Shown here one piece after another: positions 1-64,000 of a stretch of 64,000 nt of DNA (the stretch's first letter is position 1; the number at the start of each line of letters is the position of its first letter). The DNA lies in NCBI RefSeq assembly GCF_003722075.1, contig NZ_RDSK01000018.1, forward strand, positions 1 to 64,000, written 5' to 3'. The notes under the pieces were generated by a model, which saw only the letters and a list, made by a program, of their open reading frames with translations, made no database searches and was not told where the DNA came from. Source of the DNA: Methanohalophilus sp. RSK. GTDB taxonomy: Archaea > Halobacteriota > Methanosarcinia > Methanosarcinales > Methanosarcinaceae. Both the position numbers and the translations under genes were made by a program.

Positions 1-3000
1 CTGGCTGGTATTCACATTGCAATAAGACAGATGAGCAGAATCATCGGTATTGTTGTTGTACAGCGTTACTCCTGAACCATTCAGTGGTGTACCATCAATG
101 AACCATTCATAACTGGAATACAGTGTACTGTTGATACTGAAATTCTTCTCATCTCCATAGATTGAAAGAAGTTCTGTTTCATTTGGAGACACTACATAAA
201 CAGGTTCCTCGGCAGCCCTGATATTGAGTTCTTTGCTGGAAGTTCCGTTACTATTATTCACGGTTAGATTTACAGTGAAGTTGCCCGAACCAAATACATG
301 TGAAAGGTTCTGGTCGGTGGAAGTATTGCCTTCACCAAAGTTCCATTCCCATTCCTCAACAAGACCCGAGGAATTATCGGTAAATTCCACACTCAATGGT
401 GTAGTACCTCGCGTCACATTGGCCGAGAAGTCGGCAATCGGCAGAATGAAGACATCGATCACAACATCGCCGGTACTGTTCATGTTACTTGCAGCATCAC
501 CAAAGCTACAGTTGTAGGTTATTGAACTGACAAGTGTGCCGGAATCACTTGCTGGGATGGAGATGTTGTGTGTATAGTTACCAGAATCATTGACCATCTG
601 GTATTCTTCACCATCCACCGTGATGTTGTGTATTTCAACTCCAATGTTATCTGTGGCATTGACTTTGATGGTGATGTTGTCTCCAGTATTGGCAGATGTT
701 ACTTTGTCAAGCCTATTGTAAACTGGTTTGATATTATCGGAGACATTAATGGTCTTATCACCACTTGCATTCAGGTTACCTGCATCGTCATAGAAGGTGG
801 CATTGAACACAATGTCATCAATTGAATCTGATGGAACATTCAGAGTGTAATTGTACCAGGTACCATCCTTTGTAAGTTCTGCAGAAGCATTACCTGTAAT
901 ATTAAAATCTGTCAGTGAATGGTTTACTCCAATGTTATCGGTTACATTGAACCCAATCTCAACAGTTTCACTTGTGTTGGCATCTGACTCATAAACTGTA
1001 TCCTGAATCACAGGAACAATGTTATCGGAGACATTAATGGTCTTATCACCGCTTGCATTCAGGTTACCTGCATCGTCATAGAAGGTGGCATTGAAGACAA
1101 TGTCACCAACTGAATCTGCTGGAACATTCAGAGTGTAATTGTACCAGGTACCATCCTCTGTAAGTTCTGCAGAAGCATTACCTGTAATATTAAACTCTGT
1201 CAGTGAATGGTTCACTCCAATGTTATCGGTTACATTGAATCCGATTATGAAAGAATCACTGGTGTTGGCATCTGACTCATAAACTGTATCCTGGATTGCA
1301 GGAGCAATGTTATCGGAGACATTGATGGTAAAGTCACCACTTGCATTCAGGTTATCTGCATCATCATAGAAGGTGGCATTGAACACAATGTCATCAATTG
1401 AATCTGATGGAACATTCAGAGTATAATTGTACCAGGTACCAGCATTCGTAAGTTCTGCAGAAGCATTACCTGTAATATTAAACTCTGTTAGTGAATGGTT
1501 CACTCCAATGTAATCGGTTACATTGAAACAAATCTCAACAGTTTCACTGGTGTTGACATCGGAAGGAGCAACTATTTTGTTGATATATGGGCTTGTGGTG
1601 TCCAGTACAATCTCTCTTGTTGTCATTTCGGCAATATTTCCAGCTGTATCAGATACAGTAGCATTAAGTTGGTATGTACCTTCTTCCAGATCCTCAAAGG
1701 TTACAGTATGCGGACTTATTGAAGATGTGTTTGAATCAATAAGATCACTGGTATTGTATATAGCAATCGTTGAAATGTTCAGGTTCGCATCACTGAAAGA
1801 AATATTACAAGTTATATTGTCCTGACTGAAGTTACCCTCATCAGTGGTATCATCATTGACAGATAGTACAGGTTCTGTGTTATCAATGGTTATGTTGATC
1901 GTCTGGAATCCAAATAAGCCATCGTCAGTTTCGTTTTCATATGCTTTCCAGGTAATGTTATAGATTCCGTCTATAAGGGATGTGCTATCAAAAGTAACAG
2001 AGTCGTTATCCTGTGGAAGATCGGTATGACTATCAATATTACCCGTAGTATTGTTTAAGTACACACTGGATTTATAAGAGTCGCCGTCTGGATCGGTTAT
2101 AGATGCATTCACAAAGAATGTACCTGAAACATAGGAATTAACTTCAGGATCAGTAATGGATACATTTGGCGGGAAATTTGTCAGGCTCAAAAGAGCTGGA
2201 TATCCATCATTTACACTGCCATGAATGCCCCATATATTTGTGAAATCCCAGTCAACATAAGTTGTGTCTGAATTGTACGGATAGGTCATGTTTTCCGTGG
2301 TTCTTCCAATTCCTGTCTCAGAAGATGTTTGTCCTGATGTATTCATATCCCAGTAACTTTGGGTCACAGAACCAGCATATTGATCACCAATAAGACCACC
2401 GACATTAGCACCAATACCAATTGTTACATTTCCTGCAGAATAACTTTGATTTACAGAACCACCATTTGCACCAACAAGACCACCAACATAATAATCACTA
2501 GTCACAGTTCCTGTTGAGTAACTTTGATTCACATACCCACTATTCTCACCAACAAGGCCACCGACGTCAGAACTACCAGTCACATTTCCTGTAGAATAAC
2601 TTTGATTCACATACCCATTATTCTCACCACCGAGACCACCGACGTCAGAACTACCATTCACATTGACATCTTCAAGACCTACGTTGTTGATTGAAGCACT
2701 ACTATCGATATAACCAAACAAACCAACATAATTAGTAGATGGCCTGTTGATATAAAGATTCGATATAACAGAGCCATTCCCGTCAAAAGTACCTGTGAAT
2801 TTATTTGTATCATCACCAATCGGCTCAAATCCTGCATCACTGTTCCAGTCGGAAGTACCCGATGCATCAATGTCATTTATCAGAATATAATTTGCATCTA
2901 AATCATTTATCACATACTGCAATTCATATACATCGGATATTTGATATGGGTCTTCTGATGTGCCACTTCCTTCATAAGGACTTGTTGTTTCATAATTCAG

Positions 3001-6000
3001 AGTAAGAAGATGTGGATATCCATCGTTTGTATCAATACTCATATCCCAGACATTTTCGAAATCCCAGCCACTATAAACGGTAGTGTGGATGTATGGATTT
3101 GTCATTTCTTCGGTAGTTTTGCCTTCTCCACCATTACTTGTGGTTTGACCAGATGTCTCATTGTCCCAATAACATTGATCCACTGAACCACTATTATTGT
3201 AGCCAACAAGCCCTCCTATAACAGAACCAGTTACATTTCCTGTAGAATAACTTTGATTTACTGAACCTTCATGATTTACACCAACTAGTCCGCCAATGTA
3301 TTGATTACCAGTCACATTACCCGTTGCATAACTTTGATTTACTGAACCCTGATAGTTGTATCCGATAAGTCCACCAACCTCATTACCATTGCTAGATCCC
3401 GTGAAATCACCAGTAGAATAACATTGAACAACAGAACCACCATCATTGTAACCAACAAGACCACCGATGCAATATGCATTACTTGTTACCGTACTATTTG
3501 AATAACATTGAATCATAGAACCAGCATTCTTTCCAATAAGACCACCGACTAAATTTGCACTACCTGTAACCGTGCCAGACGAATAACATTGAATCACAGA
3601 ACCAGCATTTCCTCCAATAAGACCACCTACCTGATAGTTACCAGTCACATTGACATCTTCAAGACTTACATTGGTGATTGAAGCCACTTCATCAGCACAT
3701 CCAAACAAACCTACATAACTAGTAGATGGCCTGTTGATAGAAAGATTCGATATAACAGAGCCATTCCCGTCAAAAGTACCTGTGAATTTATTTGTACTGT
3801 TGCCAATCGGCTCAAATCCTTGATCACCATCCCAACTGGAAGTACCCGATGCATCAATATCATTCATCAATGTATAATTTGCTGATAAATCAGTACTCAT
3901 GTTCTGAAGATCATTTACAGTAATTATTTGATAGGGATTCTCTGTAGATCCGTCTCCTCCTGAAAAGTAACTTACGGATTCAGATTCATAATTGAGGTTT
4001 AAGAGATTAGGATAACCATCATTTATACCGCTACTGATGCCCCATATATTCGTGAAGTCCCAATTAACAAAGTTAGATGAATCCTGCATTTGAGCATCTG
4101 TCAATCCTGTACCACCATCACTTGATGTTTGTCCTGATGTATTAATGTTCCAATAAGAATCAGATACAATATCGTATACAGTATCATACCCTTGATTTAC
4201 AGCTGCAGGAGCACTGTTACCTACAAGACCACCGACATCCTCATTACCAGTCACATTACCTGTTGAATAGCATTGATTCACTGAGCCTCCCTCATTGTAA
4301 CCAACAAGACCACCGACTAAAAAATCACCAGTCACATTACCTGTCGAATAACTTTGATTTACAGAACTTAAATAGATCTTACCAATAAGGCCACCGACTC
4401 TATCATTATTAGAAGCATTCACATTACCTGTTGAATAGCATTGATTCACAACGGCATAAGCTCCATGGTAACCAATAAGACCACCGACATTAGAACTACC
4501 AGTCACATTACCTGTAGAATAACATTCAGTTACAGTAGAACCTTTGCCTTCATTGTACCCAACGAGGCCACCGACAGAATCAAAACTACCAGTCACATAA
4601 CCTGTCGAATTACTTTGAGTTACTGAACCAAAATTTTCACCAACAAGACCACCAACACCAGAACTACCAGTCACATTGACATTTTCAAGACCTACATTAC
4701 TGATTGAAGCACCACTATAAGTCTCTCCAAATAAACCTATATCTGATGATCTATCAATATAAAGATCTGTTATTGTATGTCCCTGTCCATCAAAATTACC
4801 AGTGAAACTATTTGTATCATCACCAATCGGCTCAAATCCTGCACCACTATTCCATTTTACAGTATCAGATGCATTAATATCACTCGTTAAAATATAATGT
4901 GCATCAAGTTTATCTTCTATATTCTGTAATTCATCTAAATTAGTTATATGATAAGGATTACTTTCAGTACCCTCTCCATCACTAAATGTAACAGGTTGCC
5001 ATTTTAGTTCTGGATAAGGATTCATTCTCCAAATATTTTCAAAATCCCAATTGGAAAGATTAAGACGGTCTTGCATTTCAGATTTTGTAAGTCCTGTTCC
5101 ACCATCACTTGTAGACATACCTGATGTTTCGGTATCCCAATAACTATCAGTTACAGTACCATCATTTTTACCAACAAGACCACCGACATCTGAATCACCT
5201 GTCACACTTCCTGTTGAATAACATTTATTTATACTAGAACCACTGCCACTATAGCCAACAAGACCACCGACATATGAACCACCATCCACATCACCTACCG
5301 AATAACTTTGAGTTACTGAACCAGAATTTTCACCAACAAGACCACCGACAGAATCAGAACTACCAGTCACAGTACCTGTCGAATAACTTTGATCTACAGA
5401 ACCTTCATCATTGCCACCAACAAGACCACCGACAGATGAACTACCATCTACATTAACTGTTGAATTACTTTGAGCCACAGAACCAGAATTGTAACCAACA
5501 AGACCACCAACAAAAGATGAACTATCAGTCACCTTACCTGTCGAATAACTATCAGTAACAGAACCAGAACCAGAATTTTCACCAACAAGACCACCGACGC
5601 TATCAATACCAGTCACAGTACCTGTCGAATAACTTTGAGTTACTGAACCAGAATTGTAACCAACAAGACCACCGACATAATCAGAATCACCAGTCACATC
5701 ACCTGTCGAATAACTATCAGTAACAGAACCACCTTGATTCCAACCAACAAGACCACCGACATCCTCATTACCAGTCACAGTACCTGTCGAATTACTTTGA
5801 GTTATAGTAAAATCATAATCAGTATCACCAGTATAATGACCAACAAGACCACCGACATCCTCATTACCAGCCACATCAACAGTCGAATAACTTTTAGTTA
5901 TAGAAGTTTCATAATAACTTGAACCAGTATAATGACCAACAAGACCACCGACATCCTCATTACCAGTCACATCACCTGTCGAATAAATTTTAGTTATAGT

Positions 6001-6495
6001 AGGTTTTGACATAGAACAAGTAAAATAACCAACAAGACCACCGACAGATGAATTACCAGTCACATCAACATCTTCAAGACCTACATTACTGATTGAAGCA
6101 TGAGAAGTATATCCAAATAAACCAACATAATTAGTATCTGGTCTATTGATATAAAGTCCTGTTATTGTATGTCCCTGTCCATCAAAATCACCAGTGAATT
6201 CATTTGATTTACTACCAATAGGTACAAATCCTGCACCACTATTCCAGTTTACAGTATCAGATGCAACAATATCATTCATTAAGATATAATATTCATCCAA
6301 ATCATCATTCATTTCCTGCAATTCGTCCACGTTAGTAATCTCGTATGGAGATGTTGATGTCCCCCATCCATCTCCTGAAAAAGCAGCGGCAGGTGTGACC
6401 ATTAGCAGAATACACAAAAAAGAGAGAATGACGGAATATTTCGTGATCGGTACTTTATTTGAGATATCGGTTATCAGGGGGTTATTAAGTGCCAT
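1..6495 (-). CDS. Giant secreted GLUG/Ig-like/PKD surface protein (3' end outside window)
   Basis: A single frame stays open from the ATG at 6495 to base 1 (2165 codons, no stop), so the gene is 3'-truncated by the window. Residues about 18-39 form a hydrophobic signal segment ending in small residues (PAAAFS). Four modules follow, each opening with an LMNDI..FxPIG..FxGxFDGxG..I..L.INRP..YVGLFG block and then many GLUG repeats (VGGLVGxN..G.V..SYSTG.VTG). Near base 2170 the protein switches to Ig-like domains, including three near-identical 96-residue repeats. A PKD domain (WNFGEGNTS) lies at about bases 270-400. Such proteins are exported and displayed as S-layer-associated or adhesive proteins; the C-terminal anchor is not visible. 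Many N-x-S/T sites suggest glycosylation. The ligand is unknown. Confidence 0.85.
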   Translation of the reverse strand, partial: MALNNPLITDISNKVPITKYSVILSFLCILLMVTPAAAFSGDGWGTSTSPYEITNVDELQEMNDDLDEYYILMNDIVASDTVNWNSGAGFVPIGSKSNEFTGDFDGQGHTITGLYINRPDTNYVGLFGYTSHASISNVGLEDVDVTGNSSVGGLVGYFTCSMSKPTITKIYSTGDVTGNEDVGGLVGHYTGSSYYETSITKSYSTVDVAGNEDVGGLVGHYTGDTDYDFTITQSNSTGTVTGNEDVGGLVGWNQGGSVTDSYSTGDVTGDSDYVGGLVGYNSGSVTQSYSTGTVTGIDSVGGLVGENSGSGSVTDSYSTGKVTDSSSFVGGLVGYNSGSVAQSNSTVNVDGSSSVGGLVGGNDEGSVDQSYSTGTVTGSSDSVGGLVGENSGSVTQSYSVGDVDGGSYVGGLVGYSGSGSSINKCYSTGSVTGDSDVGGLVGKNDGTVTDSYWDTETSGMSTSDGGTGLTKSEMQDRLNLSNWDFENIWRMNPYPELKWQPVTFSDGEGTESNPYHITNLDELQNIEDKLDAHYILTSDINASDTVKWNSGAGFEPIGDDTNSFTGNFDGQGHTITDLYIDRSSDIGLFGETYSGASISNVGLENVNVTGSSGVGGLVGENFGSVTQSNSTGYVTGSFDSVGGLVGYNEGKGSTVTECYSTGNVTGSSNVGGLIGYHGAYAVVNQCYSTGNVNASNNDRVGGLIGKIYLSSVNQSYSTGNVTGDFLVGGLVGYNEGGSVNQCYSTGNVTGNEDVGGLVGNSAPAAVNQGYDTVYDIVSDSYWNINTSGQTSSDGGTGLTDAQMQDSSNFVNWDFTNIWGISSGINDGYPNLLNLNYESESVSYFSGGDGSTENPYQIITVNDLQNMSTDLSANYTLMNDIDASGTSSWDGDQGFEPIGNSTNKFTGTFDGNGSVISNLSINRPSTSYVGLFGCADEVASITNVSLEDVNVTGNYQVGGLIGGNAGSVIQCYSSGTVTGSANLVGGLIGKNAGSMIQCYSNSTVTSNAYCIGGLVGYNDGGSVVQCYSTGDFTGSSNGNEVGGLIGYNYQGSVNQSYATGNVTGNQYIGGLVGVNHEGSVNQSYSTGNVTGSVIGGLVGYNNSGSVDQCYWDNETSGQTTSNGGEGKTTEEMTNPYIHTTVYSGWDFENVWDMSIDTNDGYPHLLTLNYETTSPYEGSGTSEDPYQISDVYELQYVINDLDANYILINDIDASGTSDWNSDAGFEPIGDDTNKFTGTFDGNGSVISNLYINRPSTNYVGLFGYIDSSASINNVGLEDVNVNGSSDVGGLGGENNGYVNQSYSTGNVTGSSDVGGLVGENSGYVNQSYSTGTVTSDYYVGGLVGANGGSVNQSYSAGNVTIGIGANVGGLIGDQYAGSVTQSYWDMNTSGQTSSETGIGRTTENMTYPYNSDTTYVDWDFTNIWGIHGSVNDGYPALLSLTNFPPNVSITDPEVNSYVSGTFFVNASITDPDGDSYKSSVYLNNTTGNIDSHTDLPQDNDSVTFDSTSLIDGIYNITWKAYENETDDGLFGFQTINITIDNTEPVLSVNDDTTDEGNFSQDNITCNISFSDANLNISTIAIYNTSDLIDSNTSSISPHTVTFEDLEEGTYQLNATVSDTAGNIAEMTTREIVLDTTSPYINKIVAPSDVNTSETVEICFNVTDYIGVNHSLTEFNITGNASAELTNAGTWYNYTLNVPSDSIDDIVFNATFYDDADNLNASGDFTINVSDNIAPAIQDTVYESDANTSDSFIIGFNVTDNIGVNHSLTEFNITGNASAELTEDGTWYNYTLNVPADSVGDIVFNATFYDDAGNLNASGDKTINVSDNIVPVIQDTVYESDANTSETVEIGFNVTDNIGVNHSLTDFNITGNASAELTKDGTWYNYTLNVPSDSIDDIVFNATFYDDAGNLNASGDKTINVSDNIKPVYNRLDKVTSANTGDNITIKVNATDNIGVEIHNITVDGEEYQMVNDSGNYTHNISIPASDSGTLVSSITYNCSFGDAASNMNSTGDVVIDVFILPIADFSANVTRGTTPLSVEFTDNSSGLVEEWEWNFGEGNTSTDQNLSHVFGSGNFTVNLTVNNSNGTSSKELNIRAAEEPVYVVSPNETELLSIYGDEKNFSINSTLYSSYEWFIDGTPLNGSGVTLYNNNTDDSAHLSYCNVNTSQ
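735..1598 (-). repeat. Three tandem 288-bp Ig-like domain repeats inside the surface protein
   Basis: The same sequence landmark (tatcggagac) recurs at 735, 1023 and 1311, exactly 288 bases (96 codons) apart. Each unit encodes a beta-sandwich-like domain containing DNIGVNHSLTEFNI, WYNYTLNVP and FYDDAGNLNASG. The copies differ at only a few positions, so they look recently duplicated or homogenised by gene conversion. The last part of the third unit (after about 1560) diverges. Confidence 0.85.
2768..3780 (-). repeat. Near-identical module boundary spaced 987 bp apart in the GLUG gene
   Basis: A block of roughly 65 bases encoding FDGNGSVISNL and its flanks is almost identical at about 2745-2805 and 3732-3792. 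The offset is 987 bases, an in-frame 329 codons. It marks duplication of a whole GLUG module rather than of single GLUG motifs. The intervening GLUG units are more diverged. Confidence 0.7.
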
Positions 6496-6719
6496 AAATA
6501 AAGTAATATATTTACATGTATTTAATATTTCGTGATTTTTAGTTTATGTTTTTCTGGATGCTACATATATTAAAGAAACAATGGAAGGAATTAACCCCGT
6601 TAACAATCGGATCTTTTAGACCTGGATCGCCCTATCCACACGAAAAACATCAGAGTATATATAAGTGATAATGTATCGACATCAAAATAACCGGGTCCAA
6701 TACCGGTATGAAAAGTGGC
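6496..6719. other. AT-rich promoter region of the surface-protein gene
   Basis: These 224 bases separate the surface-protein start from the end of the fpo operon. On the minus strand there are several TATA-like stretches (around 6505-6530) that could drive the giant gene. No ribosome-binding sequence is obvious just upstream of its ATG. I see no gene here. Confidence 0.5.
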
Positions 6720-6751
6720 TTAAAAAAAGAAAGGGGGGAGAATCCCCTTTT
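6720..6751 (-). terminator. Hairpin plus T-tract terminator of the fpo operon
   Basis: Read on the minus strand, AAAGGGGA-TTC-TCCCCCTTT can fold into a G/C-rich hairpin directly after and overlapping the fpoO stop codon. It is followed by TCTTTTTTT. This is a textbook intrinsic-type terminator and closes the operon before the divergent-length surface gene on the same strand. Confidence 0.8.
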
Positions 6752-7112
6752 AATGGTGTTCTCCAAAACACTCATCTTTCCTGTCATAGGCCTCATTGCA
6801 GCCTTCAAGACAGCGCCTGCATAGATGTTTTACCTCTTCATCGTATACATTCTTGAAAGAGGGAATAAAAACATCTATGTCATAGAGCTGGCATGTGGTT
6901 CCGCACAGGTCACATTTCTCGAATTTGTTGCCGGGAACGCATTTGCCTTCCTCATCACTTTTTTCGTCAAATGTGCCTTTTGCAGAATCTAGACATTTTT
7001 CGCAAAGACCTTTCCAGATTCCTTCAGGATAAGAGTGTTCGAACCGGGGTTCAAACACTTTTACCGGACAAACGGTGGGTATTGACACACCGCATAGATC
7101 ACAATCTGCCAT
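6750..7112 (-). CDS. fpoO: F420H2 dehydrogenase subunit FpoO
   Basis: This is the last gene of the fpo operon and encodes 120 residues. The start at 7112 was chosen because it lies 1 base after the fpoN stop, and the protein then begins MADCDLCG; the longer reading would overlap fpoN by about 90 bases. It carries two copies of a CxxC...CxxC unit (C4/C7 with C37/C40, and C67/C70 with C98/C101), so the protein looks like an internal duplication of a metal-binding half. FpoO has no counterpart in bacterial complex I. It is regarded as a small cytoplasmic metal- or Fe/S-binding accessory of the methanogen enzyme; its exact role is not settled. Confidence 0.85.
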   Translation of the reverse strand: MADCDLCGVSIPTVCPVKVFEPRFEHSYPEGIWKGLCEKCLDSAKGTFDEKSDEEGKCVPGNKFEKCDLCGTTCQLYDIDVFIPSFKNVYDEEVKHLCRRCLEGCNEAYDRKDECFGEHH

Positions 7113-7113
7113 A

Positions 7114-8565
7114 TTACATACCTCCGACAAGTACACTGGCTGCCTGCATTGCAATTTCAACGAATGGTTCTGGCCATAAACCAATAGCCAGTACACCCAC
7201 AAGGGAGATCAGAAGAGCTGCTACATAGGGAACAGGCTCTGATACTTTTTCACCTTCATGGGGCATTGCATACATGTAACGTACAAGCCTTGCATAATAA
7301 TACAGGGAAAGCGCACTGTTTAAGATTGCTATTACCGCAAGCCATACCATTCCTGACTGAATAGTCGAGGAGAACAGGATGAACTTGCTCATGTAACCTG
7401 CTGTTGGCGGAATTCCTGCAAGTGCAAGTACAAATACTGTAAGACACAGTGCAGTTATTGGCATTTTCTTACCCAGTCCCTTGAAGTTATCAAGGTGGTC
7501 CGGGATTTCCGTATCCCTCTTTTCCTTAATAACCATGTAAACTACAGCGGCAGTAGCTATGAAAGCACCGGCTTTCATGAAACCGTGAGCCAGGGTATAA
7601 AGTATACCTCCGGTCAGTGCCATCGGGGTCAGGACAACAAATGCCATTGAAATGTAGCCTGCCTGTGCAACAGAGGAATATGCGAGCATGCGCTTCACAC
7701 TTCTCTGGGACAGGGCCACTACATTACCGTAGGTCATGGTAACTACTGAAAGTACCGCAAAAGCCATCCTCCAGTCAGCCTGGATTGCCAGAAGGGCTAC
7801 TATGAATACCTTGAATGCGGCAACAAATGCCATCTTCTTGGAGCCTGCAGCCAGGAGGGCCGATACAACTGAAGGTGAACCCTGATAGGTATCCGGAGCC
7901 CACATGTGGAATGGTACAAGAGCAATCTTGAAACCAAAACCTGCTATCAGGAGCACTATTGCAAGTAAGCCGATTGCATTGGAGGTCAATACCTCCATAT
8001 TCTGGGCGATGCCCGGAATGGATGTGGTACCAGTTGCACCGTAAACAAAGGATATTCCCATAAGCAACAGGGCCGCTGAGAGAGCACCCATAAGCAGGTA
8101 TTTCATTGATGCTTCGACAGACCGGGGGTTCTTCTTCTCAAACCCTGCAAGGGCATAGGTTGCTATACTTGCCAGCTCAAAGGCCACAAAAAGAACCATG
8201 AGGTCATTGGCAGATGCCACAAACATCATACCGAAGGTGGCAAACAGCACAAGGGCATAGAAGATTTCCGTGTCTGTATTGTCTTCAGTGTACTTGATAG
8301 ATGCAACGGACACAATAAGCGCAACCACCAAAAATACCAGTTTAAAGAACTGGGAAAGGGGGTCCACACTCAGGGTATCGGAAAACATCAATGCAGAAGC
8401 ACTGAAGTTGCCGATCACCATTGCAAGGGCTGCCAGAAAGCCTGCTGTTGCGATATAGCCAAGTACGTTTTTGGATGACGAACCCATGAAAATACCAATC
8501 ATGAGTACGATCAATCCGGTCAATGCAATTATAATCTCAGGTGCAAGTAACATCAAATCTACCAT
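7114..8565 (-). CDS. fpoN: F420H2 dehydrogenase membrane subunit FpoN (NuoN-like)
   Basis: The gene encodes a 483-residue, very hydrophobic antiporter-like subunit of the complex I family, with about 14 predicted membrane helices. Typical family landmarks are the central VPFHMWAPDTYQG segment with its helix-breaking proline and the KRMLAYSS segment following it. It forms part of the proton-translocating arm that couples F420H2:methanophenazine electron transfer to export of H+. It is preceded by fpoM with a 2-base gap and followed by fpoO with a 1-base gap, so it is translated as part of the long fpo transcript. Confidence 0.95.
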   Translation of the reverse strand: MVDLMLLAPEIIIALTGLIVLMIGIFMGSSSKNVLGYIATAGFLAALAMVIGNFSASALMFSDTLSVDPLSQFFKLVFLVVALIVSVASIKYTEDNTDTEIFYALVLFATFGMMFVASANDLMVLFVAFELASIATYALAGFEKKNPRSVEASMKYLLMGALSAALLLMGISFVYGATGTTSIPGIAQNMEVLTSNAIGLLAIVLLIAGFGFKIALVPFHMWAPDTYQGSPSVVSALLAAGSKKMAFVAAFKVFIVALLAIQADWRMAFAVLSVVTMTYGNVVALSQRSVKRMLAYSSVAQAGYISMAFVVLTPMALTGGILYTLAHGFMKAGAFIATAAVVYMVIKEKRDTEIPDHLDNFKGLGKKMPITALCLTVFVLALAGIPPTAGYMSKFILFSSTIQSGMVWLAVIAILNSALSLYYYARLVRYMYAMPHEGEKVSEPVPYVAALLISLVGVLAIGLWPEPFVEIAMQAASVLVGGM

Positions 8566-8567
8566 TC

Positions 8568-10055
8568 TTACACCCCCATTGCAGCCATAAGGCTGACTAT
8601 TTCATTTGAAGCTGTAATCATCATATCCAGCACCGGACTTGGGTTCAATCCGAAGTACAGTACCAGCAGGGCTATAACTGCCATGGAGAAGGTCTGTACA
8701 TTGGACAGGTCAAAGACCTCTCCGATCTTTCCATTATAGACGCCAAACATAGTTCTTTGCATTGCCCAGAGATGGTAACCAGCAGTTATGACTACACCAA
8801 ACAGTGCAAGTATTACAAATGTTGGCACGTTCACGTAACTGAAAGTGAAAACCATGAATTCGGCGATGAAACCGGTCAAACCTGGCAATCCCAGGGACGC
8901 CATGAAAGCCAGCATCATTATAACCGCCAGTTTGGGCATCTTTGTAGCAAGGCCTCCCAGATCATTGATGATCCTGGTACCGGTAGATGCCTGAATTACT
9001 CCTACGGACATGAACATGATACTCAGGATCAAACCGTGGGAGAATTGCTGGAACATTGCTCCGGAAATAGACAATGTAACAAGCCCCGCAGCTCCCAGGG
9101 TAACAAAGCCCATATGGCTTACACTGGAATAGGCAACCATTCTCTTGAGATCCTTCTGGGACAGTGCCAGGAATGCACCATACACAATACTTACAGAACC
9201 AAGCAATCCCAGGATTGTAATCATCATATCCGGGGTTCCTGTAGCAGGAAGCATTGGCAGGATAACACGGAAGATTCCGTACCCTGCGATCTTGAGCAGG
9301 ATGAACAGTACACTGCCAGCGGTCGGTGCCTCTGCATAAGCATCAGGCAGCCAGGAATGGAATGGTACTATTGGAAGTTTCACCAGGAAACCGAAGAGGA
9401 GTGCAAGGAATATTGCATCTCTGGCAATACCTGACCCGATCATCGGGAACTGGCTCACAAGATGGGTAATACCCATATTTGCCACTCCGGTCTGGTCCCA
9501 GGCAGCAAAGTAAAGTCCAAAGATACCCAGAAGCATCACCAGGGAAGCCACGTGGGTGTAAATAAAGAATTTCATTGAAGCATGCCTCTTATTCGGACCG
9601 CCCCATATGTTCACCATGAAGAACAGCGGGATCAGTGTAAGTTCCCAGAATATGTAGAAGAGGAAGAAATCCAGGGAAATGAATACACCGATAACTGCTC
9701 CCTGCATTGCCAGGATCAGACCATAGAACCTGTTAGAGGCTGATCTGACATCATTCCAGGTGAACAGTATTAGCAGTGGGATTACGATTGCATTGAGCAA
9801 TATAAGGGGCATCGAGACACCATCGACACCAAGATGGTAATTTATACCAAGACTTGGAATCCAGCTTGCCATTTCTTCAAACTGCATCGCAGCTGATGAA
9901 CTGTCGAAGCTGAAATACATGTAAAGGGTCAGTATCAGGGTGATAAGCGTACCCATAAGGGCCACCACACGTGCCTGCTCCCTTGTTTTTGTAAGGAATG
10001 CAAATGCTGAGAACAATAGCGGAATCAGCACTATGAGGGATAATACCGGCAACAT
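8568..10055 (-). CDS. fpoM: F420H2 dehydrogenase membrane subunit FpoM (NuoM-like)
   Basis: The gene encodes a 495-residue antiporter-like subunit with about 14 transmembrane segments. VPFHSWLPDAYAEAPT and KRMVAYSSVSHMGF are the conserved half-channel signatures of NuoM/FpoM. It sits between FpoL and FpoN in the proton-pumping membrane arm. The start codon overlaps the fpoL stop in a TAATG arrangement, which indicates translational coupling. Confidence 0.95.
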   Translation of the reverse strand: MLPVLSLIVLIPLLFSAFAFLTKTREQARVVALMGTLITLILTLYMYFSFDSSSAAMQFEEMASWIPSLGINYHLGVDGVSMPLILLNAIVIPLLILFTWNDVRSASNRFYGLILAMQGAVIGVFISLDFFLFYIFWELTLIPLFFMVNIWGGPNKRHASMKFFIYTHVASLVMLLGIFGLYFAAWDQTGVANMGITHLVSQFPMIGSGIARDAIFLALLFGFLVKLPIVPFHSWLPDAYAEAPTAGSVLFILLKIAGYGIFRVILPMLPATGTPDMMITILGLLGSVSIVYGAFLALSQKDLKRMVAYSSVSHMGFVTLGAAGLVTLSISGAMFQQFSHGLILSIMFMSVGVIQASTGTRIINDLGGLATKMPKLAVIMMLAFMASLGLPGLTGFIAEFMVFTFSYVNVPTFVILALFGVVITAGYHLWAMQRTMFGVYNGKIGEVFDLSNVQTFSMAVIALLVLYFGLNPSPVLDMMITASNEIVSLMAAMGV

Positions 10056-12067
10056 TAGAAGACCTCCATGACGAGCTTAATCAATATTACCAGGAGACTT
10101 ACTCCCGTAATGACAGCCACCGAGTAGTGCTGTATAACTCCTGTCTGTATCTTCCTGAAGGAATCCCCTGCCTCTATTGTCAGGTAACTGATTACGTTGA
10201 CAATACCATCAATAAACCTGTCTATGTGATAACCTGCCATAGCAAGACCCTCATAGACAAACCTGACAGCAAAGAGCCGGGTGAATATCTCATTCTGATA
10301 GTAACGGTTGTAGAGGAGTTTGTAAACAACATTGTCTTTTGAAACAAACCTGCTCATGTCTATTGCTTTCTGGTAGTAGATCACAAAGGTGATCAGCAGA
10401 CCAATGATTGCAACAATAACAGGCATCCACTGGATGAGCAGTGGTTCGTGGCCTGCATGATGGACAAGTTCATAGTTACCCACCTCTGCCAGAGCAGGGA
10501 TATCCATGTTAACAAAATTGTTCACAAAGGTACCGCTTACGAACTTGTTGAGAGGTTCAACAACGATAGCTCCGAAGAACAGGGCAAGTATACCCAGTAT
10601 GGAAAGCGGAACTGTCATTGAGGCAGGAGATTCATGCCCACCGTAATTGGTCCTGGGCTTGCCGGCAAATGTCATGAACAGCAGTCTGAAAATGTAAAGC
10701 GAAGTAAGCAGTGCTGCCACGATTGCAAAGAGATATGGGAACCAGTTTCCTGCATGTTCCCCGAATAGATATGCATTTTCAATTATTGGATCCTTACTGA
10801 AGAAACCAGTACTTCCTATAGAGGTTCCGGGTATACCGAATCCTGCAAGGGCAAGAGATGCGGCTACCATTGTTGCGGCTGTTATAGGCATGACCTTTGC
10901 AACACCACCGAGTTCCCTCATATCATGGGTTCCCACAGCATGGATCACACTGCCGGCACAAAGGAAAAGAAGTGCCTTGAAGAATGCATGGCTGATAAGG
11001 TGGAATATAGATACGCCGACTGCTTCTGCACCGACGACTGCTCCCATACCCAATCCCAGCATCATGTAACCAAGCTGACTGATGGTAGAATAGGCAAGTA
11101 CCCGTTTCAAATCATTCATCACAAGTCCCATTGTTGCGGCAAACAGTGCAGTGAAAGCACCCACATATGCCACTATTATGAGGGATTGTGGTGCAGCGAT
11201 GAACATCGGGAAGGTTCTTGCAACCAGATAGACACCGGCTGTAACCATTGTTGCAGCATGGATAAGAGCCGAAACCGTTGTTGGACCTTCCATTGCATCA
11301 GGCAGCCACACATGTAGCGGGAACTGACCGGATTTACCTACGGCACCTCCGAAGAACAGAAGGGTGATTATCGTAAGATGGCTAACCTCAAATCCCAGGA
11401 TAGTTGCATTCATGGCAGCTATTTCGGGGATGTATGAGAAAATCTCATCGAAGCGGAGCAGGTAGACACCATCGGGAATACTGCCGTTTACCAGTTTGAA
11501 AAGGTCAGCAAACAGGACAATAATACCTGCAAGGAACATGACATCTCCCACCCTGGTGGTGAGGAAAGCTTTCTTTGCCGCTGAAGCAGCGCTGGGTTTC
11601 TGGTACCAGAAACCGATCAGCAGATATGAACACAGACCCACAAGTTCCCAGCTTATGAACAACTGGAGAATATTGTCAGATAAAACCAAACTCAGCATAG
11701 ACGCAGTGAAAAGAGAGGTCTCTGCAAAGTATCTTGATTTGGCCGGGTCATGTGACATGTAGCCTACTGAATAGATGTGAATAAGCAGACTTACAAAGGC
11801 CACCATTGTGAGCATTACCGCTGCAAGCGGATCTATCAGGATACCCAGATTAAAAATTGCAAACCAGTGGTAGGACTGACTAATTACCTGGTCCGGATTC
11901 TGCAGCAAGCCTATGGTGATCATAAGAGAGATCAAAAAGGATGCTGCAATTGCGAATATTGGAATTAATCCCCCGCCATATGGGGTTTTCTTACCTACAA
12001 AGAAGGTAATTGCAAAGGCGAGTGCGGGTAAAAGTGGTATTAAAAACGCTAAATTTTCATAAGCCAT
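10055..12067 (-). CDS. fpoL: F420H2 dehydrogenase membrane subunit FpoL (NuoL-like)
   Basis: The gene encodes 670 residues, the usual length for FpoL/NuoL. The antiporter core holds FPLHVWLPDAMEGPTTVSALIHAAT and KRVLAYSTISQLGYM. A long C-terminal extension ends in a final hydrophobic helix, which matches the lateral helix that braces the membrane arm in complex I. It follows fpoK by 4 bases and overlaps fpoM by one base. Confidence 0.95.
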   Translation of the reverse strand: MAYENLAFLIPLLPALAFAITFFVGKKTPYGGGLIPIFAIAASFLISLMITIGLLQNPDQVISQSYHWFAIFNLGILIDPLAAVMLTMVAFVSLLIHIYSVGYMSHDPAKSRYFAETSLFTASMLSLVLSDNILQLFISWELVGLCSYLLIGFWYQKPSAASAAKKAFLTTRVGDVMFLAGIIVLFADLFKLVNGSIPDGVYLLRFDEIFSYIPEIAAMNATILGFEVSHLTIITLLFFGGAVGKSGQFPLHVWLPDAMEGPTTVSALIHAATMVTAGVYLVARTFPMFIAAPQSLIIVAYVGAFTALFAATMGLVMNDLKRVLAYSTISQLGYMMLGLGMGAVVGAEAVGVSIFHLISHAFFKALLFLCAGSVIHAVGTHDMRELGGVAKVMPITAATMVAASLALAGFGIPGTSIGSTGFFSKDPIIENAYLFGEHAGNWFPYLFAIVAALLTSLYIFRLLFMTFAGKPRTNYGGHESPASMTVPLSILGILALFFGAIVVEPLNKFVSGTFVNNFVNMDIPALAEVGNYELVHHAGHEPLLIQWMPVIVAIIGLLITFVIYYQKAIDMSRFVSKDNVVYKLLYNRYYQNEIFTRLFAVRFVYEGLAMAGYHIDRFIDGIVNVISYLTIEAGDSFRKIQTGVIQHYSVAVITGVSLLVILIKLVMEVF

Positions 12068-12071
12068 ATCA

Positions 12072-12374
12072 TTACCACCTCAACAAGTTAAGCTCGTCAA
12101 GATTGATAGCATCCCGCATCCTGTAAATGGACATCATGATTGCGAAACCTATTGCTGCTTCTGCTGCTGCCAGTGCTATCGAGAAGAGAGCAAATACCTG
12201 GCCGCTCATGTCGTCATTGTAACTGGAAAAAGCTACAAGATTAATGTTTGCAGAGTTTAACATAAGTTCCACACACATCAGGATACGAATACCGTTTTTC
12301 TGTGAAATGAAACCATAGAGACCTATGGAAAAAATTATTGCAGAAAGTGCAAGATACCAATTAAGGGGAATCAT
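12072..12374 (-). CDS. fpoK: F420H2 dehydrogenase membrane subunit FpoK (NuoK-like)
   Basis: The gene encodes a 100-residue, three-helix subunit. The family hallmark glutamates lie in the membrane at [16 protein letters not shown] and in the [10 protein letters not shown] segment; these correspond to the key proton-path carboxylates of NuoK. The start at 12374 overlaps the end of fpoJ2 by 4 bases (ATGA type), so translation is probably coupled. Confidence 0.95.
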
Positions 12375-12730
12375 TGGTCATCCTCTCCTTTTGCCATGTA
12401 AATAGCACCCGCCAGTGAAGACAGCAGTACAATTGAAAGAATTTCGAAGGGTACTACAAAATCAGTGAATATCAGGGTACCTATGGCTTTAATGTTACTC
12501 TGGTCTGCCATGTTCTGGGGCAGCTGATCAACTGTTGACCAGGACGTCCCGTAAAGGGATACTAGAACCACCGCAAGGAACAAACCTACAATTGCCGCCC
12601 TTGCAAATGCCCTTCCAATTACTTCCAGTGAAGGGATTTCCATATGTGCAAGACGGATAAGGAACCTGCGGGGATTGAACTGGTTTACAAAAGAATCCCA
12701 GATATCGGGCTTATCAGTTGCCATCATCAT
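12371..12730 (-). CDS. fpoJ: F420H2 dehydrogenase subunit FpoJ, C-terminal half (separate gene)
   Basis: This gene encodes the second of two polypeptides that together equal one NuoJ. The segment [24 protein letters not shown] is the C-terminal membrane helix pair of NuoJ. Four adjacent start codons (GTG-ATG-ATG-ATG, 12733 to 12724) make the exact start uncertain; all overlap the end of the first half by up to 20 bases. A split fpoJ is also seen in Methanosarcina, so this is an inherited fission and not a recent frameshift. The N-terminal 50 residues are cytoplasmic-looking and charged. Confidence 0.85.
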
Positions 12731-12986
12731 CACTTCCCATTGTATTCTTTGTAAGCATCACGGCAAAGAGAATCAGCACACCTATTGCGCCCACATAGAC
12801 CAGGATCTGTACTACACCCAAAAACTGGGCATTCAGCGTGATAAACAGACCTGCCACTGTAAACATCGAAAATACGAGTGCCAGTGCCGCCCTGACGATA
12901 TCCCTGACAAGTACTGCTACCAGGGAAAAGAAAATTACCACGGCTGCTAATATGAAAAAGACCAGAGCTTCTCCTATTCCAATCAT
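12714..12986 (-). CDS. fpoJ: F420H2 dehydrogenase subunit FpoJ, N-terminal half
   Basis: The gene encodes 90 residues with three hydrophobic helices. The motif QFLGVVQILVYVGAIGVLILFAVML is the third helix of NuoJ, containing the pi-bulge region that links the Q-site to the proton channels. The protein ends right after this helix, and the remaining helices are supplied by the downstream, overlapping gene. It overlaps the fpoI stop by 4 bases. Confidence 0.9.
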   Translation of the reverse strand: MIGIGEALVFFILAAVVIFFSLVAVLVRDIVRAALALVFSMFTVAGLFITLNAQFLGVVQILVYVGAIGVLILFAVMLTKNTMGSDDDGN

Positions 12987-13396
12987 TGTTCAGCCTCCGG
13001 TGCGTCAATCGGTTCTTCCCTTGCCAGTTTATCCGGTGTAAAGAGAAGATCCTCATGTTTCCACGTGATTATACCATCTGTATAAATCTTTGAACTCGAG
13101 AGGGCATCCTGTGGACACTGGTCAATACACAGACCACAAAAAAGGCAGTGCCCCACATCTATTTCCGGGAACCACCGGGTCTTGGTACTATCTTTACTTA
13201 CCCTGGCCCTGACGATTTTGATCGCACAGTTGGGACAGGTATTTGCACATATTCCACACCCGATACATTTACTTTTATCAAGTTTTTGCAGCCCTCTGAA
13301 CCTTTCAGGTAACTCCGAGCGTATTTCAGGATACATTCTGGTAACACGGGGCTTTCGGATGTTCTTTAAAGCTCTTGTAATATTTTTCAGAACCAT
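12983..13396 (-). CDS. fpoI: F420H2 dehydrogenase iron-sulfur subunit FpoI (NuoI-like)
   Basis: The gene encodes 137 residues with two classic [4Fe-4S] motifs: C44, C47, C50, C54 and C84, C87, C90, C94. FpoI is the peripheral 8Fe ferredoxin subunit that relays electrons from the F420H2-oxidising module toward the N2-type cluster in FpoB. It lies between fpoH and fpoJ, as in the bacterial nuo order H-I-J, and is separated from fpoH by 4 bases. Confidence 0.95.
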   Translation of the reverse strand: MVLKNITRALKNIRKPRVTRMYPEIRSELPERFRGLQKLDKSKCIGCGICANTCPNCAIKIVRARVSKDSTKTRWFPEIDVGHCLFCGLCIDQCPQDALSSSKIYTDGIITWKHEDLLFTPDKLAREEPIDAPEAEQ

Positions 13397-13400
13397 CTAA

Positions 13401-14429
13401 TCACGCTCCCAGATACAAACCTAATGCAATAGCCCATCCAAGGTTCAACAGGGAGAGGGGCAGGAGTTTCTTCCAGCTAAGATCAACCACCTGGTCGATC
13501 CTGAACCTCGGAACAGCCCAACGCATCATGATAATAAACATCATAACGATCGTTGCCTTGGCTATGAGGAACAGTGTTGGAAGGATTATTCCAAGTACAA
13601 TATTATCAGTTACAAATCCCGGAAGATTCCATCCACCCAGGAATAGCAGTGAGATCAGGAATGAACCGAGAATTAAATGGAAATATTCTGCGAAGAATCC
13701 CAGACCGAACCTCATACCAGTGTATTCAGTAAATACACCAGCCTGCAGTTCTTCTTCGGCTTCATTCTGGTCGAAAGGAAGACGACCCATATCAGCCATC
13801 ATAGCAATGAAGAATACTATGAAACCAATCGGTTGCAGGAATGCATACCATATGGGGCTCTGGGCATGGACGATCTCAACCACATCAAGAGAGCCTGCCA
13901 TCACGGCAACACTTACAATGGTGATTCCCAGAGGAATCTCATAACCGATCATTCTTGCAAAGTTACGGAAAGTACCCATCATTGCATACTTGTTATTCTG
14001 TCCGTATCCAAGTACAAATATACCGATAACGGCGATAGCAGAAACGGCCTCAATGTAGAGAATACTTATGTCCATCTGGGTTGCTGCCAATACATATTCA
14101 ACACCGTTTATGTAAACAGCCCCGAAAGGAATAGCAACAAGCATCAAAAAGACCGACATCATAATTACGATCGGTGCACCTACATACAGGATCTTGTCTA
14201 CTTTGGCAGGAATGATATCTTCTTTTGTAAACAATTTGATTGCATCCGCAACAAGCTGCAGCAGACCCATCGGACCTACCCTGTTGGGACCATATCTTTC
14301 CTGTATATCTCCGGAAAGTTTACGCTCAATCCAGATTGCAGCCATTCCGGCTAAAAAGAGAGCTCCTATCAACGCAAGACCAACGTATGCTCTTACCCAT
14401 GGAAAAATGTTTGCTGGAATATCGAACAT
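13401..14429 (-). CDS. fpoH: F420H2 dehydrogenase membrane subunit FpoH (NuoH-like)
   Basis: The protein is the quinone-site membrane subunit, here serving methanophenazine; it has 342 residues and eight or so helices. Conserved features are ERKLSGDIQERYGPNRVGPMG near the N-terminus and the acidic loop FDQNEAEEELQAG. The start at 14429 is preferred over one 48 bases upstream because an AGGTG ribosome-binding sequence that overlaps the fpoD stop lies at the right distance, and because the upstream start would overlap fpoD. Confidence 0.95.
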   Translation of the reverse strand: MFDIPANIFPWVRAYVGLALIGALFLAGMAAIWIERKLSGDIQERYGPNRVGPMGLLQLVADAIKLFTKEDIIPAKVDKILYVGAPIVIMMSVFLMLVAIPFGAVYINGVEYVLAATQMDISILYIEAVSAIAVIGIFVLGYGQNNKYAMMGTFRNFARMIGYEIPLGITIVSVAVMAGSLDVVEIVHAQSPIWYAFLQPIGFIVFFIAMMADMGRLPFDQNEAEEELQAGVFTEYTGMRFGLGFFAEYFHLILGSFLISLLFLGGWNLPGFVTDNIVLGIILPTLFLIAKATIVMMFIIMMRWAVPRFRIDQVVDLSWKKLLPLSLLNLGWAIALGLYLGA

Positions 14430-14433
14430 ATTT

Positions 14434-15558
14434 TCACCTATCCGCCTCACTGGTACATGCGTCCATACTTCCCGCAATCGCTACAACATCTGCAAGCTGG
14501 GTGCCTTTTAGAAGAGGTGGCAGTGCCTGCATTGTAGGGTATACGGGACCTCTGATCTTTACACGATATGGCTTGTCTGAACCGTCGGAAACCATATAGA
14601 ATCCCATTTCTCCTCTTGGATCCTCAACCCTGTAAAATACCTCCCCTTCAGGAACCCTCATGACAGGAGACCTGCGATCATACGGGAGGTTTTCCGGGAA
14701 CAGGGGTCCTGAAGGAATCTGGTCAAGAGCCTGCTCGATAATATACATACTCTCATATATTTCTGCGATACGCACCCAGATACGTGCGTCAATATCTCCT
14801 GCAGTTTCGGTACAAACCTTGAAGTCGAGATCATCATAAACAAGATAAGGATCATCTTTCCTTATATCAAAGGCAACACCCGTTGCACGCAGTGGCGGAC
14901 CGGAAACTCCAAGGTCTCTGGCGATATCAGGAGTGAGGACACCGACTCCTACAGTACGATCCCTGTAGATCATATCGGTTTTCATCAACTCACCCCATTC
15001 TTCAAGGCCCTTTTTGACAATTTCAAATGTTTCCTTGCATTTTGCCTCGAAACCTTCTGGAAGGTCGTCACGTACACCACCAAAACGAAGATATGAGTGC
15101 GTAATCCTTGCACCGGTGGTCATTTCAAGAAGTTCCAGTACTTTTTCCCTTACAGCTATGGGGTACATGAACATTGAAACAAATCCAAGGAAAGAAGCAT
15201 ATTCCGCATATCCAAGCAGATGACTCTGTATCCTGGAAAGTTCTTCAACTATTACTCTGATATACTGTGACCTTTCAGCTGGTTCGATTCCTGCAAGCTT
15301 TTCTACACTGCCCACGAGTGCTTCCTCATTGGTAAGAGCCGCAAGGTAACATGCCCTGTCAACAACAGGAATGCCTTGTAGATAGGTCTTACTTTCCAGT
15401 ATTTTTTCAATGCCCTTATGGATGAAACCAATCTCGACCTCAGAATCCTGCACAGTCTCACCTTTCACTTTGACATTCAGTCTGAAAGGTCCGGGTTGTG
15501 CAACATGCTGAGGACCCAGGTGGATAAGCATCTCATCAGGACCAACATTAGTATCCAT
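14434..15558 (-). CDS. fpoD: F420H2 dehydrogenase 49-kDa-type subunit FpoD (NuoD-like)
   Basis: The gene encodes 374 residues from the ATG at 15558 (a GTG three codons upstream is the alternative). It belongs to the [NiFe]-hydrogenase large-subunit/NuoD family: LGPQHVAQPGPFRL near the start carries the histidine at the quinone-binding tip, and RGEMGFYMVSDGS and the C-terminal CTSEADR are family blocks. The hydrogenase nickel-ligand CxxC motifs are absent, as expected. With FpoB it forms the methanophenazine-reduction site. Confidence 0.95.
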   Translation of the reverse strand: MDTNVGPDEMLIHLGPQHVAQPGPFRLNVKVKGETVQDSEVEIGFIHKGIEKILESKTYLQGIPVVDRACYLAALTNEEALVGSVEKLAGIEPAERSQYIRVIVEELSRIQSHLLGYAEYASFLGFVSMFMYPIAVREKVLELLEMTTGARITHSYLRFGGVRDDLPEGFEAKCKETFEIVKKGLEEWGELMKTDMIYRDRTVGVGVLTPDIARDLGVSGPPLRATGVAFDIRKDDPYLVYDDLDFKVCTETAGDIDARIWVRIAEIYESMYIIEQALDQIPSGPLFPENLPYDRRSPVMRVPEGEVFYRVEDPRGEMGFYMVSDGSDKPYRVKIRGPVYPTMQALPPLLKGTQLADVVAIAGSMDACTSEADR

Positions 15559-15567
15559 ATTTATCAC

Positions 15568-16044
15568 TCACACCAGGTTTTTAGCAGTATTTTGGGGGAA
15601 TCCTTCGTAATCCTTACGTAGAGGCCAGTCTCCCAGCAATTCGTCCGGAAGGACAAGGTTTCTCAGGTCCGGATGATTCATATACTGTACACCGAATAAC
15701 TCATAGGTTTCCCTTTCATACCAATTAGCATTCCAGTAAACCGGTACAACAGATTCGATCTGCGGCTTATCCCTGGGAAGTTTGGCTTTCAATGTCAGTA
15801 CTACCGGATGATCATAGGAACCTATATGATATACAATATCAACTTCGTTTTTCTGAATCAAATCTACCGCTGTTTCAGAACTAAGGTGTCCAAATTGAAG
15901 TTCATCTTTTAAATACTGGCATATTTCCACAATATTATCAGCAGCAGCATATGCAGAAATGCGTCTTTCAGACTCGGTGTTTGTATCAGAGATTGCTTCC
16001 GGGAACTTACTATTCAGTGAATCAATTATCTTTTCAGCATCCAT
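15568..16044 (-). CDS. fpoC: F420H2 dehydrogenase 30-kDa-type subunit FpoC (NuoC-like)
   Basis: The gene encodes 158 residues. The start at 16044 follows an AGGTGAT ribosome-binding site and lies 4 bases after the fpoB stop; starts further upstream would overlap fpoB. NWYERETYELFGVQY and the C-terminal RNLVLPDELLGDWPLRKDY are the classic NuoC signature blocks. It is a peripheral structural subunit that binds FpoD. Confidence 0.95.
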   Translation of the reverse strand: MDAEKIIDSLNSKFPEAISDTNTESERRISAYAAADNIVEICQYLKDELQFGHLSSETAVDLIQKNEVDIVYHIGSYDHPVVLTLKAKLPRDKPQIESVVPVYWNANWYERETYELFGVQYMNHPDLRNLVLPDELLGDWPLRKDYEGFPQNTAKNLV

Positions 16045-16048
16045 GATA

Positions 16049-16624
16049 TCACCTGTCATATCCTGACCCCTTATCTTCCTTGGCTTCAATCTTTTTCTGG
16101 ACTTCAAGGAAGCCCTGAATTAATGCTTCAGGCCTGGGAGGACAGCCGGGGATGAAAACATCAACCGGGAATATCTCATCTATGTTCTGTACGGTACTGT
16201 AGGACTCGTAAAAAGGACCGCCACTTATAGAACAGTCACCCATGCAGATTATCCATTTAGGAGAAGGCATCTGATCATATAATTTCTTGAGAGCGGGCAG
16301 GTATTTCTTTGTAACATACCCACTGATTATCATAACATCTGCCTGTCGGGGGGAGTTCCTGGGAATGATACCAAAACGATCGGTATCCATAGGAGACATA
16401 CCTGTTACAATAATCTCTACACCACAGCATCCCATTGCTTGGGCCATAAACCATAGAGAGTTCTTACGTCCCCAATTTATGAAGTCCTGAGCCTTGGTCT
16501 TCTGAAGGAATTTATTTATTTCCTGAGAAGTGGTAGTTACCACACCGGGAATATTTTCTTCCTCTTCCGCCTGTTCTTTAGCAACGGGCTGTTCATAGGA
16601 TTTTTCTTTTAATTCTTCATCCAT
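16049..16624 (-). CDS. fpoB: F420H2 dehydrogenase N2-cluster subunit FpoB (NuoB-like)
   Basis: The gene encodes 191 residues. The predicted ligands of the terminal [4Fe-4S] cluster are the tandem pair C66-C67 plus C131 and C161 (in CMGDC and PGCPPRP). A charged, glutamate-rich extension of about 25 residues precedes the conserved domain. FpoB passes electrons to methanophenazine at the FpoB/FpoD interface. It overlaps fpoA by 16 bases. Confidence 0.95.
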   Translation of the reverse strand: MDEELKEKSYEQPVAKEQAEEEENIPGVVTTTSQEINKFLQKTKAQDFINWGRKNSLWFMAQAMGCCGVEIIVTGMSPMDTDRFGIIPRNSPRQADVMIISGYVTKKYLPALKKLYDQMPSPKWIICMGDCSISGGPFYESYSTVQNIDEIFPVDVFIPGCPPRPEALIQGFLEVQKKIEAKEDKGSGYDR

Positions 16625-17007
16625 TTAAGGGCCCCCTTCTTCCATAAGAATGCATAACCGAACAGGAGAACAAAAATGAACACAAGCATTTCGACTACCG
16701 CTACCGTCGTATCTACTCCTGTATTACCTCTGTATATCATAGCCCACGGGTAAAGGAAGAGGACTTCGATATCAAACAATACGAATGCGATCGCATAGAG
16801 GTAATACTCCACATTGAACTGAATACGTGCAGGGCCGGTTGGAACCGATCCTGACTCGTAGGTGGAATATTTCTCAGCACCTGTACTTCTCGGACTGAGC
16901 AATTTTACGATCAACATCGTCATTGGAGGCATCAGTAGTGCGACTACAAGAAACACCGCAACCGGGATGTAACTATATACGATATCACTATTGACAATTC
17001 CTGACAT
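16609..17007 (-). CDS. fpoA: F420H2 dehydrogenase membrane subunit FpoA (NuoA-like)
   Basis: This is the first gene of the operon and encodes 132 residues with three membrane helices. YESGSVPTGPARIQFNVEYYLYAIAFVLFDIEVLF is the NuoA fingerprint; its membrane acidic residues lie in FDIEVLFLYPWA. An AGGTGA ribosome-binding sequence sits 7-12 bases upstream of the ATG. No fpoF (the F420H2-oxidising input subunit) is encoded nearby; in Methanosarcina that gene is also unlinked. Confidence 0.95.
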   Translation of the reverse strand: MSGIVNSDIVYSYIPVAVFLVVALLMPPMTMLIVKLLSPRSTGAEKYSTYESGSVPTGPARIQFNVEYYLYAIAFVLFDIEVLFLYPWAMIYRGNTGVDTTVAVVEMLVFIFVLLFGYAFLWKKGALKWMKN

Positions 17008-17252
17008 ATACTCACCTGATTATAAATATCAAATAAATGTGAACCAATTGACTTTATGTAACGTCACTGCATTTGTATAATAAATGGTCCACTGGATTTT
17101 ATTTTGAATCTTCTAATGAATCATCACATAAAAACATATTGGATTTATCACGCTTTATATCAAATTAAAATTTAAAAAAAGGCATTACACAAGACGTAAG
17201 AAAAACAAAATACGAATATGGCAGGACTTGAAAAATAGTTAAAATATATAAA
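17008..17252 (-). promoter_or_regulatory. Promoter region of the fpo operon
   Basis: This 245-base AT-rich stretch lies between fpoA and the next minus-strand gene. On the minus strand several TATA-like boxes (for example TTTATTATAC near 17078 and TTTATAATC near 17022) could start the operon transcript. The half nearest 17253 is T-rich on the minus strand and probably ends the upstream zinc-ribbon transcript. I cannot fix the transcription start. Confidence 0.5.
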
Positions 17253-17759
17253 TTAAAGAATTTTTGGAGCGAAATATTTCTTAATCAGCTCACCACATTC
17301 AGAACAGGAAATAATGATCCAATCCCCGACTTCCTCCTTTGCATACCTTTCAAAGATAGAAGCTCCACAAGCAGGACAGACATAATATTTCTTAAAATAA
17401 TAATGGTAAAATGCCGGGTTGTCTTCCAGCCATTTTACAACAGCCTGCATTCTTTCAAAATATCGCTGCTTTGAAGGGATTTCCACATTTTCAATTGCAT
17501 CCGAAGCTTTTTCTGACATATGTCTTTCATATTTTTTTGAATGAGATGTGATTTTTTTATAATCAGAAATATACTTAGAGGTATTATTTAAATAATTAAA
17601 ATATGTCTCATGAGACTGGGGCTTGGAGCAATTACAAATTGTACGGAGGAAAAATTCCCCCATCACATCTTCCATAACATCAGCACAGGTAGTGCAGATA
17701 TTGTAATTACCATACTGTTTATAATCCTGAACCTCACCACAAATCAAACAGGTTTCCAT
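17253..17759 (-). CDS. Two-zinc-ribbon protein of unknown function
   Basis: The start at 17759 follows a GAGGGGGT ribosome-binding sequence; an upstream start at 17780 would overlap the preceding gene. The 168-residue protein has an N-terminal CxxC...CxxC ribbon (CLICG ... CTTC), a middle basic helical part with a CNCSK motif, and a C-terminal ribbon (CPACG ... CSECG). This looks like a nucleic-acid- or protein-binding adaptor. It lies 13 bases after the DUF22 gene and is probably co-transcribed with it. I do not recognise a named family. Confidence 0.7.
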   Translation of the reverse strand: METCLICGEVQDYKQYGNYNICTTCADVMEDVMGEFFLRTICNCSKPQSHETYFNYLNNTSKYISDYKKITSHSKKYERHMSEKASDAIENVEIPSKQRYFERMQAVVKWLEDNPAFYHYYFKKYYVCPACGASIFERYAKEEVGDWIIISCSECGELIKKYFAPKIL

Positions 17760-17772
17760 CCCAAATACCCCC

Positions 17773-18192
17773 TCAATCAACTTCAGTAGGAGTCATTGCT
17801 TCCCTGGTAAACATTATCGGGAAAACATTCAATACACTAAGAAGGTCGCCTTCCCTGATTTTTCCATTTGTTTGGCCGAAGACATATGCATATCTGACAG
17901 TGCGCTCTTTATCCACAGGACATGCTCCCTCAGTGGAAGCAATCTTGAGAACAGAAGCAACCGCATGATACGTAAAAGCACATGGCATTGCAAGAGTATC
18001 GGGATCAAGGGTGATTTCCCTTACAGGAATCTTTTTGTATTCTCCTGCCCTGATTTCCAGATCGTTATCCGCAATCACCATTTCCCATCTTGCACGAGTT
18101 GCGATAGTAAATTCGTAAGGCGCTGCCTTAACCTTTTTTGAAACAATTTCACCCTTTTTCCGGGATACTACCTGTATTATCTCTGCAGACAT
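17773..18192 (-). CDS. DUF22-family protein
   Basis: The gene encodes 139 residues from the ATG at 18192, which has a GGTGAT ribosome-binding sequence directly upstream. The sequence, with RARWEMVIADNDLEIRAGEYKKIPV and later VFPIMFTREAMTPTEVD, fits the archaeal DUF22 family, found mainly in methanogens and of unknown function. It is soluble, with mostly predicted beta structure. It is divergent from the ferredoxin gene at 18386 and leads a two-gene unit with the zinc-ribbon protein. Confidence 0.75.
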   Translation of the reverse strand: MSAEIIQVVSRKKGEIVSKKVKAAPYEFTIATRARWEMVIADNDLEIRAGEYKKIPVREITLDPDTLAMPCAFTYHAVASVLKIASTEGACPVDKERTVRYAYVFGQTNGKIREGDLLSVLNVFPIMFTREAMTPTEVD

Positions 18193-18385
18193 CCAATCAC
18201 CATTTACGAATATATGAACAAGGAGATATATAATTATCCCATTGATAATTAACAATTGTACATTGCCACCATTACTACCTTTAAAGTAACGAAAACTAAA
18301 TATTAATAAATTGTGTATTCATCCCTATCCTGATTCATATCAGGGTTCAAAACATAGTACACCTATCAGAATAGCGGAGAATCGT

Positions 18386-18547
18386 ATGCGAGTAAATGAA
18401 AAATGTGTTGGTTGCGGACAATGTACCGCTTTCTGCAAACAGGACGCCATTGTAGTTAAAGGAAATGCGTATATTACAGAGAAATGCACCAACTGCGGCG
18501 TTTGTGCATTTTACTGCCCCCTTAAGGCTATCGAGGCTGAAAAATGA
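18386..18547 (+). CDS. Small 2[4Fe-4S] ferredoxin paired with FAD oxidoreductase
   Basis: The gene encodes 53 residues with two CxxCxxCxxxC motifs (CVGCGQCTAFC and CTNCGVCAFYC), a minimal bacterial-type ferredoxin. The ATG at 18386 was chosen because it sits just before the first cluster motif with GGAG upstream; a longer reading from 18311 adds unlikely sequence. Its stop overlaps the start of the oxidoreductase gene by 4 bases, so it is very probably the dedicated electron donor of that enzyme. The same layout recurs with geranylgeranyl reductase at 24243-25645. Confidence 0.85.
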   Translation: MRVNEKCVGCGQCTAFCKQDAIVVKGNAYITEKCTNCGVCAFYCPLKAIEAEK

Positions 18548-19824
18548 AAATCAATGTAATCGGAGCAGGACTCGGCGGTCTTTTAAGCGCGGCTTCACTC
18601 GCAATCGAAGGGCATGAAATAGAGGTGTTTGAAAGGTTGCCCATTACAGGTGGCAGGTTTACGAATATCGAATATCACGGTTTTAGCCTGTCCACAGGAG
18701 CATTGCACATGATACCTCACGGTTCTACAGGCCCGCTGGGCAACCTGCTCAAAAAAATAGGTGCAGATGTGGAAATCGTACCCTGTGAACCAATGGCCAT
18801 GATCCGTATACCCGCAGATGGTTCAAATAATTACAAATCCGGATATAAGGATATATCTTTCAATCAGTATGGATCACAATTCTCCATGTGGAATAGGCTC
18901 AAGCTTTCAATCCTTTTAATTACCACCAGAAGGTGGCCTCCTGAAAATATTTCTTTTGAAAACTGGATTCGTAAATACCTTGATGAAGATAGCGCACACA
19001 AAACCGCCAACTCATTCTGCGGTTGGGCACTGAGCCTGACAAACCGGGACGTACCTGCAGAGGAAGCTTTTGAAATATTTGAGAAACTCTACCGTTATGG
19101 AGGAACTGGCATCCCGATGGGTGGATGTAAAGGAGTTACGGATGCTCTTGTAGAAATAATTCGTTCAAATGGCGGAAAAATTCATAAAAGTACCGAGGTG
19201 AGGCGGATAATTGTGGAAAACAATACAGCCCGGGGAGTAATAGCAGGTGGGCAACATCATTACTCCGATGTTGTAATAAGCAATATTGGCCACCCATTTA
19301 CAAGAGAACTTTATGACTCAGATACCATTAATAATGCTTATGAAGAAAAAATAGACAATGCCAAGCCTTCTGCAGGAATTAAGATATGCCTGGCCGCAGA
19401 TGAGCCTTTGGTCGGCCACAATGGGATTCTCCTGACACCTTACTGTCGCCGGGTCAACGGAATCAATGAAGTGACCAACACAGACCCCAAACTTGCTCCT
19501 GCAGGGAAACATCTGATAATGGCACACCAAAGTGTCCAGCAGGATAAAATCGATAAACTTGAAGAGGAAATCGAAATTGGCCTGCAGGATCTCAAGGAAG
19601 TCTTCCCCAATAAAAAATACGACGTAATCCTCACCCAGTCATATTATGACGGCTGGCCCGTAAACCGGGCATCCTCCGGCTCAGATATAGGCAATACCAC
19701 ACCCATCAATAGCCTGTACGTAGTTGGTGACGGGGCAAAAGGAAAAGGAGGCATCGAAGTAGAAGGTGTTGCCCTGGGTGTTATGAACACTCTGGATATC
19801 ATAAAGCAACAACATCGGGACTGA
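18544..19824 (+). CDS. CrtI/phytoene-dehydrogenase-like FAD oxidoreductase
   Basis: The gene encodes 426 residues. The N-terminal GAGLGGLLSAASLAIEGHEIEVFER is a dinucleotide-binding fold, followed by GGRFT and, near the C-terminus, NSLYVVGDGAKGKGGIEVEGVALG, the flavin-binding block typical of phytoene desaturase, carotenoid isomerase and retinol saturase relatives. It is coupled to a ferredoxin gene, so it more likely reduces or isomerises a polyprenyl substrate than oxidises one. No carotenoid genes are visible nearby. Candidates are a saturated isoprenoid lipid or the methanophenazine side chain; this is inference. Confidence 0.8.
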   Translation: MKINVIGAGLGGLLSAASLAIEGHEIEVFERLPITGGRFTNIEYHGFSLSTGALHMIPHGSTGPLGNLLKKIGADVEIVPCEPMAMIRIPADGSNNYKSGYKDISFNQYGSQFSMWNRLKLSILLITTRRWPPENISFENWIRKYLDEDSAHKTANSFCGWALSLTNRDVPAEEAFEIFEKLYRYGGTGIPMGGCKGVTDALVEIIRSNGGKIHKSTEVRRIIVENNTARGVIAGGQHHYSDVVISNIGHPFTRELYDSDTINNAYEEKIDNAKPSAGIKICLAADEPLVGHNGILLTPYCRRVNGINEVTNTDPKLAPAGKHLIMAHQSVQQDKIDKLEEEIEIGLQDLKEVFPNKKYDVILTQSYYDGWPVNRASSGSDIGNTTPINSLYVVGDGAKGKGGIEVEGVALGVMNTLDIIKQQHRD

Positions 19825-19840
19825 CCGGTGTTCCTTAAAT

Positions 19841-19926
19841 AACTCTCCAACTTTTAGAGAAAGAGTCGGCTTTCGTAAGGGAGGGTAGTTGGCTCCATGC
19901 TTGAAGCAATTATCCGAACCTCCCTG
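19841..19926 (+). ncRNA. Candidate structured RNA in the cofG leader
   Basis: The 187-base gap before cofG holds an unusually structured segment. CCAACT (19847-19852) can pair with AGTTGG (19887-19892), and GGGAGG (19879-19884) with CCTCCC (19919-19924); these two pairings interlock as a pseudoknot-like arrangement. ACTCT/AGAGT at 19842-19846 and about 19863-19867 can form a further helix. I recognise no known riboswitch or C/D box. It may instead be chance or a terminator of the upstream gene. Confidence 0.3.
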
Positions 19927-20011
19927 AAAAGAAATGTACATCCCATAATATAAACCCGTATTTGTGTTGCATTAATCTTATGTAGGATATATATCATTTC
20001 ATTCTCCATTC

Positions 20012-20995
20012 ATGCCAGAGTATGCCACATTCGCACGTAATGTATTCATTCCTGTCACAAACATCTGCAGGAACAACTGCCACTACTGTATCTTCCGTCG
20101 TGAACCATCCCATCCTGATGCACAACTGATGGGTGAAAAAGAGATCAGTGATATTCTAAGCCACGGAAAAAAGGCGGGTTGTACGGAAGCCCTGTTCGTA
20201 TTCGGAGAGTATGCCGAGGAAGTGCCCGAATATATGGAGTGGCTGGAACAAAGAGGTTATTCTTCAACTGTGGATTATGTCTACAAATTGTGTGAAATGG
20301 CAATTGGAAAAGGACTGTTGCCCCATACAAATGCCGGGATACTGACCTATGAAGAAATGGAGGTCCTTAAATCTGTAAATGCAAGTATGGGCCTCATGCT
20401 CGAAACCACTGCACAATTACCTGCCCATGAACTGTCGCCGGGCAAAGAACCCAAAATCCGTCTTCGCATGATAGAAGATGCAGGTAAACTACATATCCCG
20501 TTCACAACAGGCATCCTTGTAGGTATCGGAGAAACCCGCGAAAATCGTATCGATTCCCTTGAAACCATTGCAGAGATACAACTCAAATATGGCCATATCC
20601 AGGAAGTAATTATCCAGAATTTCATGCCCAAGCCTGGCACCAGGATGGAAAGCATCAAGCCACCATCAAAAGAAGAGATGCTCGATACTGTACAGCTTGC
20701 AAGGAGTATTCTGCCTGCAGATGTAGAAGTGCAGGTGGCCCCAAACCTGATTGATCCTTACCTGCTGATTAAAGCAGGTGCCAAAGATTTGGGAGGAATA
20801 TCCCCCACAACGATTGACTGGATAAATCCCGAAGCTGAATGGCCGGATGTTGAAAAATTGAAAATTATGGCAAGAGATATCCCATTAAAGGAAAGATTAC
20901 CCATCTACCCGCAATACATAAGAAGTGGATGGTATAGTAAGCAACTTGATGGATTGATAAATTCCCTTGCAAATTCCGAAGGATTTCGGAAATAA
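20012..20995 (+). CDS. cofG: 7,8-didemethyl-8-hydroxy-5-deazariboflavin synthase subunit CofG
   Basis: This radical SAM enzyme works with CofH to make the F420 chromophore Fo from tyrosine and 5-amino-6-ribitylaminouracil. The gene encodes 327 residues; the cluster-binding motif is C19-x3-C23-x2-C26 (CRNNCHYC). The downstream sequence PHTNAGILTYEEM and GILVGIGETRENR is characteristic of CofG. No clear ribosome-binding sequence precedes the ATG. It is the first gene of the cofG-cofH-cofH-cofC series; the next start is 13 bases on. Confidence 0.95.
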   Translation: MPEYATFARNVFIPVTNICRNNCHYCIFRREPSHPDAQLMGEKEISDILSHGKKAGCTEALFVFGEYAEEVPEYMEWLEQRGYSSTVDYVYKLCEMAIGKGLLPHTNAGILTYEEMEVLKSVNASMGLMLETTAQLPAHELSPGKEPKIRLRMIEDAGKLHIPFTTGILVGIGETRENRIDSLETIAEIQLKYGHIQEVIIQNFMPKPGTRMESIKPPSKEEMLDTVQLARSILPADVEVQVAPNLIDPYLLIKAGAKDLGGISPTTIDWINPEAEWPDVEKLKIMARDIPLKERLPIYPQYIRSGWYSKQLDGLINSLANSEGFRK

Positions 20996-21008
20996 CAGAA
21001 GGATTCCT

Positions 21009-22097
21009 ATGAAAACCACGATACCTGATGATATAAGACAGCAGGCATATGAAGGGAAAGTTACAAAAAAAAATGCCCTCAAATTGCTGGAAGTGCCCCC
21101 TTTGCAACTTTTTTCCCTTGCCGATGAATTACGCAAACAAGCCGTCGGTGATGATGTGACATATGTTGTCAACAGAAATATCAATTTCACAGACCGATGC
21201 ATAGGAAACTGCGGTTTCTGTGCTTTCAGGAACCAGGAAAATTACCTTCTGGAAATATCGGATATACTCAGAAAAACAAAAGAAGCTGTTGAGTTGGGTG
21301 CTACAGAAGTCTGTATCCAGGGTGGATTACTTGAAGATGCAAATCTGGAATTTTACCAGAATATTCTCAGTTCCATCAAAGCAAATTACCCCGACATACA
21401 TATTCACGCCTATTCCCCGATGGAAATTTTCCACCTTGCAAAGAAAAACGGACTTTCTATCGAATCCACAATAAAAAGGCTCAAAAACAGCGGCCTTGAA
21501 ACTATGCCCGGTACTGCTGCAGAGATCCTTTCTGACAGGGTGCGCGAAATAATATGTCCCGGAAAACTGAACACCCTGCAGTGGGAAAATGTTATCACTA
21601 CAGCCCACAGGCTTGGAATTGCCACTACTGCGACCATGATGTACGGGCATGTGGAAACAAAGGAAGAAAGAATAGATCACATACTGAAAATAAGGGAGAT
21701 CCAGCAAAAAACCGCTGGTTTTACCGAATTTGTACTTTTGCCGTTCATGCCCTATAACAATCCTATCGGCAAAAAGATGATAAAAGAAGGCAAGTATGCC
21801 ACCGGCGGCATAGAGGATTTACAGTTTTATGCGCTCTCCAGGATCCTTCTGCATACCCACATACCCAATATACAGGCAAGCTGGGTCAAGCTCGGAAAGA
21901 AGCTTGCACAGGTAGCTCTTGTCTCTGGTGCCAATGATGTTGGGGGGACATTGATGGAAGAGAAAATCTCCAGCTCTGCAGGTGCAAAAAACGGGGAAAG
22001 TATGGAAGTTTCCGAAATAAAATGGTTGATCCGAACGGCCGGCCGCAAACCTGTGCAAAGGAATACTCTCTATGAAAGCATTGAGGCAGGGAAATGA
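21009..22097 (+). CDS. cofH: Fo synthase subunit CofH, copy 1
   Basis: This radical SAM enzyme forms the tyrosine-derived diimine/5-amino-6-ribityl intermediate handed to CofG. The gene encodes 362 residues from the ATG at 21009, which has AAGGA upstream; an earlier start would overlap cofG. The cluster motif is C64-x3-C68-x2-C71 (CIGNCGFC). The C-terminal half carries [10 protein letters not shown] and GANDVGGTLMEE, typical of the CofH/MqnC/MqnE group. Its stop overlaps the next cofH start by 4 bases. The second copy is clearly homologous but diverged. Confidence 0.92.
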   Translation: MKTTIPDDIRQQAYEGKVTKKNALKLLEVPPLQLFSLADELRKQAVGDDVTYVVNRNINFTDRCIGNCGFCAFRNQENYLLEISDILRKTKEAVELGATEVCIQGGLLEDANLEFYQNILSSIKANYPDIHIHAYSPMEIFHLAKKNGLSIESTIKRLKNSGLETMPGTAAEILSDRVREIICPGKLNTLQWENVITTAHRLGIATTATMMYGHVETKEERIDHILKIREIQQKTAGFTEFVLLPFMPYNNPIGKKMIKEGKYATGGIEDLQFYALSRILLHTHIPNIQASWVKLGKKLAQVALVSGANDVGGTLMEEKISSSAGAKNGESMEVSEIKWLIRTAGRKPVQRNTLYESIEAGK

Positions 22098-23164
22098 TTC
22101 CTGAAGATATTGAAAATCGGGCTAGAAAGGGGTTGGCCACCAGGGAAGATGCCCTGAAACTTCTCAAAGAAAACCCTTTTGAACTTTTCGACCTGGCAGA
22201 CCGGCTTCGCAGGGAATCAGTCGGTGACGATGTAACCTATGTTGTGAATCGCAATGTGTACATCACCAATATGTGCAGGGGCAAATGTAATTTCTGCTCA
22301 TACAACCAGCCTGACGGTTACATACTGACAATACCGGAAATCCTGGAAAAGGTGGAAACAGCAGATGTTGCAGGCGCCACCGAGATTTGCATACAGGGAG
22401 GTTTTCTTCCTGAACTCAAACTTGATTTTTACCTTGAGATCGTACGGGCAATCAAGGAAAAATATCCAGATATAAGCATTCATGGATATTCTCCCATGGA
22501 GATCAACCACGCTGCCAGGGTTGATGGTATTTCTCTGGAAGAGGCATTCACAAAATTGCAGGAAGCCGGATTGGGGACCCTTACAGGAACCTCTGCGGAA
22601 ATCCTATGCCAAAGAGTGCGAAATATAATTTGTCCTGAAAAGATTACTACAGAAGAATGGATTGATACAATTAAATCAGCACATAATGCAGGTCTGGTAA
22701 CAAATTCAACCATTATGTATGGCCATGTGGAGACCTGGGAGGAGCGAATCGACCACCTCCTTATACTCAGGGATATCCAACAAAAAACGGGCAAATTCAC
22801 AGAACTTGTCCCTCTTCCATTTCTGCCCTACAATAACAGGGTGGGTAAAAAAATGATTAAAGAAGGGAGATATGGCCCGGGTGGAATAGAAGACCTGAAA
22901 TTCTATGCCATTGCACGCGTTCTTCTCAATAAACATATACCGAATATACAGGCCAGCTGGGTAAAACTTGGAAACAAGCTTGCACAGGTAGCCCTGAATT
23001 GTGGTGCAAACGATCTGGGTGGGACACTTATGGAAGACCAGATCACCGTTGCATCCGGGGGAAAGAATGGTGAATACCTGCACCCCGAAGAGATACAATG
23101 GATCATTAAAGGAGCCGGGCGCAGGCCTGTCAGACGTGATACACAGTACAGGGAATGCAAATGA
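22094..23164 (+). CDS. cofH: Fo synthase subunit CofH, copy 2
   Basis: This is a second CofH-type radical SAM protein of 356 residues, adjacent to and overlapping copy 1. The cluster motif is C61-x3-C65-x2-C68 (CRGKCNFC). It shares with copy 1 the [27 protein letters not shown] and [10 protein letters not shown] blocks, so the pair is an old tandem duplication. Which copy makes Fo, or whether both do, cannot be told from sequence. Similar tandem cofH copies occur in Methanosarcina. Confidence 0.9.
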
Positions 23165-23805
23165 GAGCAGTTATACCTTACAAAAAGGAAAATGCCAAAT
23201 CCAGGCTTTCAACCGTTATGACAAAAGAGCAGAGAGAGACATTTGTCGAAAAAATGCTTCTGGACGTTGTTGCAACCTTAAGGAAAGGTGGGATCCGGAA
23301 TATAGATATAATCACCCCAAAAGCCTGTGACGTGAAAAAGGAAGTGAAAGCAAATATAATTGAGGATGACACGGACCTCAACGATTGTTTGAATAAATAT
23401 CTCTCTCAAAAGGAAGAGCCGATACTGATCATTATGGCAGATCTACCCCTTGTGAAATTCAGTCATATAAAAGATATAGTAGCGAGTAAAGCGGATGTGA
23501 CAATTGTTCCGGGCAAAGGAGGCGGCACAAATATACTGTTCATCCACAAACCTGAGAATTTCAGGGTCAAATACTACGGTTCAAGTTTTGAGAATCACTG
23601 CATGATTGCCGCACAACAAAAACTCTCTATTCGGTTATATGATTCATTCCTTGCAAGTACGGATATTGATGAACCCCAGGATATTACAGAACTCCTATTA
23701 CACGGGAAGGGGATTGCCAGGGATTATGCCGAAAAAAGATTCGGAAAAACAGAAGGTAAAGGAAGGGTCAAAATAAGCCCTTTTAATGAGATACTGACGT
23801 CCTGA
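23161..23805 (+). CDS. cofC: 2-phospho-L-lactate guanylyltransferase CofC
   Basis: The protein activates 2-phospho-L-lactate (or a related three-carbon phosphate) with GTP to build the F420 side chain. The gene encodes 214 residues from the ATG at 23161, which overlaps the cofH stop (ATGA). The N-terminal [16 protein letters not shown] is the nucleotide-binding loop, and the MADLPLV and PGKGGGTN segments are typical of the family. The 3' end runs 23 bases into the convergent cutA gene. The other F420 genes (cofD, cofE) are not in the window. Confidence 0.93.
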
Positions 23806-24094
23806 TCCATTCCAAAAATTCAGAATCGCCTTCAATATCCCATGAAACAATTGCAGGCAACTCATAACTGTGTATGCTGCGCACAAGCTCTCGCACAGGT
23901 TCAAATTTGTTTTTGGTAGTCTTGGCAAAAAGGACAACTTCATCATCCTCGTTTGCTTCTCCCTCCCACATAAAAACCGACCTAATAGGATACATGTTCA
24001 CGCAGGCGACAAGACCTCTGGAAACCAACTCGGATGCTATATTGCGTGCCTCAACTGTACCTGAAGTTGTGATATAAACAATAATAAATTCCAT
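23783..24094 (-). CDS. cutA: CutA1-type divalent-cation tolerance protein
   Basis: The gene encodes 103 residues from the ATG at 24094. The family core is visible: [27 protein letters not shown] and [22 protein letters not shown]. CutA1 proteins are small, very stable trimers that bind divalent metals; their physiological role is uncertain. A TATA box centred 27 bases upstream of this ATG suggests a leaderless mRNA and favours it over the ATG at 24109. Its 3' end overlaps cofC on the opposite strand by 23 bases. Confidence 0.9.
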
Positions 24095-24116
24095 AATAAA
24101 TGATAACATGCAATAA

Positions 24117-24125
24117 TTTATAAAT
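24117..24125 (-). promoter_or_regulatory. TATA box for a leaderless cutA transcript
   Basis: The minus strand reads ATTTATAAA here, centred on 24121. Archaeal transcription usually starts about 25-27 bases downstream of the box, which places it on or next to the cutA ATG at 24094. No ribosome-binding sequence precedes that ATG, which agrees with a leaderless message. Confidence 0.55.
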
Positions 24126-24242
24126 CTCCTGCATATATGATACTGGAAAAGGCAAAATGTAATAATTTTAAACCTTTACTGACAAAACATATATCTTTAC
24201 ATGTGTTATTAAGGTAAATTCATATCTTATTTCGGTGATTGG

Positions 24243-24416
24243 ATGAGCATTAACATAAATCGGTACAAGTGCGGATACTGTGGTGCATGTGTGGGTGTAT
24301 GCCCCGGCGGAGCCCTCGAGCTTGTAGAAACCTGGGTGGAAGCTAATGATTGCTGCACAAGTTGTGGTCTCTGTGCCAAAATCTGCCCGGTAGGAGCTAT
24401 TGAGGTGAAAAAATGA
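24243..24416 (+). CDS. 2[4Fe-4S] ferredoxin for geranylgeranyl reductase
   Basis: The gene encodes 57 residues. It carries two [4Fe-4S] motifs ([11 protein letters not shown] and [11 protein letters not shown]). A GGTGATT ribosome-binding sequence lies 4 bases upstream of the ATG, and the stop overlaps the reductase start by 4 bases (ATGA). In Methanosarcina acetivorans a ferredoxin encoded next to geranylgeranyl reductase serves as its electron donor; the same role is inferred here. Confidence 0.88.
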
Positions 24417-25645
24417 AAGAAATGTATGACTTAATAGTCGTAGGTGGTGGACCCGGGGGAGCAATCGCCGCAAAAAATGCTGCAGAACTCGGACTTGATG
24501 TACTCCTTATCGAAAAAAGGCAGGAAATTGGAGACCCTGTGCGCTGTGCAGAAGGAGTTTCTAAAATCTGCCTCAGTGACCACATCGAACCAGACCCACG
24601 CTGGATATGCGCAGATCTTACAGGCTCCCGTATATATTCCCCGGACGGCACAATGGTCGAAATGAGTGAAGAAATGTCCGGAGGGGAAGTAGGTTACGTC
24701 CTTGAGAGAAAAGTTTTCGACCGTGCCCTTGTGGACCAGTGTGCCAGGGCAGGTGCAGAAGTTAGAGTCAAGACCCGGGCAACCGGGCTTATAGTGGAAA
24801 AGGGTGTTGTATGCGGAATTTATGCAATGCACCTGGGTGAGGAGTACGAAATACGCTCAAAGATCGTTATCGGCGCTGACGGTATGGAATCAAAGGTTGG
24901 CAGATGGGCAGGATTAGACACCTCCCTGAAACCAGCTGATATGGAAACCTGCGTACAGTACCTTGTTACTGATATCGATATTGATCCACAATTCTGTGAT
25001 TTTTATCTCGGAAACGAAATTGCACCAGCAGGCTACCTCTGGGTATTCCCGAAAGGTGAAAATATGGCAAACATAGGCGTTGGCGTTCTGGGAAGTAAAT
25101 CAGGTGACCACAGGGCCATCGACTATCTTGATAAATTTATGAAAGATATGTACCCCGAGGGAAGGATCATCGAAATGGTCTATGGAGGGGTACCCGTTAG
25201 TGGCCCCATCGAAAAAACAGTTAGTGATGGGTTAATCCTTGTGGGTGATGCTGCACGCCAGTCAGATCCAATTACAGGAGGAGGTATAATCAATGCCATG
25301 GAAGCTGGAAAGATTGCTGCAGAAGTTGCTGCGGATGCCATTAAAAAAGGAGATTACACCACAAATACCCTGAATGAATATGAAACTCTCTGGAGATCCA
25401 CCATCGGAAAGGAAATCGAATATAGCCTGGTAGTAAAAGAGACATTTGTCAAATTTACAGACAAAGATCTCAACCACCTTGCACAATCCCTGTCTAATGT
25501 TAATTTTTATAGCCTCAGTCTCAAGGACTTGCTTTATGCCCTATTCAAAGCAAACAAGAAATTACTATGGGACCTGCGGGGACTTTTCAAGGACGTTGTA
25601 AACAGTAATTTTGAATTCAAATATAAAAATGATCAGGCCGACTGA
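24413..25645 (+). CDS. Digeranylgeranylglycerophospholipid reductase (GGR)
   Basis: The protein saturates the isoprenoid chains of archaeal membrane lipids. The 410-residue flavoprotein has an N-terminal FAD fold ([19 protein letters not shown]), the family substrate motif at GYLWVFPKG, and the second flavin block [18 protein letters not shown]. The length is normal for archaeal GGR. Reductant should be the ferredoxin encoded immediately upstream. The C-terminal helical tail (about 60 residues) is also typical. Confidence 0.92.
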
Positions 25646-25729
25646 TTATTTTTTATTTTTCCAGAATGCAGGAGTTTTCGACTTCTCTATTCTCCATGCC
25701 ACTGGATATAGACAGCAAAAAATGTAGCC

Positions 25730-27064
25730 TTACTTGAACAGTTTTTCTACAGCCTGATGTGCACTGGGCAGGGAAAATACAAGCAGGTGGTCCCCCACCC
25801 TTACCCTGTAGTTACCTCGGGGGATAATAGTTACTCCTCCGTGTACTACCATGCTTACTAGGGAATCAGCCGGGAAATTCACATCTTTTAGAAGTTTTCC
25901 TGTCACTCTTGATTTGCGAGACACGGTATATTCGATGATTTCTGCCTTTTCGCCTTCAATGGTCGTCAGGGCTTCAATTCCCGTCCCCATAGTAAGTTTA
26001 AGTACTTCGTTAACCGTGGCTTCCCTGGGACTGACAGCACGGTCCACACCCACCATTTCGAAAAGGGGCACATAATCAAAGTGATCAGCTCTGACAATTA
26101 CCTTCTTTGCCCCTAGCTGTTTGGCCATCAGCGAACACAATAAATTTTTTTCATCACTGTCTGTGACAGAGATAACTACGTCCATCTCACCGACACCTTC
26201 TTCCTTTAGAAGATTCAGGTCGGAACCGTCCCCACGCAAAACAAGTGCCCTTTGAAGATTATCAGCTACCATTTCAGATCTCTGGCGGCCCTTTTCAATA
26301 ATCTTTACGTTCAGACGGGTTTTTTCAAGCAGCTGTGCCAGGTAAAACCCAACTACTCCCCCTCCGATTATCATCACACGGCTGCGTGATTTATTGATCT
26401 CGCCAAAAAAGGAAGAAATGTCCTTCATTGCATCTGCTTTACCAATAATTACGATGTGGTCGCCGGCCTGAATTATATCTTCACCATGGGGAATGATCAA
26501 TTGCGAACCCCTGAAAAGAGCACTTACGATACAGCAATCGAGCAAATCTATGTCCCGAAGGTGTTTGCCTGCAATATTACTATTGTCCTTAACAACAAAC
26601 TCCATCATTTTTACTTTTCCGTCTGCAAAGGATTCAGAATCAATAGCAGAAGGAATTGACAAAATGTCAGCAACTTCAGATGCAAGAGCAAGTTCGGGAC
26701 ATACCATTACATCAATACCAACCTGTGTACGCTTGGCTACAGGCCGATCGATGTAATCAGGATTACTGACCTTTGCCATGGTCTTGAAGTTCTTATTGGA
26801 CTGCTTTATCAATTTAGCAGCCATACATGAAACTATGTTTACTTCATCATCACCGGTTACAGCCACAAGCAGATCTGCACCGATCAAAACTTTTTCAAGA
26901 ATTGCAGCATTTGCTCCGTTGCCCCGAATAACCTGAACATCGAATTCATCGACTCTCAGGCAAGCATCTTCATCTTCATCAATGATAACAAGATCATTTT
27001 CCAGGTACAGTGATTTAGCTATATGATAACCAACTTCACCTGCACCTATGACAATGATTTTCAT
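25730..27064 (-). CDS. trkA: Trk potassium uptake regulatory protein TrkA
   Basis: The gene encodes 444 residues from the ATG at 27064, which has an AGGTG ribosome-binding sequence; the start at 27082 is upstream of that site. The protein has two RCK units in tandem, each an NAD-binding RCK_N (GAGEVGYHIAKSL and GGGVVGFYLAQLLE) followed by an RCK_C ligand-binding domain. It gates the TrkH potassium channel on the cytoplasmic face in response to NAD(H) or ATP. No trkH is adjacent. K+ uptake matters for salt tolerance and heat shock; the gene follows the Hsp70 operon. Confidence 0.93.
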   Translation of the reverse strand: MKIIVIGAGEVGYHIAKSLYLENDLVIIDEDEDACLRVDEFDVQVIRGNGANAAILEKVLIGADLLVAVTGDDEVNIVSCMAAKLIKQSNKNFKTMAKVSNPDYIDRPVAKRTQVGIDVMVCPELALASEVADILSIPSAIDSESFADGKVKMMEFVVKDNSNIAGKHLRDIDLLDCCIVSALFRGSQLIIPHGEDIIQAGDHIVIIGKADAMKDISSFFGEINKSRSRVMIIGGGVVGFYLAQLLEKTRLNVKIIEKGRQRSEMVADNLQRALVLRGDGSDLNLLKEEGVGEMDVVISVTDSDEKNLLCSLMAKQLGAKKVIVRADHFDYVPLFEMVGVDRAVSPREATVNEVLKLTMGTGIEALTTIEGEKAEIIEYTVSRKSRVTGKLLKDVNFPADSLVSMVVHGGVTIIPRGNYRVRVGDHLLVFSLPSAHQAVEKLFK

Positions 27065-27166
27065 AAAGGCACCTCTATTCAATTAACATAAATAATAAAC
27101 TGGATTGAGCGATAATATATGCTATTATTGTTAAAGGTTACTGAAAAAAAGGAAAAATAAGGAAAA

Positions 27167-28366
27167 TCAGGCAGGAGAATCGCCCGGGGAATCTTCAGGA
27201 GAAATGACTGATTCAAAAGCATTTTTGAATTTATCAAAAACTCCACCTTTCCCTGAACCGGCAGATCCTCCACCCAGACTGTCAAATTCCTTGAGGAGTT
27301 TTTTCTGTTCCTCACTGAGCTTTGTAGGGGTTTTTACGATAACTTTTACGAGCTGGTCCCCCTGTCCATGCCCATGCAGATGGGGCATCCCCTTGCCTTT
27401 CAGACGCAATACTGAATGGGTCTGGGTGCCGGGTTTTATATTCATCTTTACATCACCATAAAGAGTGGGAACCTGTACGCTGTCACCCAGGCCAGCCTGG
27501 GCAAAGGAGATAGGGATTTCGCATACGATGTCGTCACCCATCCTTTCAAAGCGCTCATGAGGTTTTACATGAAGTACAATATAAAGATCTCCCGGTGGGG
27601 CACCAGGACTTCCGGCTTCCCCTTCCCCGGACATTTTCAAACGCAAACCGGTTTCCACGCCTTTGGGGATGTTTACCTCTATGGTCTTTGTTTTTCTGAC
27701 TTTGCCGCTACCATTACAGGTTTCACAGGGTGATTCTATTGTCTGCCCTTTACCATGGCATTTGTCACAGGTGGTGGCTGTCACAAAGTTACCAAGGGGA
27801 GTACGGCGAGCATGCGTAACCTGCCCACTACCACCGCAGTTAGAACAGTTGATTGGTTCTGTACCGGGTTTAGCCCCTGTCCCACCACATGTTTCACAAT
27901 TCTGAGCCCGTGGAACATCGATGTTAACCTTGTCTCCGAATGCAGCCTGTTTGAGGGTGATATCCATGTCATATCTCAGGTCAGAACCTCTGCGGGGGCC
28001 CCGTTGAGTCCGGCCTGAGCCACCAAAGCCTCCGAAGCCGCCGCCAAATCCACCGAAGCCGCCACCAAAAATATGCTCCAGGATGTCTTCAAAACCACCG
28101 AAATCAGCTGAACGGAAGATATCTTCTTCAGAATACTGGTTATCAATTCCTGCGTGTCCAAAGCGATCATATTGGGCCCTTTTTCCCTCATCGGAAAGGA
28201 CAGCATAGGCCTCGGATATCTCCTTGAACTTTTCCTCAGCATCCGGCTCCTTATTCTTATCCGGATGATGTTTCATTGCAAGCTTGCGATAAGCTTTCTT
28301 AATCTCGCTAGCTGATGCATCTTTGGAAATACCCAGTATTTCGTAATAATCTCGCTTGGTAGACAT
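27167..28366 (-). CDS. dnaJ: Chaperone DnaJ (Hsp40)
   Basis: The gene encodes 399 residues with the full type I architecture: a J-domain with HPD at residues 34-36, a G/F-rich linker (GGFGGGFGG repeats), four CxxCxGxG zinc motifs ([32 protein letters not shown]) and the C-terminal substrate-binding domain. It stimulates DnaK ATPase and delivers unfolded clients. It lies 68 bases after dnaK. T-rich sequence on the minus strand after the stop (about 27140-27160) may terminate the operon. Confidence 0.97.
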
Positions 28367-28434
28367 AGAAAACCCGTGAATCTTTTATAATTAATTAAAT
28401 AAAATTGCAGGGAAATTCCCTGCACTGGTTTAGA

Positions 28435-30300
28435 TTATTTATCGTTGTCTACTTCTTCAAAGTCAGCATCGACAACATCTTCATCTGATCCACCTTCTGC
28501 ACCAGATGTAGAAGCACCTTCTCCGCCTGCTGCCTGTCCGGAAGCCTCAGCCTCTTCCTGTGCCTTCTGGTAAAGAAGGGCAGAGATTTCATACATTGCT
28601 TCCTGCAGAGCCTCGGTTTTACTCTTGATTGCTTCAATGTCACTGCCTTCAAGAGCAGTATTGAGATCTGAAATCGCGGATTCTACCTTGGATTTCTGCT
28701 CATCTGAAGCAATATCTCCTGCTTCCTTGAGAGCCTTCTCGGCAGAACTTACCAGGGTTTCTGCATTATTCCTTGCCTCGACCTCTTCTTTCTTTGCCTT
28801 GTCTTCTTCAGCATGTGCCTCTGCATCCTTGACCATCTGGTCGATCTCCTCATCAGAAAGACCGCCTGGTTTCTGGATGGTTATAGACTGCTCTTTACCG
28901 GTTCCCTTATCCTTTGCAGAAACATTGAGAATACCGTTGGCATCAATATCGAAAGTAACTTCGATCTGTGGCATTCCGCGTGGTGCAGGTGGTATGCCGT
29001 CAAGGATAAAGCGCCCCAGACTCTTGTTGGCAGAAGCAACGCCTCTTTCACCCTGCAATACGTGAATTTCCACAGAACTCTGGTTATCCGCAGCTGTCGA
29101 GAACACCTGACTCTTACGTGTAGGAATAGTGGTATTTCTCTCAATCAGGGGTGTTGCGACACCGCCCATTGTTTCGATACCAAGGGTCAGAGGAGTGACA
29201 TCCAGCAGCAATACATCTTCAACTTCTCCTCCCATTACACCGGCCTGTATGGCAGCACCCACAGCAACCGCTTCATCAGGATTGATATTCTTGTACGGAT
29301 CCTTACCAATGAACTCCTTCACAGTCCTGACGACTGCAGGCATCCTGGTAGAACCACCAATTAGCAGGATCTTTTCGATATCTGAAGTTTTAAGGTTTGC
29401 ATCACTTAGAGCCTGTTTCATTGATTGGAGGGTCTTGTCAATCAGATCCTCGGTCATCTTTTCAAATTGTGCCCTTGTAATATCGATGTCAACATGTTTT
29501 GGCTGGCCATTAGAATCAGCTGTAATGAAAGGAAGGTTGATGTTTGTGGTACCCACACCGGACAGTTCAATCTTGGCCTTCTCCGCGGCATCCTTGAACC
29601 TCTGCATTGCTGCCTTGTCACCGGATAGATCGATACCTTCTTCCTTTTTGAATTCGCTTATGATGTGGTTGACAATCCTGTCATCGAAGTCATCTCCTCC
29701 AAGATGGGTATCACCACTTGTGGAAAGTACTTCAAAAACCCCGTCTCCCAACTCAAGGATAGACACATCAAAAGTACCGCCTCCAAGATCGTAAACAAGA
29801 ATCTTGTGGTCACCGGTTTCTTTGTCCAGCCCATATGCCAGAGAAGCTGCTGTGGGCTCATTTATGATCCTCTTAACTTCAAGTCCTGCGATCTTACCGG
29901 CATCCTTTGTAGCCTGTCTCTGGGAGTCATTGAAATAAGCAGGAACTGTGATTACAGTATCGGTAATTGTTTCACCGAGATAACTTTCTGCATCTTCCTT
30001 GAGTTTGCGCAGTATCATTGCAGAAATTTCCTGCGGCGTATATTCCTTGCCGTTGAGAGTTACCTGATAGTCCCCTTCACCAATATGACGTTTGATTGAA
30101 CTTACCGTATTGTTCGGATTTGCCACCATCTGTCTTTTGGCTACCTGGCCCACAAGTTTTTCTCCCTTCTTTGAGAATCCCACTACAGAGGGAGTCGTCC
30201 TGCTACCTTCTGCATTTGGTAACACAGTTGGTTCGCCACCTTCGATCACTGCCATGCAGGAATTTGTAGTTCCCAGATCAATTCCAAGTATTTTACCCAT
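28435..30300 (-). CDS. dnaK: Chaperone DnaK (Hsp70)
   Basis: The gene encodes 621 residues. The nucleotide-binding domain starts [17 protein letters not shown] and contains [12 protein letters not shown] and the second phosphate loop [11 protein letters not shown]. The linker [14 protein letters not shown] leads to the substrate-binding domain and lid. The G/A/E/D-rich tail ends in [14 protein letters not shown]. Archaeal dnaK genes were probably acquired from bacteria; this cluster in the bacterial order grpE-dnaK-dnaJ fits that history. It acts with DnaJ and GrpE in cytosolic protein folding. Confidence 0.98.
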
Positions 30301-30369
30301 ATAGATTACCTCTTTGTAATTTTATCAGATTTATAGTTGATATTTCTTATCGATTCATTTCAATGAACT

Positions 30370-30912
30370 TTACTTCTCCTCTTTGTCCGAAGAAGTATTT
30401 TTGGAAACCGTCACCATAGCGGGCCGGATTATCCTGGAATTTAACTTGTATCCAGGCTTACAAACATCAATGATAGTATTGTCAGGATGATCCGCATGTT
30501 CAACATGCATCATGGCTTCATGTTCGGAGGGGTCAAATTCCGCACCTTCACATTCAATCCTTTTGAGACCTTCTTTTTCCAGGATCGATACAAATTGCCT
30601 GAACACCATTTCTATCCCTTCGACCACCGAATTCACATCATCGGTATTGTGAGCGGACTCGATGGCCCTTTCGAAGTTATCATAGGCATCAAGCAATTCC
30701 ATCATTAGGTTTTCCACCGCAAAATTGCGGAATTCTTCCTGCTCCTTGCGGGTACGTTTGCGGAAATTGTCAAATTCTGCTCTCTTACGCAAAAGGTCTT
30801 CCTTCAGGGATGCAATTTCCGCATCCTTTTCCTGAACCAGCTGTTCCAGCTCTTCAGGAGATTTTCCCGCGTCTGAGGAGTTATCGTCTTCTTGTTTATC
30901 TTTACCTACCAT
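30370..30912 (-). CDS. grpE: Nucleotide exchange factor GrpE
   Basis: The gene encodes 180 residues from the ATG at 30912, which has GGAG nine bases upstream; an ATG at 30921 is only 1 base from that GGAG and is less likely. The long N-terminal coiled coil (residues ~20-70) and the C-terminal VCKPGYKLNSRIIRPAMVTVS are typical of GrpE. It releases ADP from DnaK. It is the first gene of the Hsp70 operon; a TATA-like CTATTTATAG lies at about 30987-30996 on the minus strand. Confidence 0.93.
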   Translation of the reverse strand: MVGKDKQEDDNSSDAGKSPEELEQLVQEKDAEIASLKEDLLRKRAEFDNFRKRTRKEQEEFRNFAVENLMMELLDAYDNFERAIESAHNTDDVNSVVEGIEMVFRQFVSILEKEGLKRIECEGAEFDPSEHEAMMHVEHADHPDNTIIDVCKPGYKLNSRIIRPAMVTVSKNTSSDKEEK

Positions 30913-31019
30913 CACTGACATCTCCGCCTGTGTATTGAGCGGTCCAACTTATAATAGAAATTGCAGAGAATTGGATTGTATGATGTTCTATAAATAGTTT
31001 GCGCATGGCGGGCATTTAA

Positions 31020-31433
31020 TCAGGAATACTGGTTCTGAATCCTGTAAGAGAAGAACTTGACAACCAGCATACTAACAATCATACAAATCGCCAGTGCGGA
31101 AACCAGTCTATTCCATCCTATGGAAAAAAGTCCATCATTAAAAGCAAAACTCAGTCCTCCCAGAAAAGAGATGATTGAAAAGGTACTTACCGAGGAAACA
31201 AGTGCTGCACCTGCGATTGATCCCAACTCGTCGGCTCCTCTCTTTTCAAAGAAAACAGAGGCAAGAATGAATATGACGGCGAATACCAAAAGTATAATGG
31301 CATAAGGTACGGGGTTTGAACCGGTGGTTACTATTTGCATTATACCCATGGCCATACCCACCATAAAAATTGCCATTGCAAAAGATATTAACAGTGCCTG
31401 AATAAAAGGATTTTCTGACATTTCCAAATCCAT
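31020..31433 (-). CDS. Small four-helix membrane protein
   Basis: The gene encodes about 137 residues with four strongly hydrophobic helices at roughly residues 12-36, 45-65, 76-100 and 105-127. The segment between helices 2 and 3 is charged (FFEKRGADELGS). The start is uncertain: the ATG at 31433 abuts a GAGAGGG sequence, while the ATG at 31421 would have that sequence at a more normal distance. It lies upstream of grpE on the same strand but more than 100 bases away, and is divergent from mfnD. I recognise no family. Confidence 0.65.
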   Translation of the reverse strand: MDLEMSENPFIQALLISFAMAIFMVGMAMGIMQIVTTGSNPVPYAIILLVFAVIFILASVFFEKRGADELGSIAGAALVSSVSTFSIISFLGGLSFAFNDGLFSIGWNRLVSALAICMIVSMLVVKFFSYRIQNQYS

Positions 31434-31526
31434 CCCTCTCTGCAAAAAAGAGGTCCTGATAGTATATATTTATTGTCTCCTCGATATAAACCCAAAGCAT
31501 ATATTAAATAAAACATTTTTCGAGTT

Positions 31527-32450
31527 ATGAACATCCTAATTTGCGAATATGCCACAAGCACGGGAATGGGAGGCACCTTCCTGCTTGAAGGCAAAGCCAT
31601 GCTAAAAGGACTTGCAGAAAGCTTTGCCGCCGGCAATCATGAAATCAAATATACAACATCTGCAAGCGAAATCCAGGCCGGCACTCCCGTGTATTGTAAC
31701 GAAGGAAACATAAGGGCTGTTTTACAGGCCGAGGCAAAAAAATGTGATGCTGCATTGGTAATTGCCCCTGATGACCTGCTTGCAGAGCTTGTGGAAGAGA
31801 TAGAAGAACATACCTCTAATATGGGATCATCCCCGGCGGTCATCCGGGAGTGTGCGGATAAACTCAAATGCGGAAAAATTCTTGAAAAGAATGGAATACC
31901 TGCACCCCAACTTGTTGAAACAGTGGAAGATATTAAGAAAGGTACCAATTATGTGGTCAAGCCCCGTTATGGATGTGCTGCAGAAAACACGATCATTACA
32001 GCCAATCCTTCAATATCCCAGGACATGATCGTAACCGAATATATGGAAGGAGAACACCTGAGTGTGAGTCTTATCTGTGCCGATGCACCTCTTCCTCTTG
32101 CAATAAATCGTCAGTACATAGAAATTACAGGAAAAGATGATCAAAAAGCCATCGACTACAAGGGAGGCATAACTCCCTATGATACACCTGACAGGGAACT
32201 GATTATCGATACTGCAAAAAAGGCAGCCCTGGCACTTGGATGCAGGGGATACACAGGTATTGATATTGTAATGGGTGACAGGCCCTATGTAATAGACATA
32301 AATCCCAGGCCTACCACTTCGCTTGTGGGCATCTGCAAAATAATCAAACCCCAAATAGGAGAATTGTTGATTGGTGCCCTGGAAGAGAACTTACCACCAA
32401 CAGTACATATTACCGGCAATTATGAATTCCGAAAGGAGGACCTTTTATGA
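31527..32450 (+). CDS. mfnD: Tyramine-L-glutamate ligase MfnD (ATP-grasp)
   Basis: The protein joins L-glutamate to tyramine in methanofuran biosynthesis. The gene encodes 307 residues with an ATP-grasp layout: a central VKPRYGCAAENT nucleotide-binding strand, EYMEGEHLSVSL, and the C-terminal metal-binding VIDINPRPTTS. It overlaps mfnF by 4 bases and is followed by mfnE, so three methanofuran steps are linked. No clear ribosome-binding site precedes the ATG. Confidence 0.88.
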   Translation: MNILICEYATSTGMGGTFLLEGKAMLKGLAESFAAGNHEIKYTTSASEIQAGTPVYCNEGNIRAVLQAEAKKCDAALVIAPDDLLAELVEEIEEHTSNMGSSPAVIRECADKLKCGKILEKNGIPAPQLVETVEDIKKGTNYVVKPRYGCAAENTIITANPSISQDMIVTEYMEGEHLSVSLICADAPLPLAINRQYIEITGKDDQKAIDYKGGITPYDTPDRELIIDTAKKAALALGCRGYTGIDIVMGDRPYVIDINPRPTTSLVGICKIIKPQIGELLIGALEENLPPTVHITGNYEFRKEDLL

Positions 32451-33409
32451 AAAAACTCGGGATAGATATCGGAGGGGCAAATACAAAAATAGCCTCCGCA
32501 GACGGCACTGTCTGTGAACTTTACTATGTGCCCCTCTGGAAAGAAACAAAACTTCCAACGGTTCTGAAAAATATCTCAGAAAAGCACAATCCATCTCATG
32601 TGGGCGTTGTGATGACCGGAGAACTTGCCGATTGTTACGAAGATAAAACGGCAGGAGTCCTTGGCATTATGGATATTGTAAGAGACCGATTTGACTGTGA
32701 GATTGACTTTCTGAACCAGGAAGGCAATTTTATAAAACATACACAAAATCCCGCCTCTCTTGCCGCAGCAAACTGGATGGCTTCTGCAAGTTTCATTGCC
32801 AGGAAAATGAAAGATTGTCTTTTTGTGGATATGGGCAGTACTACAAGTGATTTAATCCCTGTCAAAGACGGAAAAGTAGTTGCACACAATACCGATACAC
32901 AACGTCTTGCAAACAACGAATTATTGTATCAGGGTGTCCTGAGGACAAATATAGCGGCCCTGCTGGACAGTGTGGCGATAAGGCCGGGGAATTGCCGAAT
33001 CGCCTCTGAGCTCTTTGCCACAAGCGCGGATGCTTACCTCCTCCTGTCAGATATCGATGAAGATGCATACACATGTGAAACTGCTGACGGGCATGGAAAA
33101 TCAGAAAAAGAGGCTGCCAGAAGACTTGCAAGGGTTGTCTGCGCAGACCTGAATGAAATTGACATGGCAGATGTCAGAGAGATAGCGATGGCTGTCAAGA
33201 ATAGACAGAAAGAAAGGCTCACAGAAGCGATCTCAGAACTTTGCCGCAAACACGACATTAATACCGTCCTTGCAGCAGGGCTTGGTGAATTTTTGATCAA
33301 AAACGCATGTGAAGAACTGGGTATTGAGTACATTTCACTGGCAGAGAAATGGAGCCTTGATATATCAAAGGTATTCCCTGCCTATGCAGTAGCCAATCTG
33401 CTGGAGTGA
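32447..33409 (+). CDS. mfnF: Methanofuran assembly enzyme MfnF
   Basis: The protein couples the activated aminomethyl-furan unit to gamma-glutamyltyramine. The gene encodes 320 residues. It belongs to the hydantoinase/acetate-kinase-like fold: GIDIGGANTKIA at the N-terminus and FVDMGSTTSDLIPV in the middle are the two phosphate-binding motifs. The start overlaps the mfnD stop and has a strong AGGAGG upstream. The placement between mfnD and mfnE supports the role. Confidence 0.87.
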   Translation: MKKLGIDIGGANTKIASADGTVCELYYVPLWKETKLPTVLKNISEKHNPSHVGVVMTGELADCYEDKTAGVLGIMDIVRDRFDCEIDFLNQEGNFIKHTQNPASLAAANWMASASFIARKMKDCLFVDMGSTTSDLIPVKDGKVVAHNTDTQRLANNELLYQGVLRTNIAALLDSVAIRPGNCRIASELFATSADAYLLLSDIDEDAYTCETADGHGKSEKEAARRLARVVCADLNEIDMADVREIAMAVKNRQKERLTEAISELCRKHDINTVLAAGLGEFLIKNACEELGIEYISLAEKWSLDISKVFPAYAVANLLE

Positions 33410-33422
33410 AACTGAACAAAAC

Positions 33423-34052
33423 ATGAAAGAAAAAGTCGTATTAAAACTGGGAGGAAGCCTGATAAAACAGGGGCCTGAATTACTGCTGTCACTGAAAAGT
33501 TGGGCAAAGGATAAAAAAGTACAGTTGCTAGTGGTACCCGGCGGAGGACCCTTTGCAGATCGAATAAGGGACATGGAAGAGATGGCAGGTTTTGATGATG
33601 ATACCTCTCACTGGTTGGCAATCCTATCCATGGAGCAGTATGGTATATACCTCAGGGAAATGACGAAAATTGATACAACTGCTACCCTCAAACCTTTTGA
33701 AGGGGTCCGAATTCTGCTACCTTACAGGCTTCTTACAGATAGCGACGATCTGCCTCATTCATGGAAGGTCACATCCGACACAATCGGTGCGAAATTTGCC
33801 CAAATGACAGGAGCAGAATATATTAAAATAACAGATGTTGACGGAATCCTGCAACAGGGAAAATTGTTACGGGAAATTAACGCTTCTGACATCATAAAAA
33901 TGGGACAGAGTTGTGTGGATACCTATCTTCCACACTACCTCATGCAACATGAAATGAATTGCACTATTGTAAATGGCAACTATTTTTCCAGAATAACAGG
34001 GACAATTATGGGAAACAGAGACACAAGTACCTACATCAGGGGGAAATTTTAA
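33423..34052 (+). CDS. mfnE: 5-(aminomethyl)-3-furanmethanol phosphate kinase MfnE
   Basis: The protein is an amino-acid-kinase-fold enzyme that phosphorylates 5-(aminomethyl)-3-furanmethanol phosphate to the diphosphate, the activated furan used by MfnF. The gene encodes 209 residues; [12 protein letters not shown] and [13 protein letters not shown] form the nucleotide-binding site, and KITDVDGIL is the sugar/phosphate-binding block. It starts 13 bases after mfnF. Confidence 0.87.
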
Positions 34053-34117
34053 ATTATATACGGATTATGTACTCAATCCGTCATACTTATAGTAAAATCA
34101 CAATAAGGAGAAATACA

Positions 34118-34282
34118 ATGGAGAAGGTCAATTACTGTACCTCCTGCGGTGTACACCTTTCGGACAAGGGTTTTGCACGTTTTGCATGCCCCGAATGTGA
34201 CACCGAACTTGGAAGATGCATAAAATGCAGACAGCAGAGTAACAATTACGTCTGTCCGAAATGTGGATTTATGGGTCCATGA
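34118..34282 (+). CDS. Small two-zinc-ribbon protein beside aEF-1beta
   Basis: The gene encodes 54 residues with four CxxC pairs (C7/C10, C24/C27, C34/C37, C46/C49), which make two zinc ribbons in almost the entire protein. The ATG at 34118 is preceded by AAGGAG 7 bases upstream. The aEF-1beta gene follows after 9 bases, with its GAGGTG ribosome site overlapping this stop. The tight linkage to an elongation-factor gene is a common archaeal arrangement and suggests a translation-related partner. The function is not known. Confidence 0.85.
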
Positions 34283-34291
34283 GGTGTAAAT

Positions 34292-34561
34292 ATGGGAGAT
34301 GTTGCAGCTACTATTAAAATAATGCCCGATGGCGTAGAAAGAGATCTTGAAGAGATCAAAGCAAAGGTCGCAGATGTTTTACCTGAAGGTTCAGAACTCT
34401 TCGGAACTGTCGAAGAGCCTATTGCATTTGGCCTCAAGGCCATAAAAGCTACAGTTCTTGTAGGCGACCTCGAAGGCGGAACCGAACCTGTTGAGGAAGC
34501 CATAGCAACTATCGAAGGCGTCGAAAGCGTACAGGTAGAAGAAGTAGGAAGACCTGTCTGA
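34292..34561 (+). CDS. ef1b: Translation elongation factor aEF-1beta
   Basis: The protein is the GDP/GTP exchange factor for archaeal elongation factor aEF-1alpha. The gene encodes 89 residues, the standard archaeal length, with a ferredoxin-like fold core: VAATIKIMPDGVERDLEEIK, EEPIAFGLKAIKATVLVGD and VESVQVEEVGRPV. A GAGGTG ribosome-binding sequence lies 4-9 bases before the ATG. It is linked to the preceding zinc-ribbon gene. Confidence 0.95.
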   Translation: MGDVAATIKIMPDGVERDLEEIKAKVADVLPEGSELFGTVEEPIAFGLKAIKATVLVGDLEGGTEPVEEAIATIEGVESVQVEEVGRPV

Positions 34562-34583
34562 AGGTCTTCACAACTCTTTTTTT

Positions 34584-34655
34584 GGGCTTGTAGATCAGGG
34601 GAAGATCGTTACGTTCGCAACGTAAAGGCCGCGGGTTCGAATCCCGCCAGGTCCA
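34584..34655 (+). tRNA. tRNA-Ala (CGC)
   Basis: A complete 72-nt cloverleaf. The acceptor is GGGCTTG/CAGGTCC and includes the G3-U70 wobble pair that identifies alanine tRNA. The anticodon loop is TTCGCAA (anticodon CGC), the T-loop is TTCGAAT and the discriminator is A. There is no intron, and CCA is not encoded. It lies 22 bases after aEF-1beta. Confidence 0.97.
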
Positions 34656-34673
34656 TCCCTTCAAGCCTCATTC

Positions 34674-35849
34674 TCACTCAAACTCATACAATACCCTGGC
34701 ATTTGCCAGAGAATCGGCAATAAGACCATCAACATCCAGTTTTGCTTCCTCTTTAACTACCGCATCATACATGGCCCTTACCTCCGGACGTTCAGGGACA
34801 GCTCCACACCCTGCAGAACTCAGAGTAGATATGTCATAAGTACCTATTTTTCGGGCCAGATCGATTATCTCAGTCTTATCAAAACTTATGAGCGGATGGT
34901 ATATAGGAAATCCCAGACCATAAATTTCAGCATGCAAATTATAAGTTGTCTGGGAAGCCACCTGCCCCAGGGATGACCCGGTAATTATGCCTGATGCTTT
35001 TTCTTTTTCCATAACTTCAAAGGCAATCCTGTACATCGTCCTCTTGCATAATATACATGTGTTTTTAAGAGAACAGTTGTCCTGAATTGCCTGTAAATTC
35101 TTCCCATTGGGAACTTCATACATTTTCATGGGGTTGCCGGCAGACCACTCGTTAAGCACATTCACACATTTGATGGCTTTCTGACGGGTTGCCTCATCGG
35201 AAAAAGGTGCATTGTTGCAGAATACAGGAATCACATTTACACCCCTTCTCATCAGCAACCAGGCAGCAACCGGGGAATCGATTCCTCCTGATAACAGAAC
35301 TACCATTTTCCCCTGTGTACCTAACGGAAGACCACCCACACCTTTTGATATATGCGTAAATACATAAGCGGCGTTTTGCCTCATTTCCACAAAGATTTCT
35401 TTATCCGGGTCATCAAGATTCACCGAAGGATTCCTTCCCAGGGACTCAAGTATCTCATACACCGCATCCCCACAAATTCTTCCTAAATCCGCGGAGGTAA
35501 AGGAGTGATTCCCCGAGCGACGTGGACGGATTGCAAATGATTCAGATTCTGCGATAAAATCACCGGCTATTGCAGCACATTCTGCTGCGGCTGATTTTAA
35601 ATTTGGATCGACTTTACGGGCAAAAGAGGTAGAGACCACCCCGAAAACATTCGAACATACTTCTGCAGCTGCCGGGTCATCTGATTCAACAAAAATACGC
35701 CCCCTGTCCCTGATAATTTTATGATATGAAACTGCCTGCTGCTCAAGCATTGCTTTGAGATTATTGACCAGTGTACGTTCGAAAAAACTGCGTACACCCG
35801 GACTTTTGAGGGACAGTTCACCGTATCTTATAATGACTATATTGTTCAT
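34674..35849 (-). CDS. thiI: tRNA 4-thiouridine synthetase ThiI
   Basis: The gene encodes 391 residues. It has an N-terminal ferredoxin-like/THUMP RNA-binding region, then a PP-loop ATPase (LLSGGIDSPVAAWLLMRRG at about residue 185). It adenylates U8 of tRNA before sulfur transfer. The C-terminal rhodanese domain of some bacterial ThiI is absent, as is usual in methanogens. CSLKNTCILCKR gives catalytic-type cysteines. It is convergent with the tRNA-Ala gene. Confidence 0.93.
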   Translation of the reverse strand: MNNIVIIRYGELSLKSPGVRSFFERTLVNNLKAMLEQQAVSYHKIIRDRGRIFVESDDPAAAEVCSNVFGVVSTSFARKVDPNLKSAAAECAAIAGDFIAESESFAIRPRRSGNHSFTSADLGRICGDAVYEILESLGRNPSVNLDDPDKEIFVEMRQNAAYVFTHISKGVGGLPLGTQGKMVVLLSGGIDSPVAAWLLMRRGVNVIPVFCNNAPFSDEATRQKAIKCVNVLNEWSAGNPMKMYEVPNGKNLQAIQDNCSLKNTCILCKRTMYRIAFEVMEKEKASGIITGSSLGQVASQTTYNLHAEIYGLGFPIYHPLISFDKTEIIDLARKIGTYDISTLSSAGCGAVPERPEVRAMYDAVVKEEAKLDVDGLIADSLANARVLYEFE

Positions 35850-35936
35850 GAGAAGAACTATTCACATATGTTAATTAAACCTATTCCACAAAATATAACA
35901 ATACATATTTAACAAGGAAGATGCAAAAACAGGTTG

Positions 35937-37565
35937 ATGCTAAGAAAGATTCGCAGGTATCTGGAAATCCTCAAGGTTTTTACGAAATATAATCTTTTCA
36001 GTCTTCTGTATAAAGAAATTAATCGCAACTACATATCCAGCAGACGTGGTACCTGTTATCTCGATGTTGAGAACCAGCACAATGCCCGCAAAATGCGATT
36101 TGCTTTTGAGGAGTTGGGACCTACTTTTGTTAAATTGGGCCAAATAATGAGTAAAAGGTCTGATATCCTTCCCCCAAGTTACATACGGGAACTGGCAAAT
36201 CTGCAGGATCGCGTAAAACCCCTTGAGTTTGAACAGATGCTGCCTTCCTTTTCAAGCCTGCAATGTGCAATACCGGGCACCCAAAACGGCGAATCTGAAA
36301 TATCAATGGAACAGGTGATGAGATATTTTGATGAATTTGATACAATGCCTATAGCAAGTGCATCAATTGCCCAGGTATACAAAGCAAAGCTGAATGATGA
36401 TAAAGTGGCCGTAAAAGTTTCAAGACCCGGTCTTATAAACAAAATTAACATTGACCTATCCATAATTGAAGACCTAAAGCCTTTCATCGTAAGAATCGGG
36501 GGATTTGGAAACAACATCGATTTTGATGAATTCCTGTATGAATTTCAGGAATTGTTGAATAAAGAACTGGATTTTCGCAATGAAGCCCGTAATATCAAAC
36601 GTTTCCGGGAAAATTTTGAAGGAATTGATGATGTAAATATCCCTCAGGTATACGACGACTACTGCACTGAAAGTGTACTTGTAATGGAGTATATGGAAGG
36701 AACCCCGGTGAAAAATATACAGGACCTGGGTTCTGAACAGCGTTTAAAATATACCCACATGATCAGTTCCAGTTACTTAAAGCAGGTTTATCTCGATGGC
36801 CTGTATCATGCAGACCCTCATGGAGGAAATATCCTCATCCAGAACAATAGTATTGCCTACATTGATTTTGGAGCAATCGGAATCATAGATGGTGAACTGA
36901 GACGCAATATGCTCAACCTTTTCTACGGAATATACAAAAAGAATCTGGATATTGCTTTTGAGGCTTTCCTGAGAATCGCGGATATAAAAAAGGAAGATAT
37001 CAACGTGCGTCATTTCAAACTTGATCTTGATGATTTGATAGCAAAGCAAAACTATGCGCTGGGCCAGAGACAGAATGACAGTTATGCAAACCTCGCCCTG
37101 AAATACAACCTATCTCTTCCAAGTGATTTTTCCACATTAGAAAGATCCCTTATCCTCATCGAAGGTGTTTGCCTCGAACTAAATCCCGACTTCAATCTTA
37201 TTGATGATGCCAGACCTCTCATCACAAAAGTACTGCTGCAGAGATATTCCCCGGGCAGGGCGATGGAATACTTCCAGCTTGAAGGAGATCGCTATCTTGA
37301 CATCTTCAAAAATTTACCCCAGGGAATAGATGACGTTATCGAAACAATCCGGGGTTACAGGATAGAAAAATTGGAGAACAAAACCAATGAGATTAAAAGA
37401 AACAGGATGTATGAAAACTTCACACGCTATGTATTCCTATCAATAATCCTGGTTACATCGGCCTATCTTGCTACCAGAGCCGACACAGCAACCAATGAAC
37501 TGGGAATCGCCGGATTTGTAGTAGCCATCCTGCTTTTTGGATATTCATTCCTGCGAAATGCCTGA
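35937..37565 (+). CDS. ABC1/AarF/UbiB-type protein kinase-like protein
   Basis: The gene encodes 542 residues. It has the family KxGQ motif (KLGQIMSKRSDILP), the alanine-rich loop (ASASIAQVYKAKL) in place of the normal P-loop, VAVKVSRPG with the conserved lysine, ExD in NKELDFRNEARN, HADPHGGNILI and the DFG-like IDFGAIG. Two C-terminal hydrophobic segments (residues ~495-512 and 520-538) anchor it to the membrane. Relatives (UbiB, COQ8) support quinone biosynthesis; in a methanogen the matching lipid would be methanophenazine or other isoprenoids, which is inference. The start is ATG 35937 or TTG 35934. Confidence 0.85.
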   Translation: MLRKIRRYLEILKVFTKYNLFSLLYKEINRNYISSRRGTCYLDVENQHNARKMRFAFEELGPTFVKLGQIMSKRSDILPPSYIRELANLQDRVKPLEFEQMLPSFSSLQCAIPGTQNGESEISMEQVMRYFDEFDTMPIASASIAQVYKAKLNDDKVAVKVSRPGLINKINIDLSIIEDLKPFIVRIGGFGNNIDFDEFLYEFQELLNKELDFRNEARNIKRFRENFEGIDDVNIPQVYDDYCTESVLVMEYMEGTPVKNIQDLGSEQRLKYTHMISSSYLKQVYLDGLYHADPHGGNILIQNNSIAYIDFGAIGIIDGELRRNMLNLFYGIYKKNLDIAFEAFLRIADIKKEDINVRHFKLDLDDLIAKQNYALGQRQNDSYANLALKYNLSLPSDFSTLERSLILIEGVCLELNPDFNLIDDARPLITKVLLQRYSPGRAMEYFQLEGDRYLDIFKNLPQGIDDVIETIRGYRIEKLENKTNEIKRNRMYENFTRYVFLSIILVTSAYLATRADTATNELGIAGFVVAILLFGYSFLRNA

Positions 37566-37736
37566 AGGACCAAACATGCATGAAAATAACATTTGATACA
37601 AAACAAGTTGAATTGTCCCACTACATTTAAATACAAAAATAATCCTATAAGTACAGACGGGATTTACTAAAAAGTGGGGTACGAATAATTTACTTTTGGT
37701 ATTAATCCTATTTCAAAAACATATGGGGAAAATAAT

Positions 37737-37874
37737 ATGACAAGACTGAAAAGATGTCCTGAATGCTATTCAGAAATGGAAGTCAGCGAAAATGGAATAG
37801 AATACTGCAATGTGTGCGATTACTGGACAGTAGAGGGAACAGCACGCCTTGATTCCATAACTATGCTTGCGTGA
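37737..37874 (+). CDS. 45-residue zinc-ribbon miniprotein
   Basis: The ORF starts at the ATG at 37737 and has two CxxC pairs (C7/C10 and C24/C27) spaced like a zinc ribbon, plus an acidic tail. It sits 9 bases before a second CxxC miniprotein, whose GAGGGGG ribosome-binding sequence overlaps this stop; the pair is probably one transcript. The ribosome site of this gene is weak (ATGGGGAAA). Function unknown. Confidence 0.65.
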   Translation: MTRLKRCPECYSEMEVSENGIEYCNVCDYWTVEGTARLDSITMLA

Positions 37875-37883
37875 GGGGGCAGT

Positions 37884-38015
37884 ATGATGCAAGCATCCTC
37901 CTGTAAGACATGCACTCAATGCCGGGAAAAGTTAAAAGTAATGAAGATGAAATCCAATGTCCTTTACTACTGCCGCAAGTGTGGCAGGACAATGTCCCGG
38001 GAGTTCCTTCACTAA
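37884..38015 (+). CDS. 43-residue CxxC miniprotein
   Basis: The ORF begins with ATG-ATG (37884, 37887) 5-8 bases after GAGGGGG. The protein is basic and holds four cysteines in pairs (CKTCTQC near the N-terminus and CRKC near the C-terminus), which fits one zinc site. Its end overlaps the convergent TOPRIM gene by 4 bases. No family recognised; the strong ribosome site and conserved cysteine spacing are the evidence that it is real. Confidence 0.55.
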   Translation: MMQASSCKTCTQCREKLKVMKMKSNVLYYCRKCGRTMSREFLH

Positions 38016-38461
38016 TACTGTTGTAAAACAGTATGTTTCATTTTTTTCACGTGACTATCAAGACTTTCTACATCTTTTATCTCTTTCTGAACAAGGGACA
38101 CCAATCGATTTCTGAGAGAAGTGTCCACATCGACATCCAAATATTCCAGATCTGTAGATATCTTATCTGCAAGTATGTTTCCCCTTCTGTCCCAATCAGT
38201 CAAAATAATAACACAGCGGTCCATTTCACGCAGTTTGTCGGATAGATCAAGCAGGGGGATATGGGTTACCTTTTTAATAATACCATGTATGCCGAGACTG
38301 CGCAATGAAGAAACATCCCTTTTTCCTTCAACCAGTATAATGTCACCTTCATCAGAACATTTGATGAGCTCTTTCAGCAATTCATCAAGCAGTTCATATC
38401 TTCTCTTGATTTCATACATCGAAGAAGGGGTCAAGGAATTATTGTTCAAAAAAGAAGACAT
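38012..38461 (-). CDS. TOPRIM-domain protein
   Basis: The gene encodes 149 residues from the ATG at 38461. The core is a small TOPRIM fold: DIILVEGKRDVSSLRSLG gives the catalytic glutamate, and CVIILTDWDRRGNILAD the DxD pair. Such stand-alone TOPRIM proteins (UPF0292-like, related to RNase M5 and DnaG primase) are expected to cut or bind nucleic acid with divalent metal. The start was chosen because a TATA box lies 27 bases upstream (leaderless). Readings beginning further upstream run into the promoter. Confidence 0.78.
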   Translation of the reverse strand: MSSFLNNNSLTPSSMYEIKRRYELLDELLKELIKCSDEGDIILVEGKRDVSSLRSLGIHGIIKKVTHIPLLDLSDKLREMDRCVIILTDWDRRGNILADKISTDLEYLDVDVDTSLRNRLVSLVQKEIKDVESLDSHVKKMKHTVLQQY

Positions 38462-38484
38462 CAATAGCCATATAAATGGAGGAC

Positions 38485-38493
38485 TTATAAAAA
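38485..38493 (-). promoter_or_regulatory. TATA box for a leaderless TOPRIM transcript
   Basis: The minus strand reads TTTTTATAA here, centred about 27 bases before the ATG at 38461. No ribosome-binding sequence precedes that ATG, so transcription probably starts at the first codon. A divergent box (ATATATAC near 38518) would serve the plus-strand gene at 38566. Confidence 0.5.
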
Positions 38494-38565
38494 TAACCCT
38501 TACCTGGAGGGTCGAAAGTAATATATACAAATCTTTTCAAATTATAATAAGAAGGAGGGGGTTTC

Positions 38566-38772
38566 TTGAGCTGTATATTTTGTGGAAAAGAATGTATGGA
38601 TTACGACATAGAGGGCGGATCCGAAAAAGATGCCGAACCGGGGAAAATAATAGGGAAAGTCCATATATGCATGGACTGTATTGAAGAATTACGAGATGTA
38701 CTGGGAATCACCTCTCTTGAGAGAGAAGTTTCTTCCGTGGAATATGAGATAGTTGAAGAGACTATCCGCTGA
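38566..38772 (+). CDS. 68-residue CxxC protein with TTG start
   Basis: The start is a TTG, backed by a strong AAGGAGGGGG ribosome-binding sequence 5-10 bases upstream; no ATG fits. The protein has CxxC pairs at residues 3-6 and ~35-38 (CIFCG ... ICMDCIE), which make one treble-clef-like metal site, followed by an acidic helix. It is divergent from the TOPRIM gene with a shared promoter region. Sequence past the stop remains open in another frame (see 38773-38877). Function unknown. Confidence 0.65.
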   Translation: MSCIFCGKECMDYDIEGGSEKDAEPGKIIGKVHICMDCIEELRDVLGITSLEREVSSVEYEIVEETIR

Positions 38773-38877
38773 TAAATAAGGAGGACGATTTTACCCCTTA
38801 TTTTAGCCCGGAGATGGAAAATCTCGGAAGAGAAGAACTGGATAGCCTTGTTGATGAAAGGATCAAAGTTGCAAACT
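38773..38877 (+). pseudogene. Possible frameshifted C-terminal extension of the 68-residue protein
   Basis: In the frame shifted relative to the upstream gene, codons stay open from about 38760 to the TGA ending at 38877 and encode a charged segment containing EDDFTPYFSPEMENLG and ELDSLVDERIKVAN. It has AAGGAGG at 38779 but no good start codon. It looks like the lost tail of the upstream gene or the remnant of another small gene. Confidence 0.3.
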
Positions 38878-39311
38878 GACAGATAATTGGGTTCATTGCA
38901 CAATTATTCATATCACTGATGCGATATGAGTACGATGAACTCAAATCCAAGTCTACAAAATTCATCGAGATATATTCCATAAATCTCTATAAAAAATAGC
39001 TTATTGAATTTGACAGTTACCGTGGATTACATGAAAAATAAGGCAAAAAGATACATTTACGCTAATTTTGATGCCATAAATACACTGATTTTAAGGCAAA
39101 AAGAGATGAAATCGTAGAAATTGACTTGAATTATTTAATGCTGTCAAATGAGTTTTCCTGACAGAAAAGTGAAATTTTTAGGTTGAAAGAGGGACGTTTT
39201 CTTCAGCAAGGAGTGGATACTGTCAAACTTGGAATGTAAATCCATAACATTAAATTTTAGTGAGAATTAAGCGAAAAATAAAAGTAAGGACAGTAAACCT
39301 GCCCTGTCTTC
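38878..39311. other. AT-rich spacer with no confident gene
   Basis: These 434 bases hold only short open stretches (about 26-38 codons), none with a ribosome site or recognisable motif. Some of them look like fragments of decayed coding sequence. The part near 39250-39311 lies just after the beta-helix gene on the minus strand and is T-rich there, which could end that transcript. Confidence 0.5.
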
Positions 39312-39389
39312 TCACTTCAACCTCCTGTTTATGAAAAAGGCAATAGCAACTACAGCAATACTTATGAATGCTGTGAATCCCGGAGTATC
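39312..39389 (-). other. PGF-CTERM sorting signal
   Basis: The last 25 codons encode DTPGF, a membrane-spanning stretch (TAFISIAVVAIAFFI) and a basic end (NRRLK). This tripartite signal is the target of archaeosortase A-type enzymes. A TP/E-rich linker just upstream is typical. Confidence 0.85.
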
Positions 39390-42300
39390 CGGTGTTTCCT
39401 CTTCTACAGGTTCCTCTACTTCTTCAGCCACAGATGTTGGAGTTTCGACTGTTTCCGCAGGAGTATCAGAAACTTCGTCACCTACAACCTCAAAAACTGA
39501 GAATCCAGGTGTTTCTGCGTAGAAGTAAATGTAACCGTCTTCCTCTCTTTCCTGATAGGTTGGAAGGTCCTGCCACTGTTCATCATGGAATCTTGTCATG
39601 CGAATTGTGGAAATATCGATGTTGTTCTCCTCGATCCACTGCTTGCTAACCTTGAAATGGATCTTGACATTGTCTGCACTATCTGAAGAGATAGTTCCTT
39701 CACTTCCAACATCAATGCTCATCATCTGGTATGACTTTCCGGGTGAGGAAGGTACACCTTCAGGGTTGCTTGAAAGCACCTGGACCTTGGCAACAGCAAT
39801 ACCCTTGTCCTCCTTTGCATCAAAACTGACACCAAGAACAGGAGTTCCACTGTCGGAGAAGTCATAATCCACTTCAGAATCACCAGTGATGCGTATCACT
39901 GAAGACGCGGTGTTCATTACTATTTCCGGATCCTGACCCTGGCTTACTGATGCACGGGTACCTGAACTACTGCTTGTGGTACTGGTAGTTGTATCAGGAT
40001 CTCTGAACATGGCAAATGTACCGAATTCAGTGAGGTTTACCGACAAGGAATTTTGGGCAGTGTTAAGAGTTGTGTTCTCCACCTCAACCCATTCTGTGTC
40101 ATTGAGCTTGAACAAGGCTATTCCCGATTCAGTAGAACTCATACCGGCATCATCATAGAAGAGACTCATATTCATGCTGTCCAGTAAAGAATCTATTGTA
40201 ATGTAACCATTGATATTGGTTTTACCGGAAAAGGCAGTGGAATTTGTTTCTGTCCTTGAAATTGTAGTCTCAGAAGAATTACTTGTAAAGTCAATTTCTG
40301 CCAGGCCGTCACCCAGGACCAATGGATTTACCAAATTATTTGCAGATGAACTCAGATAGAGATCGGAATCTGTATTATTATCTACCCGATTGTCTGTCAG
40401 TGTATTGTCGGATGAAGACTCCAGGGAAATACCGTACTGACTGTTATCACTGGCAGTATTGTCTGTCAGAGTATTGCTGGATGAATAACGCAGGTAAATA
40501 CCGTACTGACTGTTATCACTGGCAGTATTGTCTGTCAGAGTATTGCCGCGTGAAAGTTCCAAGTAAATACCGTCCTGACTGTTATTGCTGGCAGTATTGT
40601 TTGTCAGAGTATTGCCGCGTGAACGATACAGGTAAATACCGTCCTGACTGTTATCACTGGCAGTATTGTCTGTCAGAGTATTGCTGGCAGTATTGTCTGT
40701 CAGAATACAGTCGTCTGAACCAGACAGGGAAATACCGTACTGACTGTTATCGCTGGCAGTATTGTCTGTCAGAGTATTGCCAGGTGAACGATACAGGAAA
40801 ATACCGTACTGACTGTTATTGCTGGCAGTATTGTCTGTCATAGTATTGCTGGATGAATAACGCAGGGAAATACCGTACTGACTGTTATCACTGGCAGTAT
40901 TGTTTGTCAGAGTATTGCTGGATGAATAACGCAGGGAAATACCGTACTGACTGTTATCGCTGGCAGTATTGTTTGTCAGAGTATTGCCGGGTGAACGATA
41001 CAGGTAAATACCGTCCTGACTGTTATCACTGGCAGTATTGTCTGTCAAAGTACTGTCGGATGAAGAAGACAGGTAAATACCGTCCTTAATATTATTGCTG
41101 GCAGTATTGTCTGTCAGAGTATTGCCGTTTGAATAAGACAGGGAAATACCGTACTGACTGTTATTGCTGGCAGTATTGTTTGTCAGAGTACTGTTGTCTG
41201 AAGAAGACAGGTAAATACCGTTGTAATTGTTATCGCTGGCAGTATTGTTTGTCAGAGTACTGTTGTCTGAAGAAGACAGGTAAATACCGTTGTAATTGTT
41301 ATCGCTGGCAGTATTGTTTGTCAGAGTACTGTTGACTGAAGAAGACAGGAGAATACCGTACTGACTGTTATTGCTGGCAGTATTGTTTGTCAGAGTACTG
41401 TTGACTGAAGAATACAGGTAAATACCCCTATAAGACTCAGATAATGTGACATTTTCTATTGTTGAATTATCTGTATATGCAAAAACAATTCCATAGTGTT
41501 CATTTGCTATCTCAGCATCCATAACAGACACATTGGTACAATTGATCGCATAGACAACACCCGCATTTGCTGGGATGGTTGCATCAGACTGGTTTAACAA
41601 ATAGTAAACTGGTTTACTGTCAACCAGATTACTGGTATTTATATCATTTAAGTAGTCAGTCAATGAACTGCTTTCCACGTCTAGATTATAGTTATTCTGT
41701 AACATTATGTTACCTGTCAGAGTATTGCTGGATGAACGATGCAGGTAAATACCGTAATTGTTATTGCTGGCAGTATTGTTTGTCAGAGTACTGTTGTCTG
41801 AAGAAGACAGGTAAATACCGTCCTTAATATTATTGCTGGCAGTATTGTCTGTCAGAGTATTGCCGTTTGAATAAGACAGGGAAATACCGTACTGACTGTT
41901 ATTGCTGGCAGTATTGTTTGTCAGAGTACTGTTGACTGAAGAAGACAGGAGAATACCGTACTGACTGTTATTGCTGGCAGTATTGTTTGTCAGAGTACTG
42001 TTGTCTGAAGAAGACAGGGAAATACCGTCCTGACTGTTATTGCTGGCAGTATTGTTTGTCAGAGTACTGTTGACTGAAGAAGACAGGAGAATACCGTACT
42101 GACTGTTATTGCTGGCAGTATTGTTTGTCAGAGTACTGTTGTCTGAAGAAGACAGGGAAATACCGTCCTGACTGTTATTGCTGGCAGTATTGTTTGTCAG
42201 AGTACTGTTGACTGAAGAAGACAGGAGAATACCGTACTGACTGTTATTGCTGGCAGTATTGTTTGTCAGAGTACTGTTGTCTGAAGAAGACAGGGAAATA

Positions 42301-43397
42301 CCGTCCTGACTGTTATTGCTGGCAGTATTGTTTGTCAGAGTACTGTTGACTGAAGAAGACAGGAGAATACCGTACTGACTGTTATTGCTGGCAGTATTGT
42401 TTGTCAGAGTACTGTTGTCTGAAGAAGACAGGGAAATACCGTCCTGACTGTTATTGCTGGCAGTATTGTTTGTCAGAGTACTGTTGTCTGAAGAAGTCAG
42501 GTAAATACCGTAATTGTTATTGCTGGCAGTATTGTTTGTCAGAGTACTGTTGTCTGAAGAAGACAGGAAAATACCGTAATTGTTATCGCTGGCAGTATTG
42601 TTTGTCAGAGTACTGTTGTCTGAAGAATACAGGTAAATACCGTTGTAATTGTTATTGCTGGCAGTATTGTTTGTCAGTGTATTGCTGTCTGAAGAATACA
42701 GGTAAATACCGTTCTGACTGTTATTGCTGGCAGTATTGTTTGTCAGAGTACTGTTGTCTGAATCAGACAGGGAAATACCGCGGTCTTCATTATCGCTGGC
42801 AGTATTGTTTGTCAGAGTATTGCTGGATGAATCATCATACAGGTAAATACCGTAATTGTTATCACTGGCAGTATTGTTTGTCAGTGTATTGCTGTCTGAA
42901 CTCCACAGGCAAATACCGTCCTGACTGTTATTGCTGGCAGTATTGTTTGTCAGTGTACTGTTGTCTGAAGAAGACAGGTAAATACCGTGGTAATTGTTGC
43001 TGGCAGTATTGTTTGTCAGAGTATTGTTGTCTGAAGACAGGTAAATACCGGCTTGATAAGTTCCTGTTGCGCCTGTAATATTAAAACCGCTTATGGTAAC
43101 GTTATTACTACTCACATAAAATACATGGTCACTGCTTGAATCTGCCTGTATGGTAGTGCTTGCCGTCCCATTCTCTGAACGAATAGTAACCTCTTTGGTT
43201 ACAACCACATTCTCTGTGTAAGTTCCATCGGTTACGGTAATTATGTCACCGTTACTTGCATTCGCGAGTGCGGCTGTTATAGTGGTGTTCCCATAACCTG
43301 AACCTACCATGATCTCTTCTGCTGAAACTGTTCCTGTACATGATATTAACAGGAATGCAGCTAATATAAAAACTATATGCGCTTTTTGGAATCTCAT
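39312..43397 (-). CDS. NosD-type beta-helix surface protein with PGF-CTERM anchor
   Basis: The gene encodes 1361 residues. A signal peptide (residues 1-26, ending VSAEE) is followed by about 40 beta-helix repeats of 22-23 residues with consensus NSTLTNNTASNNSQYGIYLSSSD. They are interrupted by a CASH/NosD spacer (LVDSKPVYYLLNQSDATIPA). Then comes a PGF-pre-PGF domain (about 1090-1300) and a C-terminal anchor: TPGF, a hydrophobic helix and RRLK. That tail is the archaeosortase-processed PGF-CTERM signal, so the protein should be lipid-anchored on the cell surface. It is rich in N-x-S/T sites. The ligand is unknown; right-handed beta-helices often bind polysaccharide. Confidence 0.92.
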   Translation of the reverse strand: MRFQKAHIVFILAAFLLISCTGTVSAEEIMVGSGYGNTTITAALANASNGDIITVTDGTYTENVVVTKEVTIRSENGTASTTIQADSSSDHVFYVSSNNVTISGFNITGATGTYQAGIYLSSDNNTLTNNTASNNYHGIYLSSSDNSTLTNNTASNNSQDGICLWSSDSNTLTNNTASDNNYGIYLYDDSSSNTLTNNTASDNEDRGISLSDSDNSTLTNNTASNNSQNGIYLYSSDSNTLTNNTASNNNYNGIYLYSSDNSTLTNNTASDNNYGIFLSSSDNSTLTNNTASNNNYGIYLTSSDNSTLTNNTASNNSQDGISLSSSDNSTLTNNTASNNSQYGILLSSSVNSTLTNNTASNNSQDGISLSSSDNSTLTNNTASNNSQYGILLSSSVNSTLTNNTASNNSQDGISLSSSDNSTLTNNTASNNSQYGILLSSSVNSTLTNNTASNNSQDGISLSSSDNSTLTNNTASNNSQYGILLSSSVNSTLTNNTASNNSQYGISLSYSNGNTLTDNTASNNIKDGIYLSSSDNSTLTNNTASNNNYGIYLHRSSSNTLTGNIMLQNNYNLDVESSSLTDYLNDINTSNLVDSKPVYYLLNQSDATIPANAGVVYAINCTNVSVMDAEIANEHYGIVFAYTDNSTIENVTLSESYRGIYLYSSVNSTLTNNTASNNSQYGILLSSSVNSTLTNNTASDNNYNGIYLSSSDNSTLTNNTASDNNYNGIYLSSSDNSTLTNNTASNNSQYGISLSYSNGNTLTDNTASNNIKDGIYLSSSSDSTLTDNTASDNSQDGIYLYRSPGNTLTNNTASDNSQYGISLRYSSSNTLTNNTASDNSQYGISLRYSSSNTMTDNTASNNSQYGIFLYRSPGNTLTDNTASDNSQYGISLSGSDDCILTDNTASNTLTDNTASDNSQDGIYLYRSRGNTLTNNTASNNSQDGIYLELSRGNTLTDNTASDNSQYGIYLRYSSSNTLTDNTASDNSQYGISLESSSDNTLTDNRVDNNTDSDLYLSSSANNLVNPLVLGDGLAEIDFTSNSSETTISRTETNSTAFSGKTNINGYITIDSLLDSMNMSLFYDDAGMSSTESGIALFKLNDTEWVEVENTTLNTAQNSLSVNLTEFGTFAMFRDPDTTTSTTSSSSGTRASVSQGQDPEIVMNTASSVIRITGDSEVDYDFSDSGTPVLGVSFDAKEDKGIAVAKVQVLSSNPEGVPSSPGKSYQMMSIDVGSEGTISSDSADNVKIHFKVSKQWIEENNIDISTIRMTRFHDEQWQDLPTYQEREEDGYIYFYAETPGFSVFEVVGDEVSDTPAETVETPTSVAEEVEEPVEEETPDTPGFTAFISIAVVAIAFFINRRLK
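40410..43060 (-). repeat. Array of about 40 beta-helix repeats of 66-69 bp
   Basis: Nearly every unit carries the landmark gctggcagtattgtttgtca or the same with tct in place of ttt (encoding TxNTAS). Units are 66 or 69 bases, equal to one turn of a beta-helix (22 or 23 residues). The array is broken once, at 41420-41720, by the CASH spacer. High DNA identity between units makes this a hotspot for slippage and a likely assembly trap. Confidence 0.9.
41931..42482 (-). repeat. Four exact-period 138-bp higher-order repeats
   Basis: The landmark gttgactgaagaagacagga occurs at 41931, 42069, 42207 and 42345, each 138 bases (46 codons, two helix turns) apart. The intervening DNA is nearly identical in all four, so this is a very recent tandem expansion inside the older 66-69-bp array. 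Confidence 0.9.
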
Positions 43398-43735
43398 TCT
43401 ATTACTACCTACATGCTAAATTTCAGAAAATAACTTCCATAACAATATTTAATATATTTAATTAGTGCATAGATAAATGTTATGTGTTGCTTGGGATGTG
43501 AGAGGAATTGCGATTATTTTATTTTTTTAAGTTTTAGCTGTGTAATTGGCAGCGTACAAAAAAATAAGAAATAAATATATCCCTAACTTACGTGCCGGGG
43601 AACATAATTCGAACCACCGAAACATTTCAAGCAATGACTGAAAGTAAAACGCTATGCTGTGTTGCACTGTATTTATTGGATATGTTATCATTTTCTTGAA
43701 TATGGGCTTTTCCGACAATCTCTACAGGAGATGAT
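43398..43735. other. Spacer containing the promoter of the beta-helix gene
   Basis: The 338 bases between the beta-helix gene and acylphosphatase are AT-rich. TATA-like sequences on the minus strand near 43440-43460 probably drive the surface gene. No convincing gene, tRNA or insertion element is visible; a short open frame at 43527-43718 has no recognisable features. Confidence 0.5.
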
Positions 43736-44014
43736 TTATCTCCTGATACTGAAATCATTAAATTCGCCTGTTGGTGGCTCCCAAACTATTTCGACATCTC
43801 TGACCCGGGATGCAGGCGGGCCCTGTTTGAGAGCATTCAACAGAGCATCTATTTTCCCCTTGCTACCTTCGACAACAGCTTTAACCCTGCCGTCCGGGAG
43901 GTTTACCACATAACCGGTAAGTCCGATGTCGGATGCTTTCTGCATGGTAAAGGAGCGAAAGAAAACACCCTGCACAACACCGGAGACATGTATTATTGCA
44001 CGTTCCATATCCAT
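43736..44014 (-). CDS. acyP: Acylphosphatase
   Basis: The gene encodes 92 residues (start at 44014, or 44008 two codons later). The catalytic arginine sits in GVVQGVFFRSF and the catalytic asparagine in GYVVNLPDGRV, both conserved. It hydrolyses acyl phosphates such as acetyl phosphate and carbamoyl phosphate. No ribosome-binding sequence is clear. It follows thrS on the same strand by 21 bases and may be co-transcribed. Confidence 0.93.
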   Translation of the reverse strand: MDMERAIIHVSGVVQGVFFRSFTMQKASDIGLTGYVVNLPDGRVKAVVEGSKGKIDALLNALKQGPPASRVRDVEIVWEPPTGEFNDFSIRR

Positions 44015-44035
44015 AAATTAATTTTCGAGATGATA

Positions 44036-45931
44036 TTATATGAATCTTGGTCTCATGCTAAGTTTTTGTGCAAGAGGCAGGTGACCCTGAGGCATCCCGG
44101 CAGTCTCTGCAAGAATGCGGCTGTTGAGTTCATCCACAGTCATCTCAATCTTGGAAGGCTTCTTTGGTTTGGATTCTTCCCTCACAGTGACATTGATATT
44201 ACCGCTTTCGACTTCCCTGTCACCAACAACTACCACATAGGGAATCCATTCCTGTCCTGCATTACGTATTTTCTTGCCAACTGTTTCTTCCCTGTCATCT
44301 ATATCCGCACGACACTGAAGACGTGATGCGATCTCTTCGGCAAATTCCATGTGTCGCTCTGCAATGGGTATGATCCTGACCTGTGTGGGTGATAACCAGA
44401 CCGGAAGCATCGGGACTTCTCCCCTTTCAGCCTTCATCGAGGCTTTTTCCAGCAGGGAATAAATACAGCGTTCAATTGCTCCACTGGGTGAACAATGCAA
44501 TACGACAGGTCTTTTAGCTTCCCCTGCCTGATCGATATATTTAATATCGTATCGTTCTGCATTTTCCACATCTATCTGGACTGTGGAAAGCGCACTTGCC
44601 TTTTTCAGGGCATCCACAAAATTGAACTCGAACTTGAGCACGAAGTAGAAGAAACGTTTCTCCCACATTTCCACAAGAACAGGTTTATTGACTTTCTTTG
44701 CAAGAGCAGTGATAAATTCCTTGTTCTCCTCATAGAAGTCCCGGGTAAGCCTGATTGCAACTTCATAATCGGATACATCAATTCCGACATCTTGCAGCAC
44801 ATCTATTGACATCTGGTACTGACGCCCGAACTGTTCGACAGCCTGGTCCATATCCCCGCACATTGTATGCATATCCGGCATGGTAAAAGCCCGCAGCCTG
44901 CGCAGGCCCACCAGTTCTCCCCTCTGTTCCTTACGGAAACTGTAACGTGTAAGTTCCACCATTTTCATCGGGAGATTGTGGTGGGAGATGGTCATATCAT
45001 GACTCATCAGAAACTGCCCAAAGCATGCAGCAAATCTCAAAAACATCTGGCGTTTATCGGATTCGATGGAATACTGACGTGCGGGGAACCTGTCCAGGTA
45101 TTTCTTGAGAGTCGGATGGTTCATGTCGTACATCAGAGGTGTTTCTACTTCCATTGCTCCTTCTCTGGCAGAAGAATCCAGCACATACCGCTCAAGCAGG
45201 GATTTGATCAGCCTGCCTTTAGGATAATAGCGCATGTTACCGGAGTCAGACCCGGGTTCATAATCAGCAATCTCAAGCCTGCGCATCAATTCAACATGAG
45301 GGGGAACCTTCTCCACAGCCCTGCTTTTAGAGATTTCATGATCCACAAAGGTACCGAGATTCTCATGATCTTTGAAATTGAAATCATCAACATCATGCAG
45401 AACACCGTCCGGAGACAGGACCTTCCAGTAAGATTTGGCCGTACTTTCGGCTTTCAGGGCTTCAGATACAACTTCTTCCTCTGTATCTACGCCTTCACCA
45501 CATGATTCGCGTTCTGGGTTAATCGTTCGGGAAAGTTCTGAGAGAGGATGCCCTTTGCAACTGATTTTGAATGCTTTGTACCAACCAAAAGGAGCACGTT
45601 TGACATTAAATGAATCAATAAGGCTATTTTCAATCTCCTTCATTACAGAAACTGCCACCTTAGGGGAAGAAAGATCGGAACTTAAGTGGGCATAAGGATA
45701 AAGCATTACATTGTCGGTATTTACCTGCGATGCAGTCTTTTTGATCTCAGCAACTGCCTTTTCAGCTACATCTTTCGGGTTTGCCTCATCACTACTTTCC
45801 ACCGCCATGAAAGCGGTCAAAGCTTCATCTAGTCTGCCTTTTTTGAAGGAATCCTCTATTTGCTCTGCAACAGGAGTACTTTTTTTCACTTCGTATTCAA
45901 TATAATCGGAATGGATAAGCAATAATTGCAT
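44036..45931 (-). CDS. thrS: Threonyl-tRNA synthetase, archaeal type
   Basis: The gene encodes 631 residues from the ATG at 45931, which has GAGGTGA just upstream; an earlier start at 45967 lies before that site. The N-terminal domain, [14 protein letters not shown], is the archaeal editing module related to D-aminoacyl-tRNA deacylase, not the bacterial TGS/N2 type. The class II catalytic core has [18 protein letters not shown], and the C-terminal anticodon-binding domain begins near [10 protein letters not shown]. It charges tRNA-Thr and removes mischarged serine. Confidence 0.95.
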
Positions 45932-45983
45932 GAACTCACCTCGTGTCTTCTGGATAAATTGGAACAATCCTTATTAACCTTTT

Positions 45984-47078
45984 TCAAATGGAATCATTCT
46001 TGAGGCACGCTTCATCTGAATCCGTGCCGGAATCTTCGGTATCCTGACTGTTCGAATTGTCAATATATACCCGGTAAGCAGCTACCAATGCCCCCAGGAG
46101 TACCGGTGCGGCAAAGAATCCTGCAATTCCCCCCACAAAACCTCCACCCAGAAATACCACGACAAGTACGACCGGATGTATCTGGGATTTCATGCTCACA
46201 AAATACGGACGCAGGAAAAGTTCAGGTGGGACATATATCACTATAGATGATACAATGAAAAAGACAATTGCAGCCTCTGCGCCCATTTCTATGTACCTGA
46301 TAACAGACAGTGCCAGAAGTACCATATAACCGGCAAAAAGGGGAATCACAGAAGCAATAAATATCAGGGTCGCAAGTGCCGGTATATGGGATAAACCAAA
46401 GGCATAAAACACAATTACTGAAATCGTACTTACAGTCAGAGCAGCGTAGGCATTACCTATAAATATTCCACTCAGTATCCGGTCCAGCTCCCGCAGGTAA
46501 CGGCCCATATTTAACTGAGTACCCTTCGGAGCGATACATACCGCGGAAGCATACAGTTTCTCACCTTCAAGCAGCAGGAAATAGCAAACAAAGATTGCCA
46601 CAACCAGATTGATCATAAACATACCCAGACTTTTGGCATATGAAACAAAACCCAGGCTACCTGCAAAAGAAAGAATCGAAAGTGATGAATCCCAAACAAG
46701 CTGGTTGATATGTTCAAAATATGTACCCGGCACTATTGCCCTTATAAAATCAAATATGATCTCAAGAACTTGTGACTGGTTTTCGATAACCCAGATAAGC
46801 TGTCTGAATATCTCTATAAAACCGGTGCCTATTATGATAACTAGAGGCGTTACGATAAACATCGTCGCAATGAATGCCCCGTAATGGTTTTTCCTGTTTA
46901 TCTTGTCATATATAGGCCTGCAGATATAGGCAAAAACCAGACCCAACACGATACCGTCTGCAAGAGGGAGAAGAATTGTCACAAGAGCCAGGAATACAAT
47001 GAAAAAAGCAACCGAAGCAAGTATTTTCCACCTGTTTTCGATAATTACAGATACACCGTCTATATCTTTTAGGTCCAT
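45984..47078 (-). CDS. AI-2E/PerM-family membrane transporter
   Basis: The gene encodes 364 residues with about eight membrane helices and a GGFVGGIAGFFAAPVLLG motif near the C-terminus, which is typical of the PF01594 permease family (TqsA/YdiK, and also Na+/H+ antiporters in some species). A GGGAG ribosome-binding sequence precedes the ATG. The C-terminal tail is acidic and hydrophilic. The substrate cannot be inferred; a Na+/H+ role would fit a salt-tolerant organism. It lies upstream of thrS on the same strand. Confidence 0.85.
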   Translation of the reverse strand: MDLKDIDGVSVIIENRWKILASVAFFIVFLALVTILLPLADGIVLGLVFAYICRPIYDKINRKNHYGAFIATMFIVTPLVIIIGTGFIEIFRQLIWVIENQSQVLEIIFDFIRAIVPGTYFEHINQLVWDSSLSILSFAGSLGFVSYAKSLGMFMINLVVAIFVCYFLLLEGEKLYASAVCIAPKGTQLNMGRYLRELDRILSGIFIGNAYAALTVSTISVIVFYAFGLSHIPALATLIFIASVIPLFAGYMVLLALSVIRYIEMGAEAAIVFFIVSSIVIYVPPELFLRPYFVSMKSQIHPVVLVVVFLGGGFVGGIAGFFAAPVLLGALVAAYRVYIDNSNSQDTEDSGTDSDEACLKNDSI

Positions 47079-47158
47079 GAAACTCCCTTTACATTACTGA
47101 TAATATTCTCCCAATAAACTATCTCATATTACTATTTCATAATATTAAAAGCAGCGCA

Positions 47159-49132
47159 TCAAATGTCAGGAATGATTCGATCAGCATAGCGGACTACCAC
47201 ACAGGACTCATTGCATTTTCCACACCCTGTACATGAATCATGTATTTTTATTTTCCCGTTTTTCAATTCAATGCAACCTCTGGCACATGCATTGAGACAT
47301 ACCCCGCAGCCACTGCAACGGGCAATACGTAGCAACTGCAAGCATGCATCCCTGTACATTCTGTCTGCAATTTTCCTGTCAACAGCTGTTACTTTCAAGT
47401 TACCCGATGCAAAGAATTTAACCGTACATGAGCGGCTCTTTGTGAGGACAACCCCCATTTCCGGAGAATATACGACATTACCCAGCATTCTCAGTACATC
47501 CGCTGCTTCTGAAAGTGACACCCCACGTATCCGGGCCTCAACGGAAAAATCGCCTCCACTACAGACAGAATGTCCGGAAACTGCACTTATGCTGAAATCT
47601 TCTGTTTCAACGGGTGTGATAGATATTCCCAGCTGTTTTGCCAGGGCAAGCATTTTGGGAGGATGCTGCTGCCAGCGCCAGAAACCATATTCGGCATATT
47701 CCGGGGGCAGACCTTTTGAAGCCGTCCATTTTTGCAGGTATGTCATCCATCTTTCATACAAATCGGGGAACAATTGCCTGACCCTCTCGAATTCACATTC
47801 AAGGGTCGAAGGGCAAAGATAGCAACCCACCCTTTCAAAACCCATGTCATAGAGAGGGTTATAAGCAAGATTTTTCCAGTAGATGTACAGCCAGACCTCA
47901 ATAGCCCTCCACTGCCTTATTGGAAAAACGTTCAGCTGGCCCGGCACAAAGGGATTGGCCTCGGTTGCAGCGGTCTCCTGCCTGGAGAAAGATTCATATT
48001 TGCGTTTCCCGTCAACGGCAAGACAGGGATTTTTTGTACTACATTCATCAAAAGCTGAATTCGCAGGGGCCAGTTTACAGACTTTGCAACACCAGCGGAA
48101 ATCCTTGCCCGGTGGGCCGAAACTCTCCACATTATCCCAGAAAGCATTCTCTGCCTTTTTTTCAATAAGTTCTATACCATTGGAATTGCAAAAATCATGT
48201 GCAAATTGCACGGTCTCAGGAAATTCTATACCCGTATTGAGGAAAATTGCCCTGAGACGGCTGGCATCCAGTGCCCTTCTGGCAAGGTCCAGTACAACCA
48301 GACTATCCTTGCCGCCACTGAATGATACGTTGACAGGAAAAGAAGAATAGGCGGGGTCATTGCCAATTCCTTTTATCATGTTTATAGCATTGGATTCTAT
48401 TTTTTTGAGAGAAGATTGGTTGGCCCTAATGACAGAATCCATGGAAGGCGCTGGTTGTTTCAGGTTTGCTGAAATTTTTTTGATTTTCTTGACTCGTAGC
48501 AAAGGTTTGCCCGACCTGTAATTAGCTGAATCCTCAAGAGAGGTACCAATACCCACCAACTTTCCACATCGCAGCAATACCGGGTCACCTTTTTCAATAT
48601 CCGGTGAGAAATGTTCTATACCCTCCAGGGAGATTTTTTTACCGTTTAAATGGCGACCGGTATAATGAAGATGTGCCGTTTTTGAATGCGTATGGTTTAT
48701 GAGGACACTGGCACCCAGGTCCGTGGGTTCAAACCTGAATTGCTTTTGCAGGATATCAAAATACATATGCCCGATACGTATACCGTCAACCAGCACCTCA
48801 TCATTGCGGTCATCCCCTGCAACCTTGTTCAACAGTATGACTCTGTCAACAAAAGGATTACAATCATACAGTTGCCGTAGCAGGCCATCAAGTAATTCCC
48901 GCTCATAGGCAGAAGCAAATCTCACATCACAGGGAGAGGTCAGGGGTAATTTCGTACCTTCACGGCCACAAAGATCACAGACAGGACCTATTAAAGGCAC
49001 ATTGCAGGAACTGCACCAGAAAATATGGTCGGCTAGCACCTGCTTATTGGAGCGATTTCGGGCCTTCCCGGTTTTTGGACTACTCTTTTTGCCTGCCGAA
49101 GCAAAAGTAAATGTAGAGCGTTTTTTTTGCAT
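47159..49132 (-). CDS. Multidomain PAPS-reductase-family protein with zinc ribbon and ferredoxin
   Basis: The gene encodes 657 residues. The order is a basic tail, a zinc ribbon (C40/C43, C52/C55), a PUA-like domain (about 170-225), a PP-loop PAPS-reductase domain (SGGKDS at 272-277; RWCCKVC and VGCYLCP possible [4Fe-4S] ligands), and a C-terminal 2[4Fe-4S] ferredoxin (CSGCGVCLNAC, CTGCGKCNESC). PUA domains bind RNA, so a tRNA or rRNA thiolation role is as likely as sulfate or sulfite assimilation. Homologues occur in other methanogens but have no proven function that I know of. Confidence 0.85.
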   Translation of the reverse strand: MQKKRSTFTFASAGKKSSPKTGKARNRSNKQVLADHIFWCSSCNVPLIGPVCDLCGREGTKLPLTSPCDVRFASAYERELLDGLLRQLYDCNPFVDRVILLNKVAGDDRNDEVLVDGIRIGHMYFDILQKQFRFEPTDLGASVLINHTHSKTAHLHYTGRHLNGKKISLEGIEHFSPDIEKGDPVLLRCGKLVGIGTSLEDSANYRSGKPLLRVKKIKKISANLKQPAPSMDSVIRANQSSLKKIESNAINMIKGIGNDPAYSSFPVNVSFSGGKDSLVVLDLARRALDASRLRAIFLNTGIEFPETVQFAHDFCNSNGIELIEKKAENAFWDNVESFGPPGKDFRWCCKVCKLAPANSAFDECSTKNPCLAVDGKRKYESFSRQETAATEANPFVPGQLNVFPIRQWRAIEVWLYIYWKNLAYNPLYDMGFERVGCYLCPSTLECEFERVRQLFPDLYERWMTYLQKWTASKGLPPEYAEYGFWRWQQHPPKMLALAKQLGISITPVETEDFSISAVSGHSVCSGGDFSVEARIRGVSLSEAADVLRMLGNVVYSPEMGVVLTKSRSCTVKFFASGNLKVTAVDRKIADRMYRDACLQLLRIARCSGCGVCLNACARGCIELKNGKIKIHDSCTGCGKCNESCVVVRYADRIIPDI

Positions 49133-49171
49133 TTTATAGTGATATGAATCCGTTCTTCAATTAACCTTTTG

Positions 49172-50548
49172 TCAGGATTGATCACCCAGATAACGGCTAA
49201 TGGTTGCAGCTGCCTGTTTTCCTGCGCCCATTGCACTGATTACAGTTGCAGCACCGGTAACCACATCGCCACCCGCACATAACCCTTCAAGAGAGGACAT
49301 AGTGTCCTCATCGACAACTATAGTGCCCTTTGAAGTGGTTTCAAGTTCTTCCGAACCTGCAAAGATAACCGGGTTCGGGGAGGTCCCTATAGCAACTATT
49401 ACTATATCGGCATCGATTACATGCTCTGAACCTTCAATTGGTACGGGACGCCTCCTACCGGATTCATCGGGTCCCCCCAGTTTCATTTCAACACATTCCA
49501 CACCATTCACGGTTTTATTTTCACCTTCAAGGATACGGACCGGGTTGGTAAGCAGGTTGAAAATCACACCTTCTTCCTTTGCATGTTCAACCTCTTCAAT
49601 ACGGGCAGACATTTCTGTCTCGCTGCGCCGGTACACAACTGTTACTTCTTCCGCACCCAGACGGAGAGCACTGCGGGCAGCATCCATCGCAACGTTGCCG
49701 GCTCCCACCACCACCACTTTACTTCCACATTTGATGGGAGTGTCATAGTCCGGGAAACGGTAGGCTTTCATCAGATTGACCCTTGTGAGGAACTCGTTTG
49801 CAGAGTAGACTCCGTTGAGGTTTTCCCCTTCAATACCCATGAATCTGGGAAGACCGGCTCCCGTACCGACAAAGACGGCATCGAATTCATCGCGGAGCTC
49901 ATCAAGGGTTTTTATCCTTCCTATAACATAATCCACTTTTATGTCAACCCCAAGGTTACGAATGTAATCTACTTCTTGTTTGACAATGTCCTTGGGTAGC
50001 CTGAATTCGGGTATACCGTAGGTCAAGACACCCCCCGGTTCATGGAGGGCTTCATAAATAGTTACACCATGCCCTGCTTTTGCAAGCTCTGCTGCTGCAG
50101 TAAGTCCCGCAGGACCTGCGCCAATGACAGCAACATTTTTGCCGGTGGGTTCGGGCTTTTCAGGAGATTTTATTCCTTCATCCCTTTCATAATCCGCACA
50201 GAAACGCTCAAGCCTGCCGATGGCAAGAGGCTCACCCTTTTTGCCAAGTACACAGAATTTTTCACACTGCTCTTCCTGAGGACACACACGTCCACAGATT
50301 GCCGGCAGGGCATTGGAGTCCTTGAGTATACCTACTGCCCTATCAAAGTCTTTGTTCTTGATCTGTGATACAAAACCGGGAATATCAATATTTACAGGAC
50401 ATCCGGTCACACATAGGGGATTATTGCACTCAAGACAGCGCCCCGCCTCTATTACAGCTTGTTGTTCTGTGTAACCCAATGCAACTTCACCGAAGTTTCC
50501 AATTCTTTCCTTTGGTTTTTGCTCGGGCATTTCCTGTTTCAGTGACAT
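49172..50548 (-). CDS. GltD/SudA/NfnB-type NAD(P)H flavoprotein with Fe-S domain
   Basis: The gene encodes 458 residues from the ATG at 50548, which has GGGGGTGAT upstream; the longer reading starts with TTG. The N-terminal Fe-S domain has CLECNNPLCVTGCP and CGRVCPQEEQCEKFC. It is followed by an FAD fold (IGAGPAGLTAAAELAKAG) and an NADPH fold (VVGAGNVAMDAARSALRLG). It overlaps the upstream partner gene. The pair matches the SudAB/NfnAB layout: ferredoxin:NADP+ oxidoreductase or sulfide dehydrogenase. A glutamate synthase role is unlikely because no large subunit is adjacent. Confidence 0.88.
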   Translation of the reverse strand: MSLKQEMPEQKPKERIGNFGEVALGYTEQQAVIEAGRCLECNNPLCVTGCPVNIDIPGFVSQIKNKDFDRAVGILKDSNALPAICGRVCPQEEQCEKFCVLGKKGEPLAIGRLERFCADYERDEGIKSPEKPEPTGKNVAVIGAGPAGLTAAAELAKAGHGVTIYEALHEPGGVLTYGIPEFRLPKDIVKQEVDYIRNLGVDIKVDYVIGRIKTLDELRDEFDAVFVGTGAGLPRFMGIEGENLNGVYSANEFLTRVNLMKAYRFPDYDTPIKCGSKVVVVGAGNVAMDAARSALRLGAEEVTVVYRRSETEMSARIEEVEHAKEEGVIFNLLTNPVRILEGENKTVNGVECVEMKLGGPDESGRRRPVPIEGSEHVIDADIVIVAIGTSPNPVIFAGSEELETTSKGTIVVDEDTMSSLEGLCAGGDVVTGAATVISAMGAGKQAAATISRYLGDQS

Positions 50549-51390
50549 TTGCAATCACCCCCGCATTTTTTGTTGTAACTTTCAAGAGCTTCCTTTTCCT
50601 GCGGCCTGTAAAGGGAAAGCCTGCTCATCATAAGGTCAAAATCCACACCGGAAGCATCAAACTCCGGGCCATCCACACATGCAAATTTGGTTTCCCCGCC
50701 AACAGATACACGGCAACCACCACACATCCCGGTACCATCGATCATAATTGGATTGAGGCTTACAAGGGTTTCCACACCATAGGGGGCAGTTACACCGGCC
50801 CCTACTTTCATCATTATAGGCGGCCCGATTATGACAATACGGTCAACCTGCTGGTCACTGTCAAGAATATCCTTGACAATATCGGTTACAAAACCGTGAT
50901 GGCCTTTGCTCCCATCATCTGTTGCCACATAGAGTTCATCGCTTACCTCTGCCATTTCATCTTCAAGAATGAGCATTTCTTCATTGCGGGCACCTATAAT
51001 AGAAATTACATGGTTACCTGCCCCGCGATAGGCACGTGCCTGCGGGTAGACAGGAGCCACACCAACACCGCCACCTACCATTACTACTGTGCCGAGTTTA
51101 CGGATATCCGAAGGGGTGCCCAGAGGACCGACAAAATCCTGCAGTGTGTCACCTATTTTGAGGGTTGTTAATTGTTTGGTAGTCTTGCCCATTACCTGAT
51201 AGATTACAGTTATAGAACCCTCATCAACATCAAAGTCAGCTATTGTAAGAGGGATGCGTTCTCCGCTTTCATCAATACGTAATATTACAAATTGCCCCGC
51301 TTTCGCTGCTTTTGCTATATCCGGAGCTTCGACCTTCATGAGGTTCACATCAGGAACAAGATTACGTGTTTCAAGTATATTATAAGACAT
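50539..51390 (-). CDS. SudB/NfnA-type FAD/NAD reductase subunit
   Basis: The gene encodes 283 residues. It belongs to the ferredoxin-NADP+ reductase/PyrK-like family, with an N-terminal FAD-binding barrel and the NAD-binding motif VMVGGGVGVAPVYPQAR. A cysteine-rich [2Fe-2S] segment follows (GTGMCGGCRVSVGGETKFACVDGPEFDA). It precedes and overlaps the GltD-like gene by 10 bases. Together they probably interconvert reduced ferredoxin and NAD(P)H for biosynthesis. Confidence 0.88.
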   Translation of the reverse strand: MSYNILETRNLVPDVNLMKVEAPDIAKAAKAGQFVILRIDESGERIPLTIADFDVDEGSITVIYQVMGKTTKQLTTLKIGDTLQDFVGPLGTPSDIRKLGTVVMVGGGVGVAPVYPQARAYRGAGNHVISIIGARNEEMLILEDEMAEVSDELYVATDDGSKGHHGFVTDIVKDILDSDQQVDRIVIIGPPIMMKVGAGVTAPYGVETLVSLNPIMIDGTGMCGGCRVSVGGETKFACVDGPEFDASGVDFDLMMSRLSLYRPQEKEALESYNKKCGGDCKCH

Positions 51391-51514
51391 ATGATCACAT
51401 CAACTATTATTGGGTAAGAGGGAGATATGTACGTATAAAAGTCTATCCGATGGTTTCAATTTACTAATGATATTTGTAGCTTTTCAATTGATCCTGAAAC
51501 CATAAATCACAATA

Positions 51515-52183
51515 TCATTCATTTTTGCGATGAAGCAATATTACACCCACTATTGCAAAAGCAAAAAAAGGACTGACAAAACCAACAAATGTAAACCCAG
51601 AAGATGATTTTGATCGTGGGATGTAGGAGTTTACAGAGAGAGGATAATTGTCATCCCATATCTCATCGTCAACACATTCATCTGTGACATGGGGAGTCAC
51701 AGCAATAAAAGATTTCTCAACAGTTAACTCCGGAGAATTTAGCGGATTGTTTGAATAGTGGAATTCAACAGGAGCCGGGCCACACGCCGTATTTTCTGCC
51801 TCCCTGAGTATCCACTTATAAGTAAAAGTCTCATTTGGGGCAAACTCACGTGAATGAGTTGAATTGAATACACATGATCCTGCCTGTATTTCCAGGGAAG
51901 TACCAGAGTCCGAAATATGTTGATTGAGAGTGATATCAACAACACTTGCCTGTTTTACAGTCATCTCAACTGTCAATGAGAATGATTCATTTGCATCCAG
52001 AACAGGAGAAGGGGTGAAATGTTCCGGATATAATTCACCATTACAATAGACCTCAGTCACTGCATAGGAATCATTGGCAAGCACGCCCGTAGAAAAACAT
52101 ACTGTGATAATTAAAAAGACACAGAGCAATCTGAGTATGTAGCGATCTGTGTTTCTGATCCGTGGTAATATTTTATCCGACAT
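51515..52183 (-). CDS. Secreted, membrane-anchored small surface protein (sarcinarray-like)
   Basis: The gene encodes 222 residues. A signal segment (about residues 18-37) leads to an extracellular beta-rich domain with YAVTEVYCNGELYPEHFTPSPVL, then a C-terminal transmembrane helix (FVGFVSPFFAFAIVGVILLH) and a basic end. The layout and the N-terminal motif resemble the sarcinarray/MAST family of Methanosarcina surface proteins; this is a tentative resemblance. It carries six to seven N-x-S/T sites. It is a single copy here, not an array. Confidence 0.6.
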   Translation of the reverse strand: MSDKILPRIRNTDRYILRLLCVFLIITVCFSTGVLANDSYAVTEVYCNGELYPEHFTPSPVLDANESFSLTVEMTVKQASVVDITLNQHISDSGTSLEIQAGSCVFNSTHSREFAPNETFTYKWILREAENTACGPAPVEFHYSNNPLNSPELTVEKSFIAVTPHVTDECVDDEIWDDNYPLSVNSYIPRSKSSSGFTFVGFVSPFFAFAIVGVILLHRKNE

Positions 52184-52326
52184 TTTGAAACAAATAAGGA
52201 TGAAAACTATATAAAAATTATCTTCTTACACCTAATTAATTATATATACACATTGGCAGGCGTGGTTTTAAAACAGCAAAGATACTACTCTGTGACAATA
52301 TTATAGAAAACAAAATTAGATGTGAG

Positions 52327-52347
52327 GGCCCCGGCAGAACCGGGGTC
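52327..52347 (-). terminator. Hairpin after tRNA-Asp
   Basis: CCCCGG (52329-52334) and CCGGGG (52340-52345) form a strong hairpin with a five-base loop about 20 bases after the tRNA-Asp 3' end. On the minus strand it is followed by TAATTTTGTTTTC. It probably ends the tRNA transcript. Confidence 0.6.
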
Positions 52348-52365
52348 ATTCGGAAAAGTTTTGTA

Positions 52366-52438
52366 CGCCCGAACCGGGATTCGAACCCGGGTCGGGGCCT
52401 CGACAGGGCCCCATGATAGGCCTCTACACTATTCGGAC
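52366..52438 (-). tRNA. tRNA-Asp (GTC)
   Basis: A complete 73-nt cloverleaf: acceptor GTCCGAA/TTCGGGC (one G-U pair), anticodon loop CTGTCGA (anticodon GTC), T-loop TTCGAAT and discriminator G, as expected for aspartate. No intron. It follows the tRNA-Tyr gene on the same strand. Confidence 0.97.
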
Positions 52439-52536
52439 AATGTCCGGGCACACTTTTCCGCTCACAAGAGCAGCACCCAAATACATTTAATTGTATATAA
52501 GGGTTTTGTTTGCACCCCTTTAGAAGAGGTGTTTGG

Positions 52537-52645
52537 TCCCGCCTCCCAGACTCGAACCGGGGGCATCGCGGTAACCGCGCGGTATGTGGATAATCCACAC
52601 AAACCATACTACAGCCGCGCACTCTACCAACTGAGTTAAGGCGGG
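52537..52645 (-). tRNA. tRNA-Tyr (GTA) with a 36-nt intron
   Basis: The acceptor is CCCGCCT/AGGCGGG, giving the C1-G72 pair with A73 that identifies archaeal tRNA-Tyr. Exon 1 is 52609-52645 and ends CTGTAG (anticodon GTA). Exon 2 is 52537-52572 and resumes with A38 and the 3' anticodon stem CCGCG. CCA follows directly in the genome (to 52534). The mature tRNA is 73 nt. Confidence 0.95.
52573..52608 (-). other. tRNA-Tyr intron
   Basis: The 36-base intron sits between positions 37 and 38, the canonical archaeal site. It contains a hairpin (TGTGGA-TTA-TCCACA), and GTATG/CATAC can pair at the exon-intron junction to make the bulge-helix-bulge cut by the splicing endonuclease. Confidence 0.85.
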
Positions 52646-52820
52646 ACATTACTCAGCGAGATACTCTCATCCTCACAATCTTATATAGACTTTTCGCCGA
52701 TTTCCCATTTCAAAGGCATATAAATCCAATGTCCGCAGGAAATATCACCAGCGCTTAAAAGCAAAAATAAAAAAGACAGAATTGGAAACCACTGAAAAGA
52801 ATAAAAAAAGGGATATTCCC

Positions 52821-54020
52821 TCAGAAAGTGTCAATTGCGCCGTTGATAACAAGATCGGTAATTTTGGTAATATTACCAAGCCATTCATCAGCAACCGCTT
52901 CGGCATCATCCTGAACCGTAGCAAAATTTGCCCCGTCTTCGGGAATAATCTGGATACTGGCAGCCATGGGCTGATCAATAGGTTTACCTATCTGTGATAG
53001 CAGCCGCACATATACTTCATCTACTTGTGGCACGGCTTCCACGATATCCCGGGCCATCTGGGTGGAAAGCAAATTGTATATCTTACCTACATGATTGATA
53101 GGGTTCTTACCGCTTGTAGCCTCCATACTCATGGGCCTGTTCGGGGTTATCAAACCATTACACCGGTTACCCCGACCAACAGAACCATCGTCACCCATTT
53201 CCGCAGAGGTGCCTGTTACCGTCAGGAAGATACAGCCACAACCACCCGCGGTATTATCGGCAGCATTGACATATGCGTTCACATCCCTGGCAGTGTATTT
53301 GCCCGCAATATCCAGAATATAATCCTTCATCTGTTCCTTGAAACTAACATATGCATCCATATCATCAACATATTTGTCAACCATTCCACAGCAAACAGTC
53401 AGGGAAATATCATCTTTCTCCCGCAATCCCATAACCTTGATGTCTTCACCTATTGCAGGTAATTTCCCTTTCAGATCACCTATAAGCTGCTTCTCGGTAT
53501 CATAGACGATACGCTCAAGTTCGGAGAATGATGCATGTCCAACACCAAAAGATGTGTCATTGGCAGTGGGAATTTTTTCCCGGCCAAAAACATCCCGCAA
53601 GTCAGAAGAACCCGTACCAAGTTTGCAGTCAAGGATTATATCCCTGTCAAGATCAAGATTTACAATATTCTTCCTCAGGTAATCCCGTGCTGCCGAGAGA
53701 GCCACAGTCTCAGCCGGGATTTCAACACCATTAAATTCTTTTGTAGCCCTCCCCACAAGAAGAGTATAGATTGGTTTGATGACCTCCCCACCTCCAAAAG
53801 AAGGGGAAGAACGACCTGCAACAATCTGGGTTTCATCGGTATTATGATGAAGTACAGCACCGCATTTTTCGATATATTCAGCACAAAGAGCACGGCTTAC
53901 AGCCTCTGCAATCCCATCAGATATACTGTCTGGGTGTCCCAGACCCTTACGTTCAACAAGCTCTATCTCCTGATTTTCCACAGGTGTCTGGACAAGTTGT
54001 TCAACCTTTATATTCCGCAT
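52821..54020 (-). CDS. mat: S-adenosylmethionine synthetase, archaeal type
   Basis: The gene encodes 399 residues. It matches the archaeal MAT family, which shares little sequence with bacterial MetK: ERKGLGHPDSISDGIAEAVSR near the start, KLGTGSSDLRDVF in the middle and SMEATSGKNPINHVGKIYN near the end. It makes SAM from methionine and ATP, the cofactor of the radical SAM enzymes CofG/CofH and of methylases. An AGGTTT ribosome-binding sequence precedes the ATG. It is divergent from hisG. Confidence 0.96.
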   Translation of the reverse strand: MRNIKVEQLVQTPVENQEIELVERKGLGHPDSISDGIAEAVSRALCAEYIEKCGAVLHHNTDETQIVAGRSSPSFGGGEVIKPIYTLLVGRATKEFNGVEIPAETVALSAARDYLRKNIVNLDLDRDIILDCKLGTGSSDLRDVFGREKIPTANDTSFGVGHASFSELERIVYDTEKQLIGDLKGKLPAIGEDIKVMGLREKDDISLTVCCGMVDKYVDDMDAYVSFKEQMKDYILDIAGKYTARDVNAYVNAADNTAGGCGCIFLTVTGTSAEMGDDGSVGRGNRCNGLITPNRPMSMEATSGKNPINHVGKIYNLLSTQMARDIVEAVPQVDEVYVRLLSQIGKPIDQPMAASIQIIPEDGANFATVQDDAEAVADEWLGNITKITDLVINGAIDTF

Positions 54021-54181
54021 AAATAAACCTCATGAAAACACTAAAAATATGAACTAAATAAGGCTCCAGTATCAAATCTGTATTGATATGAAAAATCCAT
54101 TCTATATAAATTGGGTACTATACGAAAATGAATTAATTACTAGCGGTAATAGATATCAAGGATACTTTTTCTTCATCAAAC

Positions 54182-54190
54182 CTTTATATG
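54182..54190 (+). promoter_or_regulatory. TATA box of the hisG-hisA-hisB operon
   Basis: CTTTATATG centred at 54186 predicts transcription start near 54213. That leaves a leader of about 25 bases carrying AGAGG (54225-54229) at the right distance from the hisG ATG at 54238. It argues against the longer reading that begins at 54088, which lies upstream of the promoter. Confidence 0.55.
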
Positions 54191-54237
54191 CAATGAAAGT
54201 ATTGGAAATGTTGACCCAGATTCCAGAGGCAACCAAG

Positions 54238-55092
54238 ATGATACGCATTGCAATACCAAATAAAGGCAGACTCCACGACCCGACCGTGAAACTCTTCAAA
54301 GAAGCAGGTCTCCCGGTACTTGAAGGATCAAGCCGCAAACTTTTTGCAAAAACAACAGACCCGGAAATGACATTTTTATTCGCAAGAGCGGCGGATATTC
54401 CCGAATATGTGCAGGACGGAGCTGCAGACGTAGGAATTACCGGGCTGGATCTTATAGATGAAACTGATGCAGAAGTTGAAGTTATGCTGGACCTGCATTT
54501 TGGGAGGGCAAAGCTGGTACTTGCAGTCCCTGAAGACTCAGGGATTAAAAACCCTGATGAGCTGAAAAACATGCGGATTGCTACTGAATTCCCAAATATT
54601 ACAGAGAAATATTTTAAAAATCATGACATACCAGTTGAAGTGATCAAAGTAAGTGGTGCCTGCGAGATGACACCCCATGTGGGAATTGCAGATGCAATTG
54701 TTGATATATCCAGTTCCGGCACAACTCTTGTGACAAACCATCTCAGGAAAATTGCAGATGTGTTCAGCTCATCTGTGTACCTGATTTCAAATGCCGAAAG
54801 TTCCCAAAGGGAAGAAAAAATCCAGCACATAAAAACAGCCCTTGAAAGCGTACTCCATGCAAAACAAAAGCGCTATCTTATGATGAATGTGCCATCGGGC
54901 AAACTGGAAACTATCAAAGATATCCTGCCCGGTCTTGCGGGCCCGACTGTCATGAAAGTAGAATCAAAGAATTCCACCCATGCAGTACATGCCGTTATTG
55001 ATGCAGACCAGGTCTTTGCAATAGTCAGCGAACTGAAAAAAGCAGGTGCATCAGACATACTGGTTGTACCCATTGAAAGAATGATACCCTGA
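54238..55092 (+). CDS. hisG: ATP phosphoribosyltransferase HisG (long form)
   Basis: The protein catalyses the first step of histidine synthesis, joining ATP and PRPP. The gene encodes 284 residues starting MIRIAIPNKGRLHDP. The PRPP loop DAIVDISSSGTTLVTN and the C-terminal regulatory ferredoxin-like domain (ending SDILVVPIERMIP) show the long, histidine-feedback-regulated form that does not need HisZ. The start at 54238 is set by AGAGG upstream and by family alignment. HisA begins 12 bases on. Confidence 0.94.
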   Translation: MIRIAIPNKGRLHDPTVKLFKEAGLPVLEGSSRKLFAKTTDPEMTFLFARAADIPEYVQDGAADVGITGLDLIDETDAEVEVMLDLHFGRAKLVLAVPEDSGIKNPDELKNMRIATEFPNITEKYFKNHDIPVEVIKVSGACEMTPHVGIADAIVDISSSGTTLVTNHLRKIADVFSSSVYLISNAESSQREEKIQHIKTALESVLHAKQKRYLMMNVPSGKLETIKDILPGLAGPTVMKVESKNSTHAVHAVIDADQVFAIVSELKKAGASDILVVPIERMIP

Positions 55093-55104
55093 GGAGAACA
55101 AAGA

Positions 55105-55857
55105 ATGGAATTTGAGGTCATCCCCGCTGTAGATATGAAAAACGGGAAATGTGTCCAGTTGATACAGGGACTGCCAGACCAGGAACGTATTTCCCTGGAT
55201 GATCCCGAAGCAGTTGCAATTAAGTGGATCGGACAGGGAGCAAAAACCCTGCATCTGATAGATCTTGACGGGGCCATCGAAGGGAAAAGGAAGAACGCCC
55301 CGATTATAGAAAAAATCATTATGCAATGTGAAAGACAAGGAGTAGAAGTACAGGTAGGCGGTGGAATTCGCTCTTTCGAGGATGCTGCAAACCTCCTGCA
55401 CATGGGGGCTAACAGGGTGATACTAAGCACCGCAGCTGTCCAAAATCCGGATCTGGTGGAAAGACTTGCCAGAGAATTCAAACCCGAAAACATTAATGTT
55501 GCCCTGGACTCAAAAAATGGTAAGGTTTCTACAAAGGGATGGACCGAGCAATCCGAATATACCGCGGTACAGCTCGGGAAAATGTTCGAAGAAAAAGGCG
55601 CAGGAAGCATCCTGTTCACCAACATCGACAAAGAAGGATTAATGGAAGGCGTGGACCCGGGGCCCACAACAGAGCTGGTAAATGAACTTACAATACCGGT
55701 GATTGCTTCAGGAGGAGTTACCACCCTGGAAGACATAATGACCCTGAAAATGACCGGTGCCTGTGGTGTTGTGGTCGGAAGTGCCCTCTATGCAGGTAAT
55801 TTTACCCTTACAGAAGCAATAAATACAATCAGAGAGGAAACTTCTGGTGGAGAGTAA
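55105..55857 (+). CDS. hisA: ProFAR isomerase HisA
   Basis: The protein isomerises the fifth-stage histidine intermediate (ProFAR to PRFAR). The gene encodes 250 residues forming a TIM barrel with the two phosphate-binding half-barrel motifs [11 protein letters not shown] and [11 protein letters not shown], and catalytic aspartates at [15 protein letters not shown] and [18 protein letters not shown] precedes the ATG. The middle gene of hisG-hisA-hisB. Confidence 0.95.
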
Positions 55858-55859
55858 GT

Positions 55860-56438
55860 ATGCCAAGAACTTCCACTGTATCCCGGACTACCAGAGAAAC
55901 CAGCATCGAACTTACGATTGACATTGATGGCAAAGGGGATTCACAGATAAATACAGGCATCGGTTTTTTTGACCACATGCTGGTATGTTTTGCACGACAT
56001 TCAGATTTTGACCTTACAATCGATGCTAAAGGTGATCTGGAAGTAGACGGTCATCACCTGGTAGAGGACATTGGAATCGTAATGGGACAGGCTTTTGACC
56101 GGATAATGGCAGAAAAGTCAGGAATTGCCCGTTTCGGAGAAGCAAGAATCCCAATGGATGAGGCTCTTGCCAGCGTAGTAGTGGATATAGGAGGGCGCAG
56201 CTATCTCGTGATGGATGCAACATTTGAATCCGAAAAAGTAGGGGAATTTAATACCCAGCTTGCAAGGCATTTCTTTGAATCATTCGTCTCCAATGCAAAA
56301 GTCACCCTTCATGCAACTGTATATGGTTACAATGACCACCACAAAATCGAAGCCCTTTTCAAGGCATTTGCCCAGGCAATGAAAAAAGCGACGGTTATCG
56401 AGGGTAAAGATGTCAAAAGCACAAAGGGATGCCTCTGA
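55860..56438 (+). CDS. hisB: Imidazoleglycerol-phosphate dehydratase HisB
   Basis: The gene encodes 192 residues, the stand-alone dehydratase without a phosphatase domain. Two metal-binding histidine motifs are visible: [11 protein letters not shown] (HHxxE) and [12 protein letters not shown] (HHxxE). The ATG is 2 bases after hisA. The stop touches the end of the convergent MutS-family gene. Confidence 0.96.
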
Positions 56439-58541
56439 TTAGCATCCTTTTTCGAATTTATTTTTCAGGCACCTGTAAAACTCTTTTTCAACTTCCCCCC
56501 CGCTTCTGAAAAGACGCTCCACGATTAACTCCGGAGTACTCTTTGCAATATGGTTATAAACCGGATTGCGATCAACAATCAGGTTCAATTCATTATCAAG
56601 TCCTTTTGCTTCAATTCCATCCACCCTGATGGAAGCTTCGGTGTTTTCCAGTATCTGGTCGGCAAGATGGGATACAAAAATAGCCATCGTATTGGCTTCT
56701 TCAGAAAGGGTTTCAAGAATTCCGGCTATGATTTTTGCAGACGCTCCGGGTTCGGTAATGGATTCAAGTTCATCGACAAGCACAAGTTTGGACCCCGCCC
56801 CAGCCAGAGCTGAAAATGAGCGCAAGGTTGTTTCAAATGCCCCCGCATCAAGAGTGCCCCTGGATTTGCTGAAATAATACAAACTATCAACCGGCCCGAT
56901 CTTTAATTCATCTGCCGGCACAGGGAAACCCATGTGGGAAAGAATTGTACATTGAGCCACTAACTCCAGCATGGATGTTTTTCCCCCGGAGTTCACACCA
57001 CTTAACAGGACTACCGGAGAAGAGGGAACTTGTGAAGGAGGCATGATCGAACCCAGGGAATAATCTATAGGTTCCACATCAACACCCTTTTCGCAAAGGA
57101 AAATATTTTTCCCATTTTTAATCCCCATACCACATTCATCTTCAAAGCCGGCAAGTTGCATCTGCAGAGAATGACCAAAACGGGCCACTGCCAAACCCAC
57201 ATCCAGATCAAGTAACCTCATAACAAGTTGTTTCAGGGGTTGCCTGAATCCGTGTAGCTCATATGCAATATCCCTTTTATGGGTAACTTCCCTGCGGAAT
57301 ATCTGCTGTTTGATCTGTTCTTTGAATTTTTGTAACTGGGACGTGTCGGCTTCTACAGGATAACAAAGTTCAGAGGGGAAAAAATAATCCACAAATAGGG
57401 ATTCATTTTGCTTTAGTGAAAGGGATTCAATGAATTCTTTCCTGGCATCATTTATTATCTGGCTGAAAGATGCCGATATATTGCGTGAAAGAATATCCTT
57501 TAACTCCACCTCATCCCTGATAACACCCAACATGTCATTCCCACTGAGTGTAATACTACTTTTTTGGAGGAGATCGTTTATTTCCCGGTTGCACTGGTCT
57601 ACATATCTTGTAAGTTCCGAATCCACATTGTCCAGAATATGATGTAAGCGGTCTATTTCGCCATCCCTGCCTTCAACAATATTTCCTTCAGGATTAATGG
57701 CAGCCATGAGATTGCAAAGAGCCGAAAGATCCGCATTGATTATTGAAGGTATGCCCGCTTTATCCAGTGTAATTGCAAGGTCCAATGCATTCATTATTCG
57801 CTCATGGTTGAAAGCAAAAAAAGAAATTTGTTTTTCGGGTAAAATATGCCATTCCTCAATTTCCCGGGCATTTGTTATTATTTCAGGATTCGTATCCTCT
57901 GGAAAATCATATTCCAGGAAGGGTTCTCCTATGGCAATTACATGGGGATAGCTGCGTGCAACATCTGCAAATTCCAGAGGATCTTCCACCAGCTGAACTT
58001 CAATGCTTTTACCATATTTTTCCTTTAAAGTGCTGTAATCATCAGTATTTGAAGTTACAATCACCCTATCCCTGATACGGGAAATTGGAGGAGAATTTTT
58101 CAGGGGTTTTATTCTGGAAAGACTTGCTGAAATCCTATCCATATCATCGAGCATGGAGAGATATTCCATATGGTTTTCAACCCAGTCCCGGTTTATGTCG
58201 ATAAGGTCTTTCCTGCTTGAAGGATATGGGATATAGGTGTGCAACTTATCTTTTGCATAAGGGGTAGAAGCATAATTTTTGATAGAATCGATTACCCGTT
58301 CATAAATATCGACTGAATCCCGGGTTTTCAAAAAAGAGGAGATATCAAGACCATCCTGAGTAGACCTCACATCGTGTACGAGGGATATAGCATATCTTCT
58401 ACCTACTCCTTCGATCTCCGATATACTGGCTACATCCCCTCTGAGAATTGCCGCCATGGCATCCTCTTCACACCCAAAATGAGATATGAAGCGCTGTGCC
58501 ATCTTTTCTCCTATACGTGGAGCATCAACCAGTGACTGCAT
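56439..58541 (-). CDS. MutS-family ATPase with N-terminal HhH (MutS2-like, no Smr)
   Basis: The gene encodes 700 residues from the ATG at 58541, which has AGGTGG upstream; an earlier ATG at 58565 would overlap the previous gene. The N-terminus (about 1-60) has helix-hairpin-helix motifs (DAPRIGEKMAQRF, EIEGVGRRYAI). The C-terminal ABC-type ATPase has Walker A GVNSGGKTSM near residue 525 and Walker B KLVLVDELES. The mismatch-recognition domain I of MutS and the Smr nuclease of MutS2 are missing. It is the last gene of an operon with a radical SAM protein and a DUF4130 protein. Confidence 0.85.
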   Translation of the reverse strand: MQSLVDAPRIGEKMAQRFISHFGCEEDAMAAILRGDVASISEIEGVGRRYAISLVHDVRSTQDGLDISSFLKTRDSVDIYERVIDSIKNYASTPYAKDKLHTYIPYPSSRKDLIDINRDWVENHMEYLSMLDDMDRISASLSRIKPLKNSPPISRIRDRVIVTSNTDDYSTLKEKYGKSIEVQLVEDPLEFADVARSYPHVIAIGEPFLEYDFPEDTNPEIITNAREIEEWHILPEKQISFFAFNHERIMNALDLAITLDKAGIPSIINADLSALCNLMAAINPEGNIVEGRDGEIDRLHHILDNVDSELTRYVDQCNREINDLLQKSSITLSGNDMLGVIRDEVELKDILSRNISASFSQIINDARKEFIESLSLKQNESLFVDYFFPSELCYPVEADTSQLQKFKEQIKQQIFRREVTHKRDIAYELHGFRQPLKQLVMRLLDLDVGLAVARFGHSLQMQLAGFEDECGMGIKNGKNIFLCEKGVDVEPIDYSLGSIMPPSQVPSSPVVLLSGVNSGGKTSMLELVAQCTILSHMGFPVPADELKIGPVDSLYYFSKSRGTLDAGAFETTLRSFSALAGAGSKLVLVDELESITEPGASAKIIAGILETLSEEANTMAIFVSHLADQILENTEASIRVDGIEAKGLDNELNLIVDRNPVYNHIAKSTPELIVERLFRSGGEVEKEFYRCLKNKFEKGC

Positions 58542-58542
58542 A

Positions 58543-59397
58543 TTATTGACCACCTTGTTTCTCATTCACAAAGTCAAGTAATGTAGATGTGGGAATACCC
58601 CGCTCTACAAAATACCGATCTTTTTTAGACATTGTACTATAGCCGGAATCGCCGCGGGGCTGTAATTTTTTTGAAAGCGAATGATTTCGCCTGTTGTCTA
58701 TCATCTGGCTTTTGTAGTAAATATCCCACAAATCTTCCAGACTAGCAGAATCTTCAGAAGGAATCAAATGCCGTATTGAATCTACAGATGTTCTCAGGAA
58801 GTGCTGCATCTTCAGGATTTCACCATTGCATACATAAGCAAACGTTCCATCAACAACAATTACGGCCCTATCGGGATTGCGTACTGCAAGCCACCTGCAA
58901 AGCATATCAGACACACGGTTTTTGGGAGTTATATGTGCATAAAGGACTGTTTCTCCGCAAACTGGCCGCACAAACATGCAAAGCCTATGGTAATTGTTCT
59001 TGACCTCACGCATGTACCTGTAATATTGCTTGTAATGTCTTTCTTTGCCACAATAAAGACCATCTACCTCCCCTTCACACCCATGCAATAGTCTCACAAA
59101 CTCTGCAGGATTGCATTTCCTGTGCCTGAGCACCAATTCTATATAATTCAATGGAGGGGAATCAAAATTGGTTATTCTGTGCCACCCATCGAGAAAAACT
59201 CTTTTGACCAACTGCTGCTTATCAACCTTACTGTTGAATCCAACTCGAATTACTTCAACTTCCGGGTTGAACATTTTCAATTTCGTTTCCCCTTCTCCGG
59301 GATCACAGGCAAAAACCAGATCTGCCTCAGGCCTTTTCCTCAATTCCAGACAGGCCAGTAAGACACCTGTTACATTGGCCTTAAAAAGAATAATCAT
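58543..59397 (-). CDS. DUF4130-family probable DNA metabolism protein
   Basis: The gene encodes 284 residues from the ATG at 59397, which has GGAGG 6 bases upstream. The N-terminal half (IILFKANVTGVLLACLELRKRPEADLVF) and the C-terminal DUF4130 region (LRTSVDSIRHLIPSED ... LWDIYYKSQMIDNRRN) match the family found beside a radical SAM protein and, in many bacteria, uracil-DNA glycosylase. No catalytic function is known to me. The MutS-family gene starts 1 base after its stop. Confidence 0.82.
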   Translation of the reverse strand: MIILFKANVTGVLLACLELRKRPEADLVFACDPGEGETKLKMFNPEVEVIRVGFNSKVDKQQLVKRVFLDGWHRITNFDSPPLNYIELVLRHRKCNPAEFVRLLHGCEGEVDGLYCGKERHYKQYYRYMREVKNNYHRLCMFVRPVCGETVLYAHITPKNRVSDMLCRWLAVRNPDRAVIVVDGTFAYVCNGEILKMQHFLRTSVDSIRHLIPSEDSASLEDLWDIYYKSQMIDNRRNHSLSKKLQPRGDSGYSTMSKKDRYFVERGIPTSTLLDFVNEKQGGQ

Positions 59398-60530
59398 GTG
59401 CATCCTCCTGCAAACTGTATAAGGTTAGCCTGCCCGGAACCACCAATTTTGATAAAAGGGCGTGCACTACCTATAACAACACCCATACGTGCAAGTTCAT
59501 CCTCCCCATAAATTGGCCTGGATCTCAGGATACGGGAAGCACTTATGGGCCCTATACCCGGCACCCTCAGCAGAGCAGGATAGTCGGCACTGTTTATTTC
59601 TACCGGAAACATTTCCGGGTTGACCCGGGCAAGTTCAAGTTTTGGATCCTCGTTCAAAAGGAAACCATCGTCATTATAGATTTGATCAATATGCCCGAAA
59701 TCCAGGCCATAATCCTTCAAAAGATAGGATACCTGATAGAGCCTCTGTTCCCTCCATTTCGGAGAAGTTGAACCATTCTCAAGCGGCGTATCAGGAACCG
59801 GGTCAAAACTCATAAAATAGGGTCTGCGTAACTGGTATTTTTCCATGAAATCATGCACGGTATTCACAATATCCCTGTCAGGTTCGTCAAGGGCACCTAC
59901 CACAAACTGGGTATCGTTGGCACCTATAATCTTACGATCATATCTGTGCAGTTTCCTTTGTTTCTTTATCAATCTGCAGGTCCAGTTCAGACGCTGAAGG
60001 ACATCATTCTTGTAATCAAAATTGGGACAGATTTCCGAATAGTTCACAGAACCTGTTGTTTCTGCATTTACCCCGAATTTGTTAGCAACCCCGGCTACCT
60101 CCTGAAGCAAATGGAAAGGTGTACCGGGCATGAGCCGAAGGTGGATATAACCCTTAAACCCCTGATTTCTCAAGAGCCGGGCCACATGAAGTTGTTTTTC
60201 GGTTGTTGTTTCAGGATCCCCGATAATACCGGAGGAAAGGAACAGGCCTTCAATCGCATTTTTCCTGTAAAAATCCCAGGTAATCTTCACAATTTCTTCC
60301 GGGGACAGGGAAACCCTGCGCACATCCCTATGACAGCGATTCGGACAATAGGTACATTCCCCGGCACAGTAGTTGGTCAGCAATGTCTTGTATAATTGTA
60401 TACAGCGCCCGTCAGGCCCGAAAGCGTGGCATACTGCACTCTGGTTACAGCTGTCATACTTTGTACCCGAGGAAAGGTATCGCATCCTCTCATGCAAAGT
60501 GAAATGATAGCCGTCTGAAGGAATACTCAT
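59394..60530 (-). CDS. Radical SAM putative DNA modification/repair protein
   Basis: The gene encodes 378 residues. The cluster motif is C55-x3-C59-x2-C62 (YCAGECTYC), with further cysteines at 28, 34, 43 and 66 that could hold another metal site. The core has GIIGDPETTTEKQ and LMPGTPF. A C-terminal helix-hairpin-helix (LLRVPGIGPISASRIL, near residue 328) indicates DNA binding. It belongs to the family named for its linkage to uracil-DNA glycosylase. It overlaps the DUF4130 gene by 4 bases. The substrate is unknown. Confidence 0.88.
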   Translation of the reverse strand: MSIPSDGYHFTLHERMRYLSSGTKYDSCNQSAVCHAFGPDGRCIQLYKTLLTNYCAGECTYCPNRCHRDVRRVSLSPEEIVKITWDFYRKNAIEGLFLSSGIIGDPETTTEKQLHVARLLRNQGFKGYIHLRLMPGTPFHLLQEVAGVANKFGVNAETTGSVNYSEICPNFDYKNDVLQRLNWTCRLIKKQRKLHRYDRKIIGANDTQFVVGALDEPDRDIVNTVHDFMEKYQLRRPYFMSFDPVPDTPLENGSTSPKWREQRLYQVSYLLKDYGLDFGHIDQIYNDDGFLLNEDPKLELARVNPEMFPVEINSADYPALLRVPGIGPISASRILRSRPIYGEDELARMGVVIGSARPFIKIGGSGQANLIQFAGGCT

Positions 60531-60599
60531 TACATGTAACTAAGTTCATCGCCTATATAAGAGACAAGAAAGTGGATTGAAAGTATTCGTTGGGCACCT

Positions 60600-61115
60600 T
60601 CATTCCCTGACATGGATATCAAGCCGAATCCGCGTGATAGGTTCCAGCTTTTTCCAGTCCACGATTGTATCATCTTCCAGCACGCAGTCATTCACGTTTT
60701 TATCCCCGAACTGGCCACCAATCTCATAGACAAAAAGGCCTTCCTCCCCATCAGTAGAAACAATCATTTCCCTATCTCCTTTTTTCCTGACATCGATATC
60801 TGCCACATTGCGCAGGGCTTCCATAAGGGAAGCACCTTTCTCGATTTCAACTTTTCTTGTGGGAGCAAACGAATCAACGGCCAGATGAATATTTTTCCTG
60901 TTGGGTTTTAATACATGGGATTTGCCGAAAATATGCCTCTCAAGAAGTTCGGATTCTTCAAGTACCTTTACATGCTTGGAAATTACCGATACTGAAATAT
61001 CCAGTTCCCGGGCAATTTCAGATATATGCATTTCTTTGCTGCTTAAGAGTTCCAGTATTTTAATCCGGGTTTCACTGCCAAGTGCATGAAATATCCTGCA
61101 TCCTATAGAACTCAT
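60600..61115 (-). CDS. ArsR-type HTH transcriptional regulator
   Basis: The gene encodes 171 residues from the ATG at 61115. The N-terminal winged helix (FHALGSETRIKILELLSS ... ISEIARELDISVSVISKHVKVLEESELLERH) is a standard ArsR fold. The C-terminal ~80 residues (mostly acidic, no metal-binding CVC motif) form a domain I cannot assign. A TATA box centred 27 bases upstream of this ATG indicates a leaderless message and rules out the TTG start at 61121. It lies 69 bases upstream of the radical SAM repair operon on the same strand and could regulate it. Confidence 0.85.
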   Translation of the reverse strand: MSSIGCRIFHALGSETRIKILELLSSKEMHISEIARELDISVSVISKHVKVLEESELLERHIFGKSHVLKPNRKNIHLAVDSFAPTRKVEIEKGASLMEALRNVADIDVRKKGDREMIVSTDGEEGLFVYEIGGQFGDKNVNDCVLEDDTIVDWKKLEPITRIRLDIHVRE

Positions 61116-61135
61116 ATGCAAGTCAAGTGAATTGT

Positions 61136-61149
61136 AAATATATAAATTT
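61136..61149 (-). promoter_or_regulatory. TATA box for the leaderless ArsR gene
   Basis: The minus strand reads AAATTTATATATTTAC here, centred near 61142, 27 bases before the ATG at 61115. There is no ribosome-binding sequence before that ATG. The box lies between the stop of the TIM-barrel gene and the ArsR start, so the regulator has its own promoter. Confidence 0.6.
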
Positions 61150-61161
61150 AACTGGATTTAG

Positions 61162-61881
61162 TCATTTAATACCCATATTTTGCAGAACAGAAAGACTTTG
61201 AAGAGCAGCCTCAGGTGATTTATTCTCGATTATCTTAATGGAATCGTTTTGGTGGAGTAATCCCCCTATGGCCGAAAAATCAATGTTGCCTTCACCAAGA
61301 GGTAAATGTTCATCGTTATCCCCGTGGTTATCATGAATATGAAAATGGGAAATCTCACGTTCAAGAAAAGCCTCCAGATTGCCCATTGTATTGGCATGAC
61401 CAATATCCAGCACAAAATCATTTGTCCCAATCTCAAAATCCGGTTTCCTGAACAGGAAACATTCCCATTTGGGCATATTTTCCACACATATCCGCACACC
61501 GGCATCCTCACCAATCCTTTCCAGTACAGGCAACGATTTTTGGAATGCATTAAATGCAAAATCCCTATCATGAGCAAAGGGGAAATAACCGGGATGGACC
61601 ACCATGGCTTCAGCATCAATTTCATTACAAATATCTGCCATGTCTTCCACAAGTTGAAGAGCTGCATTCCTTATAGGCTCACGAATACTTGCAAGATTGA
61701 GGTCCGTACTGGGAGCATGAACCGTGTATTTCAGGTCATAGGAAAAAGCTATTTCATTCTGCCTGAAGAGATCATGTTTTCCTTCGGAAAAGATTTCTGC
61801 ACAATTGGCAATGTGTTCAATATTTTGTAAAGCTTCACCAAGAGATAAGTCGTGATAAGCAAACGAAGAGATACCGATCAT
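61162..61881 (-). CDS. Xylose-isomerase-like TIM-barrel protein
   Basis: The gene encodes 239 residues, a sugar phosphate isomerase/epimerase fold (AP endonuclease 2 superfamily). Visible metal- and substrate-site pieces are YTVHAPSTDLNLAS, VVHPGYFP, VCVENMPKW, DIGHANTMG and FHIHDNHGDNDEHLPLGEG. These fit the His/Glu/Asp metal ligands of the superfamily. The substrate is unknown: sugar isomerisation and an endonuclease-IV-like DNA role are both possible, and the neighbouring sugar kinases and repair operon give opposite hints. Confidence 0.8.
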   Translation of the reverse strand: MIGISSFAYHDLSLGEALQNIEHIANCAEIFSEGKHDLFRQNEIAFSYDLKYTVHAPSTDLNLASIREPIRNAALQLVEDMADICNEIDAEAMVVHPGYFPFAHDRDFAFNAFQKSLPVLERIGEDAGVRICVENMPKWECFLFRKPDFEIGTNDFVLDIGHANTMGNLEAFLEREISHFHIHDNHGDNDEHLPLGEGNIDFSAIGGLLHQNDSIKIIENKSPEAALQSLSVLQNMGIK

Positions 61882-62017
61882 AAGAAAAAAACTCCTGAGT
61901 TACAAATATGAACCCTAATTATTTTAACTTATGGCAAGTGTACTTGAGACTATATTAAGATTAACTCGAATCCAATAAAATCAATAAAAACAGCAAAATA
62001 AATGGATAAATTAAAAT

Positions 62018-63340
62018 TTAGGATTTGTTGCGTAATTCAAGCAAGCGCAGGAAAGAAGAGGCAGTAAATGTATCTCCCAATCCAACTGTCACTGCCGGCT
62101 CATTGACCACAAGTGTGGGAATTGCACAAAAATAATACTCATTGAAGATGCCATAGATTCCAAAACCGTACTCTTGGGCTCCAGTAATAGACTTTATTCT
62201 CTTGACCTGCAGGCTACCATATTCACTGCGCTTGAATTGGCTGCACCTTTCCTCCAGTTTGGACCTGTCCGGCGATAATCCTGAAGAAGCAAAGTATGCC
62301 GCACACTTCAAACCAAAATCAATAGCATCTATTTTCTGCTCATCCATGTTATCTGAAGCAGAGAGGCAAAAGACAAAATCCCTGGTATGGACAACAAGGG
62401 CTCTGGCCAAACTATTTTTAATGCAATTGTGGGCCGCTTGAAACATTGCGGAAATATCCATTTCATGTATGCCTTCAATCCCAAACCCCATCTTCTGCGC
62501 CAGGGTTGCAAGTTCATCTTCATTCAAACCCATTGAATCAACCCTTCCTGCAAGTTTAAGGAAAACATGCTTGGCTATATCCGATGTCGCAAAATGACCC
62601 AACTCAGCATGAATGAAAAACCCCGCCATCGAATTCCATTCATCGATCTGTGCAAGGACAGGGGACAACTTTTCTTCGAAAGAAGAACCATCCGGATAAG
62701 AGGGTTGGAGCATATGAAAACCGGATACAATTGCACCATCCATTTCCCCAATATGTGCGGTTGCATATTGCTTGAAGAAGGAAGAAATAGTCATTTGAGG
62801 GTTGAATTCATCTAATGTTGCAATGAACCTGTTCTCCCGGAATACAGTTATCCTGCGGCCGCATAAGTCGAAACTATCTCCCTGACGGAAATCAAAAACA
62901 AAATGTATCGGCTCCTCATCTCCACTCTGGCTTTCTAGTTTTGGAGGGAGCACCATTCCCCTTTTTGAAAAAAGAGCCTCCTGTGTCCCGGAAAGATAAA
63001 CAACATTGGGGACAATCATATCCACATTGAGCCCGGAGAGGACATTGGCCATTATTCCCATATTTCCCCCTATCCTTATCTCTGCCTCTTCAAAAAAACG
63101 TTTTTTGAGATAATCAAGAACATCCCGGGAATAAATGAACCATTCTGCACCCCTGCCGTATTCCATACAATGGATAAGGCCGGCAAGGAAATCTTCGAGG
63201 GAATTGATGGTATGCGGTTGGTTTTCAATCTTCATCAGCAGTTCATTTTTATCCACCTCACCAAGGATGGATTCCACCTCCCTGCCGGTTATCATGCAAA
63301 CTGCATCGATATTAGCGTTGTAACCGCAAAGGATATTCAT
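62018..63340 (-). CDS. pfkC: ADP-dependent phosphofructokinase/glucokinase
   Basis: The gene encodes 440 residues. It belongs to the archaeal ADP-dependent sugar kinase family: GYNANIDAVC at the start, GGNMGIMANVL, HAELGHFATSDIAKHVF (the HxE motif) and the catalytic GLGDTFTASSF near the end. It phosphorylates fructose-6-phosphate and/or glucose with ADP in the modified Embden-Meyerhof pathway. It starts 1 base after the stop of a second copy. Confidence 0.88.
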   Translation of the reverse strand: MNILCGYNANIDAVCMITGREVESILGEVDKNELLMKIENQPHTINSLEDFLAGLIHCMEYGRGAEWFIYSRDVLDYLKKRFFEEAEIRIGGNMGIMANVLSGLNVDMIVPNVVYLSGTQEALFSKRGMVLPPKLESQSGDEEPIHFVFDFRQGDSFDLCGRRITVFRENRFIATLDEFNPQMTISSFFKQYATAHIGEMDGAIVSGFHMLQPSYPDGSSFEEKLSPVLAQIDEWNSMAGFFIHAELGHFATSDIAKHVFLKLAGRVDSMGLNEDELATLAQKMGFGIEGIHEMDISAMFQAAHNCIKNSLARALVVHTRDFVFCLSASDNMDEQKIDAIDFGLKCAAYFASSGLSPDRSKLEERCSQFKRSEYGSLQVKRIKSITGAQEYGFGIYGIFNEYYFCAIPTLVVNEPAVTVGLGDTFTASSFLRLLELRNKS

Positions 63341-64000
63341 TCAATCCTCCCGCAACCTGCACATACCTGCCAGCACAGCTGCAAAGGCACTTGCTGAAAT
63401 CGTGTCTCCTATACCTACCGTATCAACGGGATGATCCACCACCCTGGCCGGAATTATCAATATATCATGATTGCGGGTGCAGATACAACCTTTTTCAAAA
63501 TCTTCCAGATTACATTTTCCCTGCCTGACAAGATAGGTACCCAGTTTTTCAATTTGGTCCATTCCCTGTGTGGATATAGGTACATCAAGACCTGCTTTTA
63601 TGTCCTCAAAACTTTTTATCCCGCCCTGAAGGGCCCTGGAAGCGGCTGTAGTGGATGCAAAAAGCAGGGAATCAAGATGTTGTTCAACATCAATAGGACA
63701 ATCTTTGGAAACAACACAGAGATAAAAACCCAAAGAGTGTACATGAATCCTCTGCAACCTGAGCTCATGAAGCAGCCGGACAGCTCCTTCATAAAGGGCT
63801 ACTATAGCATCTTCTTCTTTTTTGATTACCGAATATGCAAGTTCTTCATAACCTAAAACATTCAATGCATTGGCAACTTCCACAGTATCAAGACCCAGTG
63901 ATTGGACATGATTGTGCACAATATCATTCAGAATTGCCGAGCGGATAAATTTATTCTGTATGGAAGTGAATTCCACATGTATGCAAATTTCAGGATTGGC
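63341..64000 (-). CDS. Second ADP-dependent sugar kinase (5' end outside window)
   Basis: The frame is open to base 64000, so only the C-terminal ~219 residues are present; an apparent start at 63976 is a GTG inside the conserved HVEFTS block. This HxE block, LGFYLCVVSKDCPID and the catalytic VGIGDTISASAF make it a homologue of the downstream kinase, strongly diverged. It may have a different substrate or be regulatory. Confidence 0.85.
   Translation of the reverse strand, partial: ANPEICIHVEFTSIQNKFIRSAILNDIVHNHVQSLGLDTVEVANALNVLGYEELAYSVIKKEEDAIVALYEGAVRLLHELRLQRIHVHSLGFYLCVVSKDCPIDVEQHLDSLLFASTTAASRALQGGIKSFEDIKAGLDVPISTQGMDQIEKLGTYLVRQGKCNLEDFEKGCICTRNHDILIIPARVVDHPVDTVGIGDTISASAFAAVLAGMCRLRED

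Follow-up and report, generated by a model that had tools for sequence, protein, structure and literature searches.

The question raised by this locus is whether a radical SAM protein, a DUF4130 protein and a MutS-family ATPase, encoded head to tail in Methanohalophilus sp., a salt-loving and methane-producing archaeon, form an operon for DNA repair. The window, i.e., the whole stretch of DNA analysed, comprises 64,000 nucleotides, and the features located in it lie on its minus strand. ORF calls, profile searches and alignment place the first gene, encoding a TIGR03916-like radical SAM protein of 378 AA with a helix-hairpin-helix (HhH) region, at 59394-60530. The DUF4130 gene has two equally possible starts and extends over 58543-59397 (internal ATG) or 58543-59403 (first in-frame ATG). 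The third gene (56439-58541) encodes a MutS5-like ATPase; its first in-frame ATG is at 58565, and homologues start at the ATG at 58541. The close packing given in the preliminary description, a 4-base overlap followed by a 1-base gap, is exact when the internal ATGs are taken. Relatives carry orthologues of all three genes in identical order, and Ka/Ks compared to M. euhalobius is 0.07 for the radical SAM gene, 0.33 for the DUF4130 gene and 0.14 for the MutS-like gene. Thus, the trio is not a chance arrangement, and purifying selection seems to act on all three genes.

Upstream of the radical SAM gene, a promoter element, ATACTTTCAATCCACTT (60570-60586), was found, which matches ATACTTTCANNNNRCTT without mismatch within the window and deviates from ATACTTTCANNNNGCTT at one position. 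A TATA box, TTATATAG (60553-60560), follows some 25 bp after TACTTTC begins and is located 23-30 bp upstream of the ATG; relatives show similar spacing. Since no Shine-Dalgarno sequence was seen, the transcript is likely leaderless. The radical SAM gene has the core TACTTTC upstream of it in 39/41 Methanosarcinaceae loci (permuted 7-mers: mean 1.05) and in 18/19 Methanotrichaceae loci (mean 0.12). The 17-bp pattern is present in 57 of the 61 family genomes, whereas its reversed control is almost never seen. Of 25 other Methanosarcinia genomes, 20 contain TACTTTCRCNCCGC, for which the control gave no match. In a sample of 134 distinct sites, about 60 lie before known genes of replication, repair or recombination, namely RadA (23), RPA (12), Hef (6), RecQ (5), RAD51-like (4), UvrA (3), MCM (2), NreA (2), MutS5 (2) and RecJ-like (1), and 11 lie before the radical SAM gene. 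In the genome under study, RadA, Hef, RecQ and ExoVII XseA carry the element in addition to the trio, and in a genome of another family (G244) it stands directly before a radical SAM homologue. An ArsR-type gene upstream was considered as a dedicated regulator. It is conserved beside the trio, yet some of the ANME-3-type loci gave no match for it, and unlinked genes also carry the element; hence, this candidate is not favoured.

The trio is thus co-directed and conserved in order, and it shares a promoter element with RadA, RPA, Hef, RecQ, UvrA and others; this bears out the operon proposed earlier and makes its suggested role in DNA damage likely. Membership of the trio in a predicted regulon is well supported by the promoter sequences. 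The favoured reading, with a probability of roughly 0.6, is a damage-responsive repair operon in which the radical SAM and DUF4130 proteins process a DNA lesion and the MutS5-like ATPase handles nearby branched DNA; the chemistry and the part played by the MutS protein are what we infer. The three genes would constitute one transcription unit in a Methanosarcinia DNA-repair regulon marked by WTACTTTC(A/G)CnCCGCtt and a TATA box. Upon DNA damage, a regulator at the element would raise expression of the trio along with that of RadA, RPA, Hef and RecQ. The HhH domain may bring the radical SAM enzyme to DNA, where it and its dedicated partner DUF4130 would reverse or modify a base lesion via radical chemistry, in outline like spore photoproduct lyase, and at these sites the MutS5-like ATPase may bind DNA that is branched or undergoing recombination. 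As far as the literature could show, this is the first regulatory evidence for a DNA repair role of the widespread radical SAM-DUF4130 pair, and with the element and culturable organisms named, this role is open to direct test.

Linkage of the three genes in relatives, which the preliminary description had made a test of its proposal, was found inside Methanosarcinaceae and not outside this family. Of the 38 Methanosarcinaceae genomes having the pair, 37 keep the trio intact and in the last one a contig end interrupts it, whereas the MutS gene adjoins the pair in 0/44 Methanotrichaceae. The MutS-like gene is present in 116 of 120 genomes of the class, whether or not the pair is there, and 22 Methanosarcinaceae genomes keep it without the pair. 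Being near universal and unlinked in Methanotrichaceae, it is therefore a lineage-specific and not an obligate operon partner, which probably joined the operon in Methanosarcinaceae. The same figures would suit a MutS5 that is a mere passenger, the pair having been inserted a single time before its gene and then kept there by general synteny without a functional link. Convergent hisGAB also stays beside the trio in most loci, so linkage may partly reflect general synteny, and one locus (L074) reads ArsR-MutS5-his with the pair cleanly missing. Nevertheless, the frames overlap or nearly overlap in many genomes, and three ANME-3-type loci (L098, L100, L103) kept the trio together after loss of the flanks, in whose available parts no ArsR, his or metK homologues were found. 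Furthermore, the same element stands directly before the lone MutS5 gene in genomes G290 and G291; it was not found before the solitary MutS5 of genera without the pair (L070-L073). On balance, a passenger role of MutS5 is rather unlikely.

The element itself could mark a constitutive or growth-linked regulon of DNA metabolism without damage response, the operon then serving routine maintenance. MCM and RPA are among its targets, and one site is located about 2 kb upstream of Orc1/Cdc6. However, RadA, Hef, RecQ, UvrA, ExoVII and NreA dominate, and a related Halobacterium motif, TTTCACTTTCA, precedes UV-B-induced genes including radA1 and top6B (PMC2556686), so that we consider a constitutive or growth-linked regulon unlikely. 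Both motifs share the ACTTTCA core, the position upstream of the TATA box and radA as a target; in sequence, only this core is common to them, and the methanogen element is extended with CnCCGCTT. In haloarchaea, matches to the exact pattern are mostly inside genes, hence, the extended form is not seen as a haloarchaeal regulon. The Sulfolobus UV hexamer, A(N)TTTC (PMC5817253), matches the methanogen element in its five fixed bases only. In contrast to both motifs, the methanogen element precedes RPA, Hef, RecQ, UvrA, ExoVII, NreA and the radical SAM operon. It would define a methanogen repair regulon tied to the Halobacterium UV motif. Whether this amounts to an SOS-like regulon of Methanosarcinia on WTACTTTC(A/G)CnCCGCtt, with radical SAM-DUF4130(-MutS5) as a damage-induced core member performing radical-based DNA repair, we put at even odds.

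The proteins of the pair were compared with known families. The radical SAM protein matches TIGR03916 with 286.5 bits (E 3.9e-85, profile positions 32-380 of 415), below the curated cut-off of 343.5 bits. Its cluster motif CxxxCxxC (C55-x3-C59-x2-C62; 60345-60368) is invariant in an alignment of 12 homologues, as is VPGIGP in the C-terminal HhH motif around RVPGIGPISASRIL (59529-59576). The Pfam matches HHH_3 and HHH are both below cut-off for this region; a ComEA-type HhH is the top match among solved structures. Profile searches gave no match to spore photoproduct lyase; with SplB, the protein shares the concept of DNA base repair by radical SAM chemistry, but it belongs to another family by profile. 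The DUF4130 protein scores 51.5 bits against PF13566 (58657-59040), above the gathering cut-off of 27, and 45.7 bits against TIGR03915, below the cut-off of 112. No solved structure was found for DUF4130. The AlphaFold2 model (pLDDT 84.6) matches DHH proteins in Foldseek with E 5e-4 but a TM of about 0.4, and sequence profiles give no support for the DHH phosphoesterase superfamily. With its Ka/Ks of 0.33, DUF4130 is a fast-evolving protein, which was counted against the favoured reading.

The pair resembles TIGR03916/TIGR03915 (rSAM_link_UDG, SAM_7_link_chp/DUF4130) in that both families match and are adjacent with the radical SAM gene in first position, an arrangement shared with bacteria and other archaea; this adjacency holds in nearly all of 80 loci that reach far enough. 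The trio differs in that both proteins are below the NCBIfam cut-offs, no UDG is attached, a MutS5-like gene is next and the promoter element is of repair type. The idea that the MutS protein replaces the glycosylase is rejected, since two UDG-superfamily genes are encoded elsewhere in this genome and the pair usually has neither UDG nor MutS as a neighbour. This applies to most archaeal pairs and to the Bacteroidota and Bacillota pairs seen, and an archaeal UDG profile detected no full UDG in the vicinity of the pair in 80 related loci. In those Alphaproteobacteria that were checked, glycosylase and DUF4130 are fused in one protein annotated as UdgX, and in Paracoccus and Phaeobacter this protein adjoins the same radical SAM protein. 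In contrast, no UDG domain was found by profile search in the DUF4130 protein of the trio, i.e., the fusion that defines UdgX is missing. Radical SAM enzymes perform both modification and repair, and the NCBI family name reads 'putative DNA modification/repair'; the pair might accordingly produce a programmed modification of DNA or nucleotides. This is improbable given membership in the repair regulon, the fusion of DUF4130 to UdgX in some bacteria, and a patchy occurrence with clean losses, which would be expected of conditional repair rather than of an essential modification.

For the MutS-like protein, the absence of mismatch-recognition and Smr domains was confirmed: profile search detected MutS_V (35.9 bits, cut-off 30.2) and a weak N-terminal HHH_5, but not MutS_I, MutS_II, MutS_III or Smr. 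The HhH region (58383-58535; PF14520, E 2.8e-4, below cut-off) is conserved in 16 homologues, in agreement with the earlier claim of HhH motifs in two partners. In the alignment, Walker A (SGVNSGGKTS; 56973-57002) is invariant at nearly all positions, and in Walker B (VLVDE; 56769-56783) D590 and E591 are invariant. The family assignment as MutS2 was rejected (53.5 bits against a cut-off of 400 for TIGR01069, no Smr match), as was canonical MutS (MutS1), whose mismatch-recognition and connector domains were undetected. It is highly improbable that the ATPase is a KamC-like reactivase sustaining radical enzyme activity: KamC tops the NCBIfam matches (86.4 bits; MutS2, 53.5 bits), but this is far under the NF052383 cut-off of 300, the HhH region is present, the ATPase is retained in genomes without this radical enzyme, and MutS and MutS2, which the AlphaFold2 model matches, are the top solved structures. 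The protein resembles by description archaeal MutS5 (Haloferax MutS5a/b, Pyrococcus), a MutS-family ATPase without mismatch-recognition domain, and differs in being encoded in an operon with radical SAM-DUF4130. Binding to Holliday junctions has been reported for Pyrococcus horikoshii MutS5 (Ohshita 2017, cited in PMC11276520). In haloarchaeal genomes, the profile yields two homologues with N-terminal HhH-like sequence, consistent with the count of MutS5a and MutS5b. A second MutS_V gene with a much stronger match is located in the same genome at C1:18160.

The radical SAM protein gene (59394-60530), the DUF4130 protein gene (58543-59397 or 59403, two possible starts) and the MutS-family ATPase gene (56439-58541 or 58565, likewise) are ORFs lying head to tail in this order on the minus strand of the window. 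With the DUF4130 ATG at 59397 and an internal ATG of the ATPase, which is the start in its homologues, the 4-base overlap and 1-base gap of the preliminary description were reproduced. The radical SAM protein has a CxxxCxxC motif and a C-terminal HhH, and matches TIGR03916 with an E value of 4e-85, yet under the curated cut-off; the DUF4130 protein exceeded its Pfam cut-off. In the third protein, profile searches detected MutS domain V and a weak HhH at the N terminus but neither a mismatch-recognition nor an Smr domain, as had been proposed. Among named organisms, Methanohalophilus euhalobius gave the best match, at 97% for the radical SAM protein. Judged by the Ka/Ks values against this species (radical SAM 0.07, DUF4130 0.33, MutS-like 0.14), all three genes look functional. 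In M. profundi, DUF4130 (locus L091, around 11550) reads in two frames, with a run of T differing by one base; this is either real or a sequencing error.

Of 120 genomes of the class Methanosarcinia, 116 had the MutS-like gene, 82 the radical SAM gene and 60 a detectable DUF4130. The radical SAM-DUF4130 pair occurred in 38 of 60 Methanosarcinaceae genomes, and the three genes were contiguous in 37 of these, which confirms the three-gene operon as real; in the remaining genome, DUF4130 is interrupted by the contig end. MutS was kept without the pair in 22 of the 60 (three genera). A further family, taken to be Methanotrichaceae because this radical SAM protein, 40% identical, also appears in named Methanotrichaceae records, had the radical SAM gene in 44 genomes, with MutS adjoining in none. 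In 80 named loci, the trio was present on every Methanosarcinaceae contig of sufficient length and all other groups had the pair without MutS; the three-gene form is family-specific. General synteny is a caveat on this linkage, given that the convergent, functionally unrelated hisGAB is also retained beside the trio in most loci. It is countered by three loci with no ArsR, his or metK homologues found in the available flanks, in which the trio persists. One locus (L074) is the reverse case, with ArsR and MutS present and the pair cleanly missing between them. The ArsR-type regulator gene (60600-61121, minus strand) lies directly upstream of the trio and is conserved in most Methanosarcinaceae; the C-terminal half of its product appears beta-grasp-like by eye.

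That MutS replaces a uracil-DNA glycosylase (UDG), as previously suggested, was not supported: the genome itself has two UDG-superfamily genes away from the trio (contigs C9 and C16). Such a gene was found in 105 of the 120 class genomes, and the archaeal UDG profile detected no full UDG in the 80 named loci. In Paracoccus and Phaeobacter, the gene next to radical SAM carries the annotation UdgX; Parabacteroides has a TIGR03915 protein alone in this place. According to this distribution across lineages, glycosylase and MutS are separate lineage-specific additions to the pair.

Comparison of upstream regions revealed a conserved block, AATACTTTCACCCCGCTTGG, ahead of the radical SAM gene, with a TATA box ~25 bp past the start of TACTTTC. 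In the window, the promoter element ATACTTTCAATCCACTT is at 60586-60570 and the TATA box at 60560-60553 (both minus strand). TACTTTC was present upstream of the radical SAM gene in 39/41 Methanosarcinaceae loci (average of permuted 7-mers 1.05), 18/19 Methanotrichaceae loci (0.12), 5/12 loci of other archaea (0.25) and 0/7 bacterial loci; both exceptions in Methanosarcinaceae carry CACTTTC instead. A MAG labelled Methanocella (Methanocella sp. PtaU1.Bin125) has the element and a pair 62% identical to the window's, with no MutS within the locus; this is either a transfer or a misbinned contig.

The trio operon belongs to a promoter network that it shares with repair genes. ATACTTTCANNNNGCTT was found in 57 of 61 Methanosarcinaceae genomes, usually in 1-9 copies each, and its reversed control was nearly absent; RadA, Hef, UvrA, RecQ, RPA, a TOPRIM protein and others follow downstream. 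Allowing one mismatch, the genome under study had 15 sites, compared with 5 matches of the reversed pattern. Sites that have a TATA box and a gene start nearby stand ahead of RadA, Hef, RecQ, the large subunit of exodeoxyribonuclease VII, the trio and an ORF of 24 aa, as well as one or two loci that are undefined; most others fall inside coding sequence. TACTTTCRCNCCGC occurred about 70 times in 25 further genomes (Methanotrichaceae and related families), in which the control pattern gave no match. The genes following 134 distinct sites included RadA (23), RPA (12), radical SAM (11), Hef (6), RecQ (5), RAD51-like (4, assigned under Pfam's cut-off), UvrA (3), MCM (2), NreA (2), lone MutS5 (2) and RecJ-like (1); the names come from NCBIfam or Pfam matches of a single representative per gene. 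Since this sample is non-random (known radical SAM sites were mostly omitted at fetching) and orthologues repeat, the about ten distinct gene families are the fairer figure. A distant homologue of the radical SAM protein (E 3e-91) has the element in front of it in a genome of a different family (G244).

The proposed DNA-repair role of the operon gains support from the repair-type promoter, the HhH on the radical SAM protein and its dedicated partner, which some bacteria carry fused to a uracil-DNA-binding domain; together, these features favour the radical SAM protein being a DNA-lesion enzyme. A division of labour among the three proteins is what we infer. In a Foldseek search, the AlphaFold2 model of DUF4130 (pLDDT 84.6) resembled DHH phosphoesterases, with E 5e-4 and a TM of about 0.4. 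No match emerged when profiles were compared with archaeal DHH proteins, so that this predicted likeness is a lead only. The model of the MutS-like protein, a putative MutS5 member, matches MutS and MutS2. Holliday-junction binding has been reported for Pyrococcus horikoshii MutS5 (Ohshita 2017, as cited in PMC11276520); by analogy, this would fit action alongside RadA and Hef on recombining DNA.

In Halobacterium NRC-1, the UV-B-induced radA1, top6B, vng17 and vng280 carry an 11-bp motif, TTTCACTTTCA, upstream of their TATA box; a similar motif occurs in radA promoters of other haloarchaea, and also in Methanospirillum (PMC2556686). The Halobacterium motif and the methanogen element have ACTTTCA in common. 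The Sulfolobus UV hexamer A(N)TTTC at -44 to -39 (PMC5817253) is fitted by ACTTTC, but the match is weak, with five fixed bases. A literature search of partial coverage found no earlier description of the element or regulon in methanogens.

A helicase that by eye resembles XPB stands behind the element at one locus (L377) and may be another member of the regulon. In several genera, the element is followed by a conserved ORF of 24-44 aa (MDxFFxxLVxRAxYYEQFExF), which has a ribosome site of the GAGGTGA type about 50 bases past the element; this candidate repair-regulon microprotein is found on contig C9 at 57287 in the genome under study and at nine other loci. Element and TATA box also precede a stretch without a clear gene on contig C1 at 40216, and similar stretches at six further loci. 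This stretch, possibly a small RNA or peptide, lies opposite a gene that is decarboxylase-like; in several genomes it is about 2 kb upstream of Orc1/Cdc6.
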